Assembly (NCBI RefSeq): GCF_900177415.1
Contig: NZ_FXAF01000001.1
Coordinates: forward strand, 64,501-128,500
Length of the DNA stretch: 64,000 nucleotides
Origin: Xaviernesmea oryzae
GTDB lineage: Bacteria; Pseudomonadota; Alphaproteobacteria; Rhizobiales; Rhizobiaceae
Direction: 5' to 3'
Positions 1-64,000 of the stretch are shown here, in pieces. How positions within the stretch are numbered: position 1 is the first letter of the stretch; each line of letters starts with the position of its first letter. The notes beneath the pieces were generated by a model. It saw only the letters and a program-made list of their open reading frames with translations, did not search any database and was not told the origin of the DNA. The position numbers and the translations under genes are program-made.

Positions 1-2
1 AA

Positions 3-569
3 CAGGGTCAGCAAGGCGGCCAGCAGAATACCGACCAGATGACGGCCGAGCAGTTGCGCGAGGCGCTGAGGAACCTGCGCGCCCAGCAGGAGGGTCTCGG
101 CAAGAAGCTCGAAGAACTGCAGCAGGGCCTGAAAGGTCTCGGCATGCAGCCCGGCGAAGGTTTCGGCGAGGCTCAGCGCGAAATGGGCAATGCCGGCCGG
201 GCGCTTGGCGAAGGCCAAGGCGAGCAGGCGGTACAGGGCCAGGGCAACGCGCTCAACGCGTTGCGCCAGGGCGCCCAGAACATGATGCAGCAGATGATGC
301 AGGCCATGCAGCAGGGCCAACAGGGCCAAGGCCAGGACCGCGGTCCCGGCGAAGGCATGGCATCGCAGGGCGGCCAGAACGGACGCGATCCGCTCGGCCG
401 GCCGCGCGCCACGTCAGGCCCGGATTTCGGCGACCAGGTGAAGGTGCCGGACGAAATCGACGTGCAGCGGGCCCGCGAAATCCTCGAAGCCATCCGTGAA
501 CGGCTGGGCAACGCGCTCTCGGGCGAAGCCGAACGGCAGTATCTGGAACGGCTGCTGGATATACGGTAG
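3..569 (+). CDS. C-terminal part of a TIGR02302-type low-complexity protein (partial)
   Basis: The reading frame is already open at the left edge, so only the last 188 or so residues are present; the start lies outside the window. The visible part is very rich in Gln, Gly and Met, with runs such as MMQQMMQAMQQG, and ends in a charged helical tail with the motif RAREILEAIRERL. This composition and tail match the alphaproteobacterial TIGR02302 (DUF4175-like) family, whose full-length members are large membrane-anchored proteins of unknown role. The family call is from composition and tail only. Function is unknown. Confidence 0.7.
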   Translation, partial: QGQQGGQQNTDQMTAEQLREALRNLRAQQEGLGKKLEELQQGLKGLGMQPGEGFGEAQREMGNAGRALGEGQGEQAVQGQGNALNALRQGAQNMMQQMMQAMQQGQQGQGQDRGPGEGMASQGGQNGRDPLGRPRATSGPDFGDQVKVPDEIDVQRAREILEAIRERLGNALSGEAERQYLERLLDIR

Positions 570-658
570 GCGGTTGAAGGCTGCACGATATCCCCTCACC
601 TGCAATCCATGATTTGGCTCCGCCGGGGCAAGAAGGGAAGCAGCCGATCGTCTCCTAC

Positions 659-743
659 GTCATCCTCGGCCTTGTGCCGAGGATCTACCGCACGTCAATC
701 ATGGCAACCCATTGCAGATGCTCGAGACAAGCCCGAGCATGAC
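659..743. repeat. REP-type doublet (two inverted palindromic units)
   Basis: Two related units of about 30 bases lie in opposite orientation at 659-688 and 714-743. Each is itself a hairpin: ATCCTCGG pairs with CCGAGGAT in the left unit, and GCTCG with CGAGC in the right unit. The outer ends GTCAT and ATGAC are also complementary. This is the layout of a REP/BIME doublet. It fills the gap between the TIGR02302 gene and the convergent cpdR, where such elements often act as transcript ends. Just upstream, at about 594-607, a short stretch matches the left end of the element at 36409. Confidence 0.7.
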
Positions 744-843
744 GATCAGGGATGGTTTCTCGGCGCCTCGCGGTAGCTGAAAGTTAAACTTAGCACCGAG
801 GGATTTTGCTATGCCAAATTCCTACCCCCACGCCGCGCCAGCC

Positions 844-1203
844 TCAGGCTGCCAAGGCCGAGGCGACGGCCCTGCGGATATCCGGAAGCGCGAAGGGCTT
901 CTGGACCACGTCGACGATCTTGGCCGAGAGGTCGTCGGCGCGCTCGCGCTGTTCGGCATAGCCGGTCATCAGCAAGATCTTGAGGCCCGGGAATTTCGCT
1001 GAAGCCTGATGGGCGAGCTCGATGCCGTCCATGACCGGCATGCGGATATCGGAAAGAAGCAGATCGAAAGGCCCCTGGCTCAGTTTTTCCAGGCCTTCGG
1101 CGCCGTCGCCCGCCTCGCATGTCTCATGGCCGTCGAGCTGGAGCGCCCGTGCAACGAAGCTGCGGAGCGAATCCTCGTCTTCGGTGATCAGGATCTTTGC
1201 CAT
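844..1203 (-). CDS. cpdR: single-domain response regulator CpdR
   Basis: A 119-residue stand-alone receiver domain with no output domain. The acidic pocket is E8/D9, the phospho-acceptor is D52 in LLSDIRMP, the switch Thr is T80 in MTGY, and the conserved Lys is K102 in QKPF. Length and sequence fit CpdR, which in Caulobacter and Sinorhizobium controls ClpXP-dependent turnover of cell-cycle proteins according to its phosphorylation by the CckA-ChpT relay. The start at 1203 (MAKILITEDE) is chosen because the receiver fold begins there and AGGGAG lies about 10 bases upstream; an upstream in-frame start would add 15 unrelated residues. It is read alone, downstream of hpt on the same strand with a 117-base gap. 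Confidence 0.9.
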   Translation of the reverse strand: MAKILITEDEDSLRSFVARALQLDGHETCEAGDGAEGLEKLSQGPFDLLLSDIRMPVMDGIELAHQASAKFPGLKILLMTGYAEQRERADDLSAKIVDVVQKPFALPDIRRAVASALAA

Positions 1204-1299
1204 GGCGCTTGTCGCTCCCTGTTGTGTTTCATATCGGGAGCAAATCACCAGACTTTCCTTGTCGAGGAGTAAACACCAGGCCCCGCAGGGCCGGAATGG

Positions 1300-1314
1300 T
1301 TAACACCTTCTCAA
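1300..1314. promoter_or_regulatory. candidate CtrA-type site upstream of cpdR
   Basis: TTAACACCTTCTCAA matches the CtrA consensus TTAA-N7-TTAA at seven of eight positions. It lies about 100 bases upstream of the cpdR start, in the short hpt-cpdR gap. A seven-of-eight match occurs a few times by chance in a window of this size, so this is only a candidate. Confidence 0.3.
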
Positions 1315-1320
1315 GCAGGA

Positions 1321-1863
1321 TCAGGCGTCGCCGGTGACGACGCCGACGAAAGGCAGTTCGCGGAAGGCGTAAGCCACGTCCATGCCGTAGCCGACCACGA
1401 AATAGTCCGGACATTCGAAGCCGACGTAATCCGCCTCCAGCGCTTCCTGCCGCTTCACCCGCTTGTCGAGCAGCACGGCGATCGAGACGTGGCGGGCGCC
1501 GCGCTCGTAAAGCATCTCCTTGGCGAATTTCAGCGTGCGGCCGGATTCGAGGATGTCGTCGATCAGCAGCACGTCGCGATCCTTCACGTCGCTGTCGATG
1601 TCCTTGACGATGCGCACGCCCTGAGAGACCGTGCCGGCGCCGTAGCTCGAAAGCGTGATGAACTCCACCTCCGGCGCCAGCCCCACGTCATGCAGCGCGC
1701 GCAACAGGTCGGCGGCAAAGATGAACGAGCCCTTGAGGATCGCAATGACGAGCAGATCCTTGGTCGGGCCGGCGGCGATGTCCGCGGCCATGGCCCGGTT
1801 GCGCTCGGCGATCTGTTCGGCGGTGTAAAGCGGCTCAATGTTCTTGCCGCGTACGACGGGCAT
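1321..1863 (-). CDS. hpt: hypoxanthine phosphoribosyltransferase
   Basis: Purine salvage enzyme that transfers phosphoribose from PRPP to hypoxanthine or guanine, giving IMP or GMP in the cytoplasm. The 180-residue protein has the type I PRPP-binding motif VLLIDDILESGRT at residues 98-110, the conserved LKGS loop at 43-46, and a flexible loop near SYGAGTVS. The start at MPVVRGKN (1863) agrees with the family length; an upstream GTG-type extension of 15 residues is unlikely. It is followed on the same strand by cpdR and preceded by the one-helix membrane protein. Confidence 0.92.
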   Translation of the reverse strand: MPVVRGKNIEPLYTAEQIAERNRAMAADIAAGPTKDLLVIAILKGSFIFAADLLRALHDVGLAPEVEFITLSSYGAGTVSQGVRIVKDIDSDVKDRDVLLIDDILESGRTLKFAKEMLYERGARHVSIAVLLDKRVKRQEALEADYVGFECPDYFVVGYGMDVAYAFRELPFVGVVTGDA

Positions 1864-1923
1864 GAGGTTCTCCGTGTCCGTTAAAGCGCTCCGATAGCAC
1901 AAACGCACACGAAAGAGAAAGCT

Positions 1924-2583
1924 TCAGGCACCGCGCTCGGCGAGCGAAAGGCGAAGGTCCGGCAGTTTTCCACCAGGATGCGGCACGCGCGCTGAGAAAC
2001 CGCGGCTCTGGCCGCCCGCGATGGCGGAGACCGGCGGCGAGATCAGCGTGCTCGCCACCAGCGCTTCGCCCGACACCAGGTCCGCGCGGATCGACGGCAT
2101 GGCGAGGCTCTCTTCGCTGCGGTTTTCGACGATGCCGTTGATCAGGAGCACGCGCATGCCGTTGGCGTCCTGCGGGGTCATCGTGACATGGGTAATGTCG
2201 AGGGGAGGACCTGCCTCGGCCGTTTCCGAACCGGCGAACAGAAAGGAGAAGCCGCCCGCGAGACCGAAGACCACGACGAAGACGACGGCCACGACCGCCG
2301 AGAAGAAATCGGCGGAAAGACGCCCCAGGGCACGCTCGCCGGCCGCGACGATCCGCTCCGGGAACGGCTGTTTCGCGGCCAGCGGCGGCCTGGGCTTGCG
2401 GCGGTTGTCGTTGCCGAAGCGCGGCGAGGATCCGCGCCGGGAGGCTTCCCGGACGGTGACGAACTGGGCGTCGACCACTTCGCCGCGCGGCTGGAAGGCA
2501 CGCCTGGTTCGGCCGGCAGCGTCCGGCGGCAGGATGTCCATGCGGATGACCGTCCTGCCCTGCTCGTTGCGGAACGTGCTCAT
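1924..2583 (-). CDS. single-pass membrane protein, divergent from ftsEX
   Basis: A 219-residue protein with a basic N-terminal cytoplasmic part (residues 1-92, rich in Arg and Pro), one hydrophobic helix at about 94-117, and a C-terminal periplasmic region of about 100 residues. That region carries ITHVTM...LLINGIVENRS...MPSIRADL, which resembles the DUF3426-type domain found in MJ0042-zinc-finger proteins. The N-terminal zinc ribbon of those proteins is not seen here, since no CxxC pairs are present. The start ATG at 2583 is the first that leads into the hydrophobic helix with no overlap into ftsE. It is divergent from ftsE across 207 bases, a position this gene often holds in rhizobia. Function is unknown. 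Confidence 0.65.
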   Translation of the reverse strand: MSTFRNEQGRTVIRMDILPPDAAGRTRRAFQPRGEVVDAQFVTVREASRRGSSPRFGNDNRRKPRPPLAAKQPFPERIVAAGERALGRLSADFFSAVVAVVFVVVFGLAGGFSFLFAGSETAEAGPPLDITHVTMTPQDANGMRVLLINGIVENRSEESLAMPSIRADLVSGEALVASTLISPPVSAIAGGQSRGFSARVPHPGGKLPDLRLSLAERGA

Positions 2584-2714
2584 GGGGCCCTCTTCGGCCC
2601 GTTTTCCCCGGTGTTGAGGGTAGCGGGCATTGAAACGAATCCCGCTCAGTTGTAAATTCAGATGGTTAACGCTTTGCAAATACGGCCCGAAATTAGCCCA
2701 TTTCCGCGCGTGAT

Positions 2715-2729
2715 TTAACCCTTCGTTTA
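2715..2729. promoter_or_regulatory. candidate CtrA-type site upstream of ftsE
   Basis: TTAACCCTTCGTTTA matches TTAA-N7-TTAA at seven of eight positions. It sits 76 bases before the ftsE start in the AT-rich divergent promoter region. CtrA is known to control division genes in Alphaproteobacteria, so the context is suggestive, but the match is not perfect. Confidence 0.35.
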
Positions 2730-2790
2730 CCCGGGTCGTTAAGAGATAACGAGCACCAAAAAGTTTGAAGAGTGAGGATTGGGTCATCCG

Positions 2791-3450
2791 TTGATTCATT
2801 TCGAAAACGTCGGCCTGCGCTACGGGATGGGACCGGAGATTCTCCGGGACATGACCTTCGACATCCCGAAGCGGTCGTTCCAGTTCCTGACGGGACCGTC
2901 GGGCGCCGGAAAGACGACGCTTTTGCGCCTGCTCTTCCTGTCGCTGCATCCGACCCGCGGCATCATCCACATGTTCGGGCGCGATCTTTCGCAGATCCCG
3001 CGCGCCGAACTGCCCATGCTGCGCCGGCGCGTCGGCATCGTCTTCCAGGATTTCCGCCTGCTTGACCATCTGACCACCTATGAGAACGTGGCGCTGCCGC
3101 TGAGGGTCCGCGGCAAGGAGGAAGGCTCCTATCGCAACGACGTGATCGAGCTTCTGAAATGGGTCGGGCTCGGCGAGCGCATCAACGTGCTGCCGCCGGT
3201 CCTGTCGGGCGGCGAGAAGCAGCGCGCCGCGATCGCCAGGGCCTTGATGGACCGGCCGGAAATCCTGCTCGCCGACGAGCCGACCGGCAACGTCGATCCG
3301 CCGATGGCGCGGCGGCTCCTCAGCCTTTTCCTGGAACTCAACCGGCTCGGCACGGCCGTCGTGATCGCCACCCATGACCTGGCGTTGATGGATCAGGTGG
3401 ATGCCCGGCGGATGATCCTAACCGAAGGGCGGCTCGACATCTATGAATGA
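2791..3450 (+). CDS. ftsE: cell division ATP-binding protein FtsE
   Basis: ABC-type ATPase that partners FtsX at the division site and drives control of periplasmic peptidoglycan hydrolases. All ATPase motifs are present: Walker A GPSGAGKTT from residue 35, Q-loop at Q86, signature LSGGEKQ at 138-144, Walker B ILLADEPT at 158-165, and switch His H195. There is no ATG near the N-terminus. I choose TTG at 2791 (MIHFENVGLRYG), which gives the usual family N-terminus with AGGA 12 bases upstream. A TTG at 2779 would add four residues but abuts the same AGGA with no spacing. It overlaps ftsX by 8 bases, so the two are probably translationally coupled. Confidence 0.93.
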   Translation: MIHFENVGLRYGMGPEILRDMTFDIPKRSFQFLTGPSGAGKTTLLRLLFLSLHPTRGIIHMFGRDLSQIPRAELPMLRRRVGIVFQDFRLLDHLTTYENVALPLRVRGKEEGSYRNDVIELLKWVGLGERINVLPPVLSGGEKQRAAIARALMDRPEILLADEPTGNVDPPMARRLLSLFLELNRLGTAVVIATHDLALMDQVDARRMILTEGRLDIYE

Positions 3451-4495
3451 GCTCAGCCCGAAAATCCTGAAGGCGGCAAAGAGGCAGAGGGCGGGCGCTG
3501 AACCGCAGCCGGCGGAGCCGGCCCAGCAGCAGCGCCGCGCCGAGATGCGGGTGCGGCCGACGGCGCCGATCCTGCCGCCCTCCAACATCCAGGGCAATGC
3601 GCTGATGGTGGTGATCGCCATCATGGCCTTCCTCGCCTGCCTGACGCTCGGCGCGGTCACCATGGTCAGAGCGACGGCCGCAAGCTGGCAAAGCCAGATT
3701 TCCCGCGAGATCACCATCCAGATCAAGCCCGACGACGGGCTCGACATGGAGGCGGCGCTGAGAAAGGCCCGCGATCTGGCGCTCACCTTCGTGGGCACGC
3801 GCGAAGGCACGATCATGGACGAGGATGCGACGGCCCGGCTTCTTGAACCCTGGCTCGGCGCCGGGCTGAACCTCGACGATCTTCCCGTGCCGCGCCTCGT
3901 CATCGTCACGATCGACGAGCAGAACCCGCCGGATTTCGCGGCCATGCGCGACCTCCTGAAGACGGAAATCCCGCAGGCCTTCCTGGACGATCACCGCACC
4001 TGGGTGGACCGCCTGGTTTCCATGGCGCACACGACGGTGCTGATCGGCACGGGTGTGCTGGTCCTCGTGTTCACCGCGATGATCCTGACCGTCATCTTCG
4101 CGACGCGCGGCGCGCTTTCCGGCAACCGCCATATCGTCGAGGTGCTGCATTTCGTCGGCGCGGAGAGCTCCTTCGTGGCGAGCGAATTCCAGAAGCACTT
4201 TTTGAAGATCAGCATCAAGGGTTCGGCGGCCGGGGGGGCGCTGACGGCGGCCCTGTTCGCCGTCGCCAACATCTGGCAGGCCAATTCTCTGGCGACGCCG
4301 GAGAGCGACCAGGCGACCGCGCTTTTCGGCTCCTTCACCATCGGCGTCACCGGCTATCTCGGCATCCTCGCCACGATGATCGTCATCGCGCTGCTGACGA
4401 CGCTGACCGCCCGTTTCACCGTCATGCGCACGATCGACGAAATCGATCTCATCCGCGCCGATCCGACGCGCTCGGACGGGCTGCCCGCTTCTTGA
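3443..4495 (+). CDS. ftsX: cell division protein FtsX
   Basis: Membrane partner of FtsE, 350 residues. It has a cytoplasmic N-terminal tail rich in Gln, Ala and Pro (1-50), a first helix at about 53-75, a large periplasmic domain (about 76-195) that in the family contacts hydrolase activators, and three more helices at about 197-220, 258-280 and 299-323. The four-helix layout and the C-terminal motif TVMRTIDEIDLIR are typical. The start at 3443 lies inside the end of ftsE. Two further envelope genes follow, a YdcF-like protein after 64 bases and plsC. Confidence 0.9.
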   Translation: MNELSPKILKAAKRQRAGAEPQPAEPAQQQRRAEMRVRPTAPILPPSNIQGNALMVVIAIMAFLACLTLGAVTMVRATAASWQSQISREITIQIKPDDGLDMEAALRKARDLALTFVGTREGTIMDEDATARLLEPWLGAGLNLDDLPVPRLVIVTIDEQNPPDFAAMRDLLKTEIPQAFLDDHRTWVDRLVSMAHTTVLIGTGVLVLVFTAMILTVIFATRGALSGNRHIVEVLHFVGAESSFVASEFQKHFLKISIKGSAAGGALTAALFAVANIWQANSLATPESDQATALFGSFTIGVTGYLGILATMIVIALLTTLTARFTVMRTIDEIDLIRADPTRSDGLPAS

Positions 4496-4559
4496 ACCGG
4501 GCCCTTTGACCCGATAGGTTGGCCCTGTTCTCGCCACGAATCTCCGGCTATGGACAGTC

Positions 4560-5288
4560 ATGACACCGGCCCAGATGACACCCGACGATGGAGCGGATCG
4601 CAAGCCGCAGCCCCCCAAGGGGCTGTTCTCGCGACAGGGCCGGCTGCGCTGGATCGCGCGCCGCGTCATCATGGCCGGCGTTCTCTGCATCGCCCTGCTT
4701 TTCGGCGGCTTTCTGTGGTTCGCCAATGCCGTCACCTCGCTCAAGGCGCCGGACGGCGTGAAGGCCGACGCGATCGTCGTGCTGACCGGCGGCTATCTGC
4801 GCATCGAGCAGGCCCTCGGTCTCCTGCGCGACGGAGCCGGGCAGCGGCTGCTGATCTCCGGCGCGCATCCCTCCACCACGCCCAATCAGATCCGCAAGGT
4901 GACCCAGGCCTCGCCGGACCTCTTCGCCTGCTGCGTGGATATCGGCTACGACGCCATAGACACGATCGGCAATGCCAACGAGATCACCCGCTGGATCCAC
5001 GATCACGGCTACAAATCCGTGCTGGTCGTGACCAACAACTACCACATGCTGCGCAGCCTTCACGAGCTGCGCCGCGCCGATCCGGTGACCGAGTTCATCG
5101 CCTATCCCGTGATCAACTCCGATCTCACCCGCAAGGCCTGGTTCGCCGATCCGGACGTGCTGCGCACCATGCTGGCCGAATACGGAAAGGTCGTGCTCGC
5201 CACCCTGCGCGACTGGGTCGGCATCGAGCGGGGCACCGGCCTGCGCACGGGCAACGATACCAAAACGGCGGCAAGGCCCGCATCCTGA
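4560..5288 (+). CDS. YdcF/ElyC/SanA-like membrane-anchored DUF218 protein
   Basis: A 242-residue protein with a Pro-rich cytoplasmic tail, one hydrophobic anchor at about residues 36-58, and a DUF218 domain from about 68 to 215 facing the periplasm. Family marks are the strand DAIVVLTGG at about 70-78, the Arg/Glu helix RIEQALGLLRDG, the LLISGAH strand, and the VVTNNYHMLRS segment. Relatives such as E. coli ElyC and SanA affect peptidoglycan and lipid-carrier handling, and YdcF binds S-adenosylmethionine; no exact reaction can be assigned here. It sits between ftsX and plsC on the same strand, which fits an envelope role. Confidence 0.8.
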   Translation: MTPAQMTPDDGADRKPQPPKGLFSRQGRLRWIARRVIMAGVLCIALLFGGFLWFANAVTSLKAPDGVKADAIVVLTGGYLRIEQALGLLRDGAGQRLLISGAHPSTTPNQIRKVTQASPDLFACCVDIGYDAIDTIGNANEITRWIHDHGYKSVLVVTNNYHMLRSLHELRRADPVTEFIAYPVINSDLTRKAWFADPDVLRTMLAEYGKVVLATLRDWVGIERGTGLRTGNDTKTAARPAS

Positions 5289-5372
5289 ATTCTTGCGCCT
5301 CCACCATGCCGGACGCTTTTTTCAGGCGGCGATCTCGTGTAGGCAACGCCTGTCCATAAGGAATTCCGCTTC

Positions 5373-6164
5373 ATGCTGCTCTTGCGTTCGGTTCTTTTCA
5401 ACGTCGCTTTCTATACGAATCTCATCGTCCGCATGATCGTGCTGAGCCCGATCTATTTCGTGCAGCCGCGCAAGGAAGCCTACCGGATACCCAAGGCCTG
5501 GGCCGCCTCGAACAACTGGCTGGTCTCGAAGATCGTCGGCGCAAGCTTCGAGATCGAGGGCATGGAGAATATTCCGGAAGGCGGCTGCATCTTCGCACCC
5601 AAGCACCAGTCCGCATGGGATACGTTCGCACTGCTCCCCTACCAGCGGGATCCGGTCTACATCCTGAAGCGCGAGCTGATGTGGATTCCGCTGTTCGGCT
5701 GGTATGCCGCAAAACAGAAGATGATCCCCGTCAACCGCGGCGCCCGCGGCAAGGTCATGGTCGAGGTCATGCAGCGCACCCAGGAGGAGATGGCGAACGG
5801 GCGCCAGCTCATCATCTATCCCGAAGGCACGCGCCGCCCGCCGGGTGCCGAACCGCAATACCGATACGGCATCGCCCGCATCTATCGCGACGTGCAGGTG
5901 CCCGTCGTGCCGGTCGTGGCCCATTGGGGCCTCTTCTGGGGAAGGCGCAAGCTGATCAAGCATCCGGGCCATTTCAAGGTGCGCATCCTGCCGCCGATCG
6001 CGCCCGGCATGGATCCGGATGCCTTCTACGCCCATCTGGTCGAAACGATGGAGCGGGAAAGCGACAGGCTGCTCGTCGAAACCGTCGAGGCCAACCCGCA
6101 CCTGCCGCTGCCGCCAACGGCGGTGAAGCGCCTGGCGGAATTGAAGGCTCAGACGGCCGCCTGA
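5373..6164 (+). CDS. plsC: PlsC-type 1-acylglycerol-3-phosphate acyltransferase
   Basis: Inner-membrane enzyme of phospholipid synthesis, expected to acylate the sn-2 position of lysophosphatidic acid. In the 263 residues the catalytic HX4D box is HQSAWD at 78-83 and the substrate-binding PEGTR box is at 150-154; a hydrophobic N-terminal segment (about 2-30) anchors it. AAGGAAT lies about 10 bases before the ATG. Rhizobia usually have several PlsC paralogues, some of them for ornithine lipids, so the exact acyl acceptor is not certain. The last 16 bases overlap the convergent chaC-like gene. Confidence 0.85.
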   Translation: MLLLRSVLFNVAFYTNLIVRMIVLSPIYFVQPRKEAYRIPKAWAASNNWLVSKIVGASFEIEGMENIPEGGCIFAPKHQSAWDTFALLPYQRDPVYILKRELMWIPLFGWYAAKQKMIPVNRGARGKVMVEVMQRTQEEMANGRQLIIYPEGTRRPPGAEPQYRYGIARIYRDVQVPVVPVVAHWGLFWGRRKLIKHPGHFKVRILPPIAPGMDPDAFYAHLVETMERESDRLLVETVEANPHLPLPPTAVKRLAELKAQTAA

Positions 6165-6685
6165 AGGCGTGCCGAAACGGACACGCCGACACCCTCCAGC
6201 CAGAGATCGCGGATGCCCATCTCCTTCAGATGCGAGAGCGTGTTGAAGACATAGGCGTCGTTCGGACCGGACTGGCCGGACGAGGTGCGGACGATCTCGG
6301 CTGCGTCCTCGATGCCGAGCGCGCCGGCATATTGCACGTGCTGGCGGTCGACGATGTAGCCGACCGCTCTAACCTGCCGCCCCTCGCCGAGCGAAACGGG
6401 CAGGATCTTCTCCTTGTAGACATTGGTGACGAGTTCGCGGCGGCGCAGGTAATCGAGCACGTCCTCGCGGTTCTCCTCGCTCACCCGGAACGCGACGCCG
6501 CGGCAGGAGCCGCCCCGGTCGAGCCCGAGCACGAGGCCGGGATGTTCCGGCGTGCCGCGATGCACATAGGACCATACGCAGAGGGAACGGCGAAAACCGA
6601 AGGCGCGCGCGGGTCGTCTCTCCTCAAACGCAAAACCCGGATTCCACATCAGCGACCCGTAGCCAAACACCCAAAATTCGTCCAT
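6149..6685 (-). CDS. ChaC-type gamma-glutamylcyclotransferase
   Basis: A 178-residue cytosolic protein predicted to cleave glutathione-type gamma-glutamyl bonds, releasing 5-oxoproline. The N-terminal substrate loop FGYGSLMW at residues 7-14 is the hallmark of the family, the RRRELVTNVY segment contains the likely catalytic Glu (E84), and the length fits ChaC. I start at MDEFWVFGYGS (6685), because the fold begins with this strand; a longer frame would run through the promoter of the divergent DUF2125 gene. It converges on plsC with a 16-base overlap of coding ends. Confidence 0.85.
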   Translation of the reverse strand: MDEFWVFGYGSLMWNPGFAFEERRPARAFGFRRSLCVWSYVHRGTPEHPGLVLGLDRGGSCRGVAFRVSEENREDVLDYLRRRELVTNVYKEKILPVSLGEGRQVRAVGYIVDRQHVQYAGALGIEDAAEIVRTSSGQSGPNDAYVFNTLSHLKEMGIRDLWLEGVGVSVSARLQAAV

Positions 6686-6734
6686 ATCCCACGCCACGTC
6701 GTATTCGAAATTCGAAGCACCATTGGAGAACATC

Positions 6735-7739
6735 ATGGCAGCGTCAAGCCGAAGCGGTGTCACAAGAAAATTATGGCTCCTCGCCGTCGGCATCGTGCTG
6801 GTGATCGCGCTTTACACCGCCGGCTGGTTCTATGCCGCCTCGACGCTGCGCGAACGGACGCTGGCCCAGCTCGGCAGCCACGAACGGGACGGCATTTCCG
6901 CCCAGTGCGACGACGCGGACTATCGCGGCTATCCCTTCCGGATCGGCCTGTTCTGCTCGAAAGTCGCCGTCGACGACCGGGTGAACGGCATTTCCGCCAC
7001 CTTCGGCGCCCTGCGTTCCGCCGCGCAGGTCTACGATCCCGGCCATATCGTATGGGAACTCGATTCGCCGGTCGAGATCCGCACCGGCCATGGCCTGACG
7101 GTCTCGTCCGCCTGGGGGAATTTCCAGTCGAGCCTCATCACCAAGCTCAAGGGCGTCGAGCGCACGTCGGTGGTCATCGAGAACTCCAAGACCAGCGTCG
7201 CATCGTCCGCGACGGGCGAGACCTTCGACATCAGCGCCGACCATACGGAAATCCATCTCAGGCAGAACGGCAGCGATCTCGATGCGGCCATGGTGCTGGA
7301 AGGCACCGACATGACGATGCGGGATATGCCGCGGCTTCTGCCCCGGCTGACGGCCAATGTCGACGTGACGCTTGCAGGCCGCGCCGGGATGATCGACGGC
7401 TCCGACCCGAACGGGCTCGTTCTCTACGGCACCAGGGGCGAGATGCGCAGCCTCTCCGCCGATCTCGGCGAGGGCCGGCTGATCACCGTTTCGGGCCCCT
7501 TCTCCTTCGACGAGCGGGGCTATCTCTCGGGCAAGCTGAAGCTCAGGATCGAGCAGATCGACGCCTGGCGCAACAGCCTGGGCGAGGCCTTCCCGGACAT
7601 CGCGCCCATGCTCGAAACCGTCGCCCGGATGCTCTCAGCGCTCGGCGGCGGCAGCAACGCCTCGATCGACCTCACCATCAACCGCGGCAAGGTCCTTGCC
7701 GGCGGCTTCATTCCGATCGGCGAAATCCCGCCGATCTGA
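6735..7739 (+). CDS. DUF2125 family protein, membrane-anchored
   Basis: A 334-residue protein with a short basic N-terminus, a hydrophobic signal anchor at about residues 12-34, and a large extracytoplasmic region with repeated beta-type segments. Conserved DUF2125 features include CDDADYRGYPFRIGLFC with paired cysteines and a C-terminal segment ending in NRGKVLAGGFIPIGEIPPI. The start at ATG 6735 is set by GGAG six bases upstream; a TTG four codons earlier lacks such a site. The family is almost confined to Alphaproteobacteria and has no known role. The gene stands between chaC (divergent) and tyrC (convergent, 4-base gap). Confidence 0.8.
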   Translation: MAASSRSGVTRKLWLLAVGIVLVIALYTAGWFYAASTLRERTLAQLGSHERDGISAQCDDADYRGYPFRIGLFCSKVAVDDRVNGISATFGALRSAAQVYDPGHIVWELDSPVEIRTGHGLTVSSAWGNFQSSLITKLKGVERTSVVIENSKTSVASSATGETFDISADHTEIHLRQNGSDLDAAMVLEGTDMTMRDMPRLLPRLTANVDVTLAGRAGMIDGSDPNGLVLYGTRGEMRSLSADLGEGRLITVSGPFSFDERGYLSGKLKLRIEQIDAWRNSLGEAFPDIAPMLETVARMLSALGGGSNASIDLTINRGKVLAGGFIPIGEIPPI

Positions 7740-7743
7740 TAGG

Positions 7744-8670
7744 TTATTTCTTGTCCAGCGCGTGGCGCCCGAAGTCCGGCGCGTCGACATCCTGCCCGGC
7801 CTCGATGATCGAGCGGCGGACGGCGCGGGTACGCGTGAACAGCTCGAAGAGCTTGTCGCCCTCGCCCCAGCGGATCGCCCGCTGCAGATAGGCGAGATCT
7901 TCCGAAAACCGTGACAGCATTTCCAGGATCGCATCCTTGTTGTGCAGGCAGACGTCGCGCCACATGGTGGGATCGGAGGCCGCAAGGCGCGTGAAATCGC
8001 GGAAGCCGGAGGCGGAATATTTGATGACTTCCGATTCCGTCACCGTCTCCAGGTCGTCCGCCGTGCCGACGATGTTGTAGGCGATGATATGCGGCAGGTG
8101 GGAGACGATCGCCAGCACCTTGTCGTGGTGCTGCGGATCCATCTCGTCGATGCGCGAGCCGAGCGCCGTCCAGAAGGCCTTGAGCCTGTCGAGGGCGGCC
8201 TGATCGGTGTCCGGCAGCGGCGTGAATATGCACCAGCGGTCGCGGAAGAGGCCGGCGAAGCCCGCATCCGGCCCGGACTTCTCCGTGCCCGCCAACGGAT
8301 GGCCGGGAATGAAATGCACGTTTTCCGGCATATGCGGCGCCATCTGCGCGATGACGGATGCCTTGGTCGAGCCGACATCGGTGACGATGGCGCCGGGTTT
8401 GAGGTTGCCGGCGATCTGCCTGGCAACCGCTTCCGAAGCACCGACCGGCACGGAGACGATGACGAGATCGGCATCCCTGACCGCTTCCGATGCGGAGGCC
8501 ACGTAGCGATCGCCGAGCCCCAGTTCCTCGGCGCGCTTCAAGGTCTCGGGGCTGCGGGTGGAAATCACCACCTCGCCGGCGAGCCCCAGCTCCTTGACGT
8601 CCCGCGCGATCGACGACCCGATGAGGCCGATGCCGATCAGCGCGATCCGGTCGAAATGCGGCTTGGTCAT
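7744..8670 (-). CDS. tyrC: prephenate/arogenate dehydrogenase
   Basis: Oxidises prephenate or arogenate in tyrosine synthesis with NAD(P). The 308-residue protein opens with a Rossmann motif GIGLIG at 13-18, continues with SVPVGASE and DVGSTKASV, and has the substrate-binding segments [23 protein letters not shown] and [10 protein letters not shown] that define the TyrA family. It lacks a chorismate mutase domain or ACT domain, so it is the monofunctional cyclohexadienyl type. Its start overlaps the end of hisC by 4 bases, so the pair probably forms one unit that makes tyrosine, with HisC as the transaminase. Confidence 0.9.
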
Positions 8671-9776
8671 GCGCTTCTACCCATGAATTCGCCGAGCGCC
8701 TCGATGACGCCGCGATTGGCTTCCTCCGAACCGACCGTCATGCGCAGCGCGTTCGGGAAGCCATAGCCCTTCACGGCGCGCAGGATGTAACCGCGGCTCG
8801 TGAGAAAGGCATCCGCCTCCGGCGCGCGCTTGCCGTCCACATCCGGGAAGTGGATGAGGATGAAATTGGTGACCGACGGGGTGACCTTGAGGCCGATCGC
8901 CTGAAAGGCATGGGTGAGCTTGTCGAGCCAGAGCGTGTTGTGCTCGACCGCCTTTTCGACGAAGGCCTGATCGCGGATCGCGGCCGCGCCCGCGGCGATC
9001 GCCGGCGCATTCATGTTGAACGGGCCGCGCACGCGGTTCAACGCGTCGAGAATGCCGGCCGGACCGTACATCCAGCCGATGCGCAGCGCCGCAAGGCCGT
9101 AGACCTTCGAGAAGGTACGGGTCATCACGACATTGCGGTTCGAAGAGACGAGTTCGAGCCCGGCTTCGTAATCGTTCCTGCGGACATATTCCGCATAGGC
9201 CGCATCGAGCACGAGGATGACGTGCTTCGGCAGGCCGGCATGCAGGCGGCGGATATCCGCGACCGGCACGTAGGTGCCCGTCGGATTGCCCGGATTGGCG
9301 ATGAAGACCATCTTGGTCTTCTCCGTCACCGCGGCGAGGATCGCATCGACATCGACCGCGCAGTCCTTCTCCTTCACCTCGACCGGCGCGGCACCCGCCC
9401 CCATGATCTGGATCTTGTAGACGAGAAAACCGTGCTCGGTGATGATCGCCTCGTCGCCCTGGCCGAGATAGACGTGGCAGAGCAGGCCGAGCAATTCGTC
9501 CGAACCGTTGCCGCACATGATGTTCGCGACGTTGAGGCCGTGCACGGATGCGATCGCCTCGCGCAGCGCCAGCGCCTGACCGTCCGGATAGAGTTCAAGG
9601 TGCTCGGCGCCATGCCTGAAGGCTTCGATCGCCTTCGGGCTCGGCCCGAGCGGCGTTTCGTTGGAGGAGAGCTTGAAGACGCGAGCGACGCCCGGAGCAT
9701 GTTCCTTGCCGGGTACATAGGCGGCGATATCCAGGATGCCTGGACGCGGAACGGGCTCACTCGTGACGATGCTCAT
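8667..9776 (-). CDS. hisC: histidinol-phosphate / aromatic aminotransferase HisC
   Basis: PLP-dependent fold-type I aminotransferase of 369 residues. Motifs in order: [11 protein letters not shown] at about 38-48, GNGSDELL at 89-96, NPGNPTGT at 161-168, DAAYAEY at 191-197, and the PLP-binding K224 in [14 protein letters not shown]. HisC proteins act on histidinol phosphate and often on aromatic keto acids. Because this copy is translationally coupled to tyrC, a main role in tyrosine and phenylalanine transamination is likely (inference). Another hisC elsewhere in the genome would strengthen this view. Confidence 0.88.
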
Positions 9777-9909
9777 CGGATCAACCTTTGCGGAAATGCC
9801 GGACTGGCGGGTGATTTAAGTGGCATTAAAGCCGAAATCGGCCTTTGTCGAGTATGTGCTTTACCCGTTTGCCTCTCACCCTCGCCCCTCTCCTGCAAGC
9901 GGGGGATGG

Positions 9910-10653
9910 TTAGGGCCGCACCCGCGTGGTCGGCACGCCCTGCGGCGCCAGCACGGGCACGAAGACGCGGCGCGAGGCACGCGCCGCGACCGGCAGGCCC
10001 TGATAGAGGCGCTTCTGGGCTTCAAGCACGATGACGCCGGAAAAGACCGGCCAGAAGCGCCGGCCCAGGCGCTCGAAGACATGCCGCAGCTTCAGGACGG
10101 CGCGGATCTTGGAAGGCGGGAAGAACAGCGCTTCGGCGCTCGCACCCGGCGTGAAATTCGTCTCCCGCAGAAGCGAGGTGAGCTGGCCGCGCGAATAGGG
10201 CCGGCCGGAGCCGAAGGGCGTGTGCTCCATGCGCGCCCAGACGCCGCGCCGGTTCGGCACCACGATGACGAGCCGTCCGCCGGGCGCCAGCACGCGCCAG
10301 AGCTCCTTCAGCGTCTCGCGCGGGTTTTCCGCGAATTCCAGCGAATGCACCATCAGCACGCGGTCGATGGAACTGTCCGGCAGCGGCAGCTCCTCGTCGA
10401 AGACCAGGGCTGTCGAAGAGAGTTCGCCGACCGGCCAGTTCACCGCCCCCTGCCCCGCCGGCATGAAGGCGAAGGTGCGTTCCGTATCGGCACGGAAGCG
10501 GTCGAGATAAGGCACGACGTAACCGAGGCCCATCAGCCTCTCCTCCGGCAGCCGCGCCCAGAGCGAGGACAGCGCCATCGCGATCGACTGCTCGGCGAGA
10601 TGGCCGAGAGGCGAGTGATAGAATTCGCGGAGATCGACGATATCGGCGGACAT
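9910..10653 (-). CDS. class I SAM-dependent methyltransferase
   Basis: A 247-residue Methyltransf_11-type protein. The SAM site is degenerate at the first glycine motif ([13 protein letters not shown]), while the later motifs are clear: [19 protein letters not shown], then [19 protein letters not shown]. The C-terminus is rich in Arg and Val. Start [12 protein letters not shown] at 10653 gives 89 bases to the divergent gloB, enough for two promoters; a longer frame would overlap gloB. The divergent pairing with glyoxalase II is common in rhizobia. The methyl acceptor cannot be named from sequence. Confidence 0.75.
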
Positions 10654-10742
10654 CTGAAAATTGCTGTCAGGCAGTGGTTGGACTTCGGGAACGCAGTCTC
10701 TACATTGTCCCGCAAAGCGATTTGAGCAATAGGGGCGATCGT

Positions 10743-11513
10743 ATGAAACCACTGGAACTCGAAGTTTTTTCATGCCGAAGCGATAATTACGGCGTCCTCG
10801 TGCACGATCCGGAGAGCGGGCTGACGGCTTCGATCGACGCGCCGGAGGAAAAGCCGATCGTCGAGGCCGCCGCCCGCCGCGGCTGGAAGATCACCCATAT
10901 CTTCACGACCCATCACCACACCGACCATGTGGAAGCCAACCTGGCGCTCAAGGAAAAATTCGGCCTGGACATCATCGGCCCGTTCAACGAGGCGGTGGCG
11001 ATCCCCGGCCTCGACAAGACCATGGCGGACGGAGACGAATTCCAGTTCGGCGAACACCTCGTGCGCGTCATCGAGACGCCCGGCCATACCGCCGGCCACA
11101 TCTGCTACCATTTCCCGGACGACAAGATCCTCTTTGCGGCCGACACGCTCTTCGCGCTCGGCTGCGGCCGCATCTTCGAACGCCCGGCTGCCGATATGTG
11201 GCATTCGCTGCAGAAGCTCGCCGTGCTTCCGGACGAGACGGCCGTCTATTTCGGCCACGAATACACGCTTTCCAACGCAAGGTTCGCGCTGAGCATCGAT
11301 CCGGACAACGAGCGGCTGCAGGCCCGCGCGAAGGAGATCGAAGAGGCCCGCGCCGCAGGTAGGTTCACCATTCCGACGACGATGGGCCTGGAGAAGGAAA
11401 CCAATCCCTTCCTGCGCGCCGCCGATCCCGCCATCCGCCGCAACCTGCTGATGGAAAGCAGGACGAACGAAGAGGTCTTCGCCGAGATCCGCAAGCGCAA
11501 GGACAATTTCTGA
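10743..11513 (+). CDS. gloB: hydroxyacylglutathione hydrolase (glyoxalase II)
   Basis: Hydrolyses S-lactoylglutathione to lactate and glutathione, the second step of methylglyoxal detoxification. The 256-residue protein has the metallo-beta-lactamase metal motif THHHTDH at 56-62, further metal ligands in ETPGHTAGH and [16 protein letters not shown], and the YFGHEYT motif, followed by the C-terminal glutathione-binding domain ending in KETNPFLR and [11 protein letters not shown]. The start is ATG 10743. Its stop codon touches the start of the cupin gene with no gap. Confidence 0.93.
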
Positions 11514-11933
11514 ATGGAAGCCGAGGAAATCATCGAAGCGCTCCGCATGCAGCGCCACCCCGAAGGCGGCTGGTATGTCGAAACCTTCCGGGACGATCGC
11601 GACGGCGCGCGCGCCCACTCGACGGCGATCTATTACCTGCTGCAGGCAGGCGAGCGGTCGCATTGGCACCGGGTGCGCGATGCGGCGGAGGTCTGGCATT
11701 TTCATGCGGGCGACCCGCTGCTTCTCAAGATTTCCGACGGCAGGACGGTCGAAACCGTGACGCTCGGCATCGATCTGGCGAAGGGCGAGCGTCCGCAGGG
11801 CGTGGTGCCGGCGGATGCCTGGCAGGCCGCGGAGCCGCTCGGCCGCTTCACGCTGGTCGGATGCACGGTCGCGCCCGGCTTCGAGTTTGCGAGCTTCGAA
11901 ATGGCGCCGCCGGGATGGGAACCCTCGGCCTAG
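11514..11933 (+). CDS. DUF985-type cupin protein
   Basis: A 139-residue single-domain cupin of the DUF985 family. Typical marks are the opening RHPEGGWYVETFRD, the strand AIYYLLQAGERSHWHRV with likely metal-binding histidines, EVWHFHAGDPLLL, and the closing LVGCTVAPGFEFASFEMA. The family includes proteins placed among sugar-epimerase-like cupins, but most have no known substrate. The ATG follows directly on the gloB stop (TGAATG), so it is almost certainly translated from the same message. It converges on the YhhN gene with an 8-base gap. Confidence 0.85.
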   Translation: MEAEEIIEALRMQRHPEGGWYVETFRDDRDGARAHSTAIYYLLQAGERSHWHRVRDAAEVWHFHAGDPLLLKISDGRTVETVTLGIDLAKGERPQGVVPADAWQAAEPLGRFTLVGCTVAPGFEFASFEMAPPGWEPSA

Positions 11934-11941
11934 AGCGTTTC

Positions 11942-12595
11942 CTAGAAGCGCGGCAACCCGGCGAACGCCAGCGTGAAGATGAGCTGGGCGGCGTAATAGG
12001 TGCCCCAGACGAAGAATTTCAGCCGCTTCGTCACCGGAGAGCCGGGTTTCACGAGAAATTTCTGAACGGCAAGCGCCGCATCCGACATCACGAACAGCGC
12101 TGCGCCCGCCGATGGCGGGACGGGCCTGAGCATCAGCGCCGAAAGCGCCATGGCGATGATCGCGATCGCGTAGACCGCGATGGGGACGACGAGCTTGCCG
12201 GCGGGCCGCCAGAGCACCAGAAGCATCATCCCCAGCAGGACGACGAGGGCCCAGGCCACGGCGTAGCGCCAGGGGCTGCCGACGACCAGTCCCGGCTCGA
12301 CCGCCGGCCAGAACAGCCCCACATATGCAAGATGCGAGAAAAGGAATGCCGCAAGGCCCGCGATGAAAGCCGTCTCGCCCTCGAAAGCAAGGCAGGCGTC
12401 GCCAAGCGCTCCCAATGCCAGCGCCACGACGAGCAACAAGGGTGCACCGGCGAGGAAGGCGTAAACGACCAGCAACAGCACCGGCACGGTTTTCAGCACG
12501 GCGCGCGGATGGCTCGCCGGCCTCTCCAGCCAGCGGAAATGAAAGAGCGCGAGCGCAAGCGACGCGGCCAGCACGACGGACGAAAAGACGGCCAT
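11942..12595 (-). CDS. YhhN/TMEM86 family membrane protein (lysoplasmalogenase-like)
   Basis: A strongly hydrophobic protein of about 217 residues with seven to eight predicted helices. The conserved family acidic motifs are visible as LGDACLAFEG in the second helix region and VMSDAALAVQKFL near the C-terminus, followed by WGTYYAAQLIFTLAF. Eukaryotic TMEM86 and some bacterial YhhN proteins hydrolyse lysoplasmalogens, but whether this one does is unknown. The start could be ATG 12595 or TTG 12607; GGAGG lies 14 bases before the ATG and two bases before the TTG, and a second purine run abuts the ATG, so the start is not settled. Confidence 0.75.
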   Translation of the reverse strand: MAVFSSVVLAASLALALFHFRWLERPASHPRAVLKTVPVLLLVVYAFLAGAPLLLVVALALGALGDACLAFEGETAFIAGLAAFLFSHLAYVGLFWPAVEPGLVVGSPWRYAVAWALVVLLGMMLLVLWRPAGKLVVPIAVYAIAIIAMALSALMLRPVPPSAGAALFVMSDAALAVQKFLVKPGSPVTKRLKFFVWGTYYAAQLIFTLAFAGLPRF

Positions 12596-12630
12596 TTCTC
12601 CCCCCAACGCCTCCGGTTCCTCGGAGACGC

Positions 12631-13518
12631 CTATTCAGCAACAGCCTCGGCGATCGGCTTCTGCCGGAACATGTCGCGCGCCGCAAGCACCGCGCCGCCC
12701 GTGATCAGCAGGCAGGCAAGCAGGATGCGCCAGTCAGGCTCGGCAAAGCCGGTGACGACCAGGATCAGCGTCGACAGAAGCGGTGCGGCATAGCTTGCCG
12801 CCCCGATGATCTGGATATCGCCGTTCTTGACGCCATAGTCCCAGGCATAGAATGCGGCCCCGACCGGCAGAAGGCCAAGACCGGCGACCGCCGCCCACTC
12901 CCCCGCACCGGCCGGCCAGACGGTGGTTTCCAGCGCCAGATGGCAGACCAGCGACAAAGCCGAGGTCGCAAGGCAGAAGCCGGTCACCACGTCGGTCGAA
13001 ACCCGGTCGAAGCGCCGCGTCAGCAGCGAATAGCCCGACCAGGTGAAGGCGCAGAGAAAAGCCGCGCCGTAACCGAGCGTATAGGCGCCGTCGAAGGAGA
13101 GGCCGTTGCGCGAGACGATGGCGATCGTGCCGCAAAGGCCGGCGATCGCGCCGACCACGTGATACCAGCGCAACCTCTCGCCCGGCAGCAGCGCGGAGCC
13201 GACGACGATGAGGAGCGGCCAGAGATAGGCGATCAGGCCCGCCTCCACCGCCGGCGCGTTCCGGAGTGCCGTGAAATAGAGGAAATGATAGCCGAACAGC
13301 CCACCGATGCCGGTGATCCAGACTTTTGCCGGCTGCTTCAGGAATGCGATGCGCTGCGGCCTTGCGGCGAAGAGGAGAAGCCCCGGCAGGCTGCCGATCG
13401 CGAAGGTCACGGCGGAGAGCTGGAAGGGCGGCATCTTGCCCGAGGCGGCAGTCATCAGGGCAAGCAGCGACCACATCAGGATCGCCGTAAAGCCGATCAA
13501 CGTTCCCCGGACTTTCAC
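12631..13518 (-). CDS. DMT-superfamily (EamA) exporter
   Basis: A 295-residue polytopic inner-membrane protein with about ten helices formed by two EamA repeats (about 5-135 and 145-285). It contains FAIGSLPGLLLF, FLYFTALRNAPAVEAGLIAYLWPLL and the second-repeat equivalent AFYAWDYGVKNGDIQIIGAASYAAPLL. It resembles YddG-type aromatic amino acid exporters in length and in the AYLWPLLIV segment, but the substrate is not proven. It lies on the same strand between DUF3108 and YhhN genes with short gaps. Confidence 0.85.
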   Translation of the reverse strand: MKVRGTLIGFTAILMWSLLALMTAASGKMPPFQLSAVTFAIGSLPGLLLFAARPQRIAFLKQPAKVWITGIGGLFGYHFLYFTALRNAPAVEAGLIAYLWPLLIVVGSALLPGERLRWYHVVGAIAGLCGTIAIVSRNGLSFDGAYTLGYGAAFLCAFTWSGYSLLTRRFDRVSTDVVTGFCLATSALSLVCHLALETTVWPAGAGEWAAVAGLGLLPVGAAFYAWDYGVKNGDIQIIGAASYAAPLLSTLILVVTGFAEPDWRILLACLLITGGAVLAARDMFRQKPIAEAVAE

Positions 13519-13548
13519 TCGTGCCCCCTTGACGCCGACGGACCGGCG

Positions 13549-14322
13549 TCAGCCGCCATATTTGACGGCCTTCACATAAACCTCGCCCATCCGCGTCGGG
13601 ATGCGGGCGTAGACGGGAGCATATACATTCACCGATTGCGCCTTGGCAAACCAGATTTCCATCGGCGTCTTCTTGAGATACTCGATGTCGCTGCGGCCAC
13701 GCCTGAAACCGGATTTCGGCACGTAGAGGATCGAGCAGACGATCGCCTCTCCCTTGAAGCCGTCCGTCGAAAACGGCCGGGTGCCCTTGGGCGTCAGCAC
13801 GAGGTCCATGCGCGATTCGCCGTCGTAGATCGGCAGGCGGCTGGGGCAGACCTTCGCGTCGGCGGGAAAGATGAGGCCGCTCAGGGGATCGAGGACGGCA
13901 TGCAGATCCTTCTCCGTCACCGGAATCCACGTCTCCGGATTGCGCCTCGGCGCGGGCTTGATCGTCGTTTCGGTGACGTCGCCGTTGCGGTATTCGACAT
14001 CGTAGACCCGCGTGCGCCGGCCGTTGCTGTAGACGAGGTTGTAGCGATCGGCCTGCAGCTTGTCGGCCTGCATGCGCCCGATCACGTTCGTTTCCGCGGA
14101 TATCCGGCTGATGATGTTCACGATCCCCGAGGACCTGAACTTGCCGGTGATCTTGTAATCCCTGCTGTTGAATTCGCTGGCAAAAGAGGCCGTGGCGATC
14201 GGCAGGATGCCGAGCGAGATGTCGTATTCGCTGACATGCTTGATTTCCGCCGAGCCGAGCGGCACCGCCGTGAGCCCGAAGATAAGCATGAAGGCACTGA
14301 CGAAACGGCCGCGAAGGATCAT
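13549..14322 (-). CDS. exported DUF3108 protein
   Basis: A 257-residue protein with an N-terminal signal peptide (RGRFVSAFMLIFGLTAVPLG, cleavage near residue 25) followed by a beta-rich domain with IKHVSEYDISLGILPIATASF, the start pattern of DUF3108. The start at ATG 14322 is supported by AGGGCGGA just upstream and gives a clean signal sequence; a longer frame would add 36 residues with no signal. The family is periplasmic with unknown function. It is read away from rpmB, with a 263-base divergent region that holds the rpmB promoter. Confidence 0.8.
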   Translation of the reverse strand: MILRGRFVSAFMLIFGLTAVPLGSAEIKHVSEYDISLGILPIATASFASEFNSRDYKITGKFRSSGIVNIISRISAETNVIGRMQADKLQADRYNLVYSNGRRTRVYDVEYRNGDVTETTIKPAPRRNPETWIPVTEKDLHAVLDPLSGLIFPADAKVCPSRLPIYDGESRMDLVLTPKGTRPFSTDGFKGEAIVCSILYVPKSGFRRGRSDIEYLKKTPMEIWFAKAQSVNVYAPVYARIPTRMGEVYVKAVKYGG

Positions 14323-14466
14323 GTGTCCGCCCTGAACGATGACGACGCCGGATTCTTCCTGTTCGAGCGTCTTCCTGCCGACATATAGACCGGGCATAAT
14401 GGCAAGAAAATAGCGGTACAATCCCGGCACAGGCGGAATCTCTCCGGCTCCGGCCGAGGTTTTGGC

Positions 14467-14495
14467 TTGACGCGGCGGGTCTCACTGACTATAGA
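14467..14495 (+). promoter_or_regulatory. sigma-70 type promoter for rpmB
   Basis: TTGACG at 14467-14472 and TATAGA at 14490-14495 are separated by exactly 17 bases. The expected start of the message is near 14502, about 84 bases before the rpmB start codon. The match to the rhizobial housekeeping consensus is strong, and a ribosomal protein gene is a sensible target. Confidence 0.7.
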
Positions 14496-14585
14496 ACCGC
14501 AACTTTCCAATCAGGACCAGTTGGATCGGCGCGCTGGGCATTGTCCGGAAGTCCCATCCGATTGCAGAAGAACAAAGGTGTATCC

Positions 14586-14876
14586 ATGTCCCGTGTGTGC
14601 GAACTGACCGGCAAGGGCGTTCAGACCGGCAACAATGTAAGCCACGCCAACAACAAGACCCGCCGCCGGTTCCTGCCGAACCTCTGCCAGGTCACGTTGA
14701 TCTCCGACGCTCTCGGCCAGCGCTTCCGTCTGCGCGTTTCCGCGCATGCCCTGCGTTCCGTCGAGCATCGCGGTGGCCTCGATGCCTTCCTGCTGAAGTC
14801 CGACGAGAACGAGCTGTCGATGCGCGCCCGCCTGCTGCGCCGCCAGATCGTCAAGAAGACCGCCGAAGCCGCTTAA
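14586..14876 (+). CDS. rpmB: 50S ribosomal protein L28
   Basis: A 96-residue basic protein of the large ribosomal subunit. It opens with [20 protein letters not shown] and continues with [11 protein letters not shown], typical of L28 in Alphaproteobacteria, which are longer at the C-terminus than the E. coli form. The start at 14586 is fixed by the conserved [10 protein letters not shown] and AAAGG eight bases upstream. It is a single-gene unit with its own strong promoter; the queuosine precursor transporter gene follows after 120 bases. Confidence 0.96.
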
Positions 14877-14970
14877 TCCGCTTCGCGCCACATCATCCGG
14901 CTTTGAGGAGGCTTGAACGGATAAAACTGGACAAGCCTTTTCTCTTGCCCTTATATTCACAGCACTCCAA

Positions 14971-15000
14971 CTGGTGGCATCACCCAGGATAAAAAAATGC
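14971..15000 (+). ncRNA. candidate preQ1-I riboswitch overlapping the start codon
   Basis: The RNA can form the H-type pseudoknot of the preQ1-I class. P1 pairs CUGG (14971-14974) with CCAG (14984-14987). Loop 1 runs from U14975 to A14982, and C14983 is in the position that pairs with the ligand. P2 pairs GCAU (14977-14980) with AUGC (14997-15000), across a nine-base A-rich linker (14988-14996), the same linker length as in the Thermoanaerobacter aptamer as I recall it. The P2 3' strand is the start codon itself, and the Shine-Dalgarno AGGA (14986-14989) overlaps P1. Ligand binding should therefore block translation directly. P1 is one pair shorter than usual, the main weakness. Confidence 0.72.
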
Positions 15001-15635
15001 AGATGACCCGCTTTACCCTCATTTATGCCCTGCTCATGGCGGCCGTCGTCGTCGCCTCGAACTTCCTGGTCCAGTTCCCGGTCGTCGGCACGTTCTGGGG
15101 CATTGCCCTCGGCGATCTTCTGACCTGGGGCGCCTTCATCTATCCCGTTGCCTTCCTGGTGACCGACCTTGCCAACCGGCAGTTCGGGCCTTCGGTCGCC
15201 CGCCGCGTCGTTCTCGCAGGCTTCGTCGTCGGCGTGACGCTGTCCTTCCTGGCTTCGGCGCCGCGCATCGCCATTGCCTCCGGTACGGCCTACCTGATCG
15301 GCCAGCTTCTCGACATTTCCGTCTTCAACCGGCTCCGCCGCCAGACCTGGTGGCGCGCGCCGCTCGCCGGCTCCCTGCTCGGTTCGGCGCTCGACACGCT
15401 GCTGTTTTTCTCGCTCGCCTTCGCCCCCGTCTTCGCCTTCATCGGGCCGAACGAGGATTTCGCGATCGCATCGGCTCCGATCCTCGGCGTCTTTGCGGCG
15501 GAAGCTCCGCGCTGGATTTCCTGGGCTCTCGGCGATCTCGTCGTCAAGATCCTGGTGGGCGTGGTCCTGCTGCTGCCCTATGGCGCGCTGATGAACGTGC
15601 TGAAACCGATGCCGCAGGTGGCGCCGGCTCGCTGA
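14997..15635 (+). CDS. yhhQ: queuosine precursor transporter (YhhQ / VUT family, DUF165)
   Basis: A 212-residue inner-membrane protein with about six helices. It carries the family segments SNFLVQFP, FLVTDLANRQFGPSVARRVV and AGSLLGSALDTLLFFSLAF. E. coli YhhQ imports preQ0/preQ1, the precursors of queuosine in tRNA. The start at ATG 14997 has AGGA seven bases upstream; a second in-frame ATG at 15003 is possible. The candidate preQ1-I riboswitch that includes this start codon gives independent support for the substrate. The gene ends 23 bases before the convergent phytase-like gene. Confidence 0.9.
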   Translation: MQMTRFTLIYALLMAAVVVASNFLVQFPVVGTFWGIALGDLLTWGAFIYPVAFLVTDLANRQFGPSVARRVVLAGFVVGVTLSFLASAPRIAIASGTAYLIGQLLDISVFNRLRRQTWWRAPLAGSLLGSALDTLLFFSLAFAPVFAFIGPNEDFAIASAPILGVFAAEAPRWISWALGDLVVKILVGVVLLLPYGALMNVLKPMPQVAPAR

Positions 15636-15649
15636 GCATCACTATCACT

Positions 15650-15674
15650 CCGGCTGAATTATCGGTTCAGCCGG
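15650..15674. terminator. hairpin shared by two convergent genes
   Basis: CCGGCTGAA (15650-15658) pairs perfectly with TTCAGCCGG (15666-15674) around a seven-base loop. The loop holds the stop codon of the minus-strand phytase-like gene, and the right arm lies in its last codons. It lies 15 bases after the transporter stop. There is no long T run on either side, so it may act as a weak bidirectional end or as a 3' stabiliser. Confidence 0.45.
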
Positions 15675-16663
15675 AATTCCAGCATGACGTTGCGCTGCAG
15701 GATATTGCCGTTGTCGTCCGACACCACGATCAGATGCGGCTTGCCGTCGGGCCTGACGACGACGTCGAGCCCTTCCATATTGTCGATCGCGTAACCCATG
15801 TCGGCGTCGAGAAGGATTTCTCCGTCCACTGTGACGCCGGGGCGGATGCTTTCGCCCTTGATCCGGCGGATGCGCATGCCGAGCCCGCCCATGAAGCTGA
15901 AGCGGCGTTCCAGCAGCAGGAGATCGCCATCGGGCAGGAAAGCGCCGTCCGTCGCATCGTAGGGATCATGGCGTACGACGGAAAACTGTCCCCGGAGCGG
16001 CCCTTCCAGGATTGCCGCCAGCAGATTTCCGTCATCGTCCAGGCTGTGTTCCGTCACGACCACCAGCGATCCCTTGAGCGGGCCGGATTTCGGCGCGGCA
16101 GCCACCGTCTCCATACCTGCATTCCTGCGGAATTCGTGGCGCGGGATGAGCAGATCGATGGTCTTCAACGGCGCGGACGTCTCGAAGCCCGGATCGGGAT
16201 AGACCTCGACGCGGTGCAGCTGTTCGAAGCTGACGATCGCCTGGCCGTCGCGCAGCGCCAGTCCTTCCGCATCCGTATTGTATTTCGAACCGGGGCGCCC
16301 GCCCCGGAACAGGATCGGGTTGATCGAGATATCGGCAAGACCCGAAAGGCGCCCGTCCGCATCCCGCTCGATCCGGCCGGTCAGCCAGTTGCCGGTATCG
16401 AGTACGGAAACGAACTTCCGCCCGTCGGCGCGGAAGCGTATGGCCGAGAGCGATTGCAGCCGGCTGTCGGATGAGGAGAACTCGATACCGCCGAGGAACT
16501 CGAGGGAGCCGAACCGCGTCTCCGCCGATCCCCGCTTGAACTCCGTGATGGCCCGCGCCCTGACCGGTATGGTCTCCATGGCGGGCGCCACGGGAAAGGC
16601 GACCGCACCGAAGAGAACGGCGCACAGCGCGAAGCGGAAAAGCTTCAAGGACGCGGGTTTCAA
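15659..16663 (-). CDS. exported esterase-like protein of the phytase-like family
   Basis: A 334-residue protein with a signal peptide ([21 protein letters not shown]) and a beta-propeller-type domain called esterase-like activity of phytase. Segments that fit are [65 protein letters not shown] and [15 protein letters not shown]. The start is TTG at 16663, which overlaps the cobT stop as TTGA; no closer ATG keeps the signal peptide. Substrate is unknown. It ends the J-domain-cobS-cobT run and is probably translationally coupled to cobT, though no role in cobalamin synthesis is evident. Confidence 0.75.
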
Positions 16664-18558
16664 CCGGCCCGCCGCAGGCGGCCCGCCGGCGCGCCGGCAT
16701 TTTCCTCGAAGAGAGCGGCAAGCTGTTCGGTCATGGCGCCGGCAAGTTCGTCCGCGTCGACGATCGTCACGGCCTTGCGGTAGTAGCGCGTCACGTCGTG
16801 GCCGATGCCGATAGCCAGAAGCTCGACCGGCGATCGCGTCTCGATCTGCTCGATCACCGCGCGCAGGTGCCGTTCGAGATAATTGCCCGGATTGACCGAC
16901 AGCGTCGAGTCGTCGACCGGCGCGCCGTCCGAGATCATCATCAGGATCTTGCGCTGCTCCGGCCGATGGATGAGACGCTGGTGCGCCCACATCAGCGCCT
17001 CGCCGTCGATGTTTTCCTTGAGCAGGCCCTCGCGCATCATCAGGCCGAGATTGCGGCGCGACCGGCGCCAGGGCGCATCGGCCGACTTGTAGACGATGTG
17101 GCGCAGGTCGTTCAGGCGTCCGGGCGTCGCGGGCTTGCCGCTCGCCAGCCATTTCTCGCGCGCCTGACCGCCCTTCCAGGCCTTGGTGGTGAAGCCCAGG
17201 ATTTCGACCTTCACGCCGCAGCGCTCCAGCGTGCGGGCGAGGATATCGGCGCAGGTGGCGGCGACCGTGATCGGCCGGCCGCGCATCGAACCGGAATTAT
17301 CGATGACGAGAGATACGACCGTATCACGGAACTGCGTGTCGCGCTCCTTCTTGAAGGAGAGCGGCTGCATCGGGTCGATGATGAGGCGTACGAGGCGCGC
17401 CGGGTCGAGATAGCCCTCTTCCAGGTCGAAATCCCAGGAGCGGTTCTGCTGCGCCATGAGACGGCGCTGCAGGCGATTGGCGAGCCGGCCGACCGCGCCC
17501 TGGAGATGAGCGAGCTGCTTGTCGAGGAAAGCGCGCAGCCGGTCGAGCTCGGCCTCGTCGCAGAGCTCCTCGGCCATGACCTCTTCGTCGAATTCCTGCG
17601 TGAAGATCTTGTAATCGACCTTCTCATTGAAATCGTCGAAGGGGCTTTGGGGCCGGCGGGTTTCACCCGGCGTCTCGGAATGCTCGTCGCTGTCGTCCGA
17701 CATGTCGTCGTCGGACATTTCGGCGCCGTCCATCTCTCCTTCGTCGAGTTCTTCGTCGGAGGCTTCGCTCTGCTCGGCGGGGGCGGCGTCGGAACCCGCT
17801 TCCTCCTCGACCTCCTCGTTCTCGGTCTCTCCGCTGCGCGGCTGCTCTTCCTCGCTGGGGTTGTCCATCTCCTCCGGCTCGGTGTCCTCGTCAGCGAATT
17901 CCTCCGCCATCTGCATGGAGGTCAGCATGTGACGCACGAGCTTGGCGAAGGCCTGCTGGTCCTCGATCACGCCGCGGAGATTGTCGAGATCGCCGGCCGC
18001 CTTCTCCTCGATGAAGGGGCGCCAGAGATCGAGCACCTTGCCGGCGCTTTCCGGCGGCTTCTGGCCCGTCAGCTTCTCGCGCACCAGCATGGCGACGGCT
18101 TCGCCGACCGGCGCGTCTTCCTGCCGTTCGATACCGGAGAAATTCGCCTTGGAATATTTCTCCTCGTGCATCGAATTGAGGTTGGCGGCCATGCCGGCCA
18201 TGCGCAGCGCGCCGATCGATTCGACGCGTGCCTGCTCGACCGCATCGAAAACGACGCGCGCATCGGCGCCTTGCGGCGACATGGCGGCATGGACGTTCGT
18301 ATCGTGGCAGGCGAGCCGAAGCGCCATGGAATCGCCGAGACCGCGAGTCACCGCGAGCTCGTGCGCCGTCGGCCGCTTGGAGATTTCCGGCAGGCGGATG
18401 CGCTCGCCGGCAAGGCCCGGACGCTCGTTCGCGAACGTCACCTCGACTTCCGCGTCGCCGGCGATCGAGCGCACACAGCCGGTGATCGCCCGGCGCAGCG
18501 GCTCGGTATCGACCGGTCCGCCGGGTTTGGCTTTCGAATTGTCTCCGCGACCTGCCAT
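16660..18558 (-). CDS. cobT: cobaltochelatase subunit CobT
   Basis: With CobS and CobN it inserts cobalt into hydrogenobyrinic acid a,c-diamide in the aerobic cobalamin pathway. The 632-residue protein has an N-terminal CobT domain, a long acidic stretch from about residue 220 to 305 (runs of Glu, Asp and Ser), and a C-terminal von Willebrand factor A domain with the metal-ion site DNSGSM at 420-425. This layout matches the magnesium chelatase BchD-like subunit that pairs with an AAA+ motor. cobS lies 15 bases upstream on the same strand. No cobalamin riboswitch was found before this pair. Confidence 0.95.
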
Positions 18559-18573
18559 GACCTCGTCCTTCGA

Positions 18574-19569
18574 TTATGCTCCGAGAACGATGTTGGCGGC
18601 GCTCTCCTTCAGCTCGACGCCGAAGGCGCGCTGGTACTGTTCGGCAACCAGCGTGCGTTCCAGCTCGTCGCACTTGTTGAGGAAGGTGATGCGGAAGGCG
18701 AAGGCGATGTCGCCGAAGATCTCGGCGTTTTCCGCCCAGGTGATCACTGTGCGCGGGCTCATGACGGTCGAAAGATCGCCGTTGATGAAGGCCGAACGGG
18801 TGAGGTCGGCGACGCGCACCATCTTCGAAACCGTCTCGCGGCCTTCGGCGGTCGCACCGAACGACTTCACCTTGGCGGCGACGATATCGACTTCCTTCTC
18901 ATGCGGCAGGTAGTTCAGCGTCGTGACGATCGACCAGCGGTCCATCTGCGCCTGGTTGATCTGCTGCGTGCCGTGATAGAGGCCGGTCGTATCGCCGAGG
19001 CCCACCGTGTTGGCGGTCGCGAACAGGCGGAAGGCGGGGTGAGGACGGATGACACGGCTCTGGTCGAGCAGCGTCAGGCGGCCGGAGGATTCCAGGACGC
19101 GCTGGATGACGAACATGACGTCCGGGCGGCCGGCATCGTATTCGTCGAAGACGAGCGCAACATTGTGCTGATAGGCCCAGGGCAGGATGCCGTCCTTGAA
19201 TTCGGTGACCTGCTTGCCGTCCTTGAGCACGATCGCGTCCTTGCCGACGAGGTCGATACGGCTGACATGGCTGTCGAGGTTGACGCGCACGCACGGCCAG
19301 TTGAGGCGGGCGGCGACCTGCTCGATATGGGTGGACTTGCCGGTGCCGTGGAAGCCGGACACCATCACGCGCCGGTTATGCGCGAAGCCGGCGAGGATGG
19401 CGAGCGTCGTATCGCGATCGAACAGGTAGTCCGGATCGAGATCCGGAACATAGGGGTCGCCGTTGCTGTAGGCCGGAACCTTGATATCGGTATCGATGCC
19501 GAAAACTTCCCGGACCGAAACGGTCGTGTCGGGAAGGTTGGAAATATCCAAATCAATCTTACTCATCAT
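18574..19569 (-). CDS. cobS: cobaltochelatase AAA+ subunit CobS
   Basis: ATPase motor of the aerobic cobaltochelatase. The 331-residue protein has Walker [10 protein letters not shown] at 72-80, Walker B in [13 protein letters not shown], and the AAA+ sensor region [20 protein letters not shown]. Two ATG codons in a row begin it (19569 and 19566). GGAGAG directly precedes the first, so the second has better spacing; the difference is one residue. It follows the J-domain gene after 58 bases and precedes cobT after 15, so the three are probably one transcript. Confidence 0.95.
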
Positions 19570-19627
19570 CTCTCCAGGGCGCGGGCCGCCGCCCGGCCGT
19601 CGTCCTCACTGCCATAATTTTTACGGC

Positions 19628-20251
19628 TTAGCAGAAACCCGCCTGCTTCAACAACTGATATGCTTGAATCACGGCGCGAAAACGTTCTTCCGAACCGCGG
19701 TCGCCGCCATTGGCATCCGGGTGGTGCTTCTTGACCAGTTCCTTGTAGCGGCTCTTGATTTCGGTCGACGTGGCGCTGGCAGTCAACCCCATCGTATCGA
19801 AAGCCTTGGCTTCCAGCGTCTTCAGCTTGCGTTCCTGGGTCTGGAAGCGCCCGCCGCCCGGCCGTCCCTGTGAAACGAAGCCGAACGGGTCCTTGAAGCG
19901 CTGTGCGGTGGCGCCGCCCGACCGGACGGTCGAATGAAGCGGCGCGTGCTTCGCAGCCTTGTTGACGCCGAGCGTCCAAGTCGGACGATGGCCGGTGACC
20001 GCTTCCTTCTGGTAGCGGGCGATCTCTCCGTCCGAGAGGCCGGAAAAGTAGTTGTAACCCTTGTTGTATTCCTTCACGTGCTCGAAACAGAAAAGAAAGA
20101 ACTGGCCTTCCGCGTTGCGGCCCACGGGCGCGCGGTGGGCGCCGGGCTTGTCGCACCCGTCCCACTGGCAGGTCGGCGCCTGGGCGACCGTTTCCTGCTC
20201 CCGTTTCCGGCGCGTCCGGATACGATCGAAATATTTGGAATCTAGCTTCAT
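19628..20251 (-). CDS. J-domain (DnaJ-like) protein upstream of cobS
   Basis: A 207-residue protein with the J domain at its C-terminus (about 150-205), the reverse of classical DnaJ. The HPD tripeptide is present in KKHHPDANGGD, so it should stimulate an Hsp70 ATPase. The N-terminal part has CQWDGCDKPGAHRAP and FLFCFEHVKEYN, whose Cys and His pairs suggest a small metal site. The start MKLDSKYFDRIR at 20251 has no strong ribosome site but is the conserved beginning. It is widespread in rhizobia at this locus, divergent from bolA and ahead of cobS. The client is unknown; a link to chelatase assembly is only suggested by position. Confidence 0.85.
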   Translation of the reverse strand: MKLDSKYFDRIRTRRKREQETVAQAPTCQWDGCDKPGAHRAPVGRNAEGQFFLFCFEHVKEYNKGYNYFSGLSDGEIARYQKEAVTGHRPTWTLGVNKAAKHAPLHSTVRSGGATAQRFKDPFGFVSQGRPGGGRFQTQERKLKTLEAKAFDTMGLTASATSTEIKSRYKELVKKHHPDANGGDRGSEERFRAVIQAYQLLKQAGFC

Positions 20252-20378
20252 AAGGCCCTCATTATGGGATGGCCGGCAGGGCACGACAAGAATTGACAAA
20301 GCGGTTTGTTACTGGTTTCTGGGATGCCCCTTTTTGCGTCGCGTCACCGCGATCCGAACATCGCAACGGAGCCGAAAA

Positions 20379-20660
20379 ATGTCCCTCAAAGCCCGGATCG
20401 AAGCCACGCTCACCGAAAATCTCCTGCCCGAACGGCTGATCGTCATCGACGAAAGCCATCAGCATGCCGGCCATCAGCCGCAATTCACCGGAGCGGGCGA
20501 GACCCACATGCGGGTTCGCATCGTCTCTGCGAAATTTGCCGGAATGAGCCGGATCGACCGGCATCGGACGGTGAATGCCTTGCTGAAGCCGGAGCTCGAC
20601 GCGGGCCTGCACGCTCTCGCGGTGGAGGCTGCGGCACCCGACGAACCGACACGCTGGTAG
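20379..20660 (+). CDS. bolA: BolA family protein
   Basis: A 93-residue BolA-fold protein. The conserved signature is seen in the segments VIDESHQHAGH, THMRVRIVSAKFAGMSRIDRHRTVNALL and LHALAVEAAAP. The conserved His in RIDRHR is the residue that helps bind a shared [2Fe-2S] cluster with monothiol glutaredoxins. CGGAG lies nine bases before the ATG. It is divergent from the J-domain gene with 127 bases between. In rhizobia BolA is linked to iron homeostasis together with Grx4, a general family statement that I have not tested here. Confidence 0.92.
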   Translation: MSLKARIEATLTENLLPERLIVIDESHQHAGHQPQFTGAGETHMRVRIVSAKFAGMSRIDRHRTVNALLKPELDAGLHALAVEAAAPDEPTRW

Positions 20661-20848
20661 CAGGGTTTAGATAGGGATGACAGGGCGGCAGGCCAAGACC
20701 TCACCATCATGAGATGCCGCTTTAGCCGGCGGCGCTTAGCCTTCCCTTTTCGCGGAACTGGGAAATATGCTTATGCATGAAGTTTGTAGAGCATATCTCC
20801 AAACACGGAACTCGGAACGTTTCGTCATGGCAAAGTGAGGGAATGGTA

Positions 20849-21304
20849 ATGGACTGCAAAAATCTTCGCATTGTTTGTTTGATGTCGGCTCTCGTCATTC
20901 CCGGCGGCGCGGCAACGGCCCAGGAAAAGACGGTCAATCAGGCGATCGACCAGAGCCTTGGGGACCACACCAAATACGAGACGGTCATCAAGGCGCTTCA
21001 GAAGGCGGTAGCGGCTCATGATGCCGCAGGCGTCGCAGCTCTTGTGAGCTATCCGATCGGAGTAAAGGTTCACGGGAAAGAGACGAATATCAAATCGGCG
21101 AAGGCTTTCGTCGACCACTACGACGGGATCATGACGCCGAGAATCACCAAGGCCGTCGTCGATCAGAAATACGAAGACCTCACCGTCAATTACCAGGGCA
21201 TCATGTTCGGAAACGGTCAGGTGTGGGTCAACGGCATCTGCCATGACAATGCCTGCAACAACTTCGATGTGAAGGTGATCACCATTCAGGAAGGGGCGAA
21301 CTAG
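20849..21304 (+). CDS. small exported protein of unknown function
   Basis: A 151-residue protein with a signal peptide (NLRIVCLMSALVIPGG, cleavage near AATAQ) and a mature part of about 127 residues. The region AVAAHDAAGVAALVSYPIG and the tail GNGQVWVNGICHDNACNNF suggest an NTF2-like small-domain fold, as in many exported rhizobial proteins, with two Cys that may form a disulfide. The start ATG 20849 has GAGGG seven bases upstream; an ATG two codons earlier is too close to it. It stands alone between bolA and the CorC/HlyC gene. I do not recognise a specific family. Confidence 0.6.
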   Translation: MDCKNLRIVCLMSALVIPGGAATAQEKTVNQAIDQSLGDHTKYETVIKALQKAVAAHDAAGVAALVSYPIGVKVHGKETNIKSAKAFVDHYDGIMTPRITKAVVDQKYEDLTVNYQGIMFGNGQVWVNGICHDNACNNFDVKVITIQEGAN

Positions 21305-21433
21305 TGGCAGGGCCAATTCTCTTGCCCCGCACGCAAGGCCTTAAAAAGCGTGGCTCCAAGCGGCACAGTGCCTCTTAAGACCGAAGCCGCCAACCTTCCG
21401 GGTTAAAACCTGAAGGCTCGGGTGCGACGAAGA

Positions 21434-22321
21434 CTACTCAGCCGGCAGCGTCTCTTCTTCCGCCGGGCGGATGCGCAGCCGCGTGATCCGGTTCTTCTCG
21501 CGCTTCATGACGATGAAGCGCTTGCCGTAGAAGGTGAAAGCCTGCCGCTCCTCCGGGATGAGCTTCGATTCGTGGATGACGAGGCCGGCGATCGTCGTCG
21601 CCTCCGTATCCGGCAGGTTCCAGTCGAGCGCGCGGTTCAGGTCGCGGATCGGCACCGAACCGTCGACGACGATCGATCCGTCCGCCTCGGGCCGCACCCC
21701 CTGGATCTCGATATCGTGTTCGTCGGCGATATCGCCGACGATTTCTTCCAGAATGTCCTCCAGCGTCACGATGCCCTGCACCTCGCCATATTCGTCGACC
21801 ACGACGGCGAAATGGACTTTTCGCCGCAGGAAGGCGTTGAGCTGGCCCTTGAGGCTCGTGCTGTCGGGCACGAACCACGGCTTCTGGGCGATCTTCACGA
21901 TATCGATGTTTTCCGGCTGCGCGTTCGGCTCGGCAAGCGCGCGCAGCAGATCCTTGGCATGCACCACGCCGATGATGTTCTCGGTCGAATTCCGCCACAC
22001 CGGCATGCGCGTGTAGGGGCTTTCAAGCACGGTGCGAACCGCCACGTCCGGCGGGTCGTCGGCATTGACCGCCCGCATCACCGTGCGGTGCTTCATGACG
22101 TCGGAGACCTCCAGCTCTTCCAGCTCGAAGAGGCCGCTCAGGCGGTCGCGGTCCTCCCGGTCGAAATCGCCTTCGCGGTGGAGGGCATCGAGCGCGGCAT
22201 GCAGGTCGTCGTGGCTGGAAAGGGCGAGCGTCTCCTGCGACAGGCAAACGCCGGACGAACGCAGGAGGCCGCGGATCACCGCGTTGACAGCGCGCGACAG
22301 CAGGCCTCCGTTCGACGTCAT
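21434..22321 (-). CDS. CorC/HlyC-type CBS protein lacking the DUF21 membrane domain
   Basis: A 295-residue protein with two CBS domains (about residues 75-200, including DVMKHRTVMRAV, VVHAKDLLRALAE and HFAVVVDEYGEVQGIVTLEDILEEIVGD) and a C-terminal CorC_HlyC domain from about 215. In rhizobia the gene after aroB usually encodes a protein of about 430 residues that begins with a DUF21 membrane domain. Here the start overlaps the aroB stop as ATGA, and the N-terminus (LLSRAVNAVIRGLLRSSG) corresponds to the end of that domain. Upstream on this strand is only aroB, so the membrane part is truly missing. The product should be soluble, like E. coli CorC. Confidence 0.85.
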   Translation of the reverse strand: MTSNGGLLSRAVNAVIRGLLRSSGVCLSQETLALSSHDDLHAALDALHREGDFDREDRDRLSGLFELEELEVSDVMKHRTVMRAVNADDPPDVAVRTVLESPYTRMPVWRNSTENIIGVVHAKDLLRALAEPNAQPENIDIVKIAQKPWFVPDSTSLKGQLNAFLRRKVHFAVVVDEYGEVQGIVTLEDILEEIVGDIADEHDIEIQGVRPEADGSIVVDGSVPIRDLNRALDWNLPDTEATTIAGLVIHESKLIPEERQAFTFYGKRFIVMKREKNRITRLRIRPAEEETLPAE

Positions 22322-23460
22322 TTCGGCCGTTTTTCCTCCAGGAAGCTCAGGACCTCGGACGACGGCACGTCGTTCGCGATGAAGGACTGGCCGATGCCGT
22401 GGGTGAGGATGAAGGTGAGCTTGCCGCCCTTGACCTTCTTGTCCTGCGCGATCGCATCGAGCAGCTTTTCGGTGGACGGCAGTTTTCCCGGAATGTCGCC
22501 CATCGACGTCGGCAGGCCGACGGCCTTCAGATGGGCCGCGACCCGCTGCGCATCGTCGGGGCTCGCGAGATTCATGCGCGCGGAGAACTGATGCGCCAGC
22601 ACCATGCCGATTGCCACGCCTTCGCCGTGCACCAGGCGGCTGCTGTCGTATTCGGTCGCGGCTTCCAGCGCGTGGCCGAACGTATGGCCGAGATTGAGCA
22701 GCGCCCGGCGGCCCGTCTCCCGCTCGTCCTCGACGACGACATCCGCCTTCGCCTGGCAGCTCACCGCGATCGCCTCGATCCGCTCCGGCCCGCCTTCGAA
22801 GACCTGTCTCCAGTTCTTCTCCAGCCAGGCGAAGAAATCCGGCTGGTCGATGAGCCCGTACTTGGCGACCTCCGCATAGCCGGCACGGAACTCCCGCTCG
22901 GTGAGCGTGTCGAGCACTGCCGAATCGGCAAGCACGAGGTCCGGCTGATGGAAGACGCCGAGCAGGTTCTTGCCGTGGCGGGTGTTGATGCCCGTCTTGC
23001 CGCCGACGGAGGAATCGACCTGCGCCAGAAGCGAGGTCGGGATCTGCACGAAGCGCACGCCGCGCCGGACGATGCCGGCCGCAAAGCCCGCCAGATCGCC
23101 GATCACCCCGCCGCCGAGCGCGATGACCGCATCGTTGCGCTCGATCCGGGCCGACAGCACCATGTCGGTGACGGTCGCCAGGTGCTCCAGGCTCTTGGTC
23201 TTCTCGCCGGCCGGCAGCGTCAGCGAGACGGCTTCGATGCCGTCCGTCTGCAGGCTGTCCATCAGCGCTTCCAGATAGAGCGGGGCCACATGCTCGTCGG
23301 TGACGATCGCGGCCTTGCGGCCCCTCAGCCTTGCGGTGATCTCGCCGCCGGCGCGCGTAATCAGGCCGGGGCCGATCAGGATGTCGTAGGCGCGCTCGCC
23401 GAGCGGCACATGGACGACGCGCTCCAGGGGACGTTCGGGAGATCGGGAGGACACGTTCAT
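22318..23460 (-). CDS. aroB: 3-dehydroquinate synthase
   Basis: Converts DAHP to 3-dehydroquinate in the shikimate pathway, with NAD and a metal ion. The 380-residue protein has the NAD-binding ALGGGVIGDLAGFAAGIVRRG and the motifs VDSSVGGKTGINTRHGKNL, LNLGHTFGHALEAAT and GEGVAIGMVLAHQFS, with metal-ligand His residues in the latter two. It overlaps aroK by 4 bases at its start and the CorC/HlyC gene by 4 bases at its end, so the three genes form a tightly coupled operon. Confidence 0.95.
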   Translation of the reverse strand: MNVSSRSPERPLERVVHVPLGERAYDILIGPGLITRAGGEITARLRGRKAAIVTDEHVAPLYLEALMDSLQTDGIEAVSLTLPAGEKTKSLEHLATVTDMVLSARIERNDAVIALGGGVIGDLAGFAAGIVRRGVRFVQIPTSLLAQVDSSVGGKTGINTRHGKNLLGVFHQPDLVLADSAVLDTLTEREFRAGYAEVAKYGLIDQPDFFAWLEKNWRQVFEGGPERIEAIAVSCQAKADVVVEDERETGRRALLNLGHTFGHALEAATEYDSSRLVHGEGVAIGMVLAHQFSARMNLASPDDAQRVAAHLKAVGLPTSMGDIPGKLPSTEKLLDAIAQDKKVKGGKLTFILTHGIGQSFIANDVPSSEVLSFLEEKRPK

Positions 23461-24041
23461 TGCAATTCACCTTCGCTGGAACGATCGCCCATGGCGACAA
23501 GCGCAGCCAGGACCTCGTTGACCATCACGTCCTTGCGGACATTTTCCGACTGCACCGTCAGATCGGCCTCCGCATAGATCGGATAGCGCTGGGTCATCAG
23601 GTTTTCGAGCGTCTGCCTGGGGTTCTCCGTCTTGAGCAACGGCCTGTGGTCGCGTTTGTTCACGCGCTCCCACAGAACATCGAGATCCGCTTTCAGCCAG
23701 ACCGAGACGCCGCCACGCTTGATCTGTTGGCGGGTATTCTCGTTGATGAAGGCGCCGCCGCCGGTCGAGACGACACGCGGGCCGCTCCTCAGGAGCCGCT
23801 CGATGACACGGGTCTCGAGGGAACGGAACTCCGCTTCGCCATAGGCTGCGAAGAGTTCGCTGACGGTCATGCGGGAAACTTTCTCGATCTCCGCGTCCGT
23901 ATCGATGAACGGGATGGAAAGGCTCTGCGCCACCAGGCGGCCGATCACCGACTTGCCGGCGCCCATCAGGCCGACAAAGACCAGATTGCGCCTGCCGAGC
24001 ACGGCGCGCGCCTTTTCGTTGAGTATCGGGGCTTCTATCAT
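23457..24041 (-). CDS. aroK: shikimate kinase
   Basis: Phosphorylates shikimate at the 3-hydroxyl. The 194-residue P-loop kinase has Walker A GLMGAGKS at 24-31, the substrate-binding DTDAEIE, FRSLETRVIERLL and the STGGGAF loop, and a lid with RDHRPLL. The start at ATG 24041 follows a sigma-70-like promoter closely, which leaves a short 5' leader. It is the first gene of aroK-aroB-corC-like, each overlapping the next by 4 bases. Confidence 0.95.
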   Translation of the reverse strand: MIEAPILNEKARAVLGRRNLVFVGLMGAGKSVIGRLVAQSLSIPFIDTDAEIEKVSRMTVSELFAAYGEAEFRSLETRVIERLLRSGPRVVSTGGGAFINENTRQQIKRGGVSVWLKADLDVLWERVNKRDHRPLLKTENPRQTLENLMTQRYPIYAEADLTVQSENVRKDVMVNEVLAALVAMGDRSSEGELQ

Positions 24042-24063
24042 CGTCGAGTCCGTTTCGAAAAAC

Positions 24064-24092
24064 GGTATCGACAAATGCTCAGGCAGCGTCAA
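24064..24092 (-). promoter_or_regulatory. candidate promoter of the aroK operon
   Basis: On the minus strand TTGACG (24092 to 24087) and GATACC (24069 to 24064) are 17 bases apart. The -35 box is near perfect and the -10 is only fair. It lies 23 bases before the aroK start, so the message would have a very short leader. Confidence 0.45.
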
Positions 24093-24197
24093 GCCGTCGC
24101 AACGGTTAAAGACTGCCGAGAAGAGTTTGTTCTTGCCGTTATATAAACCTTTATCGATATATTGCGCCCCAACTTCGCAGAGATTCAGGTCGCCTCG

Positions 24198-24353
24198 ATG
24201 CCCACCCTTTTCCGTTTCCTCTTCGTGCTGGCGGTGATCGCGGGCATCGTCTATGGAAGCATGGTGGCGCTGGTCGTGCTGGTGGAGCCGCGCGAGCGCG
24301 ACGTGACGGTGCGCATTCCCTCCGAGCGGCTGAACCCCGCCCCGCAGCGATAA
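24198..24353 (+). CDS. 51-residue single-pass membrane protein
   Basis: A small protein that starts at ATG 24198 with PTLFRFLFVLAVIAGIVYGS, continues in the same helix to about residue 29, and ends in a charged tail (VEPRERDVTVRIPSERLNP). It lies between the divergent aroK and the downstream xerD, with only 12 bases before the xerD start. It is probably co-transcribed with xerD. A gene of this kind is seen at the same place in other rhizobia as I recall. Function is unknown. Confidence 0.65.
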   Translation: MPTLFRFLFVLAVIAGIVYGSMVALVVLVEPRERDVTVRIPSERLNPAPQR

Positions 24354-24365
24354 CCTCAGGTGGAG

Positions 24366-25322
24366 ATGACCGACCTTTCCCGCGCCCATATCGAAGCTTT
24401 CCTCGAAATGATGAGCGCCGAGCGGGGCGCGGCCGGCAATACGCTCGCATCCTACGAGCGCGATCTCGAAGACCTGCATGCCTTCCTCGCCCCGAAGGGA
24501 AAATCGCCGCTCTCCGCCGAAAGCGCCGATCTTTCCGCCTATCTCCACCACCTGGGCAGGCAGGGCTTTGCCGCTTCCTCCCAGGCGCGCCGGCTTTCCG
24601 CCATGCGCCAGTTCTACAAGTTCCTCTACGCCGAAGGGCTGCGCGGCGACGACCCGACGGCGGTCCTCGACGCGCCGAAAAAAGGCCGGGCGCTGCCGAA
24701 GACCATGAGCGAGGACGAGGTGACGCGGCTTCTGGAGCTTGCCGGGAGGGAAGCGGCAGAACCCGGGCCGGACCGGCTCTCGCGCCTTAGGATGCTGGCG
24801 CTGCTCGAGCTTCTTTATGCCACCGGCATGCGCGTCAGCGAGCTCGTCTCGCTGCCGGTCAAGGTTCTCGATCAGGAAGGCCGTTTCCTGATGATCCGCG
24901 GCAAGGGCAACAAGGAGCGGCTGGTGCCGCTTTCCCGTTCGGCGATCGCCGCGATGAAATCCTATGGCGAGGCGCGCAAGGCGGCGCTCGCGGGAAAGGG
25001 AGACGACACCGGCGACAGTCCGTGGCTTTTTCCATCGGCCGGCAAGGAAGGCTATCTTCCCCGGCAGGTCTTCGCCCGCGACCTGAAAGGCCTTGCCGCC
25101 CGTGCCGGACTGAGAACCGCCGCAATCTCCCCGCATGTGATGCGCCATGCCTTCGCAAGCCATCTTCTGCAGAACGGAGCGGACCTTCGCGTGGTGCAGG
25201 AACTGCTTGGCCATTCGGACATTTCCACCACCCAAATCTATACGCATGTGCTGGAAGAACGGCTGCGCGAACTGGTGGAAACGCATCACCCTCTTGCAAA
25301 ACAGGCCAAAAACCGGGATTAG
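24366..25322 (+). CDS. xerD: site-specific tyrosine recombinase XerD
   Basis: With XerC it resolves chromosome dimers at dif under FtsK control. The 318-residue protein has the SAM-like N-terminal domain ([14 protein letters not shown]) and a complete catalytic set: R156 in TGMRVSEL, K180 in RGKGNKER, H257 and R260 in [10 protein letters not shown]283 in [10 protein letters not shown] and nucleophile Y292 in QIYTHV. The start ATG 24366 is preceded by AGGTGGAG; a GTG two codons earlier is possible. It lies in an ordinary core gene context, which fits XerD rather than a phage integrase. Confidence 0.93.
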
Positions 25323-25385
25323 AGGCCCCAAACTGAAAATGGGAACTCCGTGTTCCTGAGATAAAACAACCGGAAACCGGATCTC

Positions 25386-26339
25386 ATGCAGACCTATCTC
25401 GATTTCGAAAAGCCCATCTCGGACCTCGAGGGTAAGATCCATGAGCTGAAAAAGCTCGCCTCGGAAGACGAGAGCATCGATACGTCCGAGGAAATCGGCA
25501 GGCTCGAAACCCGGGTCAGGGAAGCGACCCGGGAAATCTATGCCAAGCTCGGCGCCTGGGAGAAGACGCAGGTCGCGCGCCATCCGCAGCGGCCGCATTT
25601 CGTCAACTACGCCGCACAGCTCTTCACCGACTTCACGCCGCTCGCGGGCGACCGGAATTTCGGAGAGGACGCCGCGATCCAGGCAGGCCTCGCCCGCTTC
25701 GATGGCCAGGCCGTCGCCGTCATCGGCCAGGAGAAGGGCCACGACACCAAGACGCGCCTCAAGCATAATTTCGGCAGCCCGCGCCCCGAAGGCTATCGCA
25801 AGGCGATCCGCATCATGGAAATGGCCGACCGCTTCGGACTGCCGGTGATCTCGCTCATCGATACGGCGGGCGCCTATCCGGGCGTCGGCGCCGAGGAGCG
25901 CGGCCAGGCGGAAGCCATCGCCCGGTCCACGGAAATGTGCCTGGCGCTCAAGGTGCCGATGGTTTCCGTCGTCATCGGCGAAGGCGGTTCGGGCGGCGCG
26001 ATCGCGATCGCCACCGGCAACCGGGTCTATATGCTCGAACATGCCATCTATTCGGTGATTTCGCCGGAAGGCGCCGCCTCGATCCTCTGGCGCGATTCGA
26101 CCCGGGCCCGCGAAGCGGCGACGAACATGAAGATCACCGCGGACGATCTGAAGGCGCTCGGCATCATCGACGACATCATTCCGGAACCGCTCGGTGGCGC
26201 GCACCGCGAGCCCGATACCGTAATCGCCGCAACCGGAAAGGTGATCGCCTCGGCGCTCGCGGATCTCGGCAAGCTTTCGGGCGAGGAATTGAGAACTGCA
26301 CGCCGCCAGAAATTCCTCGATATCGGCCGCAACCTCTGA
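25386..26339 (+). CDS. accA: acetyl-CoA carboxylase carboxyltransferase subunit alpha
   Basis: Alpha half of the carboxyltransferase that moves the carboxyl group from biotin to acetyl-CoA, giving malonyl-CoA for fatty acid synthesis. The 317-residue protein opens with [15 protein letters not shown] and carries [42 protein letters not shown] (in part) and [30 protein letters not shown] sequence, all typical of AccA. A weak hairpin lies after the gene (arms AAGCGGT at 26429 and ACCGCTT at 26454). It is monocistronic or follows xerD after 63 bases. Confidence 0.95.
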
Positions 26340-26520
26340 CCTCTCGACATTCGCCGTCGAAACAGCCAAATTTGGCCACATTGCTGAGAACAGTGGAACC
26401 GGGGTGGTTTTGCTGGACAGGTGGATAGAAGCGGTTAAGAAGATGTAAAGCTTACCGCTTTATTGATCGAAGCCTGTACCGTATCCCGGTCGCTTATCGA
26501 AATCCATGTGGTCCGTCTCG

Positions 26521-27816
26521 ATGCGCCTGAAACACATCGCTCTTACCCTTCTCGTCGCGACCGCCCTGACGGGCTGCAATGATACGCTGGATTCGGCCGG
26601 CGTCGATCTGAAGTCCGTCAAGAACAAGGTCGAGCAGCCCCTGCCCTCCCGCATTATCGCGGAGATGCAGAAGAAGAACATGCCGCGCAATTCGCCGATC
26701 ATGATCCGCATCCTCAAGGAAGAGGGCAAGCTGGAAGTCTGGAAGGCGAGGGCCGACAGCCGCTTCGAAGTCATCAAGAGCTACGACATCTGCGCCTGGT
26801 CCGGAAAGCTCGGGCCGAAGGTCAAGGAAGGCGACCGTCAGGCGCCCGAAGGCTTTTACGGCCTGACGCCGGCGCATCTGAATCCCTATTCGAAATATTA
26901 CCTCGCCATCAATACCGGCTTCCCGAACCGCTACGACCAGGCCAACGGCCGCACCGGTTCCAACCTGATGATCCATGGCGCCTGCTCATCGTCCGGCTGC
27001 TATTCCATGACCGACGAACAGGTCCTGGAAATCTACGCCTTCGCCCGCGACGCCTTCAAGGGCGGTCAGACCGCCATCCAGCTCCAGGCCTTCCCCTTCC
27101 GCATGACCGCGGAGAACATGGTGCGCCACCGCGACAATCCGAACTTCGATTTCTGGAAGATGCTGAAGGTCGGCTACGACAATTTCGAAGTCACCAAGCG
27201 GCCGCCGGAAGTCAACGTCTGCGAGAAGAAATACGTCTTCAACCAGCAGCTCACCGGCAACGGCGCTTTCAACGCGGCTTCCGCCTGCCCGCCCATGTCG
27301 ACGCCGCCGGCCCTGATGGCCGCACTCTCCTCCTACGAGAAGACCTACGACGTCGCCTACCAGAAGGCCGTCGACAAGTTTGAAGGCAAGGTCTGGTACG
27401 AGCCGAGCGAGGCCGAACGCAAGGCGGTCGTCGCCGACAAGCGCAAGGGCCGCGATCTTGCCTACGCGCCGACAGGCACTTCGCTTCAGGCCGGCAAGCT
27501 GATGAGCGAAGCCGAATTCAAGGAAATGATGGAAAAGCGCATGGCCGCCCAGAACAAGCCGGCCAATACCATGCTCGCTTCCGCCGCTCCTTCGCCGCGC
27601 GCCGCCTCCGCCGCAGAACGCATGGCGCAGGACCGCGTGCCCACGGCAAGCACCTCGGCAACGGCACCGGCGGCGGTGCCCACCGTCACCACGGCTGAGG
27701 GCAGGACGACCACGGTTCCGGTTCCGGAACAGAACCCGCTCGCCTATGCGGCGCCGCCGGCGCAGGTCACCGAAGTCAAGAAAAAGCCGTTCTGGAAGTT
27801 CTGGAGCACGGAATGA
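26521..27816 (+). CDS. YafK-type L,D-transpeptidase family lipoprotein
   Basis: A 431-residue lipoprotein with lipobox LTGC (lipidated C19) after a hydrophobic signal. The catalytic domain (about 55-215) has the YkuD-type motif IHGACSSSGCYSM, with H152 and catalytic C160. The C-terminal third is rich in Ala, Pro and Thr and ends with KKPFWKFWS. The E. coli homologue DpaA (YafK) is an amidase/L,D-transpeptidase-fold enzyme that cuts Braun lipoprotein from peptidoglycan; whether this protein joins or cuts is not clear. Two in-frame ATGs (26506, 26521) are possible; I take the later one. Its stop overlaps the TusA-like gene as ATGA. Confidence 0.82.
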   Translation: MRLKHIALTLLVATALTGCNDTLDSAGVDLKSVKNKVEQPLPSRIIAEMQKKNMPRNSPIMIRILKEEGKLEVWKARADSRFEVIKSYDICAWSGKLGPKVKEGDRQAPEGFYGLTPAHLNPYSKYYLAINTGFPNRYDQANGRTGSNLMIHGACSSSGCYSMTDEQVLEIYAFARDAFKGGQTAIQLQAFPFRMTAENMVRHRDNPNFDFWKMLKVGYDNFEVTKRPPEVNVCEKKYVFNQQLTGNGAFNAASACPPMSTPPALMAALSSYEKTYDVAYQKAVDKFEGKVWYEPSEAERKAVVADKRKGRDLAYAPTGTSLQAGKLMSEAEFKEMMEKRMAAQNKPANTMLASAAPSPRAASAAERMAQDRVPTASTSATAPAAVPTVTTAEGRTTTVPVPEQNPLAYAAPPAQVTEVKKKPFWKFWSTE

Positions 27817-28046
27817 CGTCGGCCATTGACGGCCTCTACGATTTGAGAGGCCTGAAATGCCCCCTGCCCGTGCTGAAGACGCGCCGCAGATTGAAATCCA
27901 TGGAAAGCGGCGCCGAACTCCTCATCGAAACCACCGACCCGCTTGCCGGCATCGATATCCCGCATTTCTGCAGCCAGGAAGGCCATGAGCTCGTCCGCTC
28001 GGAAAAGACCGAAGCCGGCCACCGGTTTCTGATCCGCAAGGGTTGA
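27813..28046 (+). CDS. TusA-type sulfur carrier protein
   Basis: A 77-residue TusA-fold protein. The N-terminal motif DLRGLKCPLPVLKTRRRL carries the conserved sulfur-carrying Cys (C16) in the CPxP pattern; the rest (ELLIETTDPLAGIDIPHFC) is typical. Family members hand persulfide sulfur to tRNA modification, molybdenum cofactor or other paths; this member is of the short type common in rhizobia, and its partner is unknown. It overlaps the transpeptidase gene by four bases (ATGA), so it is translated from the same message although the functions seem unrelated. Confidence 0.85.
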   Translation: MTSAIDGLYDLRGLKCPLPVLKTRRRLKSMESGAELLIETTDPLAGIDIPHFCSQEGHELVRSEKTEAGHRFLIRKG

Positions 28047-28064
28047 GCCTATCGCGCCGTTGGC

Positions 28065-28193
28065 CGCCCTCATCCGGCTGCCGCCATCTTCTCCCTGTTT
28101 GACGGGGAGAAGGAGTATGCCGCACCGTTTTCCCGCTCCGCAACGTATCGCTTGGCACGTCCCCTCTCTCCGCGTGGCTAGGGTGAGGGGCAA
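28065..28193. repeat. RIME1-like intergenic mosaic element
   Basis: A 129-base element with inverted ends GCCCTCAT and TGAGGGGC. It contains two internal palindromes, one around CTCCCTGTTTGACGGGGAG and one near CCCCTCTCTCC and GGGTGAGGGG. Length and composition match RIME1, a repeat reported from Rhizobium. It lies between the convergent TusA-like gene and the COG0523 gene, with 18 bases on both sides. Confidence 0.7.
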
Positions 28194-28210
28194 ATCTCTG
28201 AAAAGGTCAA

Positions 28211-29392
28211 CTACATCCGCATGCCTGGAACGGCGAGCGGATTGTCCTCCAGCGCTGCCCGGTCCGGGCGATCGACCCGCGGCTGGCCGGTGAAGGCGGC
28301 GAACAGATCCGAGACGAAGGCTTCCGGCAGATCCTGGGTAATCAGCACCATGCGCGTGCGGCGGTCCGAGCCTTCCGGCCATTTCGGCAGGCGCTGCGGC
28401 GGGTGGAACACGCTCTGGACCCCGTGCAGGACCAAAGGCCGTTCCGGGTCGTCGGAAAGCGCTACCACGGCTTTCATCCTCAGGAGCTTCTCCCCGTGCG
28501 CCGAGCGGAGAAGATCGATGAACATCTCGATCGCCATCGGATCGATCGGCTTGTCGTGGATGATCGAGAAGGAACGGATATCGTCGCCGTGGCGGTTCAC
28601 GTCATGATGATGGTGATGATGCCCGTGCCCGTGATGCTCATGATCGTGACCGTCGTGACCGTGATCGTGGTCATGATGGTGGTGGCCGTGATGTTCATGC
28701 GCGTGCTGGTCGTTCGCAATTTCATCGCGCAGCCAGCGATCAACGTCGGCGATCTTCGTCGCCGGATCGTAGAGGCCGTTTTCGAGGATCGACGCCGTTC
28801 CCGCCTCCTTGCTGTCGCCATCGACGATCGGCGCCCGCGGATTGAGTTCCGCAAGACGCGACTTGAGCGCGGCGACCTGTGCCGCAACCGCCATGGAGAG
28901 CTTCGAGATCACGAGCCGGTCGGCAACGGCCGCCTGCTTCACCGCTTCCCCGTGGCGGTCGAGCGTCGAGAGCCCGTTGACCGCATCGACCACCGTGATG
29001 ACGCCGTCGAGCTCGAAATTCTGGGCGATCACCGGATTTCCCATCACCGACTGCATGACGGGCGCCGGATCGGCAAGCCCCGTCGTCTCGATCACCACGC
29101 GGCGGATCGGCTTCAGCCGGCCGGTCTGTATGCCGTCCATCATGAATGCGAGGGAATCGACCAGTTCGCCGCGGACGGTGCAGCAGAGGCAGCCGTTGGA
29201 GAGCTCCACGAGGGCGTCGCCGGAGGCTTCCACCAGGAAATTGTCGATCCCCACTTCGCCGAATTCGTTGATGATGACGGCCGTATCGCTCGTGCCCGGA
29301 TCCTTGAGGATACGGTTCAACAGCGTCGATTTTCCCGCACCGAGAAAGCCGGTGAGGATGGAGACCGGAATCCGGTCGCGGGCAGAAGACAT
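28211..29392 (-). CDS. COG0523 (CobW-type) GTPase with His-rich metal-binding insert
   Basis: A 393-residue G3E GTPase. Walker A GFLGAGKST is at 15-23, the metal-binding CxCC motif GCLCC at 67-71, and the NKxD-like region in RLVISKLSM. A His-rich linker of about 40 residues (about 225-265) has long runs of His with Asp and Gly, then the CobW C-terminal domain. Such His-rich members are often zinc chaperones rather than cobalamin enzymes. It is 13 bases behind a DD-carboxypeptidase gene on the same strand, so both may be expressed together. No cobalamin gene is adjacent. Confidence 0.88.
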   Translation of the reverse strand: MSSARDRIPVSILTGFLGAGKSTLLNRILKDPGTSDTAVIINEFGEVGIDNFLVEASGDALVELSNGCLCCTVRGELVDSLAFMMDGIQTGRLKPIRRVVIETTGLADPAPVMQSVMGNPVIAQNFELDGVITVVDAVNGLSTLDRHGEAVKQAAVADRLVISKLSMAVAAQVAALKSRLAELNPRAPIVDGDSKEAGTASILENGLYDPATKIADVDRWLRDEIANDQHAHEHHGHHHHDHDHGHDGHDHEHHGHGHHHHHHDVNRHGDDIRSFSIIHDKPIDPMAIEMFIDLLRSAHGEKLLRMKAVVALSDDPERPLVLHGVQSVFHPPQRLPKWPEGSDRRTRMVLITQDLPEAFVSDLFAAFTGQPRVDRPDRAALEDNPLAVPGMRM

Positions 29393-29405
29393 GGTCTGAT
29401 CCAAT

Positions 29406-30509
29406 TTAAAACGTCGGGCGCGGCTGCGGTATCGGTATAGTGGCGATCTTCTCGGTCTTGCCTTTCGCCGGAACCGGCTCGTCCTCGCCGCCGAACATGA
29501 CACCCGCAAAACTGTAGACCGGCGGCCGCGTCATCTCATGAATATAAGGGGAATGCTGGATGGTACGGCCGGCATCGTCGCGGGTTTCGCTGCGCACCTT
29601 GGCCGCTTTCGGATTGCATATCTCGGCGCTGACATCGTTGACGGCGGCCGTATCGCCGTAAGGGGCAAGCGCGGTGAGCGGCACGCCGCCGTTCGGCGAA
29701 GACGTGAGCCCCTGCTGCAGCAGGTTGGCGGTATCGTCCGCACGGCCGGCAAGGCTGTCGGCTCCAAGGACCACGGAAATCACGGAACGCCCGTCGCGCG
29801 TCGCCGAGCCGATCTGGTTGAAGCCCGAGGCGCAGATGAAGCCCGTCTTCATGCCGTCGGCGCCATCGAAACGGCCGATCAGGGTGTTGAAGTTCGCATA
29901 CTGCTTCTTGCCCGTATCGACGCCTTCCAGCGAGAAATAGTTCTGATATTCCGGGAAATCCTGTTTCAGGCGCAACGTCAGGAGCGCCAGGTCGCGCGCC
30001 GTCGTATACTGCCCCTTGCCGGGCAGGCCATGCGGATTGATGTAACGCGTCGATGTCATGCCGAGGCTCTGAGCCTGCGCATTCATCGCCGCCACGAACT
30101 GATCGACGGAGCCGCTGACCGTCTCGGCGACCGCGACGGCCACGTCGTTGGCCGACTTCACCAGCAGGATCTTCAGCGCGCTGTCCATGGTGAGCCTGGA
30201 GCCCGGCTTGAAATACATCTTGCTGGCCGGCTGCTCGGTCGCCTTCTTGCTCATGACGACCGGCGTATCGAGCGCGAGCCTGCCGCTCTTGATCTCCTTG
30301 AAGGTGACATAGGCGGTCATCAGCTTGGTCAGCGACGCCGGATACCATTTGCGGAAGGCGTCCTGATGGGCGATCACCCGGCCCGTTCTCACATCGACCA
30401 CCATCTTCGGGTTGGCGACGGCGCTCCCGGCGGAAGCGAGAACGCCAAGGGCGGCGGCAGTTGAGATCAGCCGGGTGAAGAACCCGGATCGGATGCGGGA
30501 AATCGGCAA
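29406..30509 (-). CDS. D-alanyl-D-alanine carboxypeptidase (class C low-mass PBP)
   Basis: A 367-residue exported penicillin-binding protein that trims the terminal D-Ala of peptidoglycan stem peptides. The three active-site motifs are present: SxxK S59-LTK62, SxN SAN at 119-121, and KTG in GADGMKTGF at about 220. A signal peptide (GFFTRLISTAAALGVLASAGSAVA) is removed after about residue 32. There is no ATG at a good site; I choose TTG 30509, with GAGGG six bases upstream. The C-terminus is Pro-rich and ends with PQPRPTF, without the usual amphipathic anchor. It is divergent from an amidohydrolase gene. Confidence 0.87.
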   Translation of the reverse strand: MPISRIRSGFFTRLISTAAALGVLASAGSAVANPKMVVDVRTGRVIAHQDAFRKWYPASLTKLMTAYVTFKEIKSGRLALDTPVVMSKKATEQPASKMYFKPGSRLTMDSALKILLVKSANDVAVAVAETVSGSVDQFVAAMNAQAQSLGMTSTRYINPHGLPGKGQYTTARDLALLTLRLKQDFPEYQNYFSLEGVDTGKKQYANFNTLIGRFDGADGMKTGFICASGFNQIGSATRDGRSVISVVLGADSLAGRADDTANLLQQGLTSSPNGGVPLTALAPYGDTAAVNDVSAEICNPKAAKVRSETRDDAGRTIQHSPYIHEMTRPPVYSFAGVMFGGEDEPVPAKGKTEKIATIPIPQPRPTF

Positions 30510-30665
30510 GGTCGTCCCTCGTTGGTAGAGCTTAACGAGTGTGGCGCATATGCGGCCTATGTGGCCAAGCAATGGCAAAGAAGATTGCTTCCGTCAATCA
30601 TGACGGGCAGTATCCGCCGGGGAGGACGAGTCATAACCGCGTGAGTAACGAGAACAGGGAACACT

Positions 30666-31829
30666 ATGCCGATTTTGAACCGGGCCGCCGAACTTCAGGG
30701 CGAAGTCAGCGAGTGGCGACGACATCTCCATGAACATCCTGAAATCCTCTACGACGTTGAAAACACCGCCTCCTTCGTGGCGCAGAAACTGAAGGAATTC
30801 GGCGTCGACGAGGTCGTGACCGGCATCGGCCGCACCGGCGTCGTCGGCATCATCCGCGGCAAAGGCACGAGCGGCCGCACGATCGGTCTGCGCGCCGACA
30901 TGGACGCCCTGCCGCTCACCGAAATCACGGGAAAACCCTGGGCTTCCAGAACACCCGGCAAGATGCACGCCTGCGGCCATGACGGGCACACGTCCATGCT
31001 CCTGGGTGCGGCGAAATATCTCGCCGAGACCCGCAACTTCAACGGCACCGTGGCGCTCATCTTCCAGCCCGCCGAGGAGGGCGGCGCCGGTGCGCTTGCG
31101 ATGATCGAGGACGGCATGCTGGAACGCTTCGGCATCGAGGAGGTCTACGGCATGCACAACATGCCGGGCATTCCGGTCGGCCGGTTCGCGATCCGCAAGG
31201 GCGGCATCATGGCCGCTCCCGATCGGTTCACCATCACCATCCGGGGCCGCGGCGGCCATGCGGCACAGCCGCACAAGACGATCGATCCGATCTTCATCGG
31301 TTCGCAGCTCGTGGGCAGCCTGCAGGCGATCGCCGCCCGCAATGCCGACCCCGTCCGCTCGGTCGTCATCTCGGTGACCCGCTTCGACGCCGGCACGACG
31401 CACAACATCATTCCGGATCAGGCGACGCTCTGGGGCACGGTCAGAACGCTCAGCGAAGAGACCCGCGACCTTGCCGAAACGCGCATCCGCCAGATCGTCG
31501 AAGGCATCGTCAGCGCCCACGGCGCGGAAGCGGCGATCGACTACGAGCGCAAGTGTCCGGTCACCGTCAACCACGACCGCGAGACCGAGCACGCGATCGG
31601 CGTCGCGGCCGAAGTGGCCGGCGCCTCCAACGTGGAGACGAATGTCGATCCTGCCATGGCGGGCGAGGATTTCGCCTTCATGCTGCAGCGGCGTCCCGGC
31701 GCCTTCATCTTCATCGGCAACGGCGACACGGCGCCTCTCCATAATCCCCACTACGACTTCGACGACGAAGCGATCTCCTACGGCATTTCCTATTGGGTGC
31801 GGCTCGCCGAGCAGCGGCTGACGGAATGA
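30666..31829 (+). CDS. M20-family amidohydrolase (hippurate hydrolase-like)
   Basis: A 387-residue zinc metalloenzyme of the M20D group that removes N-acyl groups from amino acids or small amides. Metal-site residues lie in HACGHDGHT (C103, H105) and EEGG (E137, E138), with H164 in GMHNMPG, and the C-terminal metal His in PLHNPHYDFDDE. The dimerisation domain is at about 180-290. The physiological substrate is unknown; homologues act on hippurate, indole-acetyl amino acids or N-acetyl amino acids. AACAGGGA lies before the ATG. The tRNA-Arg gene follows 54 bases later. Confidence 0.88.
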   Translation: MPILNRAAELQGEVSEWRRHLHEHPEILYDVENTASFVAQKLKEFGVDEVVTGIGRTGVVGIIRGKGTSGRTIGLRADMDALPLTEITGKPWASRTPGKMHACGHDGHTSMLLGAAKYLAETRNFNGTVALIFQPAEEGGAGALAMIEDGMLERFGIEEVYGMHNMPGIPVGRFAIRKGGIMAAPDRFTITIRGRGGHAAQPHKTIDPIFIGSQLVGSLQAIAARNADPVRSVVISVTRFDAGTTHNIIPDQATLWGTVRTLSEETRDLAETRIRQIVEGIVSAHGAEAAIDYERKCPVTVNHDRETEHAIGVAAEVAGASNVETNVDPAMAGEDFAFMLQRRPGAFIFIGNGDTAPLHNPHYDFDDEAISYGISYWVRLAEQRLTE

Positions 31830-31844
31830 CGATGCGGAAAGGGC

Positions 31845-31873
31845 TTGGCTAAACCGGACGGCTTTTGTATGGA
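31845..31873 (+). promoter_or_regulatory. candidate promoter of tRNA-Arg
   Basis: TTGGCT at 31845 and TATGGA at 31868 are 17 bases apart. The expected start is just before the mature 5' end of the tRNA at 31884, which fits a stand-alone tRNA gene. Confidence 0.45.
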
Positions 31874-31883
31874 TGCGGGAAGT

Positions 31884-31960
31884 GGTCCCGTAGCTCAGCA
31901 GGATAGAGCATCAGATTCCTAATCTGAGGGTCACGCGTTCGAATCGCGTCGGGATCACCA
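31884..31960 (+). tRNA. tRNA-Arg (anticodon CCT)
   Basis: A 77-base cloverleaf with the CCA tail encoded. The seven-pair acceptor stem joins GGTCCCG to CGGGATC with one G-T pair. The D stem is GCTC/GAGC, the anticodon stem TCAGA/TCTGA has the seven-base loop TTCCTAA, and the T stem is ACGCG/CGCGT with loop TTCGAAT. The anticodon CCT reads AGG arginine codons. A broken copy of the 3' part lies 53 bases downstream. Confidence 0.96.
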
Positions 31961-31984
31961 TTCTCCTGTCAGGACCTTGAAGGC

Positions 31985-32014
31985 CACGCGTTCGAATCGA
32001 ACCGCGTCACCATT
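31985..32014 (+). repeat. degenerate copy of the tRNA-Arg 3' end
   Basis: CACGCGTTCGAATCG at 31985-31999 repeats 15 bases of the T arm (31932-31946) exactly, and TCACCATT at 32007-32014 repeats the discriminator, the CCA end and two bases beyond. The bases between differ. It cannot fold as a tRNA. Such a fragment is the usual trace of integration and loss of a mobile element at a tRNA 3' end, or of a local duplication. Confidence 0.65.
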
Positions 32015-32201
32015 CCCTCCACATTGCAAGACGGGTGGCGCGAAGCCCTCCGATTTTTTCCCGCGGCACTGCATTTTTCGCCCATCGGAATGATTTTCTT
32101 TACTTTTTCGACATCTATAGATTTTGCTTGATCCGAGGGCCTCTTTGCGGCAATTCTTTTCAAGCTGAAATGATTTGTGAAAATCTATCGCGGGGACATT
32201 C

Positions 32202-33008
32202 ATGACAGCGATCGACAACGCGCCTTTGTACAAGGCCGCCTGGCTGGTCGCAGTCGCCCTTCTGGCCGGCTGCACATCGTCACAGACGACCTCATCCATC
32301 ACAAAAGATAACGTGAAAGCGAGTGTCGCGCCGATCGGCAACGTGCCGCAGAAACAGGTATACAGCTACACGGCGGCCGATCGCGAATGCCTGAAACGGG
32401 CCATGTATTTCGAATCCAAGCGATCGAGCAAAGCCGGTTTCATGGCCGTGGGCAGCGTGGTCATGAACCGGCTGACGTCCGGCGCCTATCCCGGCACCAT
32501 TTGCGGCGTGGTCTCGCAGGAGAAGCAGTTCGCGCCGGGCCTGATGACGCGGAAGATGGACGAGGAAACGGCTCCTGAGCTCAATGCAGCCGCCGACGCC
32601 ATCCTTCGGGGTGAACGAAACCCCGAGGTGAAGGAGGCCATGTTCTTCCACCAGGCCGGACTGAAGTTTCCCTATGACAACATGCACTACGTGACCGTGG
32701 CCGGCGGAAACGCATTCTATGAAAAGCGCGGGGACGACGGTGAGCTGCAGACCCCTGCACCGAAACCGGCGGACGAATACATCCTGGCCTTTGCCCCCCA
32801 CCTTTCGGCTTCGCCGGCCCTGATGGCGGTTAACGACATGAACGCGCCTGCAGCCGTAACGGCGACGCAGACGGATGAAGAAGAAGAGCTCGTCCTTCCG
32901 CTTGAAGTACCGGTTCCCGCTCGGCGGCCGCAATCGGCGACCATATCCACGGCGCAACTGGTCATGGCGGCTCCGGAAGTTTGGTCGCTTCGCACCGGCA
33001 AGCCCTGA
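32202..33008 (+). CDS. SleB-type cell wall hydrolase, lipoprotein
   Basis: A 268-residue predicted lipoprotein with lipobox LAGC at 21-24 and a Hydrolase_2 (SleB) domain at about 58-175. The segments RAMYFESKRSSKAGFMAVG, VVMNRLTSGAYPGTICGVV and FSQEKQFAPG-type sequence (VSQEKQFAPGL) are typical, with E71 the likely catalytic Glu of this lytic-transglycosylase-like fold. The C-terminal third is Ala, Pro and Thr-rich and ends after VPARRPQS. It is well known in non-sporulating Alphaproteobacteria, where it acts on vegetative peptidoglycan. A 190-base AT-rich leader separates it from the tRNA fragment. Confidence 0.85.
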   Translation: MTAIDNAPLYKAAWLVAVALLAGCTSSQTTSSITKDNVKASVAPIGNVPQKQVYSYTAADRECLKRAMYFESKRSSKAGFMAVGSVVMNRLTSGAYPGTICGVVSQEKQFAPGLMTRKMDEETAPELNAAADAILRGERNPEVKEAMFFHQAGLKFPYDNMHYVTVAGGNAFYEKRGDDGELQTPAPKPADEYILAFAPHLSASPALMAVNDMNAPAAVTATQTDEEEELVLPLEVPVPARRPQSATISTAQLVMAAPEVWSLRTGKP

Positions 33009-33305
33009 CCCGCGGCCGGTATGGCCGACTGCAAGTCAAATAGGTATTCGCTGGATCCCGTGTCTTTCCGTTCGACCGAATGGAGCGGAAGATCGACATC
33101 CCGAGCTCGTCGGGGTGCGCTGCGGGTGCGCCGGGTAGATTCCGGCCTGAACTTCGCGTCGGCGGGCAAGTAACGTCAAAGGTTGCTTCCCGGCTGTGGA
33201 CATCCGGTGCCTCGGCCAAGACTTTGCATTGCGCGAAAAATTAACCAAACATACAAAAGCCGTGCTGCTACTTGGGGAGTGGCCTGACTAGGGGGTATCA
33301 AGTCA

Positions 33306-33827
33306 ATGGAAATGCGTCTTTCCTGGGCCGCCGCGCTGGGCGTGCTTGCCGTAGGCATTGTCGGCTGCACGACGACGGAAGAGGCCAACAAGGCAATTCA
33401 GTCACGATGGATCGGCCAGCCTGTGGATTCGTTCTTCACCTATTACGGACCGCCCGTTTCCACCTTTCCGCTGAACGACGGCGGCACGATCTACACCTGG
33501 GTTGGCGGCGAGACGACGCGCCATATCCCGGCACAATACCAGACGTTACCCGTCAACGATCCGAACAAGATCACGCGCACCACGACGGAAACGCGCAAGA
33601 ACTCGGACGGCAGCACGACCACCACGACGCGGTCCTCATCGATCGGCGTCCCGCAGCAGACGGTGACGCGGATGGTCTCGCCCGCCCGCACAGAAGATCT
33701 CTTCTGCGAGCTGCAGATCACCGCCGGTCCGGACAAGGTGATCCGCATGCTGCGCGCGACCAACGATACGGACGGCGAGGGCCTCAGCTTCTCGCGCTGC
33801 GCCGAGGTCATGGGCGTCAAGAAATAG
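33306..33827 (+). CDS. small lipoprotein with a Thr/Ser-rich middle
   Basis: A 173-residue protein with lipobox VGC following a short signal (LSWAAALGVLAVGIVGC). The part RWIGQPVDSFFTYYGPPVSTFPLNDGG-like (about 33-60) is a known pattern of small outer-membrane-type lipoproteins that resemble a BamE/SmpA-like unit. A stretch of Thr and Ser (about 90-112) follows, and then a second Cys pair (C131 or nearby, and C166). A second ATG two codons later (33312) is possible. The 297 bases between this gene and SleB hold no other gene that I can see. Function is unknown. Confidence 0.68.
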   Translation: MEMRLSWAAALGVLAVGIVGCTTTEEANKAIQSRWIGQPVDSFFTYYGPPVSTFPLNDGGTIYTWVGGETTRHIPAQYQTLPVNDPNKITRTTTETRKNSDGSTTTTTRSSSIGVPQQTVTRMVSPARTEDLFCELQITAGPDKVIRMLRATNDTDGEGLSFSRCAEVMGVKK

Positions 33828-33841
33828 GGCATGCAAGCCGC

Positions 33842-35059
33842 TCAGCGCGGCCTCACATGCTCCATCCGGAAGCCGAGGCCGATCAGCCGGCCGGCGAGGT
33901 GGGCGAGTGCCGGAAAACGCGCGATGCCGCGGATGAAGGCGGGCGGGCCTTTTCGCTTTCCTTCGTCCGCCTGATCGGCGCGGCGGCTGCTTCGCATCAT
34001 CAGCTGCAGCTTCTGCGTCGCTTTCGTCGGGAAGCTGCGGCGCCTTTCGACCGCTGCCAGATCGGCATCGGAAAGACGGCTTTCCCGCAATGGTGCGGCG
34101 AGGATATTGGCGGTTGCCACGGCATCCTGAACCGCGAGATTGACCCCAACGCCGCCGATCGGCGACATGGCATGCGCCGCATCGCCGATGCAGATAAGGC
34201 CCGGCCGCCACCACTGTTTCAGCCGGTCGATGCGGACGGCGAGCAGGCTGGTATCGTCGAAGGAGCGAATTTCCAGCATCCGGTCGGCCGGCAGCGGCGA
34301 GACCTCGATCACCATATGCCGAAAGGCTTCGATGCCCTTCTCGCGGATTTCCGCGAACGTGCCTTTGCGGATGACGTAGCCGCATTGCCAGTAATCGCCG
34401 CGGTCGATCAGTACGAAGCCCTGGCGTGGGCCGCCATGGCCCACCACCTCGTTCGGATCGCCCGGCTGCTTCGAAAGCCTCATCCAGACGACCTCGCTCG
34501 GAACGCCGAAGCTTTCCACCGTAAGGCCGGCCTTTTCCCGGACGACCGAATTGCGGCCGTCCGCACCGGCGACGAGTCTGGCGTGAATGGTAAGATTGCC
34601 TTCCGGCGTCTCCGCCACAAGGCCGGCAATCTTCCCTTGCTCTTCCAGAAGCCCGGTCACCTTGGCCTGCATGATCAGCCGAAAATTCGGATAGCGCCGT
34701 GCTTGAGAGGCAAGGAAGCTCAGAAAGTCCCATTGCGGCATGAAGGCGATGAAACGGTTCTTCACCGGCAGGCGGGAGAAATCGGCGATCGTGACGGTCC
34801 GGCCGCCCATCTCGGCCGAGAGCTTCGGCGCCCGCGTGTGCGGCAATTTCAGAAACTCGTCGATCAGGCCGAGCTCGGACATCACCTCCAGCGTGGAGGG
34901 ATGGATCGTATCGCCGCGGAAATCGCGCAGGAAATCGCCGTGCTTTTCGACGACGACGACATCGACGCCCTGACGCGCCAGGAGAAAGCCGAGCATCAGG
35001 CCGGCGGGGCCGGCACCGGCAATCACGCACGTCGTCTCGATTTCCCGTATCTCGCTCAT
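33842..35059 (-). CDS. FAD-dependent monooxygenase of the UbiH/PHBH type
   Basis: A 405-residue flavoprotein. The N-terminal FAD site GAGPAGLMLGFLLARQGVDV starts at about residue 14, the second FAD motif is DGRNSVVRE, and the third GDAAHAMSPIGGVGVNLAVQD is at about 290-310. These three define the aromatic-ring hydroxylase group. Members of this branch accept varied aromatic substrates, so the substrate is not known. The start MSEIREIETT at 35059 has AGGGCG upstream. It stands between the lipoprotein (convergent) and dxr (divergent). Confidence 0.85.
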   Translation of the reverse strand: MSEIREIETTCVIAGAGPAGLMLGFLLARQGVDVVVVEKHGDFLRDFRGDTIHPSTLEVMSELGLIDEFLKLPHTRAPKLSAEMGGRTVTIADFSRLPVKNRFIAFMPQWDFLSFLASQARRYPNFRLIMQAKVTGLLEEQGKIAGLVAETPEGNLTIHARLVAGADGRNSVVREKAGLTVESFGVPSEVVWMRLSKQPGDPNEVVGHGGPRQGFVLIDRGDYWQCGYVIRKGTFAEIREKGIEAFRHMVIEVSPLPADRMLEIRSFDDTSLLAVRIDRLKQWWRPGLICIGDAAHAMSPIGGVGVNLAVQDAVATANILAAPLRESRLSDADLAAVERRRSFPTKATQKLQLMMRSSRRADQADEGKRKGPPAFIRGIARFPALAHLAGRLIGLGFRMEHVRPR

Positions 35060-35192
35060 CGCCCTATTTCGCTTGAAGCACTCTTGCGGATCAAGCCGCA
35101 CTTGGTCGCAGCCGGACGGAATTCAAGCCCGCTCTTGTGAGCCGCGACTTTCGCTTGTAGACCAACGGCAGCTTTACGGGTTGGAAGACATC

Positions 35193-36380
35193 ATGGCCGG
35201 CACCGGCAAACGTCGTATCAGCATTCTGGGCTCCACGGGTTCGATCGGAGTGAACACGCTCGACGTGGTGAATCAGCTCGGCGGCCGGGAAACGTTCGAT
35301 GTCGTTGCGATCACCGGCAACGCGAATATTACGCTGCTGGCCGAACAGGCAAAGACCTGCGGCGCGAAACTGGCCGTCACGGCCGACGACGGCCGATACG
35401 CGGCACTGAAGGAAGCGCTTGCGGGCAGCGGCATCGAAGTCGCCGCCGGCCGGGAGGCGCTGATCGAAGCGGGCGCACGGGACTCCGACTGGGTGATGGC
35501 CGCGATCGTCGGCACGGCGGGGCTTGCCCCGACGCTCGCCGCGGCCAGGCGCGGCGCCGATATCGCGCTCGCCAACAAGGAATGCCTGGTCTCCGCGGGC
35601 GAGCTTTTCCTCAAGGCGGTTGCCGAGGGCGGCGGGCGGCTGATCCCGGTCGACAGCGAGCACAGCGCCATCTTCCAGTCGCTCGAAGACGATCAGCACC
35701 ATGCGGTGGAACGTGTCGTGCTGACCGCCTCCGGCGGCCCCTTCCGCACCTGGACACGCGAGCAGATGGCGGGCGTGACGGCGGATATCGCCCGCGCCCA
35801 TCCCAACTGGTCAATGGGCCTGAAAATCTCGATCGGCAGCGCCTCGATGTTCAACAAGGCGCTGGAGATGATCGAGGCGAAACATCTCTTCGACTTGAGG
35901 CCCGACCAGATCGAGGTGATCGTCCATCCGCAATCGGTCATCCACTCCATGGTGGGCTATACGGACGGTTCGGTGCTCGCGCAGCTCGGCTGTCCGGACA
36001 TGCGCACCGCGATCGGCTATGCGCTCACCTATCCCAACCGGCCGAAGCTGAATGTCGAGCGGCTGGATTTCGCCAGGCTCGCGCGGCTGGATTTCGAAGC
36101 CCCGGACGAAACCCGTTTCCCGGCCCTCAGGCTTGCCCGCACGGCGCTCGAACGCGGCGGCGTGCAGGGCGCGGTGATGAACGCGGCGGAGGAAATTGCC
36201 TTCCACGCCTTCTGCGCCGGCCGCATCGGCTTCCTGAACATGGCCGACATCGCCGAGCAGGTGATGGACGACATGGCGGGGCATGGGGCGGCGGCGACGA
36301 TGGACGAGGTCTTCGCGGCGGATGCCGAGGCACGCAGGCGCGCCGGAGAGGTTATCGCGCGGCGAGAGATGGCGGCTTAA
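35193..36380 (+). CDS. dxr: 1-deoxy-D-xylulose 5-phosphate reductoisomerase
   Basis: Second enzyme of the MEP isoprenoid pathway; it converts DXP to MEP with NADPH. The 395-residue protein opens with the Rossmann motif ILGSTGSIG and has the catalytic segments ANKECLVSAGELF, PVDSEHSAIFQ, TASGGPFRTW and GLKISIGSASMFNKALEM, all conserved in Dxr. The start at MAGTGKRRISILG (35193) is chosen to match the family N-terminus. It is read alone; a large palindromic element lies behind it. Confidence 0.94.
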   Translation: MAGTGKRRISILGSTGSIGVNTLDVVNQLGGRETFDVVAITGNANITLLAEQAKTCGAKLAVTADDGRYAALKEALAGSGIEVAAGREALIEAGARDSDWVMAAIVGTAGLAPTLAAARRGADIALANKECLVSAGELFLKAVAEGGGRLIPVDSEHSAIFQSLEDDQHHAVERVVLTASGGPFRTWTREQMAGVTADIARAHPNWSMGLKISIGSASMFNKALEMIEAKHLFDLRPDQIEVIVHPQSVIHSMVGYTDGSVLAQLGCPDMRTAIGYALTYPNRPKLNVERLDFARLARLDFEAPDETRFPALRLARTALERGGVQGAVMNAAEEIAFHAFCAGRIGFLNMADIAEQVMDDMAGHGAAATMDEVFAADAEARRRAGEVIARREMAA

Positions 36381-36408
36381 GCGGCCTTTTAAAGGCTCCC
36401 GCCTCAAT

Positions 36409-36587
36409 CCCCTCACTTGCAATTTCTGAAACTTAGCCCTTGGCTAAGATTTCGAAATTGCTTTCTCTCCCACAAGGGGAGAGATAAGGATGCCGCGTCG
36501 CCGCGGCCCTACCTCTCCCTCGGTGGGAGAGGTTACAAAATCAGCATCTTAGCCAAAGGCTAAGTGCTAGATTTTGTTGGTGAGGGG
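36409..36587. repeat. long palindromic intergenic element (about 179 bases)
   Basis: The ends CCCCTCAC (36409-36416) and GTGAGGGG (36580-36587) are inverted. Inside are two copies of a CTTAGCC/GGCTAAG palindrome, at about 36433-36452 and 36547-36564, and two inner hairpins of CTCTCCC with GGGGAGAG and CCTCTCCC with GGGAGAGG. The whole can fold into one long cruciform. It lies between the convergent dxr and hemA, so both messages would run into it. A short piece of its left end also occurs near base 594. Confidence 0.7.
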
Positions 36588-36604
36588 GTTACGCGACGTA
36601 CCGA

Positions 36605-37819
36605 TCAAGCCACGTGCCGTGCCAGCGCGCACCGCGACCAGAGTTGGTGCAGCGAGCCGACCAGGTGGTCGATATCGGCATCGGTATGCAGCGGGGTCGG
36701 GGTGATGCGCAGGCGCTCGGTCTTACGTGGCACGGTCGGGTAGTTGATCGGCTGGACGTAGACGTCGCAGGTGTCGAGCAGGATGTCCGATATCCACTTG
36801 CACTTCGCCGCATCGCCGACCACGACCGGTACGATGTGGCTCGGGTTGTGCATGTGCGGAATGCCGCGCTGATCGAGAAGCCCACGCAGCTTGCGGACGC
36901 GGTCCTGGTGACGGGCGCGCTCGAACGGGCTCGCCTTGAGGTGCCGGATCGAGGCGATGGCACCGGCAGCGAGAGCCGGCGGCAGGGCCGTGGTGAAGAT
37001 GAAGCCCGACGCGAATGAACGGATGAAATCGCAAAGGGCGGCGGAGGCGGCGATATAACCGCCCATCACGCCGAAGGCCTTACCGAGCGTGCCTTCGATG
37101 ATCGTCAGCCGGTCCATCAGGCCTTCGCGCTCGGCAATGCCGCCGCCGCGCGGGCCGTACATGCCGACGGCATGCACCTCGTCGAGATAGGTCATCGCGC
37201 CGTATTTGTCGGCGAGGTCGCAGATCTCCTTGATCGGGGAGATATCGCCGTCCATCGAATAGACGGATTCGAAGGCGATCAGCTTCGGCGCGTTCGGATC
37301 GGCGGCCGCGAGCTTGGCTTCGAGATCATCGAGATCGTTGTGCTTCCAGATCACCCGCTCGCATTTGGCATAGCGGATGCCCTCGATCATCGAGGCATGG
37401 TTCAGCGCATCCGAGAAGATGATGAGGCCGGGAATCCTCTGGCCGAGCGTGCCGAGCGTCGCCCAGTTGGAGACGTAACCGGAGGTGAAGATCAGCGAGG
37501 CTTCCTTGCCGTGCAGATCGGCAAGCTCGCGCTCGAGCATCACGTGGTAATGGGTCGTGCCAGAAATATTCCGGGTGCCTCCCGCACCCGCGCCACAGTG
37601 ATCGATGGCTTCCTTCATCGCCGCGATCACGGCCGGATGCTGGCCCATGCCGAGATAGTCGTTGGAACACCAGACGGTCACGTCCTTCGGGCCATCGGGA
37701 GTATGACGCGTGGCGCGCGGAAAACTGCCGCGATGCCGCTCGAGATCGGCGAACACCCGATAACGGCCTTCCTTGTGAAGCCCGTCCAGTTCGCTCTTGA
37801 AAAATGCCTCGAAATCCAT
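36605..37819 (-). CDS. hemA: 5-aminolevulinate synthase
   Basis: First enzyme of the C4 (Shemin) heme pathway, joining glycine and succinyl-CoA; typical of Alphaproteobacteria. The 404-residue PLP enzyme has [66 protein letters not shown] and the PLP Lys K247 in [12 protein letters not shown]. The start [11 protein letters not shown] at 37819 is standard. It is 226 bases downstream of coxM on the same strand; the gap holds a likely FNR/FixK-type box, so it has its own oxygen-related promoter. Confidence 0.95.
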
Positions 37820-37924
37820 GTCACACTCCAGAACCTGCCTTGGTTTTGGTTTCAGCCGTGCCTTTCGTCAACCCCGCGATGCGTGAATCCGACCCATCTG
37901 CGGCAAAAGGCCCTCTTTTTTTGA

Positions 37925-37938
37925 ATTATTCCAATCAA
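37925..37938 (-). promoter_or_regulatory. degenerate second FNR/FixK-type site at hemA
   Basis: On the minus strand TTGAT-TGGA-ATAAT has a perfect left half and three of five matches in the right half. Its centre lies 42 bases from that of the better box at 37967, close to four helical turns. Alone it would be weak evidence. Confidence 0.3.
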
Positions 37939-37966
37939 AACCCAAGCGGGACCGAAAATGAGGAAA

Positions 37967-37980
37967 TTGATTCACATCAC
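37967..37980. promoter_or_regulatory. FNR/FixK-type box upstream of hemA
   Basis: TTGAT-TCAC-ATCAC matches the consensus TTGAT-N4-ATCAA at nine of ten positions. It lies about 150 bases upstream of the hemA start, in the coxM-hemA gap. FnrL controls heme genes including hemA in Rhodobacter, and FixK/FnrN control low-oxygen genes in rhizobia, so the site is credible. Confidence 0.55.
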
Positions 37981-38045
37981 GAGTTCGGGAGAAGAGCATC
38001 GTTCCCGCTCTTCTCCCGGCCCGTCTTACCATTTGCGATTCGCCT

Positions 38046-38843
38046 TCAACCCGCTGCGGCGACCGCCCGCTTGGCCATGACCTTGACGAGGTTGGCGCGA
38101 TATTCGGCATTCGCATGCAGGTCCGACAGGAGCCTGGAGGCGTCGACCGAAACGCCGTTCAACGCGTCGGCGGACCAGTTTGAGGCAAGCGCCTGTTCGA
38201 AACCCGCATGCCGGAAAACGCCGTCCGACCCAGCCCCGGTGACGGCGACGCGCACACCCGATGCCGTTTTCGCTACGAACACGCCGGTCATCGCAAAGCG
38301 GGACGCCGGGTTGTTGAACTTGGCATAACCTGCCTTCTCCGGCGCCTCGAAGGTGACGGCGGTCACCATCTCCCCTTCTTCCAGCGCGATCTCGAAGAGG
38401 CCGGTGAAGAAGGCGTCCGCCGCGATGGAGCGCCGGTCGGTGGCGACGGTGGCACCCAGCCCGAGCACGGCGGCCGGATAATCCGCGGCCGGATCGTTGT
38501 TGGCGATCGACCCGCCGATCGTGCCCATGTGCCGCACATGCGGATCGCCGATATGGCCGGCGAGTTCGCAGATTGCCGGACAGAGGGCGCGAAGCTCGCG
38601 CGAAGCGGCGACATCCGCATGCGGTGTGGCAGCGCCGATCGTCACCTTGCGGCCGTCGATCGAGATGCCGCGAAGCGCCGGGATGTGGCGGAGATCGATC
38701 AGGTCGCTCGGTGCTGCAAGCCTCTGCTTCATGGTCGAGATCAGCGTCATGCCGCCGGAGAGATATCTGCCCTCCTCGTTCCGGGCCCTGAGCCTGACGG
38801 CATCTTCCACAGAGGAAGCACGATGATAGCTGGTTGCGTACAT
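38046..38843 (-). CDS. coxM: CoxM-type FAD-binding subunit of a molybdenum hydroxylase
   Basis: A 265-residue subunit of the xanthine oxidase/CO dehydrogenase family, which carries FAD and passes electrons from the iron-sulfur subunit to the acceptor. The FAD motifs are SGGMTLISTMK near residue 35 and GTIGGSIANNDPAADYPA near 110, with VTAVTFEAPEK later. It is the last gene of coxS-coxL-coxM, 11 bases after coxL. The acceptor and the true substrate of the complex are not known from sequence. Confidence 0.85.
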   Translation of the reverse strand: MYATSYHRASSVEDAVRLRARNEEGRYLSGGMTLISTMKQRLAAPSDLIDLRHIPALRGISIDGRKVTIGAATPHADVAASRELRALCPAICELAGHIGDPHVRHMGTIGGSIANNDPAADYPAAVLGLGATVATDRRSIAADAFFTGLFEIALEEGEMVTAVTFEAPEKAGYAKFNNPASRFAMTGVFVAKTASGVRVAVTGAGSDGVFRHAGFEQALASNWSADALNGVSVDASRLLSDLHANAEYRANLVKVMAKRAVAAAG

Positions 38844-38854
38844 GTCTTTTCTCC

Positions 38855-41206
38855 TCAGTGGGCCGCGTGCAGGGCCTGCCAGACCTTCATCGGGGTCGCC
38901 GGCATGGTAAGGCTGTTATTGCCGATCGCATCCGTGATGGCGTTGATGAGGGCCGGCGGCGATCCGATCGCTCCCGCCTCGCCGCAGCCCTTGATGCCGA
39001 GCGGATTGTTCGGGCAGGGCGTGTTCTGGTGCGACAGCTTGAAGGACGGCAGGTCGTCGGCGCGCGGCATGGCATAGTCCATGAAGCTCGCGGTCAGAAG
39101 CTGGCCGCTCTCGTCATATTGCACGTTTTCCAGCAAGGCCTGGCCGATGCCCTGCGCCAGACCGCCATGCACCTGGCCCTCGACGATCATCGGATTGATG
39201 ATGTTGCCGAAATCGTCCGCCGCGACGAACTGGACGATGTCCGTTTCGCCGGTTTCCGGATCGATCTCCACTTCCGCGATGTAGCAGCCGGCCGGGAAGG
39301 TGAAATTGGCCGGATCGTAAAAGGCGGTCTCCTTCAACCCCGGCTCCATGCCGGCCGGCAGGTTATGCGCGGTATAGGCGGCGAGCGCCACCTGGAACCA
39401 CGGCAGCGCCTTGTCGGTGCCGGCGACTTTCACTTCGCCGTTTTCGATGACGATGTCCTGCTCGTCCGCCTCCATCAGATGCGCGGCGATTTTCTTGGCC
39501 TTGGCTTCCACCTTGTCGAGCGCCTTGACCACGGCCGACATGCCGACAGCGCCGGAGCGCGAGCCGTAGGTGCCCATGCCCATCTGCACCTTGTCCGTAT
39601 CGCCATGGACGATGTTGACGCTTTCGATCGGCACGCCAAGGCGGCCTGCGATGATCTGCGCGAAAGTCGTTTCATGGCCCTGGCCGTGGCTGTGCGAACC
39701 CGTGAGCACCTCGATCGTGCCGACCGCATTCACCCGCACTTCCGCCGATTCCCAGAGGCCGACCCCGGCACCGAGCGAGCCGACCGCCGCCGACGGCGCG
39801 ATGCCGCAGGCCTCGATATAGCAGCTCATGCCGATGCCGCGTTTCTTGCCCTTGGCTTCCGACTGCGCCTTGCGGGCGGCGAAACCGCTCCAGTCGGCGG
39901 CCTGCATGGCGGCATTGAGCGAGGCCTCGTAGTCTCCGGCATCGTAGTTCATGATGACCGGCGTCTGGTACGGGAAGGTGCGGATGAAATTCTTCCGCCG
40001 AAGCTCCGCCGGCGAGACGCCGAGCTCGCGCGCCGCCGTCTCGATCGTGCGTTCGAGCAGATAGGTCGCCTCCGGACGGCCGGCGCCGCGATAGGCGTCG
40101 ACCGGCACCGTATTGGTATAGACGGTCCGGACATTCGCATGGATCGCCGGGATCGCGTACTGGCCGGAGAGCAGCGTCGCGTAGAGATAGGTCGGTACGG
40201 CCGAGGAGAAGAGCGACATATAGGCGCCGAGATTGGCGATCGTATCGACCTTCAGCGCCGTGATGCGGTTGTCGGCGTCGAAAGCCATCTTCACCTTGGA
40301 GACATGGTCGCGGCCATGCGCGTCGGTCAGGAAGGCTTCGGTGCGATCGGACGTCCATTTCACCGGCACGCCGGTCTTCTTCGACGCCCAGAGACAGACG
40401 ATCTCTTCCGGATAGATGTAGATCTTCGAACCGAAGCCGCCGCCGACATCCGGCGCGATGACACGCAGCTTGTTTTCCGGCGCGACATTATAGAAGGCGC
40501 TCATGACGAGACGCGCCACATGCGGGTTCTGGCTCGTCGTGTAGCAGGTGTAATGATCCTCGGCCGAATCGTAGATGCCGAGCGTGGCGCGCGGCTCCAT
40601 CGGGTTCGGCGAAAGCCGGTTGTTATGGATCTCGATCTCGGTGACATGCGCGGCGGATGCGATCGCCCTGTCGGTTGCCTCCGGGTCGCCGAGCTGCCAG
40701 TCGAAAATCAGGTTGTCGGTGGCTTCCGGATGGATCTGCGGGGCGCCGGCTGCAAGCGCGGCAACCGCTTCCGTCACGGCGGGGAGCTGCTCATAGTCGA
40801 TGACGACGGCTTCCGCCGCATCACGGGCCTCGCCGGCCGAATCCGCCACCACGATCGCGACCGCATCCCCGACGTAACGCACGGTTTCGGCTGCGAGCGG
40901 CCGCCAGGCGCCCATCTTCATCGGCGATCCGTCCTTGGAATGGATCATCCAGCCGCAGATCAGGTTGCCGATGCCGTCGGCCTGGAGCTGCTTGCCGTCC
41001 AGCACGTCGATGACGCCAGGCATGGCTTTCGCCGCGCTCGCATCGATGCTCCTGATCGTGGCATGCGCATGCGGGCTGCGGATGAAGTAGGCATATTTCA
41101 TGCCCGGAACGATCATGTCGTCCGTATAGCGGCCCTTGCCGGTCAGGAAGCGCTTGTCTTCCTTGCGGGTGACGCGTGCACCGATTCCTTCAACACCCAT
41201 TTTCAT
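38855..41206 (-). CDS. coxL: CoxL-type molybdopterin subunit, form II signature
   Basis: A 783-residue catalytic subunit with the molybdenum-cytosine-dinucleotide cofactor. The active-site loop reads AYRGAGRPEA, the form II pattern, and not the AYRCSFR that marks proven CO dehydrogenases. Other family marks are GKGRYTDD, GGGFGSKIYIYPEE, TGSHSHGQGHETTFAQI and GIGQALLENVQYDE. CO oxidation by form II enzymes is disputed, and many act on other small substrates, so I name it by family only. It lies between coxS and coxM. No coxD/E/F-type maturation genes are seen next to it. Confidence 0.85.
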   Translation of the reverse strand: MKMGVEGIGARVTRKEDKRFLTGKGRYTDDMIVPGMKYAYFIRSPHAHATIRSIDASAAKAMPGVIDVLDGKQLQADGIGNLICGWMIHSKDGSPMKMGAWRPLAAETVRYVGDAVAIVVADSAGEARDAAEAVVIDYEQLPAVTEAVAALAAGAPQIHPEATDNLIFDWQLGDPEATDRAIASAAHVTEIEIHNNRLSPNPMEPRATLGIYDSAEDHYTCYTTSQNPHVARLVMSAFYNVAPENKLRVIAPDVGGGFGSKIYIYPEEIVCLWASKKTGVPVKWTSDRTEAFLTDAHGRDHVSKVKMAFDADNRITALKVDTIANLGAYMSLFSSAVPTYLYATLLSGQYAIPAIHANVRTVYTNTVPVDAYRGAGRPEATYLLERTIETAARELGVSPAELRRKNFIRTFPYQTPVIMNYDAGDYEASLNAAMQAADWSGFAARKAQSEAKGKKRGIGMSCYIEACGIAPSAAVGSLGAGVGLWESAEVRVNAVGTIEVLTGSHSHGQGHETTFAQIIAGRLGVPIESVNIVHGDTDKVQMGMGTYGSRSGAVGMSAVVKALDKVEAKAKKIAAHLMEADEQDIVIENGEVKVAGTDKALPWFQVALAAYTAHNLPAGMEPGLKETAFYDPANFTFPAGCYIAEVEIDPETGETDIVQFVAADDFGNIINPMIVEGQVHGGLAQGIGQALLENVQYDESGQLLTASFMDYAMPRADDLPSFKLSHQNTPCPNNPLGIKGCGEAGAIGSPPALINAITDAIGNNSLTMPATPMKVWQALHAAH

Positions 41207-41227
41207 CTCCTCCAGAGAAACAGGAAT

Positions 41228-41313
41228 TAGGCAATAGGCAGTGGGCAGTAGTGGAAGGGGCGTATGGCCACGGCGATACCCGCAGCCATTGCCTATTGGC
41301 TACTGCCTATTGC
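41228..41313. repeat. short palindromic repeat inside the cox operon
   Basis: Stretches with TAGGCAATAGGCAGTGGGC (from 41228) and TACTGCCTATTGCC (41301-41314) are inverted relative to each other, and TTGCCTATTGGC precedes the second. Repeats of this kind, built from GGCAATAGGCAGTA-type words, occur between genes in other Rhizobiaceae. It fills the 108-base gap between coxS and coxL; elsewhere in cox operons these genes are nearly contiguous. Confidence 0.55.
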
Positions 41314-41314
41314 C

Positions 41315-41803
41315 TCACTCGGCCGCCTGCCGCCCCGACGCCATTTCGGCATCGGCGGCGAGGATGGCCTTGACGATGTTGTGGTAGCCGGTGCACCGAC
41401 AGATGTTACCTTCGAGCCCGGCGCGCACCTTTTCTTCCGTCAGCTTGCCGCCCTCGCGGTTGATCATGTCGACCGCCGTCATCACCATGCCGGGCGTGCA
41501 GAAACCGCATTGAAGACCGTGATGCTCCTTGAAAGCCGCCTGCACCGGATGCAGCTCGCCCTGGCCGGCAAGCCCCTCGATCGTCGTGATCGTCGAGCCG
41601 GAGGCCTGGACAGCGAGGATGGAACAGCTCTTCACCGAACAGCCGTCCATATGGATGACGCAGGCGCCGCACTGGGTCGTATCGCAACCCACATGCGTTC
41701 CCGTCAGACCCAGCTTTTCGCGGATGAAATGCACGAGCAGCGTGCGGTCCTCGCAATCGCCGCTCACCGTGCGGCCGTTCACGGTCAACGTCACTTTCGT
41801 CAT
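41315..41803 (-). CDS. coxS: CoxS-type [2Fe-2S] subunit
   Basis: A 162-residue iron-sulfur subunit of the molybdenum hydroxylase. The plant-type ferredoxin cluster is in [18 protein letters not shown], and the second cluster in [12 protein letters not shown] and [13 protein letters not shown]. Both clusters have all their Cys. The start ATG 41803 has AGGAGG six bases upstream; an ATG one codon earlier has poorer spacing. It is the first gene of coxS-L-M and is divergent from the glycine-zipper gene across 293 bases, an AT-rich region in which I see no other gene. Confidence 0.9.
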
Positions 41804-42096
41804 CATTTTCCTCCTCGCGTCCCTCCCGGACACGTCCATCATCATTTGCTTTTTTACCGAGAGGATCAACCGCTACTTTCTATGGAATCGGCAATATTTT
41901 GGTCGACCGCCCGACAGAAGCGACCCGGCAACCATCGGCAAACGAATGCAAAAATATAATTTCGCCATATGGACTCTTATGTTCCGCGACCTATTGTTCC
42001 CCCCGATGGTTGTGGGGGACCACAGCCTGTGAAAGGCTGCGACAATCCAGACAACCGAGCCAGACAACCAAGAAAGATCGAACCCAGGAGGAACTC

Positions 42097-42360
42097 ATGA
42101 AGAAGGCCTTGGTGCTATTGTTGGTCGGCGCTTCGCTTGCGAGCTGCACGGCAACAGAACAGGGCGCGGGGATTGGTGCGGCATCCGGCGCCGTGATCGG
42201 CGGCCTGGCCACCGGCAACGTCCGCGGTGCGGCCGTCGGCGCCGCGATCGGCGGCGTTTCCGGTGCATTGATCGGCTCCGTCGCCGAACAACCCGGCCAG
42301 TGCTACTACCGCGACCGCTATGGCCGCCGCTACATCGACGATTGCCCGCGCCGTTACTGA
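42097..42360 (+). CDS. glycine-zipper lipoprotein
   Basis: An 87-residue protein with a lipoprotein signal (LVLLLVGASLASC, lipid-modified C17) and a glycine-zipper region at about 23-62 (GIGAASGAVIGGL, GAAVGAAIGGVSGALIGS). The tail CYYRDRYGRRYIDDCPRRY is basic and has two Cys. Proteins of this size and shape resemble the 17-kDa surface-antigen/OsmB group and sit in the outer membrane. AGGAGG lies six bases before the ATG. A strong terminator follows after 29 bases, so this is a single-gene unit. The exact role is unknown. Confidence 0.75.
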   Translation: MKKALVLLLVGASLASCTATEQGAGIGAASGAVIGGLATGNVRGAAVGAAIGGVSGALIGSVAEQPGQCYYRDRYGRRYIDDCPRRY

Positions 42361-42389
42361 TAACCGCTCGGGTTGCGATGAAAATTGTG

Positions 42390-42417
42390 GCCTCGGAGCA
42401 TCGCTCCGGGGCTTTTT
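42390..42417 (+). terminator. rho-independent terminator of the glycine-zipper gene
   Basis: A ten-pair stem joins GCCTCGGAGC (42390-42399) and GCTCCGGGGC (42403-42412) with the loop ATC and one G-T pair, followed by five T. This is the clearest terminator on the plus strand here. Confidence 0.8.
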
Positions 42418-42539
42418 CTTACGTGAATTCCTCACGAAAGGCGGACAAAGGGGTACCCCACCCTGTCTTTTCCGGTTAGATAGGCTTCTTTTTTGGGGCT
42501 GTGGAGGCTTTCGGCAGGGGAATCGACAGTCAGTTGCGT

Positions 42540-44465
42540 ATGCGGAACGAAAACACGGGGCGGGGACAAAAACGAAAGCTGAGGGGAGCAGGCACCGCCG
42601 CCGCGCTCGCGGGTGTTCTCCTGCTTGCACCGCCGCTCGCCGGCAATGCCTATGCCTTCAAGATTTTCGGCATCACGCTCTTCGGCGATGACGACGACAC
42701 GGTCGAGGTCATCGATCCCGTCCGCTATCAGGCGACGCTCGAGACGGGCAATGCGGACAAGGATCTGAAGGAGCGCCTGGAATCGGCGGCGTCTCTGATC
42801 ACCGACGAGAAGCAGCCGGTCTCAGGCGACCTCGGCGTCGTCATCAAGGCACGCGAGGACCGCGACCGGCTGATCGCCGTCCTCTACGAAGAGGCCCGCT
42901 ACGGCGGCACCGTCCATATCTCCGTTGCCGGCACCGATATCGACAGCCTGCCGCCCAATCCGACATTCGATCATTCGCGTCCCGTCCCCGTCACCGTCCG
43001 CGTCGATCCCGGCCCGGTCTTCAAGCTCGGCTCGATCCGTTTCGAGGGTGACGCCACCGGCCGCGATCCGGCCAAATACGACCTCGTCCCGGGCGGCGAG
43101 GCAGGCTCGCGACTGATCCTCAAGGCGAGCGAACAGCTTCTCGTGGATATCAAGGACGAGGGCCGCCCGCTCGCCAAACTGACCCAGAGGCAGGTGACCG
43201 CCGATCATCGCACGGACACGGTCGACGTGGTGCTCGGCGCCGTCGGCGGCCCCGTGGCTCCGTTCGGCGCCGTGGCGGTCAAGGGATCGCGAAGCGTCGA
43301 CGCCGCCTTCATCGGCCGCTATTCGCGGCTCGACAAGGGCGGCCCCTATTCGCCCGAGCAATTGAAGAAGGCCAACGACCGCCTTCGCGAACTCGGCGTC
43401 TTTTCGAGCGTGACGATCCGCGAGGCGGACAAGCTGGCACCGGACGGTTCGCTGCCGCTGACCATCGAGGTTTCGGAAGGCAAACATCGCTATTTCGGCT
43501 TCGGCGCCGAATATTCGTCGATCGACGGCGTCGGCCTTCAGGGATATTGGGGCCACCGCAACCTTTTCGGCGAGGCGGAATCGCTGCGCATCGAGGGGAA
43601 GGTCTCCGGCATCGGAGCGACGACCGATCTGACGACCTACGACTATTCCGCCGGCATCATCTACACCAAACCGGGTGCCTTCGTGCCGGAAGCGACATTC
43701 GAATCCCGCCTGGAAGCCAAGAGCGAGACGCCGGATGTCTATGAGGCGCAGTCGGTCACCTATTCGGCCGGCATTTCCTACGAGCTGAACGAGCGGGACA
43801 AGCTCACCGCCGGCGGAGAAGTGGCCTGGATCCACACCGACGACGCCTTCGGCAGGAACGAATATGTCACCCTCAGCCTGCCGCTCGGCTTTGAGCGCGA
43901 CGCCCGCGACAACAAGCTGGACCCGACGGAGGGCTATTACGCCACCCTGGCGGCAAAGCCGAGCTACGAGGTTCTGAACAGCACGGTCTTCTCCTCCTTC
44001 GAAGGCTCCATCTCCGGCTATCTCGGCTTCGGGGCGGAGGATGGCGTCGTGCTTGCCGGGCGGCTTGCGGCCGGCACGCTCGTCGGCGGTGACGGCCTTG
44101 AAAGCATTCCTGCGACACGGCGATTCTTTGCCGGAGGCGGAGGATCGGTGCGCGGTTATTCCTACCGGGAGATTTCGCCCTATAACAGCGACGATGAGGC
44201 TACCGGCGGACGGTCCTATGCGCTGGGATCTTTCGAGGTGAGGGTAAAAGTGTCAGAAAACATAGGCATTGTACCTTTTATAGATGTCGGTACGGTATCG
44301 ACCGGAATCATGCCTGATTTTTCTGATATACGAGCTGGTGCGGGTGTCGGCGTGCGATATGCCACGCCTTTCGGGCCGCTCCGATTGGACGTTGCAATTC
44401 CGTTGCGGCGTTATGACGGCGGTAGCCAGTACGGTATCTATGCAGGCATAGGGCAGGCATTCTGA
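42540..44465 (+). CDS. tamA: translocation and assembly module protein TamA
   Basis: Outer-membrane Omp85-family protein of 641 residues that, with TamB, helps to insert certain outer-membrane proteins and move lipids. After a signal (TAAALAGVLLLAPPLAGNAYA) it has three POTRA-type domains (about 50-310) and a C-terminal beta barrel (about 320-641). The barrel contains the family motif in FFAGGGGSVRGYSYREISP and ends with the terminal strand YGIYAGIGQAF. The start ATG 42540 (MRNENTGRG) is more likely than GTG 42501, which lacks a ribosome site. tamB follows 16 bases later. Confidence 0.9.
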   Translation: MRNENTGRGQKRKLRGAGTAAALAGVLLLAPPLAGNAYAFKIFGITLFGDDDDTVEVIDPVRYQATLETGNADKDLKERLESAASLITDEKQPVSGDLGVVIKAREDRDRLIAVLYEEARYGGTVHISVAGTDIDSLPPNPTFDHSRPVPVTVRVDPGPVFKLGSIRFEGDATGRDPAKYDLVPGGEAGSRLILKASEQLLVDIKDEGRPLAKLTQRQVTADHRTDTVDVVLGAVGGPVAPFGAVAVKGSRSVDAAFIGRYSRLDKGGPYSPEQLKKANDRLRELGVFSSVTIREADKLAPDGSLPLTIEVSEGKHRYFGFGAEYSSIDGVGLQGYWGHRNLFGEAESLRIEGKVSGIGATTDLTTYDYSAGIIYTKPGAFVPEATFESRLEAKSETPDVYEAQSVTYSAGISYELNERDKLTAGGEVAWIHTDDAFGRNEYVTLSLPLGFERDARDNKLDPTEGYYATLAAKPSYEVLNSTVFSSFEGSISGYLGFGAEDGVVLAGRLAAGTLVGGDGLESIPATRRFFAGGGGSVRGYSYREISPYNSDDEATGGRSYALGSFEVRVKVSENIGIVPFIDVGTVSTGIMPDFSDIRAGAGVGVRYATPFGPLRLDVAIPLRRYDGGSQYGIYAGIGQAF

Positions 44466-44481
44466 AAGGCAGTTTGAGAGG

Positions 44482-47400
44482 GTGACGAGACCGGGCATGA
44501 CGCTGATGGTTGGCCTGTTGAAATGGATCTTGAAGGCTGCGCTGGGCGTGGTCGCGATCCTGTTCGTCATGGCGCTGGGCGTTGTGCTCTTCGTGGCGCT
44601 CACGCCGGTCGGCGGACGGGTGGCGGCGGACCGCATATCGGCGATGGTCTCCACCCCGGACCGGACTATCACGTTCTCGCGTCCCGAAGGCCTTCTGACC
44701 GGCGATCTGCGCATCGATGCGCTCACGCTTTCCGATGAGGCGGGCCCCTATGCCCAGATCGGCGGCATCAAGGTCGACTGGTCGCCGGCCGCGCTCGTCG
44801 GCGGCGTTTTCCGTGCCGAGCACATTTCCGCCGAGACGGTGAACTTCATTCGTCCGCCGAGGCCGCCGAAAACGCCGGCGCCGGCGCAGACCACCTCGAC
44901 ATCTTCGGGATCGCCTCTGCCGGTCGGCATACGCGTGGCGCAGATCGATCTGCCGGACATCAATCTTTCCCAGGCGCTTTCGGGCGGACGCGACTTCTCG
45001 CTTTCGGTCAAGGGCTCGATCAACGCGACCGGTCCCGATATCTCGCTCGACCTTCAGGCGACCCGCAAGGACGAACCGGATGCGAAGGCTGCGGCCGACG
45101 TGGTCTATGCGCCCTCCGAAAACCGCCTGACCCTGAAGGCATCGGTTTCCGAGCCGCAGGGCGGTCTGCTCGCCCGTATCCTGCGGCTGCCGGGCGCCCC
45201 GGCCGTCCAGCTGGCCCTCGACGGCGAAGGTCCGCTTTCCAACTGGGCCGGCAAATTGCAGGGCAGCGTCGGCGGCACGCCGGTGATCGCGGTCGACGGC
45301 AAGCATATGCTGGTCGACAACGGCCGGCATCGCGTCGAAGTGACCGGCGGCGGCCAGCTCGCCACGCTGCTCCCGCCTGCCTTCCGGCCCCTGTTCGACG
45401 GCACCACAGATATCAACATCGCCGCAGTCTACGCGCCGTCCGGCCGTGTGGACATCGAACGCGGCGATCTCGTCTCCGGCGCCGTGAGGGTTTCCGCAAA
45501 AGGGGCCTGGGATCCGGCCGGCGACAACAGCCTGACCGCAGGCCTTACCGGCACCAACGGCCCCGTGGATTTCGTCTGGCCGATCAGCGGCCAGGAAAGC
45601 CGCTTCTCCTTCGAAAGCATCAACTTCACGCTTACGGGTGCGGCTTCCGCGGCGCGTTTCAATGCCACGGCCGCGCTGAATGCTGCCGAACTGCCCCAGG
45701 GCCGTTTCGGCCAGATCCGCCTGCAGGCTGAAAGCGAGGATCTCAATCTCGTCAATCGCACGGGCAGCATCCGCAGCCGGTTCACCGTGGCGCGGACGGA
45801 TTTTGCAAGCGACGATCTCGACCGGATCATCCGCGGGCCGGTGACGCTCGATGCGCCCCTGAGGCTTGCTCCTCCGGCAATCGGCCTCGATGCGGCAACC
45901 TTCGACAGCCCCAACGTCAACGGCACGCTTTCGGGCGCCTACGACATGTCGAAGCAGGCGGTGACCGGCAATTTCCGCATCTTCGCCAATCCCACCGTGC
46001 TGCCGCCCGCTCTTGTCTCCAAGTTCGAAGGCAAGCTCTCCGCCGAAGGCTATGTCAATGCGGTGACGAGCGGCCGCGTGAGCCTCGAGAACTTCGTGAT
46101 GCGATCCAATGCGGTCGAGGCGCACGGCAGCGTCCTGCTGGAAAACCAGAAGGTCACCGGCCGCCTTGCCGGCCGCGTACCGGACCTGAAGCGCTGGCTG
46201 CCGGAGGCGGAGGGCGCTGCCGGTTTCGATATCGCCGCCGACGGTCCGCTGACCGCGGTGGGCGTCAAGGCGATCGTCAATTCCGCCGATGCGCGGATGG
46301 CCGGCCGCAGGCTGCAGGATCTGAGCCTGACGCTGGACGGAACGGCCGATCCGAATGCGCCCAAAGGCAAGCTGGCAGCCACGGGATCGCTGGACAGTCA
46401 GCCGATCCGCGTCAATGCCGACCTCGCTTCGACCGAGGGCCGCACGAGCGCGCCGGCAATCAATGTCGAGGTCGGTCCCAACAGGCTGAACGGCGCGTTG
46501 AATTTCTCGCCTGATTTCCTTCCGGAAGGCCAGCTGACCTTCGATTTTCCCGATGTCTCGCTGCTGGCCGCCCTCGCCGGCCAGCTGGCGCAGGGCGATC
46601 TGCGCGGCACGGTCATGCTCAACAATACGGACGGCCGGGCCGGCGCCGTTATCAAGGCATCCGGCAACGCGCTCCGCCGCGGCTCGATCGAGATCGCACA
46701 GCCGAATGTCGACCTTGCGATCCCCGACATCAAGGCGATCGCCGCCGAGGGCACCGTGCGCGCCGCCCGCATCGGCGCCGGTTCGGTCGGCGTCAGCGAC
46801 ATCGATCTCGGCGTCAGCCACGGCGGCAACAGGACGAACTTCAATCTCACGGCTCAGTACGACAACGCCCCGCTCAATGCCGTGGGGGATGTCCAGACCG
46901 GAGCGGATATTTCGGTCGGCATCGAAAGCTTCGCCGCTTCGCCGCGCAACATACCGATCCGGCTTGCCGCGCCGACCCGTATCGCCATTGCCGATGGCGG
47001 CGCGCGTCTTGCCGGCCTTACCCTCTCGACCGGCAACGGCAGCGTCACCGTCAACGGCACGGCCGGCTCGGCGCTCGATCTGACCGCCGATATCAAGGCG
47101 CTGCCCGCAAACCTGCTCAACGCCTTCGTTCCGGCAATCAACGCCGCGGGCACGATTTCCGGCACCGTCAATGCGACCGGCACCACGTCCGCCCCTTCTA
47201 TCCGCTATGATCTTGAATGGAATGATGCACAGCTTCGCCAGACGCGCGATGCTGGCATCAGTCCGTTTCGCCTTCAGGCAAGCGGAAGCTTCGCAGGCGG
47301 GACAGTCGCACTAGATGCGACCCGCCTGACGGGTTCGGGCGGTCTCGACCTTTCCGCAACGGGGCGCGTCATCCTTCAGAACGGCGTTCCGGCGCTCGAT

Positions 47401-48996
47401 ATCAACGCCCGCGCCAATGCCGTGCCCGCCAGCTTGATCAATGCTTTCGCGCCGAGCCTCGGCGCCCGCGGCACGATTTCCGGCACGGTCACCGCGACCG
47501 GTACGCCCGAGGCGCCGGCCGTCCGCTACGACCTTCGCTGGGCCGATGCCGGCGTCAGCCAGACCGCATCCGCGGGCCTTGCCGCATTGAACATTACCGC
47601 CAACGGCACATTCCAGAACGGCACGGTCACGGTCGACACCCGCCTTTCGGGGGGAGGCGGTGTCTCGCTATCCGGTGGCGGCTCGGTTTCGCTTGCGGGC
47701 CAGAAGCCGCTCAACCTGCAATTCAACGGGCAATTGCCCTTCTCCATCTTGGCCGGACAGCTCGCTGCTCAGGGTTTCATGCTGGAAGGCACCGGCAATG
47801 TCGACGTTGCGATTAAGGGCACGGCGGCCGCACCGGCGATCACCGGAACGGCCTCCTCCTCCGGAGCGCGCTTCATCGATGTGCGGCGAAACCTTGCAGT
47901 CACCGATCTTGCCGCCAACGTTTCGTTCGACGGCAACAGCGCCAATATTTCCAGGCTTTCCGGCAGACTTTCGGGCGGCGGCACCGTTTCCGTCCAGGGG
48001 TCGGTCGGCATCGCGCCCGGCTCCGGCTTTCCCGCCGATCTGAGGATCACGCTCGCGCAGGCGACCTATGCCGACGGCACGCTGTTTGCCGCAACGGCCG
48101 ACGGAGCCTTGACGATCACCGGCCCGCTGACCTCCGGCCCGGTTCTCGGCGGCCGGGTAACGCTCACCAAGGCGGCGATCACCGTGCCGGCACGCCTTCC
48201 GACCTCGCTCACCGCCATCGACATCCGCCACCGCAACGCCCCGCCGGACGTATTGCGCCAGATGGAAGAACTGCGCCCGAAAGATGCGACTGGCAGTTCG
48301 AGGCCGATCGCGCTCAACCTGCAGATCAGCGCGCCGAACGGCATATTCGTCCGCGGCCGCGGCATCGATGCGGAACTCGGCGGCGAGCTGACCGTCACCG
48401 GCACGGCGGTGGACCCGATCGTCGCAGGCGGCTTCGAGATGCGCCGCGGGCGCATCGTCATCCTCGCCAAACGCCTCGACTTCACCGAGGGCGACATCAC
48501 CTTCGGGGGCGGCCTGATCCCGGTCCTGAACATGGAAGCCAATACGACCTCCGGCCAGACGACGATCACGGTGAACGTCACCGGCATAGCCAACGATCCG
48601 ACCATAGCTTTCTCCTCCTCCCCTGCCCTGCCGCAGGACGAGGTTCTGGCGCAGCTGATCTTCGGCCAGTCCATGTCGCGGCTCTCGCCGCTGCAGATCG
48701 CCCAGCTCGCCGATGCCGTGTCCCAGCTCGCAGGCGGCGGCTCCACCTCGCTCCTCGAAACGCTGCGCAGCAATCTCGGCGTCGACGACCTCGACATCAA
48801 CACCGATTCGACGGGCCAGACGACTGTTTCGGTCGGCCGCTACCTCAACGATCGCACCTATCTGCAGGTCGAGCAGGGCGGTTCCGGCGGAGCCCAGGCC
48901 ACCATCAACCTCGACGTCGGCCGGGGTGTGAAGCTGAAGGCCGGCGCGGGGACGGAAGGCGGCACCGCCGGTATCTTTTACGAGCGCGAATACTGA
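44482..48996 (+). CDS. tamB: translocation and assembly module protein TamB
   Basis: A 1504-residue inner-membrane-anchored periplasmic protein, partner of TamA. It has one N-terminal helix (LLKWILKAALGVVAILFVMA), a very long beta-repeat region of AsmA/groove type, and the C-terminal DUF490 domain with GGFEMRRGRIVILAKRLDF, FGQSMSRLSPLQIAQLADAVSQ and the closing TAGIFYEREY. In the middle, at about 865-1080, two repeats share NLLNAFVPAINAAGTISGTV and SLINAFAPSLGARGTISGTV. The start could be GTG 44482, right behind GAGAGG, or ATG 44497 or 44506. The length agrees with alphaproteobacterial TamB proteins. Confidence 0.9.
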   Translation: MTRPGMTLMVGLLKWILKAALGVVAILFVMALGVVLFVALTPVGGRVAADRISAMVSTPDRTITFSRPEGLLTGDLRIDALTLSDEAGPYAQIGGIKVDWSPAALVGGVFRAEHISAETVNFIRPPRPPKTPAPAQTTSTSSGSPLPVGIRVAQIDLPDINLSQALSGGRDFSLSVKGSINATGPDISLDLQATRKDEPDAKAAADVVYAPSENRLTLKASVSEPQGGLLARILRLPGAPAVQLALDGEGPLSNWAGKLQGSVGGTPVIAVDGKHMLVDNGRHRVEVTGGGQLATLLPPAFRPLFDGTTDINIAAVYAPSGRVDIERGDLVSGAVRVSAKGAWDPAGDNSLTAGLTGTNGPVDFVWPISGQESRFSFESINFTLTGAASAARFNATAALNAAELPQGRFGQIRLQAESEDLNLVNRTGSIRSRFTVARTDFASDDLDRIIRGPVTLDAPLRLAPPAIGLDAATFDSPNVNGTLSGAYDMSKQAVTGNFRIFANPTVLPPALVSKFEGKLSAEGYVNAVTSGRVSLENFVMRSNAVEAHGSVLLENQKVTGRLAGRVPDLKRWLPEAEGAAGFDIAADGPLTAVGVKAIVNSADARMAGRRLQDLSLTLDGTADPNAPKGKLAATGSLDSQPIRVNADLASTEGRTSAPAINVEVGPNRLNGALNFSPDFLPEGQLTFDFPDVSLLAALAGQLAQGDLRGTVMLNNTDGRAGAVIKASGNALRRGSIEIAQPNVDLAIPDIKAIAAEGTVRAARIGAGSVGVSDIDLGVSHGGNRTNFNLTAQYDNAPLNAVGDVQTGADISVGIESFAASPRNIPIRLAAPTRIAIADGGARLAGLTLSTGNGSVTVNGTAGSALDLTADIKALPANLLNAFVPAINAAGTISGTVNATGTTSAPSIRYDLEWNDAQLRQTRDAGISPFRLQASGSFAGGTVALDATRLTGSGGLDLSATGRVILQNGVPALDINARANAVPASLINAFAPSLGARGTISGTVTATGTPEAPAVRYDLRWADAGVSQTASAGLAALNITANGTFQNGTVTVDTRLSGGGGVSLSGGGSVSLAGQKPLNLQFNGQLPFSILAGQLAAQGFMLEGTGNVDVAIKGTAAAPAITGTASSSGARFIDVRRNLAVTDLAANVSFDGNSANISRLSGRLSGGGTVSVQGSVGIAPGSGFPADLRITLAQATYADGTLFAATADGALTITGPLTSGPVLGGRVTLTKAAITVPARLPTSLTAIDIRHRNAPPDVLRQMEELRPKDATGSSRPIALNLQISAPNGIFVRGRGIDAELGGELTVTGTAVDPIVAGGFEMRRGRIVILAKRLDFTEGDITFGGGLIPVLNMEANTTSGQTTITVNVTGIANDPTIAFSSSPALPQDEVLAQLIFGQSMSRLSPLQIAQLADAVSQLAGGGSTSLLETLRSNLGVDDLDINTDSTGQTTVSVGRYLNDRTYLQVEQGGSGGAQATINLDVGRGVKLKAGAGTEGGTAGIFYEREY

Positions 48997-49032
48997 TTTC
49001 GCATCCGCATTGTTCTGCTTCCGGAGAATGGA

Positions 49033-49962
49033 ATGACCTCCAAGGACATCACATTGATCGGCGTTCCTTTGGAAGAGGGCTCCGGCCGCGGCGGCTGTGC
49101 CATGGGGCCGGCCGCCTTCCGGCTGGCGGGCATCGTCAAGGCGCTGGAAGGCCTCGGCTTCCGCGTCAGCGATAGCGGCGATCTGAGGCCGGAGCCGGCC
49201 ACCGATCTTGAAGACCGGCAGGACGCGAAGAACCTGGCGATCGTCGGCGCATTTGCGCGGGCGCTCGAAAACCGTACCTATGAGAAGGCCAGAGCCGGCT
49301 CCATTCCGGTGATCATGGGCGGCGATCACAGCCTTTCCATGGGCAGCGTGCCGGGCATGGCGCGTTATGCCGCCGAAATCGGCCGGCCGCTTTTCGTGCT
49401 CTGGGTCGATGCGCATGCGGATTTCAACTCGCCGGAAACCTCGCCCTCCGGCAATATCCACGGCATGCCGGTCGCCTTCTTTACCGGCCATGCGGAATTC
49501 GCCCCGATCCTCGACAAGAACCGGCCGATGGTGAACCCCAAACACGTTTTCCAGGTCGGTATCCGGTCCGTCGACGAGATCGAGCGCAAGCTGATTGCCG
49601 AACACGGCGTCAACGTCTTCGACATGCGGGCGATCGACGAGCACGGCATCGCCGCGATCATGCGCCAGGTGATCGAAACGGTGAGCGCCGCAAACGGCCT
49701 TCTGCATGTCAGCCTCGATGTCGATTTCCTCGATCCGGATATCGCGCCGGGGGTCGGCACGACCGTGCCGGGCGGCGCCACCTTCCGTGAGGCGCATCTG
49801 ATCATGGAAATGCTGCACGACACCGGGCTCGTCTGCTCGCTCGATCTCGTCGAGCTCAATCCTTTCCTGGACGATCGCGGCAGGAGCGCCCGCATCATGG
49901 TGGAACTCACGGCCAGCCTCTTCGGCCGGCGCGTGCTCGACCGCCCCACGCGTTCGGCGTGA
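49033..49962 (+). CDS. arginase
   Basis: Hydrolyses L-arginine to ornithine and urea, with two manganese ions. The 309-residue protein has all three metal motifs: GGDHSLSMG near 95, WVDAHADFN near 125, and SLDVDFLDPDIAPGVGT near 230, plus GNIHGMPVAF. The C-terminus ends RPTRSA. It fits arginase rather than agmatinase, because of the loop NSPETSPSGNIHG. It is 36 bases after tamB on the same strand but with no functional link. The gene is often called arcA or rocF in rhizobia. Confidence 0.93.
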   Translation: MTSKDITLIGVPLEEGSGRGGCAMGPAAFRLAGIVKALEGLGFRVSDSGDLRPEPATDLEDRQDAKNLAIVGAFARALENRTYEKARAGSIPVIMGGDHSLSMGSVPGMARYAAEIGRPLFVLWVDAHADFNSPETSPSGNIHGMPVAFFTGHAEFAPILDKNRPMVNPKHVFQVGIRSVDEIERKLIAEHGVNVFDMRAIDEHGIAAIMRQVIETVSAANGLLHVSLDVDFLDPDIAPGVGTTVPGGATFREAHLIMEMLHDTGLVCSLDLVELNPFLDDRGRSARIMVELTASLFGRRVLDRPTRSA

Positions 49963-50147
49963 TATCGCGACAGGCAAAACTCCGCATTTTTCATTCAGAT
50001 TTGGGCAACACTCTTCGCATAGGATTGTCGAAGCGTAACGTGATGCATAACGCTGCATTCCTGGCACGCGAACTCATGGCAACGGCCGCGTGCGCACATC
50101 CGTGCAGCCGCTCCCGCCCAGGCACCGGATAGTGGGAAAGAATTCTG

Positions 50148-50627
50148 ATGGCTACGACGATCAACTCCACAAGCTACGGCGGCGAAACGCTGGAAATCAT
50201 CGCCTTCCGCCTGCACGATCAGGAATTCTGCGTGAAGACGACGACAATCCGCGAAATCCGCGGCTGGGCGCCGTCCACGCCGATCCCGCATGCGCCCGCC
50301 GACGTGATCGGCGTCATGAACCTGCGCGGCTCCGTGATCCCGATCATCGACCTCGCCTACAAGCTCGGCATGAAGAGCACGGTCGCCAATGAGCGCAGCG
50401 CCATCGTCGTTGCCGAAGTCCACAACATGGTCATCGGAATGCTGGTCGACCGCGTCTCCGATATTCTGACCATTCCCTCCAGCCAGGTTCAGCCGGTTCC
50501 GGAAATCTCCGCCTCCTTCGACAAGTCCTTCTCCGAAGGCATCATCGCCAACGAGAACGGCATGATCTGCTTCCTCAACCTTGCCAAGATGTTCAAGGGT
50601 AACGAAGCAGAAGAGCTGGCTGCGTGA
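50148..50627 (+). CDS. cheW: chemotaxis adaptor protein CheW
   Basis: A 159-residue single-domain CheW that couples receptors to CheA. It has EIIAFRLHDQEFCVKTTTIREI, the conserved VIGVMNLRGSVIPIIDL at 53-70, and VDRVSDILTIPSSQVQPVPE. It lies 186 bases after the arginase gene and ends with a good terminator, so it is read as one unit. A cytoplasmic chemoreceptor gene lies 282 bases downstream. No che operon is in the window. Confidence 0.92.
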   Translation: MATTINSTSYGGETLEIIAFRLHDQEFCVKTTTIREIRGWAPSTPIPHAPADVIGVMNLRGSVIPIIDLAYKLGMKSTVANERSAIVVAEVHNMVIGMLVDRVSDILTIPSSQVQPVPEISASFDKSFSEGIIANENGMICFLNLAKMFKGNEAEELAA

Positions 50628-50670
50628 AACTTTCCTGCTTATCCAGGCCGCAATGACGGCCTGAAACAAC

Positions 50671-50704
50671 AAAGGGCCGTCGGATGGTTTTCCGGCGGCC
50701 TTTT
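50671..50704 (+). terminator. rho-independent terminator of cheW
   Basis: A stem of GGGCCGTCGGA (50674-50684) with TCCGGCGGCC (50691-50700) and a short loop is followed by four T. It lies 44 bases after the cheW stop. The bases before the next gene (50705-50909) are AT-rich and likely hold its promoter. Confidence 0.75.
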
Positions 50705-50909
50705 CGTACGTGTCAGCGGCAGCGCATTCCCTTCGATCCGATTTATCCGGAAGAACCGATATTTCGAATTTACTTAAATTACCTATTAATATTTCGATGT
50801 ACTAATGCAGCCAAAGGTTTATATTTTCAGAGTCGCCGTGCATGGCGGGTCTGAAAGATTGAAACCGGGAGAAGGTAACAAGGTTTCATACTTTTCAAGG
50901 AGATAGGGA

Positions 50910-52667
50910 ATGCTGGGGATAGGCAGGACCATCGAGGCATATCATGCGATCGAAGCCATATCGCGATCGCAGGCCATCATCGAGTTCGATCTGAACGGCA
51001 CGGTACTCAACGCAAACGCGAATTTCTGTCAGGCGCTAGGCTATACGTTGCCGGAAATCCGGGGCAAGCATCATCGCATGTTCTGCGACCCTGATTATGC
51101 GGTCTCCGAAGAATACCGGGCGTTCTGGGCCAATCTTGCCGCCGGTAAATTCGACGCGCGGGAATACAAGCGGATCACAAAGTCCGGCAGGGAAATCTGG
51201 ATCCAGGCTTCCTATAATCCGGTCTTGCGCGGCGGCAAGCCCTATAAGGTGATCAAGTTCGCGACCGATATCACCGCCGCCAAGCTCGCCGCCGCCGAGG
51301 ATGCCAGCAAGCTCGCGGCGATCGGGCAGTCGCAGGCGGTGATCGAATTCACGCCGGAGGGCGAGATCCTCACCGCCAACGAAAATTTCTGCCGGGGCCT
51401 CGGCTACGATCTTTCCGAGATCAAGGGCAAGCATCACCGCATGTTCTGCGATCCGGCCTATGCCGCCTCCGAGGAATACAAGGCGTTCTGGAAACGGCTC
51501 GCCGGCGGCGAGTTCATCGCGGACGAGTTCGTGCGTTACGGCAAGCACGGCAAGGAGATCTGGATCCAGGCGGCCTACAACCCGATCCGCGACATGAGCG
51601 GCAAGGTGACCAAGGTCGTGAAGTTCGCGACCGACGTGACGCCACGCATGAGCGCCATCGGCCAGCTCGGCAGGAGCCTTCGCGACCTGGCCGACGGAAA
51701 GCTGGACCAGAGCCTCGACACGCCTTTCGTGCCGACGATGGAAACGGTGCGCCACGACTTCAATACGGTCGCCGCCAAGCTGCGCGACGCAATGCAGGTC
51801 GTCGGCAAGAATGCCGCCGGCATCGCCGCCGCATCGAACGAGGTGCGCGACGCCTCCAGCGAGCTCGCCAAACGGACCGAGCAGCAGGCGGCCTCGCTGG
51901 AAGAAGCGGCTGCGGCACTGGAACAGGTCACCAGCACGGTGGGAGATTCGAGCCGCCGCGCCGACGAAGCCGGCAGGCTCGTGACCCACACCAAGGAGCA
52001 TGCCGAAAAATCCGGCCTCGTCGTCCGGGATGCGATCGCCGCCATGGATCAGATCGCCCATTCCTCCGGTGAGATCACCAGCATCATCGGGGTGATCGAC
52101 GACATCGCGTTCCAGACCAATCTCCTGGCGCTCAATGCCGGGGTGGAGGCCGCACGCGCTGGCGAGGCAGGCAAGGGTTTCGCGGTTGTCGCGCAGGAGG
52201 TGCGGGAACTCGCGCAACGCTCGGCCAAGGCCGCAAAGGAAATCAAGACGCTCATCAACACGTCGAGCCAGCAGGTTTCAAGCGGCGTCACCCTTGTCGG
52301 CCAGACCGGAACGGCGCTGCGCGAGATCGCCGACCAGGTGACGGAAATCCACGCCAACGTGACGGCCATCGTCGAGGCCTCGCGCGAACAGGCCGCCAGC
52401 CTGCGGGAGATCAGCCAGGCCGTCAATCACATGGACCAGGCGACCCAGAAGAACGCCGCCATGGTGGAGGAAACCACGGCCGCGAGCCATTCGCTGGCGG
52501 GCGAAGCCGAAAGCCTGCGGGTTCTGCTCTCGCAATTCGATGTCGGCAGCCAGCCGGAAGTCAGACCTGCGGCGCGGGAGGCACGCCCGGCCCACGCCCA
52601 TGTGGCGCCGCTGCGCCTGGCGCATGCAAACCTGAAGGCCAAGGCCCAGGAATGGGAAAACTTTTAG
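50910..52667 (+). CDS. cytoplasmic methyl-accepting chemotaxis protein with two PAS domains
   Basis: A 585-residue soluble receptor with no membrane helix. Two PAS/PAC repeats (about 18-125 and 138-247) share long blocks such as GKHHRMFCDP, EEY and EIWIQA. Then follow a HAMP-like segment (about 248-300) and a signalling domain with the tip NLLALNAGVEAARAGEAGKGFAVVA. The last five residues, EWENF, fit the xWxxF tether for CheR and CheB. This layout matches the Sinorhizobium McpY and Pseudomonas BdlA type, which sense internal redox or energy state. A strong AAGGAGATAGGG precedes the ATG. Confidence 0.9.
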   Translation: MLGIGRTIEAYHAIEAISRSQAIIEFDLNGTVLNANANFCQALGYTLPEIRGKHHRMFCDPDYAVSEEYRAFWANLAAGKFDAREYKRITKSGREIWIQASYNPVLRGGKPYKVIKFATDITAAKLAAAEDASKLAAIGQSQAVIEFTPEGEILTANENFCRGLGYDLSEIKGKHHRMFCDPAYAASEEYKAFWKRLAGGEFIADEFVRYGKHGKEIWIQAAYNPIRDMSGKVTKVVKFATDVTPRMSAIGQLGRSLRDLADGKLDQSLDTPFVPTMETVRHDFNTVAAKLRDAMQVVGKNAAGIAAASNEVRDASSELAKRTEQQAASLEEAAAALEQVTSTVGDSSRRADEAGRLVTHTKEHAEKSGLVVRDAIAAMDQIAHSSGEITSIIGVIDDIAFQTNLLALNAGVEAARAGEAGKGFAVVAQEVRELAQRSAKAAKEIKTLINTSSQQVSSGVTLVGQTGTALREIADQVTEIHANVTAIVEASREQAASLREISQAVNHMDQATQKNAAMVEETTAASHSLAGEAESLRVLLSQFDVGSQPEVRPAAREARPAHAHVAPLRLAHANLKAKAQEWENF

Positions 52668-52701
52668 AGCGTCATGCACCCGTTCGGAGGCAGGACGCTC
52701 T
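52666..52701. repeat. AGAGCGTC inverted repeat at the end of the receptor gene
   Basis: AGAGCGTC (52666-52673) pairs with GACGCTCT (52694-52701) over a 20-base loop and starts inside the stop codon of the receptor gene. There is no T run after it, so it is a repeat unit of the common rhizobial type and only possibly a transcript end. The following 117 bases to fdsD hold nothing that I recognise. Confidence 0.5.
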
Positions 52702-52818
52702 GAATTATGAAATCGACGCATAGGTCTAAAGCCCGCAGCGTGAACCGCAGCGAGCTTTTTCCGGTCATCGGCCTCGAGGTTCGATAAAGCGGCGCTGCCG
52801 AGCTTCCGCACGAGGAGG

Positions 52819-53175
52819 CTAGGCCGCCCCCTCCGGAATGCTCGGTTCGGAGAGCGATTCTCCTGCCCCGGGGCCCTTGCCGCCGGGTGCACCCTTGGCA
52901 TCCTCCCCAAAGCCGACCCCGGATCCGGCCCTGGCCTCCGGCCGGCGGATCAGGACAGAAGCCTCGATGACGAGCGGCATAAGCCCCGCCCCGCCCCTGT
53001 CGAGATGTTCGAAGAATTGCCGCCGCATGCGCGGTTCCCAGAACTTGTTGATATGCGTCGCGACGCCTTCGGCGCGCACGTTCTCCGGCTGCGACATGAA
53101 GAAGGTGGCGATCTGGTTCGCCATCCGGACAAGCTTGTCGAGCACCAGCTGCTCCGGGCTCTTATCATGCGACAT
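52819..53175 (-). CDS. fdsD: formate dehydrogenase delta subunit
   Basis: A 118-residue small subunit of the NAD-linked molybdenum formate dehydrogenase. The core SPEQLVLDKLVRMANQIATFFM and VATHINKFWEPRMRRQFFEHLD matches FdsD, which helps assembly of the complex. The tail of about 40 residues is rich in Gly, Ala and Pro and is longer than usual. The start ATG 53175 has GGAG nine bases upstream, and it overlaps the end of fdhD by 11 bases. It is the last gene of the fds unit. Confidence 0.88.
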   Translation of the reverse strand: MSHDKSPEQLVLDKLVRMANQIATFFMSQPENVRAEGVATHINKFWEPRMRRQFFEHLDRGGAGLMPLVIEASVLIRRPEARAGSGVGFGEDAKGAPGGKGPGAGESLSEPSIPEGAA

Positions 53176-53992
53176 CGGCGACAACTCCGGTGGTAATGCG
53201 ATCGGTACGCGTGAAAATCTCGAAATCCTCTCCGCGCGTCAGCGCGACAAGGGTCATTCCCGCCTCCTCGGCGGTGCGGATGGCGAGCGCGGTCGGTGCG
53301 GAAATGGCAATCAGAACGGAGCTTCCGAGGATCGCCGCCTTCTGCACCATCTCGACCGAAATGCGGCTGGTGACGACCACCACGCCGTCCGGACCTTTCA
53401 CGCCCTTGCGGGTGACGGCGCCGGCCAGCTTGTCGAGCGCGTTGTGGCGGCCGACATCCTCGCGGACGGCGACGAGCCCCTGCCCCGGCACGAAGAAGCC
53501 GGCGCCATGGACGGCATGGGTTTGCGCGTGAAGTGGCTGCGCGCCATTGAGCGCCGCGGCCGCCCCCGCCACGTCTTTCGGCGTCAGGGTCAGCGATACG
53601 GAGGAAACGTCCGGCACCGGCCGTATGGCCTGGTCGATCGACTCGATGCCGCAGAGGCCGCAGCCGACCGGCCCGGCCATATGACGCCGGCGGGCGCGCA
53701 ATGCGTCCTCCTTCTCCTCCGCGAGCGTCACCTGAACGTCGAGGCCCCTGCCTTCATCGACGACGGTGATCTTTTCGATTTCCGTCATCGAGGCGATGAT
53801 GCCTTCGGTCAGGCTGAAGCCGACGGCGAAATCCTCGAGATCGGCCGGCGTCCCCATCATGACCGCATGAGTGGAACCGCCATAGGAGAACGCGATCGGC
53901 ACCTCCTCCGGCACCTCCCGCGAACCGGCGCGGATCACGCCATTGCGGCGGGCGATCTCGGGGGCTGTGGCGGTGGTTTTAAATGCAGCCAT
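53165..53992 (-). CDS. fdhD: formate dehydrogenase accessory sulfurtransferase FdhD
   Basis: A 275-residue protein that carries sulfur to the molybdenum cofactor of formate dehydrogenase and is needed for its activity. The conserved CxxC is in VGCGLCGIES, and the other motifs LEDFAVGFSLTEGII, DVGRHNALDKLAGA and VVVTSRISVEMVQKAAILG are clear. The start ATG 53992 is the first that matches the family; it is 218 bases after fdsA, with a palindromic element in the gap. Also called fdsC in this operon type. Confidence 0.93.
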   Translation of the reverse strand: MAAFKTTATAPEIARRNGVIRAGSREVPEEVPIAFSYGGSTHAVMMGTPADLEDFAVGFSLTEGIIASMTEIEKITVVDEGRGLDVQVTLAEEKEDALRARRRHMAGPVGCGLCGIESIDQAIRPVPDVSSVSLTLTPKDVAGAAAALNGAQPLHAQTHAVHGAGFFVPGQGLVAVREDVGRHNALDKLAGAVTRKGVKGPDGVVVVTSRISVEMVQKAAILGSSVLIAISAPTALAIRTAEEAGMTLVALTRGEDFEIFTRTDRITTGVVADVA

Positions 53993-54010
53993 GGAATGCC
54001 GGGGCAAAAA

Positions 54011-54186
54011 CGCCCCCCTCTGGCCTGCCGGCCATCTCCCCCACAGGTGGGGAGATCACAAGCGGCGAAGCCTTCCCGACACGCTCAAGCTTTACTGCGT
54101 GGTCCCGCCCCTTGCTTGGGGAAGCCGGCGCATCTTGCCGATCTCCCCACCTGTGGGGGAGATGGCCGGCAGGCCAGAGGGGGGCG
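54011..54186. repeat. RIME-type palindrome between fdsA and fdhD
   Basis: A 176-base element with inverted ends of about 47 bases, from CGCCCCCCTCTGGCCTGC at 54011 to its complement ending at 54186, with a central part of about 80 bases that includes CAAGCGGCGAAGCCTTCCC. It is nearly identical in its ends to the element at 57132. It is inside the fds operon, 24 bases after the fdsA stop and 18 bases before the fdhD start. Confidence 0.8.
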
Positions 54187-54209
54187 ATCCAGACACAAGC
54201 GGTCATTCG

Positions 54210-57089
54210 TTACTCAGCAGCCTCCAGCTTCCCTGCAATCCGCCGCGAGCGGCGCGACAGCTCGTCATAATCCTGCTGCCATTCGGTCGGGCCGTTTGAG
54301 GGCGACACCTGCACCGCCGTCACCTTGTATTCCGGGCAGTTGGTCGCCCAGTCGGAGAAGTCGGTGGTGATGACGTTCGCCTGCGTGTCCGGATGATGGA
54401 AGGTCGTATAGACCACGCCCGGCGCCACGCGATCGGTGATCAGCGCGCGCAGCGTCGTATCGCCTGAACGGCTAGCGAGCTTGATCCAGTCGCCGTCCTT
54501 GATGCCGCGTTGCTCGGCGTCGTGCGGATGGATTTCCAGTCGGTCTTCCGCATGCCAGGCGACGTTCTCGGTGCGCCGGGTCTGGGCGCCGACATTGTAC
54601 TGGCTGAGGATGCGGCCGGTGGTGAGCAGCAGCGGGAAGCGCGGACCGGTGCGTTCGTCGGTCGCGACATATTCCGTGCGGATGAACTTGCCCTTGCCGC
54701 GCACGAAGCCGTTGACGTGCATGATCGGCGAGCCTTCCGGGAACTTCTCGTTGCAGGGCCACTGAACCGAGCCCATTTTGTCGAGATAGTCGTAGGAAAC
54801 GCTGGCGAAGCTCGGCGTCGTCGCGGCGATCTCGTCCATGATTTCGGACGGATGCGTGTAGTTCCAATTGAGACCCATGGCCTGCGCCAGCTTCTGCGTG
54901 ACCTCCCAGTCGCCGTAGCCGTTCTTCGGGCTCATGACCTTGCGGACGCGGTTGATGCGGCGCTCCGCATTGGTGAACGTGCCGTCCTTTTCGAGGAAGG
55001 TCGAGCCCGGCAGGAAAACGTGCGCGTAGTTGGCGGTCTCGTTGAGGAAGAGGTCGTGGACGACGACGCATTCCATTGCGGCCAGGCCGGCGGAAACGTG
55101 CTTCGTATCCGGATCGGACTGCAGGATGTCCTCGCCCTGGATGTAGATGCCCTTGAACGTGCCTTCGACCGCCGCATCCAGCATGTTCGGGATGCGCAGG
55201 CCCGGCTCGTTGTTGAGCGTGACACCCCAGAGTTTTTCGAAAATGTCGCGGGTCGCATCGTCGGAGATGTGGCGATAGCCCGGCAGCTCGTGTGGGAACG
55301 AGCCCATGTCGCAGGAGCCCTGCACATTGTTCTGGCCGCGCAGCGGGTTCACGCCGACGCCCGGACGGCCGATGTTGCCGGTCGCCATGGCAAGGTTGGC
55401 GATCGCCATGACGGTCGTAGAGCCCTGGCTGTGCTCGGTGACGCCGAGGCCGTAGTAGATCGCGCCGTTGCCGCCCGTGGCGTAAAGCCGGGCCGCGCCA
55501 CGGACGAGCTCCGCCGGCACGCCGGTGAATTTCTCCGTCGCTTCCGGGCTGTGCTGCTCCTCGGAAACGAAGGCGGCCCAATCCTCGAACTCCGACCAGT
55601 CGCAACGCTCGCGGATGAATTTTTCGTCGAACAGGCCTTCGGTGACGATGACGTGGGCGAGCGCGGTGAGCACCGCCACGTTCGTGCCCGGCTGCAGCGG
55701 CAGGTGATAGGCCGCTTCCACATGCGGCGTGCGCACGAGATCGATGCGGCGCGGATCGATGACGATCAGCTTGGCGCCCTGGCGCAGCCGTTTCTTTAGG
55801 CGCGAGCCGAAGACCGGGTGCCCGTCGGTCGGATTGGCGCCGATGACGATCACGACGTCCGAATGCTCGACCGAGTCGAAATCCTGGGTGCCGGCCGAGG
55901 TGCCGAAGGCCTGGCCGAGGCCGTAGCCGGTCGGGGAATGGCAGACACGGGCGCAGGTATCGACATTGTTGTTGCCGAAACCGGCGCGGATCAGCTTCTG
56001 CACCAGGAAGGTCTCTTCATTGGTGCAGCGCGACGAGGTGATGCCGCCGACCGCATCTCGGCCATACTGGTACTGGATGCGGCGGAATTCCGATGCCACA
56101 TGCGCGAAAGCCTCTTCCCAGGTCACTTCGCGCCAGGGATCGGAGATCTTCTCGCGGATCATCGGGTTGAGGATGCGGTCCTTATGGGTCGCGTAGCCAT
56201 AGGCGAAGCGTCCCTTGACGCAGGAATGGCCGCGGTTCGCCTGGCCGTCCTTGTAAGGCACCATGCGCACGAGTTCCTCGCCGCGCATTTCCGCCTTGAA
56301 GGAGCAGCCGACGCCGCAATAGGCGCAGGTCGTGACGGCAGAATGTTCCGGCTGGCCGATTGAGATAACCGACTTCTCGGTCAGCGTCGCGGTGGGGCAG
56401 GCCTGCACGCAGGCGCCGCAGGAAACGCACTCGGAATCGAGGAAATGTTCGTGCATGCCGGGCGAGACGCGCGAGCCGAAACCGCGGCCTTCGATCGTCA
56501 GCGCGAACGTGCCCTGAACCTCCTCGCAGGCGCGCACGCAGCGGGAGCAGACGATGCATTTCGACGGATCATAGGTGAAATAAGGGTTCGACTCGTCCTT
56601 CGGCATCCATTTGGCGTTGATCTCGCCATTGTTGCGCGCCTTGACATGGTTGTCGCCGTCATAGCCGTAGCGCACGTCGCGGAGGCCCACGGCGCCGGCC
56701 ATGTCCTGCAGTTCGCAATCGCCATTGGCGGCGCAGGTGAGACAGTCGAGCGGGTGGTCGGAAATGTAGAGTTCCATCACGCCGCGGCGGATGTCCTTCA
56801 ACCGGCCCGTCTGGGTATGGACCACCATGCCCGGCATGACCGGCGTGGTGCAGGAGGCAGGCGTGCCGGCCCGGCCTTCGATCTCCACGAGACAGAGGCG
56901 GCAGGAGCCGAAAGCATCCACCATGTCGGTGGCGCAGAGCTTCGGCACCTTTATGCCGGCCTCCATCGAAGCCCGCATGATCGACGTGCCTTCCGGCACG
57001 GTGATCTCGCGTCCGTCGATGGTGAGCGTCACCTGGGCTTCGGATCGGGAGGCAGGCGTGCCGTAGTCGATTTCATGAACGAGGGACAT
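54210..57089 (-). CDS. fdsA: NAD-linked formate dehydrogenase, molybdenum subunit alpha
   Basis: A 959-residue catalytic subunit that oxidises formate to CO2 with bis-MGD molybdenum. The N-terminal region carries a [2Fe-2S] ferredoxin site (GSCRLCLVE), a NuoG-like His/Cys cluster (CLTCAANGDCELQ) and two [4Fe-4S] sets (CIVCSRCVRACEE and CVSCGACVQACP). The catalytic core has a further [4Fe-4S] site CAYCGVGCSF. The Mo ligand is C383 in ARVCHSPTG, with no in-frame TGA, so it is the Cys type and not a selenoprotein. The start at ATG 57089 has GGGAGG about eight bases upstream. Palindromic elements stand at both sides of the gene. Confidence 0.94.
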   Translation of the reverse strand: MSLVHEIDYGTPASRSEAQVTLTIDGREITVPEGTSIMRASMEAGIKVPKLCATDMVDAFGSCRLCLVEIEGRAGTPASCTTPVMPGMVVHTQTGRLKDIRRGVMELYISDHPLDCLTCAANGDCELQDMAGAVGLRDVRYGYDGDNHVKARNNGEINAKWMPKDESNPYFTYDPSKCIVCSRCVRACEEVQGTFALTIEGRGFGSRVSPGMHEHFLDSECVSCGACVQACPTATLTEKSVISIGQPEHSAVTTCAYCGVGCSFKAEMRGEELVRMVPYKDGQANRGHSCVKGRFAYGYATHKDRILNPMIREKISDPWREVTWEEAFAHVASEFRRIQYQYGRDAVGGITSSRCTNEETFLVQKLIRAGFGNNNVDTCARVCHSPTGYGLGQAFGTSAGTQDFDSVEHSDVVIVIGANPTDGHPVFGSRLKKRLRQGAKLIVIDPRRIDLVRTPHVEAAYHLPLQPGTNVAVLTALAHVIVTEGLFDEKFIRERCDWSEFEDWAAFVSEEQHSPEATEKFTGVPAELVRGAARLYATGGNGAIYYGLGVTEHSQGSTTVMAIANLAMATGNIGRPGVGVNPLRGQNNVQGSCDMGSFPHELPGYRHISDDATRDIFEKLWGVTLNNEPGLRIPNMLDAAVEGTFKGIYIQGEDILQSDPDTKHVSAGLAAMECVVVHDLFLNETANYAHVFLPGSTFLEKDGTFTNAERRINRVRKVMSPKNGYGDWEVTQKLAQAMGLNWNYTHPSEIMDEIAATTPSFASVSYDYLDKMGSVQWPCNEKFPEGSPIMHVNGFVRGKGKFIRTEYVATDERTGPRFPLLLTTGRILSQYNVGAQTRRTENVAWHAEDRLEIHPHDAEQRGIKDGDWIKLASRSGDTTLRALITDRVAPGVVYTTFHHPDTQANVITTDFSDWATNCPEYKVTAVQVSPSNGPTEWQQDYDELSRRSRRIAGKLEAAE

Positions 57090-57131
57090 TGTGTGCCTCC
57101 CTGCTGGAAAGAATAGATGTGGGAGCAAGAC

Positions 57132-57306
57132 CGCCCCCCTCTGGCCTGCCGGCCATCTCCCCCACAGGTGGGGAGATCACAAGCGGCGAAGCCTTCCCGC
57201 CTCTCAGGCGTTTCGTCGAATTGCGAAGTGAATTGTTTGGGGAAGCCGGCACGCCCAGCCAATCTCCCCACCTGTGGGGGAGATGGCCGGCAGGCCGGAG
57301 GGGGGC
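57132..57306. repeat. RIME-type palindrome between fdsB and fdsA
   Basis: A 175-base element with the same inverted ends (about 47 bases) and the same CAAGCGGCGAAGCCTTCCC start of the middle as the element at 54011, in the same orientation. The rest of the middle differs. It is 17 bases after the fdsB stop and 43 bases before the fdsA start. Confidence 0.8.
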
Positions 57307-57323
57307 TGACACGGTAAACGTCA

Positions 57324-58880
57324 TCATTCCGCAGCCTCCACCATCGGCGCCGGCGAAAAATCCTCCGGGAAATGGTTCATCGCGCTCATCACCGGATAGG
57401 GCGTGAAACCGCCGAGCGCGCAGAGCGAGCCGAACTTCATCGTGTTGCAGAGATCGGCAAGCAGCGCCTTGTTCTTCTCGGGCTCGATGCCCTGCGCGAT
57501 CTTGTCGGCGGTCTCGACGCCGCGCGTCGAGCCGATGCGGCAGGGCGTGCACTTGCCGCAGCTTTCGATGGCGCAGAACTCCATCGCAAAGCGGGCCTGC
57601 TTCAGCATGTCGGCCGTATCGTCAAAGACCGTGATGCCGGCATGGCCGATCAGCCCGTCCTTTGCCGCGAAGGCTTCGTAATCGAACGGCGTATCGAACA
57701 GAGCGCGCGGAAAATAGGCGCCGAGGGGGCCGCCCACCTGCACCGCCTTCACCGGCCGGCCGGTCGCCGTACCGCCGCCGATGCGGTCGACGATCTCGCC
57801 GAGCGTCAGGCCGAAGGCGACTTCGTAGAGCCCGCCATGCTTGACATTGCCGGCGATCTGGATCGGGATCGTGCCGCGCGAACGGCCCATGCCGAAGTTT
57901 TTGTAATGCTCGGCGCCCTGGTCCATGATGACCGGCACGGAGGCGAGCGAGATGACGTTGTTGACCACCGTCGGCCGGCCGAGGAAGCCCTTCAACGCCG
58001 GCAGCGGCGGCTTGGCGCGCACGATGCCGCGCTTGCCTTCCAGCGAATTGAGCAGCGACGTCTCCTCGCCGCAGACATAGGCGCCGGCGCCGGAGCGCAC
58101 TTCGAGATCGAAGGCATGAGCCGACCCCATGACGGACGAGCCGAGAATGCCGGCCGCGCGGGCGATTTCGATCGCCTCCGTCATCGTGGCGATCGCATGC
58201 GGATATTCCGAGCGGGTATAGATATAGCCCTTGGTGGCGCCCGTCGCGATGCCGGCGATGGCCATGCCTTCGATCAGCACGAAGGGATCGCCTTCCATGA
58301 TCATCCGGTCGGCAAATGTGGCGCTGTCGCCCTCGTCGGCATTGCAGACGATGTATTTCTGCGGCCCGGCCGCATCCATCACCGTCTTCCATTTGATGCC
58401 GGTGGGGAAACCGGCGCCGCCGCGGCCGCGAAGCCCGCTGTCTGTGACCTGCCTGACGATGTCGGCCGGCGCCATGGCGATGGCCTTCTCCAGGCCCGCA
58501 AATCCCCGATATTTGCGATAGTCCTCGATCGACAGCGGATCGATGATGCCGCAACGGGCGAAAGTCAGCCGCGTCTGTTCCTTGAGGAAGGAAATTTCCT
58601 CGGTCGGCCCGAGCGAGAGTTCATGCGTTCCACCCTGCAGCAGACCGGAAGCCAGGAGGTCCGGCACGTCACCGGCCTTCACCGGACCATAGGCCACCCG
58701 CCCCTCGGCGGTCTCGACCTCGACCAGCGGCTCCAGCCAGAACATGCCGCGCGAGCCGGTGCGCACCACTTTCGCATCGAGGCCGCGGGCTGCGATCTCT
58801 TGGGTAATCGCCTTCGCCACCTTTTCGGCTCCGAGCGCGAGCGCTGCGGCATCGCGCGGCACGAAAATCCTGACCGTCAT
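57324..58880 (-). CDS. fdsB: formate dehydrogenase beta subunit (NuoF-like)
   Basis: A 518-residue subunit with the FMN and NAD site that reduces NAD with electrons from FdsA. The N-terminal part (1-120) is the thioredoxin-like NuoE-type domain; the NuoF part has the FMN/NAD motifs GLRGRGGAGFPTGIKWK, CNADEGDSATFADR and GAGAYVCGEETSLLNSLEG. The [4Fe-4S] Cys cluster SCGKCTPCRIGSTRG is near residue 450. It overlaps fdsG by four bases and is 234 bases from fdsA, with a palindromic element between. Confidence 0.94.
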   Translation of the reverse strand: MTVRIFVPRDAAALALGAEKVAKAITQEIAARGLDAKVVRTGSRGMFWLEPLVEVETAEGRVAYGPVKAGDVPDLLASGLLQGGTHELSLGPTEEISFLKEQTRLTFARCGIIDPLSIEDYRKYRGFAGLEKAIAMAPADIVRQVTDSGLRGRGGAGFPTGIKWKTVMDAAGPQKYIVCNADEGDSATFADRMIMEGDPFVLIEGMAIAGIATGATKGYIYTRSEYPHAIATMTEAIEIARAAGILGSSVMGSAHAFDLEVRSGAGAYVCGEETSLLNSLEGKRGIVRAKPPLPALKGFLGRPTVVNNVISLASVPVIMDQGAEHYKNFGMGRSRGTIPIQIAGNVKHGGLYEVAFGLTLGEIVDRIGGGTATGRPVKAVQVGGPLGAYFPRALFDTPFDYEAFAAKDGLIGHAGITVFDDTADMLKQARFAMEFCAIESCGKCTPCRIGSTRGVETADKIAQGIEPEKNKALLADLCNTMKFGSLCALGGFTPYPVMSAMNHFPEDFSPAPMVEAAE

Positions 58881-59356
58881 CGACGCACCTCCGCAACGAT
58901 TTCGCCCAGACAGTGCTCATCGACCCGGCCATAGACCTCGTCGTCCAGCATGGCGGCCGGCGCGCAGGCGCAGAGCCCGAGACAGTAGACCGGCTCCAGC
59001 GTCACCGCGCCGTCGAGCGTCGTCTGATGAAAGTCGATCCCGAGAAGCTGCCGGACGCGATCCGCAATGCGGTCGCTGCCCATCGACTGGCAGGCTTCGG
59101 CGCGACAGAGTTTCAGAACGTGCCGGCCGGCCGGATGATCCCGGAACTCGTGGTAGAAGGTGACGACGCCGTGCACTTCGGCGCGCGACAGGTTGAGCTC
59201 GCTCGCAATGATCGGCTTCACCTCGTCCGGCACGTAGCCGAATTCCGCCTGGATCGCATGCAGGATCGGCAGCATCGGGCCTTCCAGGTGCTTCAGATCC
59301 CTGATGATCTGAAGCGACCGCTCAGTGAACTCACCGGCGGAAATGCGCATATTCAT
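58877..59356 (-). CDS. fdsG: formate dehydrogenase gamma subunit (NuoE-like)
   Basis: A 159-residue thioredoxin-like [2Fe-2S] subunit, first gene of the fds unit. The cluster ligands are in LKLCRAEACQSMG and PVYCLGLCACAPA, with the typical helical N-terminal part (MLPILHAIQAEFGYVPDE). The start is taken at ATG 59356 (MNMRIS) with GGGAGG about ten bases upstream; an ATG two codons later is possible. The stop overlaps fdsB by four bases. A LysR regulator gene lies upstream on the same strand across 182 bases. Confidence 0.92.
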   Translation of the reverse strand: MNMRISAGEFTERSLQIIRDLKHLEGPMLPILHAIQAEFGYVPDEVKPIIASELNLSRAEVHGVVTFYHEFRDHPAGRHVLKLCRAEACQSMGSDRIADRVRQLLGIDFHQTTLDGAVTLEPVYCLGLCACAPAAMLDDEVYGRVDEHCLGEIVAEVRR

Positions 59357-59538
59357 GTTCTCTAGCCTCCCGGCTGATCCCACATCCCTCGCTTCAGCGC
59401 CGGGGCCGCCGCACAAGGTGCGGGATCAGAAAGCTGGCGAAGCTGTACGACAGTCGCACTTCGCCGACGCTGTGGAGTCTCGCAACCCATGCCGCAGGCG
59501 TCAATAAAGGAGATCGGTTGAGCGATAGAAAAAAACTA

Positions 59539-60432
59539 TCAAGCCATGGCACCGGGCGCCAGGCTTCTGGCTTCATGGAGCAATGCCGAAACGAGCGGCG
59601 TGAAAGGCTCCCGGTGTGCGGCGACAAGCCCGACGACATGGCTCGCTTCCGGCTCGACGATCGGGATCGTGCGGATCTGCCTGGCGAATCCGAATGAACG
59701 CGCCACATTGCGCGGCATGATGCTCGCCCAGCGACCGGTGCCGACATGCGACAGAAGCACGACCATGGAATTCGATTCCAGCATCGGCTGCACACTGATC
59801 CCGGCATCCGCGAGGTGCTGGTTGATGATCCGGCGGTTCTGCATGTCCGGCGTCAATAGACAGAGCCTAAGATCGGCCATCTCCCGCCAGGTGACACTTT
59901 CGCGATCGGCGAACGGCGTTCCGACCGCGGTCACGAGGTTGTAACGCTCCGAATAGAGCGGCACGCTGGTGACGCGGCCGAGCGGCTCGTTGTCCAGATA
60001 CGTGATGCCCGCATCGATCTCCAGATTGTCGAGCTGGCTGAGCACCTGCAGCGAATTGCGGGAAACCACCGAAAAGGTGACGTCCGGATGCCTCTCCTGG
60101 AAGGGCTCCGTCAGGCGCGGCACCATGGCGAGCGCGGTCGGGATGACCGCCAGCCGAATATGGCCGGCAAGGCCCTTGCGCGCTGCCCGCATCTCTTCGC
60201 GCATCGTGCGCGCGTCGCCGACGATCCGCCGCGCCCATTCCAGCACCCGCTGCCCTTCCGGCGTCAGGCCCTGGAAGCGCGATCCGCGCAGCACGAGCTG
60301 GACGCCGAGCTGCTCCTCGAGCTGCCGGATCGCGGCCGAAAGCGATGGCTGCGAGATGCCGCATTCCTCGGCCGCCCGACCGAAATGCCCCTCGCGCGCG
60401 AGCGCAATGAAGAATTCCAACTTGTCGATCAT
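59539..60432 (-). CDS. LysR-family regulator, probable control of fds
   Basis: A 297-residue LysR-type protein with an N-terminal winged-helix DNA-binding domain (FFIALAREGHFGRAAEECGISQPSLSAAIRQLEEQLG, shown here only in part: GISQPSLSAAIRQLEEQLG) and a periplasmic-binding-like effector domain from about residue 90. The start MIDKLEFFIA at 60432 gives the standard length. In other bacteria a LysR protein encoded beside fds genes answers to formate, so control of fds is likely but not shown. The region 60433-60719 between it and atpC holds the atpC terminator and no gene that I can see. Confidence 0.85.
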   Translation of the reverse strand: MIDKLEFFIALAREGHFGRAAEECGISQPSLSAAIRQLEEQLGVQLVLRGSRFQGLTPEGQRVLEWARRIVGDARTMREEMRAARKGLAGHIRLAVIPTALAMVPRLTEPFQERHPDVTFSVVSRNSLQVLSQLDNLEIDAGITYLDNEPLGRVTSVPLYSERYNLVTAVGTPFADRESVTWREMADLRLCLLTPDMQNRRIINQHLADAGISVQPMLESNSMVVLLSHVGTGRWASIMPRNVARSFGFARQIRTIPIVEPEASHVVGLVAAHREPFTPLVSALLHEARSLAPGAMA

Positions 60433-60660
60433 CGCGTTCCTCCGCATCAGATGGCTAAACTGTTGCCGGCGGAGATACAAGCGGCCCAGATCGTGACGAT
60501 ATGTCGTCGCTGATCCGAGCCGTCATGAAACGCACGCTTTACATCCGCTCTCTGGGGTCGCTTGGCTGCCCCACATTGCCTTGATCGCTCCGGCCCGGGC
60601 GCGGGATTGGCCGCACGATCGCCGTTTCCCCGGGCGATCCTTTTCCGAACAGCCGGCAAG

Positions 60661-60692
60661 GCAAAAGAAAAGGCGGTCTTTCGGACCGCCTT
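60661..60692 (-). terminator. rho-independent terminator of the atp operon
   Basis: On the minus strand a nine-pair stem of AAGGCGGTC (plus-strand 60670-60678) and GACCGCCTT (60684-60692) is followed by a T-rich run (TTTTCTTTTGC). It lies 28 bases after the atpC stop. Confidence 0.85.
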
Positions 60693-60719
60693 GATTTCTC
60701 TGCGAGAGAAAGTCTGTGC

Positions 60720-61127
60720 TTAGGCCGGGATGACGGCGCCGTTGAGATGCGTCAGCTCCGCCAGGAACTGCTCCAGCTTCGTCTTGTGCTCGTCGCTCTG
60801 CGCCTTGTTGATCTCGGCCTGCGTCGTTTCGATCCGCCGCTGCAGCGTCTCACGGGTCAATTCGCTGGCCGGAACCGCGGATTCGGCGAGCAGCGTGCAG
60901 CCGGTCGGCAGGATGTCGGCAAAGCCGCCGAAGACCACGTATTTGCTGACCTGACCGGAAGCGAGCTTCACGGAAACCACGCCCGGCTTGATGGTCGTCA
61001 TCGTCGGCGCGTGATTGGCCAGCACCGTCATTTCGCCAAGCGTCGCCGGGATCACCACTTCGGTGACCTTTTCCGAAACGAGCAGGCGCTCGGGCGAAAC
61101 CAGTTCAAAGTTGAAAGCGTCGGCCAT
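60720..61127 (-). CDS. atpC: F1 ATP synthase subunit epsilon
   Basis: A 135-residue protein of the central stalk. It opens with FNFELVSPERLLVSEKV and has the N-terminal beta sandwich with EMTVLANHAPTMTTIKPGVV, then the C-terminal two-helix part with TRETLQRRIETTQAEIN. It is the last gene of the atp operon and is 173 bases behind atpD, a wider gap than is usual, filled by two palindromes. A strong terminator follows. Confidence 0.95.
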   Translation of the reverse strand: MADAFNFELVSPERLLVSEKVTEVVIPATLGEMTVLANHAPTMTTIKPGVVSVKLASGQVSKYVVFGGFADILPTGCTLLAESAVPASELTRETLQRRIETTQAEINKAQSDEHKTKLEQFLAELTHLNGAVIPA

Positions 61128-61146
61128 GACGGTCCACTTCCTAAGA

Positions 61147-61243
61147 GCAATTCCAGCAAAAGCGCATGGCGGTTTTGCGTTCGGAATTGCGTGAAAACAA
61201 ATGTCGGAGCATCGAAGGCGATCTGTTTTGGCCGAAGATGCTC
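61147..61243. repeat. two palindromes between atpD and atpC
   Basis: The first is GCAATTCC (61147-61154) with GGAATTGC (61183-61190), extended inside by GCAAAAGCGC and GCGGTTTTGC. The second is GAGCATC (61207-61213) with GATGCTC (61237-61243). The first is a common repeat of Rhizobiaceae. Both would form hairpins in the message between the atpD and atpC coding regions. Confidence 0.7.
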
Positions 61244-61300
61244 TCGTGTTTCATGCGGGAGACGGCGCGCCGGAAATCCCGCGCGCCATCTCGTTCAGGA

Positions 61301-62749
<1,449 letters not shown>

Positions 62750-62755
62750 TTACGG

Positions 62756-63634
62756 TCAGAGCGCTTCCGCGCCCGAAATGATTTCAATGAGTTCCTTGGT
62801 GATCTGCGCCTGACGCTGGCGGTTGTAGGAAAGCGTCAGCTTGTTGATCATCTCACCGGCATTGCGCGTGGCGTTGTCCATCGCGGACATCTGCGCGCCG
62901 TAGAAGGAAGCGTTGTTTTCGAGCAGTGCCCGGAAGATCTGCACCGCGATGTTCTTCGGCAGCAGGTCCTCGAGGATCTCCTGTTCGCCCGGCTCGTATT
63001 CGTAGAGCGCGGAAGAAGCGTTGGCCGTCTCGGTGGTCTCGAACTTGGCCGGAATGATCTGCTGTGCGGTCGCGATCTGGGAGATCACCGACTGGAAGCG
63101 TGCGAAGAACAGCGTCGCGACGTCGAATTCGCCGGCGTTGAACATCTCCAGCACCTTGTGCGCCACTTCGTCGGCCTGGACGAAACCAAGCTGCTTGACT
63201 TCGCGGAAGGTGATGTAGTGGACGATGTTTTCCTTGAAGCTGCGGCGCAGCACGTCGTTGCCCTTGCGGCCGACGGTCAGGATCTTGACCGTCTTGCCCT
63301 GGGAAAGCAGCTTCAGCGCATGGTCGCGGGCAAGCCGGATGATCGAGGAATTGAAGCCCCCCGCAAGGCCGCGCTCGCCGGTCGCGACGATCAGGAGATG
63401 GACCTGATCCTTGCCCGTGCCCGAAAGCAGGAGCGGCGCTTCGGCATTGCCGGCATTGGCGGCCGAAAGACCGGCCAGCACCTTGTTCATCCGTTCCGCG
63501 TAAGGACGGGCGGCCTCGGCCGCCTCCTGGGCACGGCGCAGCTTCGCCGCGGCGACCATCTTCATCGCCTTGGTGATCTTCTGCGTCGCCTTGACGGAGG
63601 CGATCCGGTTTTTCAGATCCTTAAGTGAAGGCAT
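62756..63634 (-). CDS. atpG: F1 ATP synthase subunit gamma
   Basis: The rotor shaft subunit, 292 residues. The conserved N-terminal helix [31 protein letters not shown] (in part: [17 protein letters not shown]) and the C-terminal helix with [15 protein letters not shown] and [17 protein letters not shown] are clear. It lies between atpA (33 bases upstream) and atpD. Confidence 0.97.
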
Positions 63635-63667
63635 CCGTTATCGGTCCCTTTGGGGCTTGATCCGTTC

Positions 63668-64000
63668 TCAGGCGAAAGACTTGGCGTAGCTGTCGAGAGC
63701 TGCCTTGAGCTTCGCGCGGGTGTCGTCCGAAAGCTGCTTCTCGGTACGGATGGTATCGAGGATCGCCTTGCCTTCGCTGCGAAGATAGGACAGCAGGCCT
63801 TGTTCGAACTTGCCGACGTCGCCGACGGCGATCTTGTCGAGGTAGCCGTTGACGCCTGCGAAGATCACCGCAACCTGCTCTTCCGTCTTCAGCGGCGAGA
63901 ACTGCGGCTGCTTCAGGAGCTCGGTCAGGCGGGCGCCGCGGTTGAGCAGGCGCTGGGTCGAGGCGTCGAGGTCCGAACCGAACTGCGCGAAGGCGGCCAT
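63668..64000 (-). CDS. atpA: F1 ATP synthase subunit alpha, C-terminal part (partial)
   Basis: The visible 110 residues are the C-terminal helical domain of subunit alpha: [40 protein letters not shown] and [13 protein letters not shown] are all characteristic. The gene runs out of the right edge of the window, so the Met codon at the edge is internal and not a start. It is not subunit delta (atpH), although the length might suggest it. atpA-atpG-atpD-atpC is the expected operon order. Confidence 0.95.

Follow-up and report, generated by a model that had tools for sequence, protein, structure and literature searches.

Type III of the preQ1-I riboswitches was reportedly defined in a survey of 2014 by McCown and colleagues. 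For the E. coli structure, the consulted part of PMC10622847 gives P2 as the pairs U11-A28, C10-G29 and C9-G30, with A28 in the ceiling of the binding pocket; preQ1 is contacted by U6, A27 and a cytidine of L2, while U7 and C8 form triples with A27-preQ1 and A28-U11. The consulted parts of two papers of the Wedekind laboratory from 2023 and 2024, PMC10622847 and PMC11625349, call type III almost exclusively gammaproteobacterial or assign it to the Pseudomonadota, name AAGG as the buried strand and describe the mode of control as full burial of the Shine-Dalgarno sequence. In the machine-read table of a 2022 survey (PMC9495176), Brucella abortus is marked only in the first (glycine) column and carries no mark for preQ1. 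A preQ1-I element that embeds the start codon was not described in the literature searched, which consisted mostly of titles and the openings of abstracts and lay apart from the 2014 type III survey.

The window analysed here is a stretch of 64,000 nucleotides from Xaviernesmea oryzae. According to the comparisons presented below, the 30 nucleotides at positions 14971-15000 are very likely to represent a type III-like preQ1-I riboswitch that acts on translation and uses the start codon of yhhQ as its expression platform.

The yhhQ leader of the window

Direct reading of positions 14971-15000 gave the letters CUGG-U-GGCAU-CA-C-CCAG-GAUAAAAAA-AUG-C. The features of the locus and the evidence on which they are based are as follows.

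14586-14876, plus strand: rpmB (ribosomal protein L28), the upstream neighbour, outside the switch (direct reading; family matches)
14910-14941, plus strand: terminator-like hairpin GGCUUG...CAAGCC followed by UUUU, assigned to rpmB by its position and located 5' of the aptamer (direct reading)
14928-14957, plus strand: promoter-like TGGACA-18-TATATT (consensus match only: 10 of 12 positions agree, where a shuffled region is expected to contain 0.2 such sites)
14971-14974, plus strand: 5' strand of P1, CUGG (direct reading; fixed in the leader pattern, with 104 of 110 family leaders matching)
14975, plus strand: U equivalent to U6 of E. coli (direct reading; T in all three loop classes)
14977-14980, plus strand: 5' strand of P2, GCAU, the anti-start-codon (direct reading; covariation)
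14983, plus strand: C immediately preceding CCAG, the counterpart of the C that determines ligand specificity (direct reading; invariant column)
14984-14987, plus strand: 3' strand of P1, CCAG (direct reading; required by the leader pattern)
14986-14989, plus strand: Shine-Dalgarno sequence AGGA, half inside P1 and 7 nt before the AUG (direct reading)
14988-14996, plus strand: A-rich L3 linker GAUAAAAAA of nine bases (identical in 149 of 176 leaders; its last A corresponds to A27 of E. coli)
14997-15000, plus strand: 3' strand of P2, AUGC, composed of the start codon (14997-14999) and the first base of codon 2 (15000) (direct reading; covariation)
14997-15635, plus strand: yhhQ, queuosine precursor transporter, the putatively regulated gene (PF02592 and TIGR00697 matches)

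The loop between CUGG and CCAG comprises the nine bases 14975-14983, namely U 14975, GGCAU 14976-14980, CA 14981-14982 and C 14983, and both U14975 and C14983 fall into invariant columns of the family alignment (56 distinct rows). AUGC at 14997-15000 is complementary to GCAU at 14977-14980, so that P2 can form. The sequence-only reading of this DNA had proposed a preQ1-I element before yhhQ with U and C at the ligand positions and an A-rich linker, and these assignments are supported by the direct reading and by conservation in the family; likewise, the two strands of P1 (CUGG/CCAG) and of P2 (GCAU/AUGC) were found complementary as proposed, and the AGGA does overlap the 3' strand of P1. With four pairs, P1 remains below the 5-6 pairs given for preQ1-I in the consulted part of PMC10622847. 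The P1 3' strand is directly preceded by AC in the window (CAC-CCAG), a feature that is not universal in the relatives, since bases 12-13 vary across 176 leaders (CA 117, AC 21, TA 17, AA 10, CT 7, longer 4). Ten-base loops instead of nine were observed in L089, L093, L100 and L141, with CAAC or CACC before CCAG and with the letters of P1 and P2 intact.

When up to 3 mismatches were allowed, the full motif (CTGGTNNCATNNCCCAGNNNAAAAAAATG) had a single copy in the window, and no copy arose in 100 shuffles. The looser pattern GGTNNCATNNCCCN{8,18}ATG has six copies in the organism's own 6.07 Mb genome, and only the copy at yhhQ is part of the full element. Nested folding of the region, calculated with a program blind to pseudoknots, was weaker than that of most shuffles (z = +1.22; an equal or better fold in 178 of 200 shuffles).

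In Rfam, this class is represented by RF00522 (PreQ1), and a search with this model, suggested along with the sequence-only reading, gave no match at the window element at E values up to 10; its best hit in the own genome (15.3 bits) lies at another place and under the cut-off. The model exceeded its cut-off in only one of 14 control genomes, and Rfam release 15 misses the type III leader of E. coli (L166, 9176-9211) at E values up to 1. The lack of a match is therefore uninformative and was set aside as a test of membership, since RF00522, which fails on the E. coli leader, does not define type III. The missed E. coli leader is in itself a gap in the Rfam library.

With respect to the gene, the frame 14997-15635 matched PF02592 with 84.7 bits and TIGR00697 with 98.4 bits (cut-off 50.95), and the element is thus positioned before a gene of the preQ0/preQ1 transporter family. 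A second in-frame ATG is present at 15003-15005 (codon 3 of yhhQ); it is probably not the start, because homologues such as that of L003 begin at the P2 ATG and have the same length without possessing the second ATG. The own genome also contains queF and tgt matches above the family cut-offs, and preQ1 is therefore probably made and used in this organism.

The hairpin at 14910-14941 was not reported on the plus strand by a terminator scan of the region, the loop limit of which is 8. The promoter-like sequence would start the RNA a few nucleotides upstream of P1; an equal element was not evident by eye upstream of the aptamer in 15 relatives. In two loci, L199 and L220 (Pseudochrobactrum and an uncultured Bartonella), P1 is immediately preceded by a terminator-like hairpin with a T run, which its position assigns to rpmB, so that no space is left for a promoter between them.

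Distribution and pairing of the element among relatives

The yhhQ gene was detected in all 57 genomes of the genus that were searched and the element in all 30 genus leaders that were read. At the family level, 143 of 151 genomes yielded a yhhQ match; the element is present in 104 of 110 leaders read and in 28 of 32 further genomes examined by pattern scan, in which the coordinates place each copy at yhhQ. In total, the element was found in 132 of the 142 examined yhhQ-bearing family genomes, a number that takes in all such genomes except G181. Since the leader pattern requires CTGG, CAT and CCAG, these letters are constant partly by construction. The six leaders of the family that fail the pattern were read directly, the four misses of the pattern scan being known from that scan alone. 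Six of these ten misses belong to genomes of 1.1-2.6 Mb (G111, G061, G166, G148, G146 and G062). The leaders read that lack the element despite the presence of yhhQ are L090, L152, L155, L161, L162 and L163, four of them in genomes of 1.2-2.6 Mb (G111, G061, G166 and G148); L162 contains a degenerate copy.

Within the order but outside the family, 27 leaders were read, and none matched the pattern. When 199 genomes of the order were searched by pattern, the element was recovered in six, all of the own family. Pattern matches in five genomes of other families of the order were rejected, as their letters show that they are not the element. Named carriers among the matches listed include Rhizobium, Neorhizobium, Shinella, Sinorhizobium (the record of S. 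saheli, L219, carries the leader), Mesorhizobium, Phyllobacterium, Pseudochrobactrum, Falsochrobactrum, Aureimonas and Bartonella. A scan starting from the motif showed, in 80 loci among the matches listed, that every match ending in AAAAAAATG precedes yhhQ (28 by blastp and L196 by tblastn); for those of the 80 listed loci that lack AAAAAAATG, blastp detected no YhhQ frame downstream. Another 40 scan loci were searched for yhhQ by tblastn only.

A class-wide covariance search with model R1, the filters of which lose weak matches, yielded six of 385 genomes at E values of at most 0.01, namely the own genome and five others. The five other matches (E values of 0.001-0.006) were read by eye and rejected, as none shows the element. 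One of them, L176, shares only AGGATAAAAAAATG and has no matching loop, which indicates that the ribosome-binding part can occur alone. This match thereby lends something to the explanation that the locus is a conserved ribosome-binding site of AGGA, A-rich spacer and AUG with chance complementarity upstream and without a riboswitch; translation alone would conserve these three parts, and folding no better than shuffles and the silence of Rfam point in the same direction. The upstream CUGG and U..CAU..C are, however, as constant as the ribosome-binding site itself, and the pairing data described in the following also stand against it.

For the analysis of pairing, 209 loci with yhhQ were collected, 176 of which have the leader; 45 of the 176 were derived from the motif scan, and some of these may duplicate other genomes, as that of N. 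galegae does. Three loop classes were distinguished, designated GG, GC and UC. With the GG loop UGGCAU, all 102 leaders have AUGC, and with the GC loop UGCCAU, all 12 have AUGG; behind the UC loop UUCCAU (n = 62) AUGA occurs 30 times, AUGC 19 times, AUGU 13 times and AUGG never. A hold-out set of 28 further leaders gave the same picture, with C behind GG in three of three cases, G behind GC in three of three, and A (10), C (9), U (3) or G (0) after the AUG of 22 UC loops. The base after ATG in the mechanically defined frames of at least 200 amino acids in the window is G in 31, C in 26, A in 22 and T in 9 cases. The first base of codon 2 thus tracks loop base 8 without exception in the 176 leaders and the hold-out set, and the fourth pair of P2 covaries with the loop class. 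This result supports the earlier claim that the start codon (14997-14999) is part of the P2 3' strand. The expectation of covariation across relatives held for P2 (102/102, 12/12 and 0/62 in the three classes) and failed for P1.

On a quick YhhQ tree calculated with the N-terminus excluded (199 rows, 166 with leader; two short proteins and identical proteins left out), 10 changes of loop class are required. Supported branches provided only three independent pairs, with none against, and the median p of 0.5 reflects an underpowered test, since a sign test on three pairs is unable to reach significance. The covariation score of the structure exceeded that of all 500 shuffles and of slid versions (56 distinct rows). 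In alignment A2, 30 of 55 distinct rows, which constitute the UC class, do not form the fourth P2 pair, and the number of further pair types (3) is below that of shuffles (3.9). The covariation table was used for rhizobial rows only, because the row of E. coli is wrongly placed in both alignments, A1 and A2. Inside the family, P1 showed no covariation; its letters are invariant, and although the pattern demands them, only six of the 110 family leaders read failed it. This invariance would be understandable from the fact that the P1 3' strand carries the Shine-Dalgarno sequence.

The very strong conservation of the primary sequence over the family would also be expected of a site recognized by a regulatory protein or a small RNA, in which case the block would not be a metabolite aptamer. 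We regard this as highly improbable in view of the compensated changes in P2, with GG, GC and UC loops being exchanged while pairing is kept, and of the position of the block, which matches that of the type III preQ1-I leaders at yhhQ of E. coli and its relatives.

Relation to the E. coli leader and predicted mode of control

The yhhQ leader of E. coli (L166, 9176-9211) reads UUGGG-UUCCCUCAC-CCCAA...CAAAAAGG, and its linker GGUUAAUC is that given for the wild-type sequence in the consulted part of PMC10622847. The rhizobial leader of the UC class reads CUGG-UUCCAUCAC-CCAG-GAUAAAAAA-AUG. The nine-base loops UUCCAUCAC and UUCCCUCAC differ in a single base, C in E. coli versus A at position 10, and this exchange is matched in P2, where a C-G pair with the Shine-Dalgarno strand AAGG corresponds to an A-U pair with AAUG. 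When both bases were left open in a phylum-wide pattern search, matches were obtained in 80 of 398 genomes. Thirty loci of this search were fetched, 20 of them located before yhhQ and 10 without yhhQ; the 20 yhhQ leaders combine A10 with AAUG in 10 cases and C10 with AAGG in 10, and mixed combinations did not occur. The short pyrimidine-rich loop of type III has a counterpart with one change in UC-class relatives (UUCCAUNAC), whereas the window loop (UGGCAUCAC) has the same length but contains G7G8. The P2 3' strand of the window is AAUG with the start codon and not the type III Shine-Dalgarno strand AAGG, and an SD-like AUGGA is confined to six relatives. These comparisons refine the sequence-only reading: the element appears to correspond to type III, the loop of E. 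coli recurs in its close relatives with a single, compensated base exchange, and control in a few relatives seems to act through the Shine-Dalgarno sequence instead.

Mapped onto E. coli, the A of the AUG is equivalent to A28 and the A before it to A27; some relatives have another base in place of A13, and U7 and C8 correspond to G7 and G8 in the window's loop class, which therefore differs from the solved pocket. The exchange of U7 and C8 makes it conceivable that, in the GG class at least, an aptamer derived from preQ1-I now prefers another 7-deazapurine such as preQ0 or queuine, and YhhQ and TGT of Bartonella henselae salvaged queuine as well as preQ1 according to the consulted part of PMC11570991. 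Such a change of ligand is nevertheless quite improbable, as the bases that recognize the ligand or form the roof of its pocket in E. coli (U6, C14, U11 and the A preceding P2) are unchanged and as GG and UC loops precede the same gene in related lineages.

The relatives also differ in the Shine-Dalgarno sequence. A G follows CCAG (AGG in P1) in 170 of 176 leaders, and the AUG of P2 is in the yhhQ frame in all 170. This G is lost in six leaders that retain the aptamer, namely L196 (record of Aureimonas altamirensis), L287, L329, L336, L356 and L378. A fifth G-C pair is added to P1 in all six, and in five the P2 AUG is out of the yhhQ frame. In these five, the yhhQ frame contains an ATG or GTG at 13-16 nt further downstream, with the GGA of AUGGA at Shine-Dalgarno distance, so that AUGGA probably serves as the Shine-Dalgarno sequence of the putative later start; the sixth, L329, has a GTG in frame at codon 6. 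The out-of-frame P2 AUG opens an overlapping ORF in another frame. Accordingly, the aptamer is kept even where the AUG is no longer the start. This observation, together with a loop only one base away from that of the E. coli aptamer, adds to the tracking of loop base 8 by codon 2 and makes it extremely improbable that the locus is a mere ribosome-binding site.

The overlap of AGGA with P1 raises the question of which pairing acts. That the covering of the Shine-Dalgarno sequence by P1 is the main action and the pairing of the start codon a by-product is a variant of the preferred explanation, with which its odds overlap, and we consider it unlikely. The base before P1 in the 170 leaders with the Shine-Dalgarno sequence is C in one and T in nine, and only there would a fifth pair, C-G or U-G, be possible; the background 5-12 nt upstream of P1 contains 35% C and 31% T. 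It thus looks as if more pairing of AGGA were avoided. Moreover, the CAU facing the AUG is kept in all three loop classes, although this is partly demanded by the pattern.

From these comparisons we infer that the start-codon element binds preQ1, that the pseudoknot forms in the cell and that control has the following sign. When preQ1 is scarce, the leader would be open, AGGA would recruit the ribosome and YhhQ would be made. When preQ1 is plentiful, it would sit between P1 and P2 and contact U14975, C14983 and A14996, and P2 (GCAU/AUGC) would close over the bound ligand, the A of the AUG forming the U-A pair that roofs the pocket as in the E. coli structure. With the initiation codon taken up by P2 and half of the Shine-Dalgarno sequence by P1, initiation would be blocked and import would fall. 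In favour of this explanation, the consulted part of PMC3568095 states that added preQ1 (300 nM) rescued queC and queF mutants of S. meliloti in HeLa co-culture.

It is likely that the rhizobial leaders constitute a distinct Rhizobiaceae subtype of preQ1-I, in which the AUG serves both as aptamer strand and as roof of the pocket, which is separated from E. coli by one compensated pair exchange (C-G to A-U), and in which an Aureimonas-like branch has apparently reverted by means of AUGG(A) as Shine-Dalgarno sequence. If this is true, one aptamer swaps expression platforms without being rebuilt, and the leaders represent a natural experiment on the evolution of expression platforms. The element would be a widespread Rhizobiaceae counterpart of type III, missed by the Rfam model, in which the start codon is the switched element; the entire ribosome-binding site of Shine-Dalgarno sequence, spacer and AUG is included in about 30 nt, codon 2 of a protein would be constrained by RNA structure, and it becomes testable here whether occlusion of the AUG suffices for a riboswitch.

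Comparison with known systems

The preQ1-I type II element of Thermoanaerobacter tengcongensis (Tte) resembles the window element in its H-type pseudoknot, in the AC before P1 and in the loop bases G8, C9 and A10, which are those of the GG class. Its loop is one base longer than that of the window. It differs in that P2 takes in two bases of the Shine-Dalgarno sequence and not the start codon. Translational riboswitches such as add of Vibrio vulnificus, as described in the consulted part of PMC10907184, likewise render the start codon inaccessible, but there the AUG and the ribosome-binding site lie in a sequester hairpin that is separate from the aptamer, and the AUG is concealed when ligand is absent, whereas in the window the AUG is itself the pseudoknot strand of the aptamer. 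The closest relationship is that to the type III preQ1-I element at yhhQ of E. coli (PDB 8FZA; PMC10622847, consulted in part), which shares the gene, a P1 closed by G-C and a nine-base loop, and which also has the AC before the P1 3' strand, the A-rich linker and the A before P2. In contrast to this element, the 3' strand of P2 in the window is the AUG start codon and not the Shine-Dalgarno sequence AAGG, the Shine-Dalgarno sequence is located in a P1 of 4 instead of 5-6 pairs, and the loop is of the GG class with G7G8 in place of U7C8, along with a fourth P2 pair that extends into codon 2.
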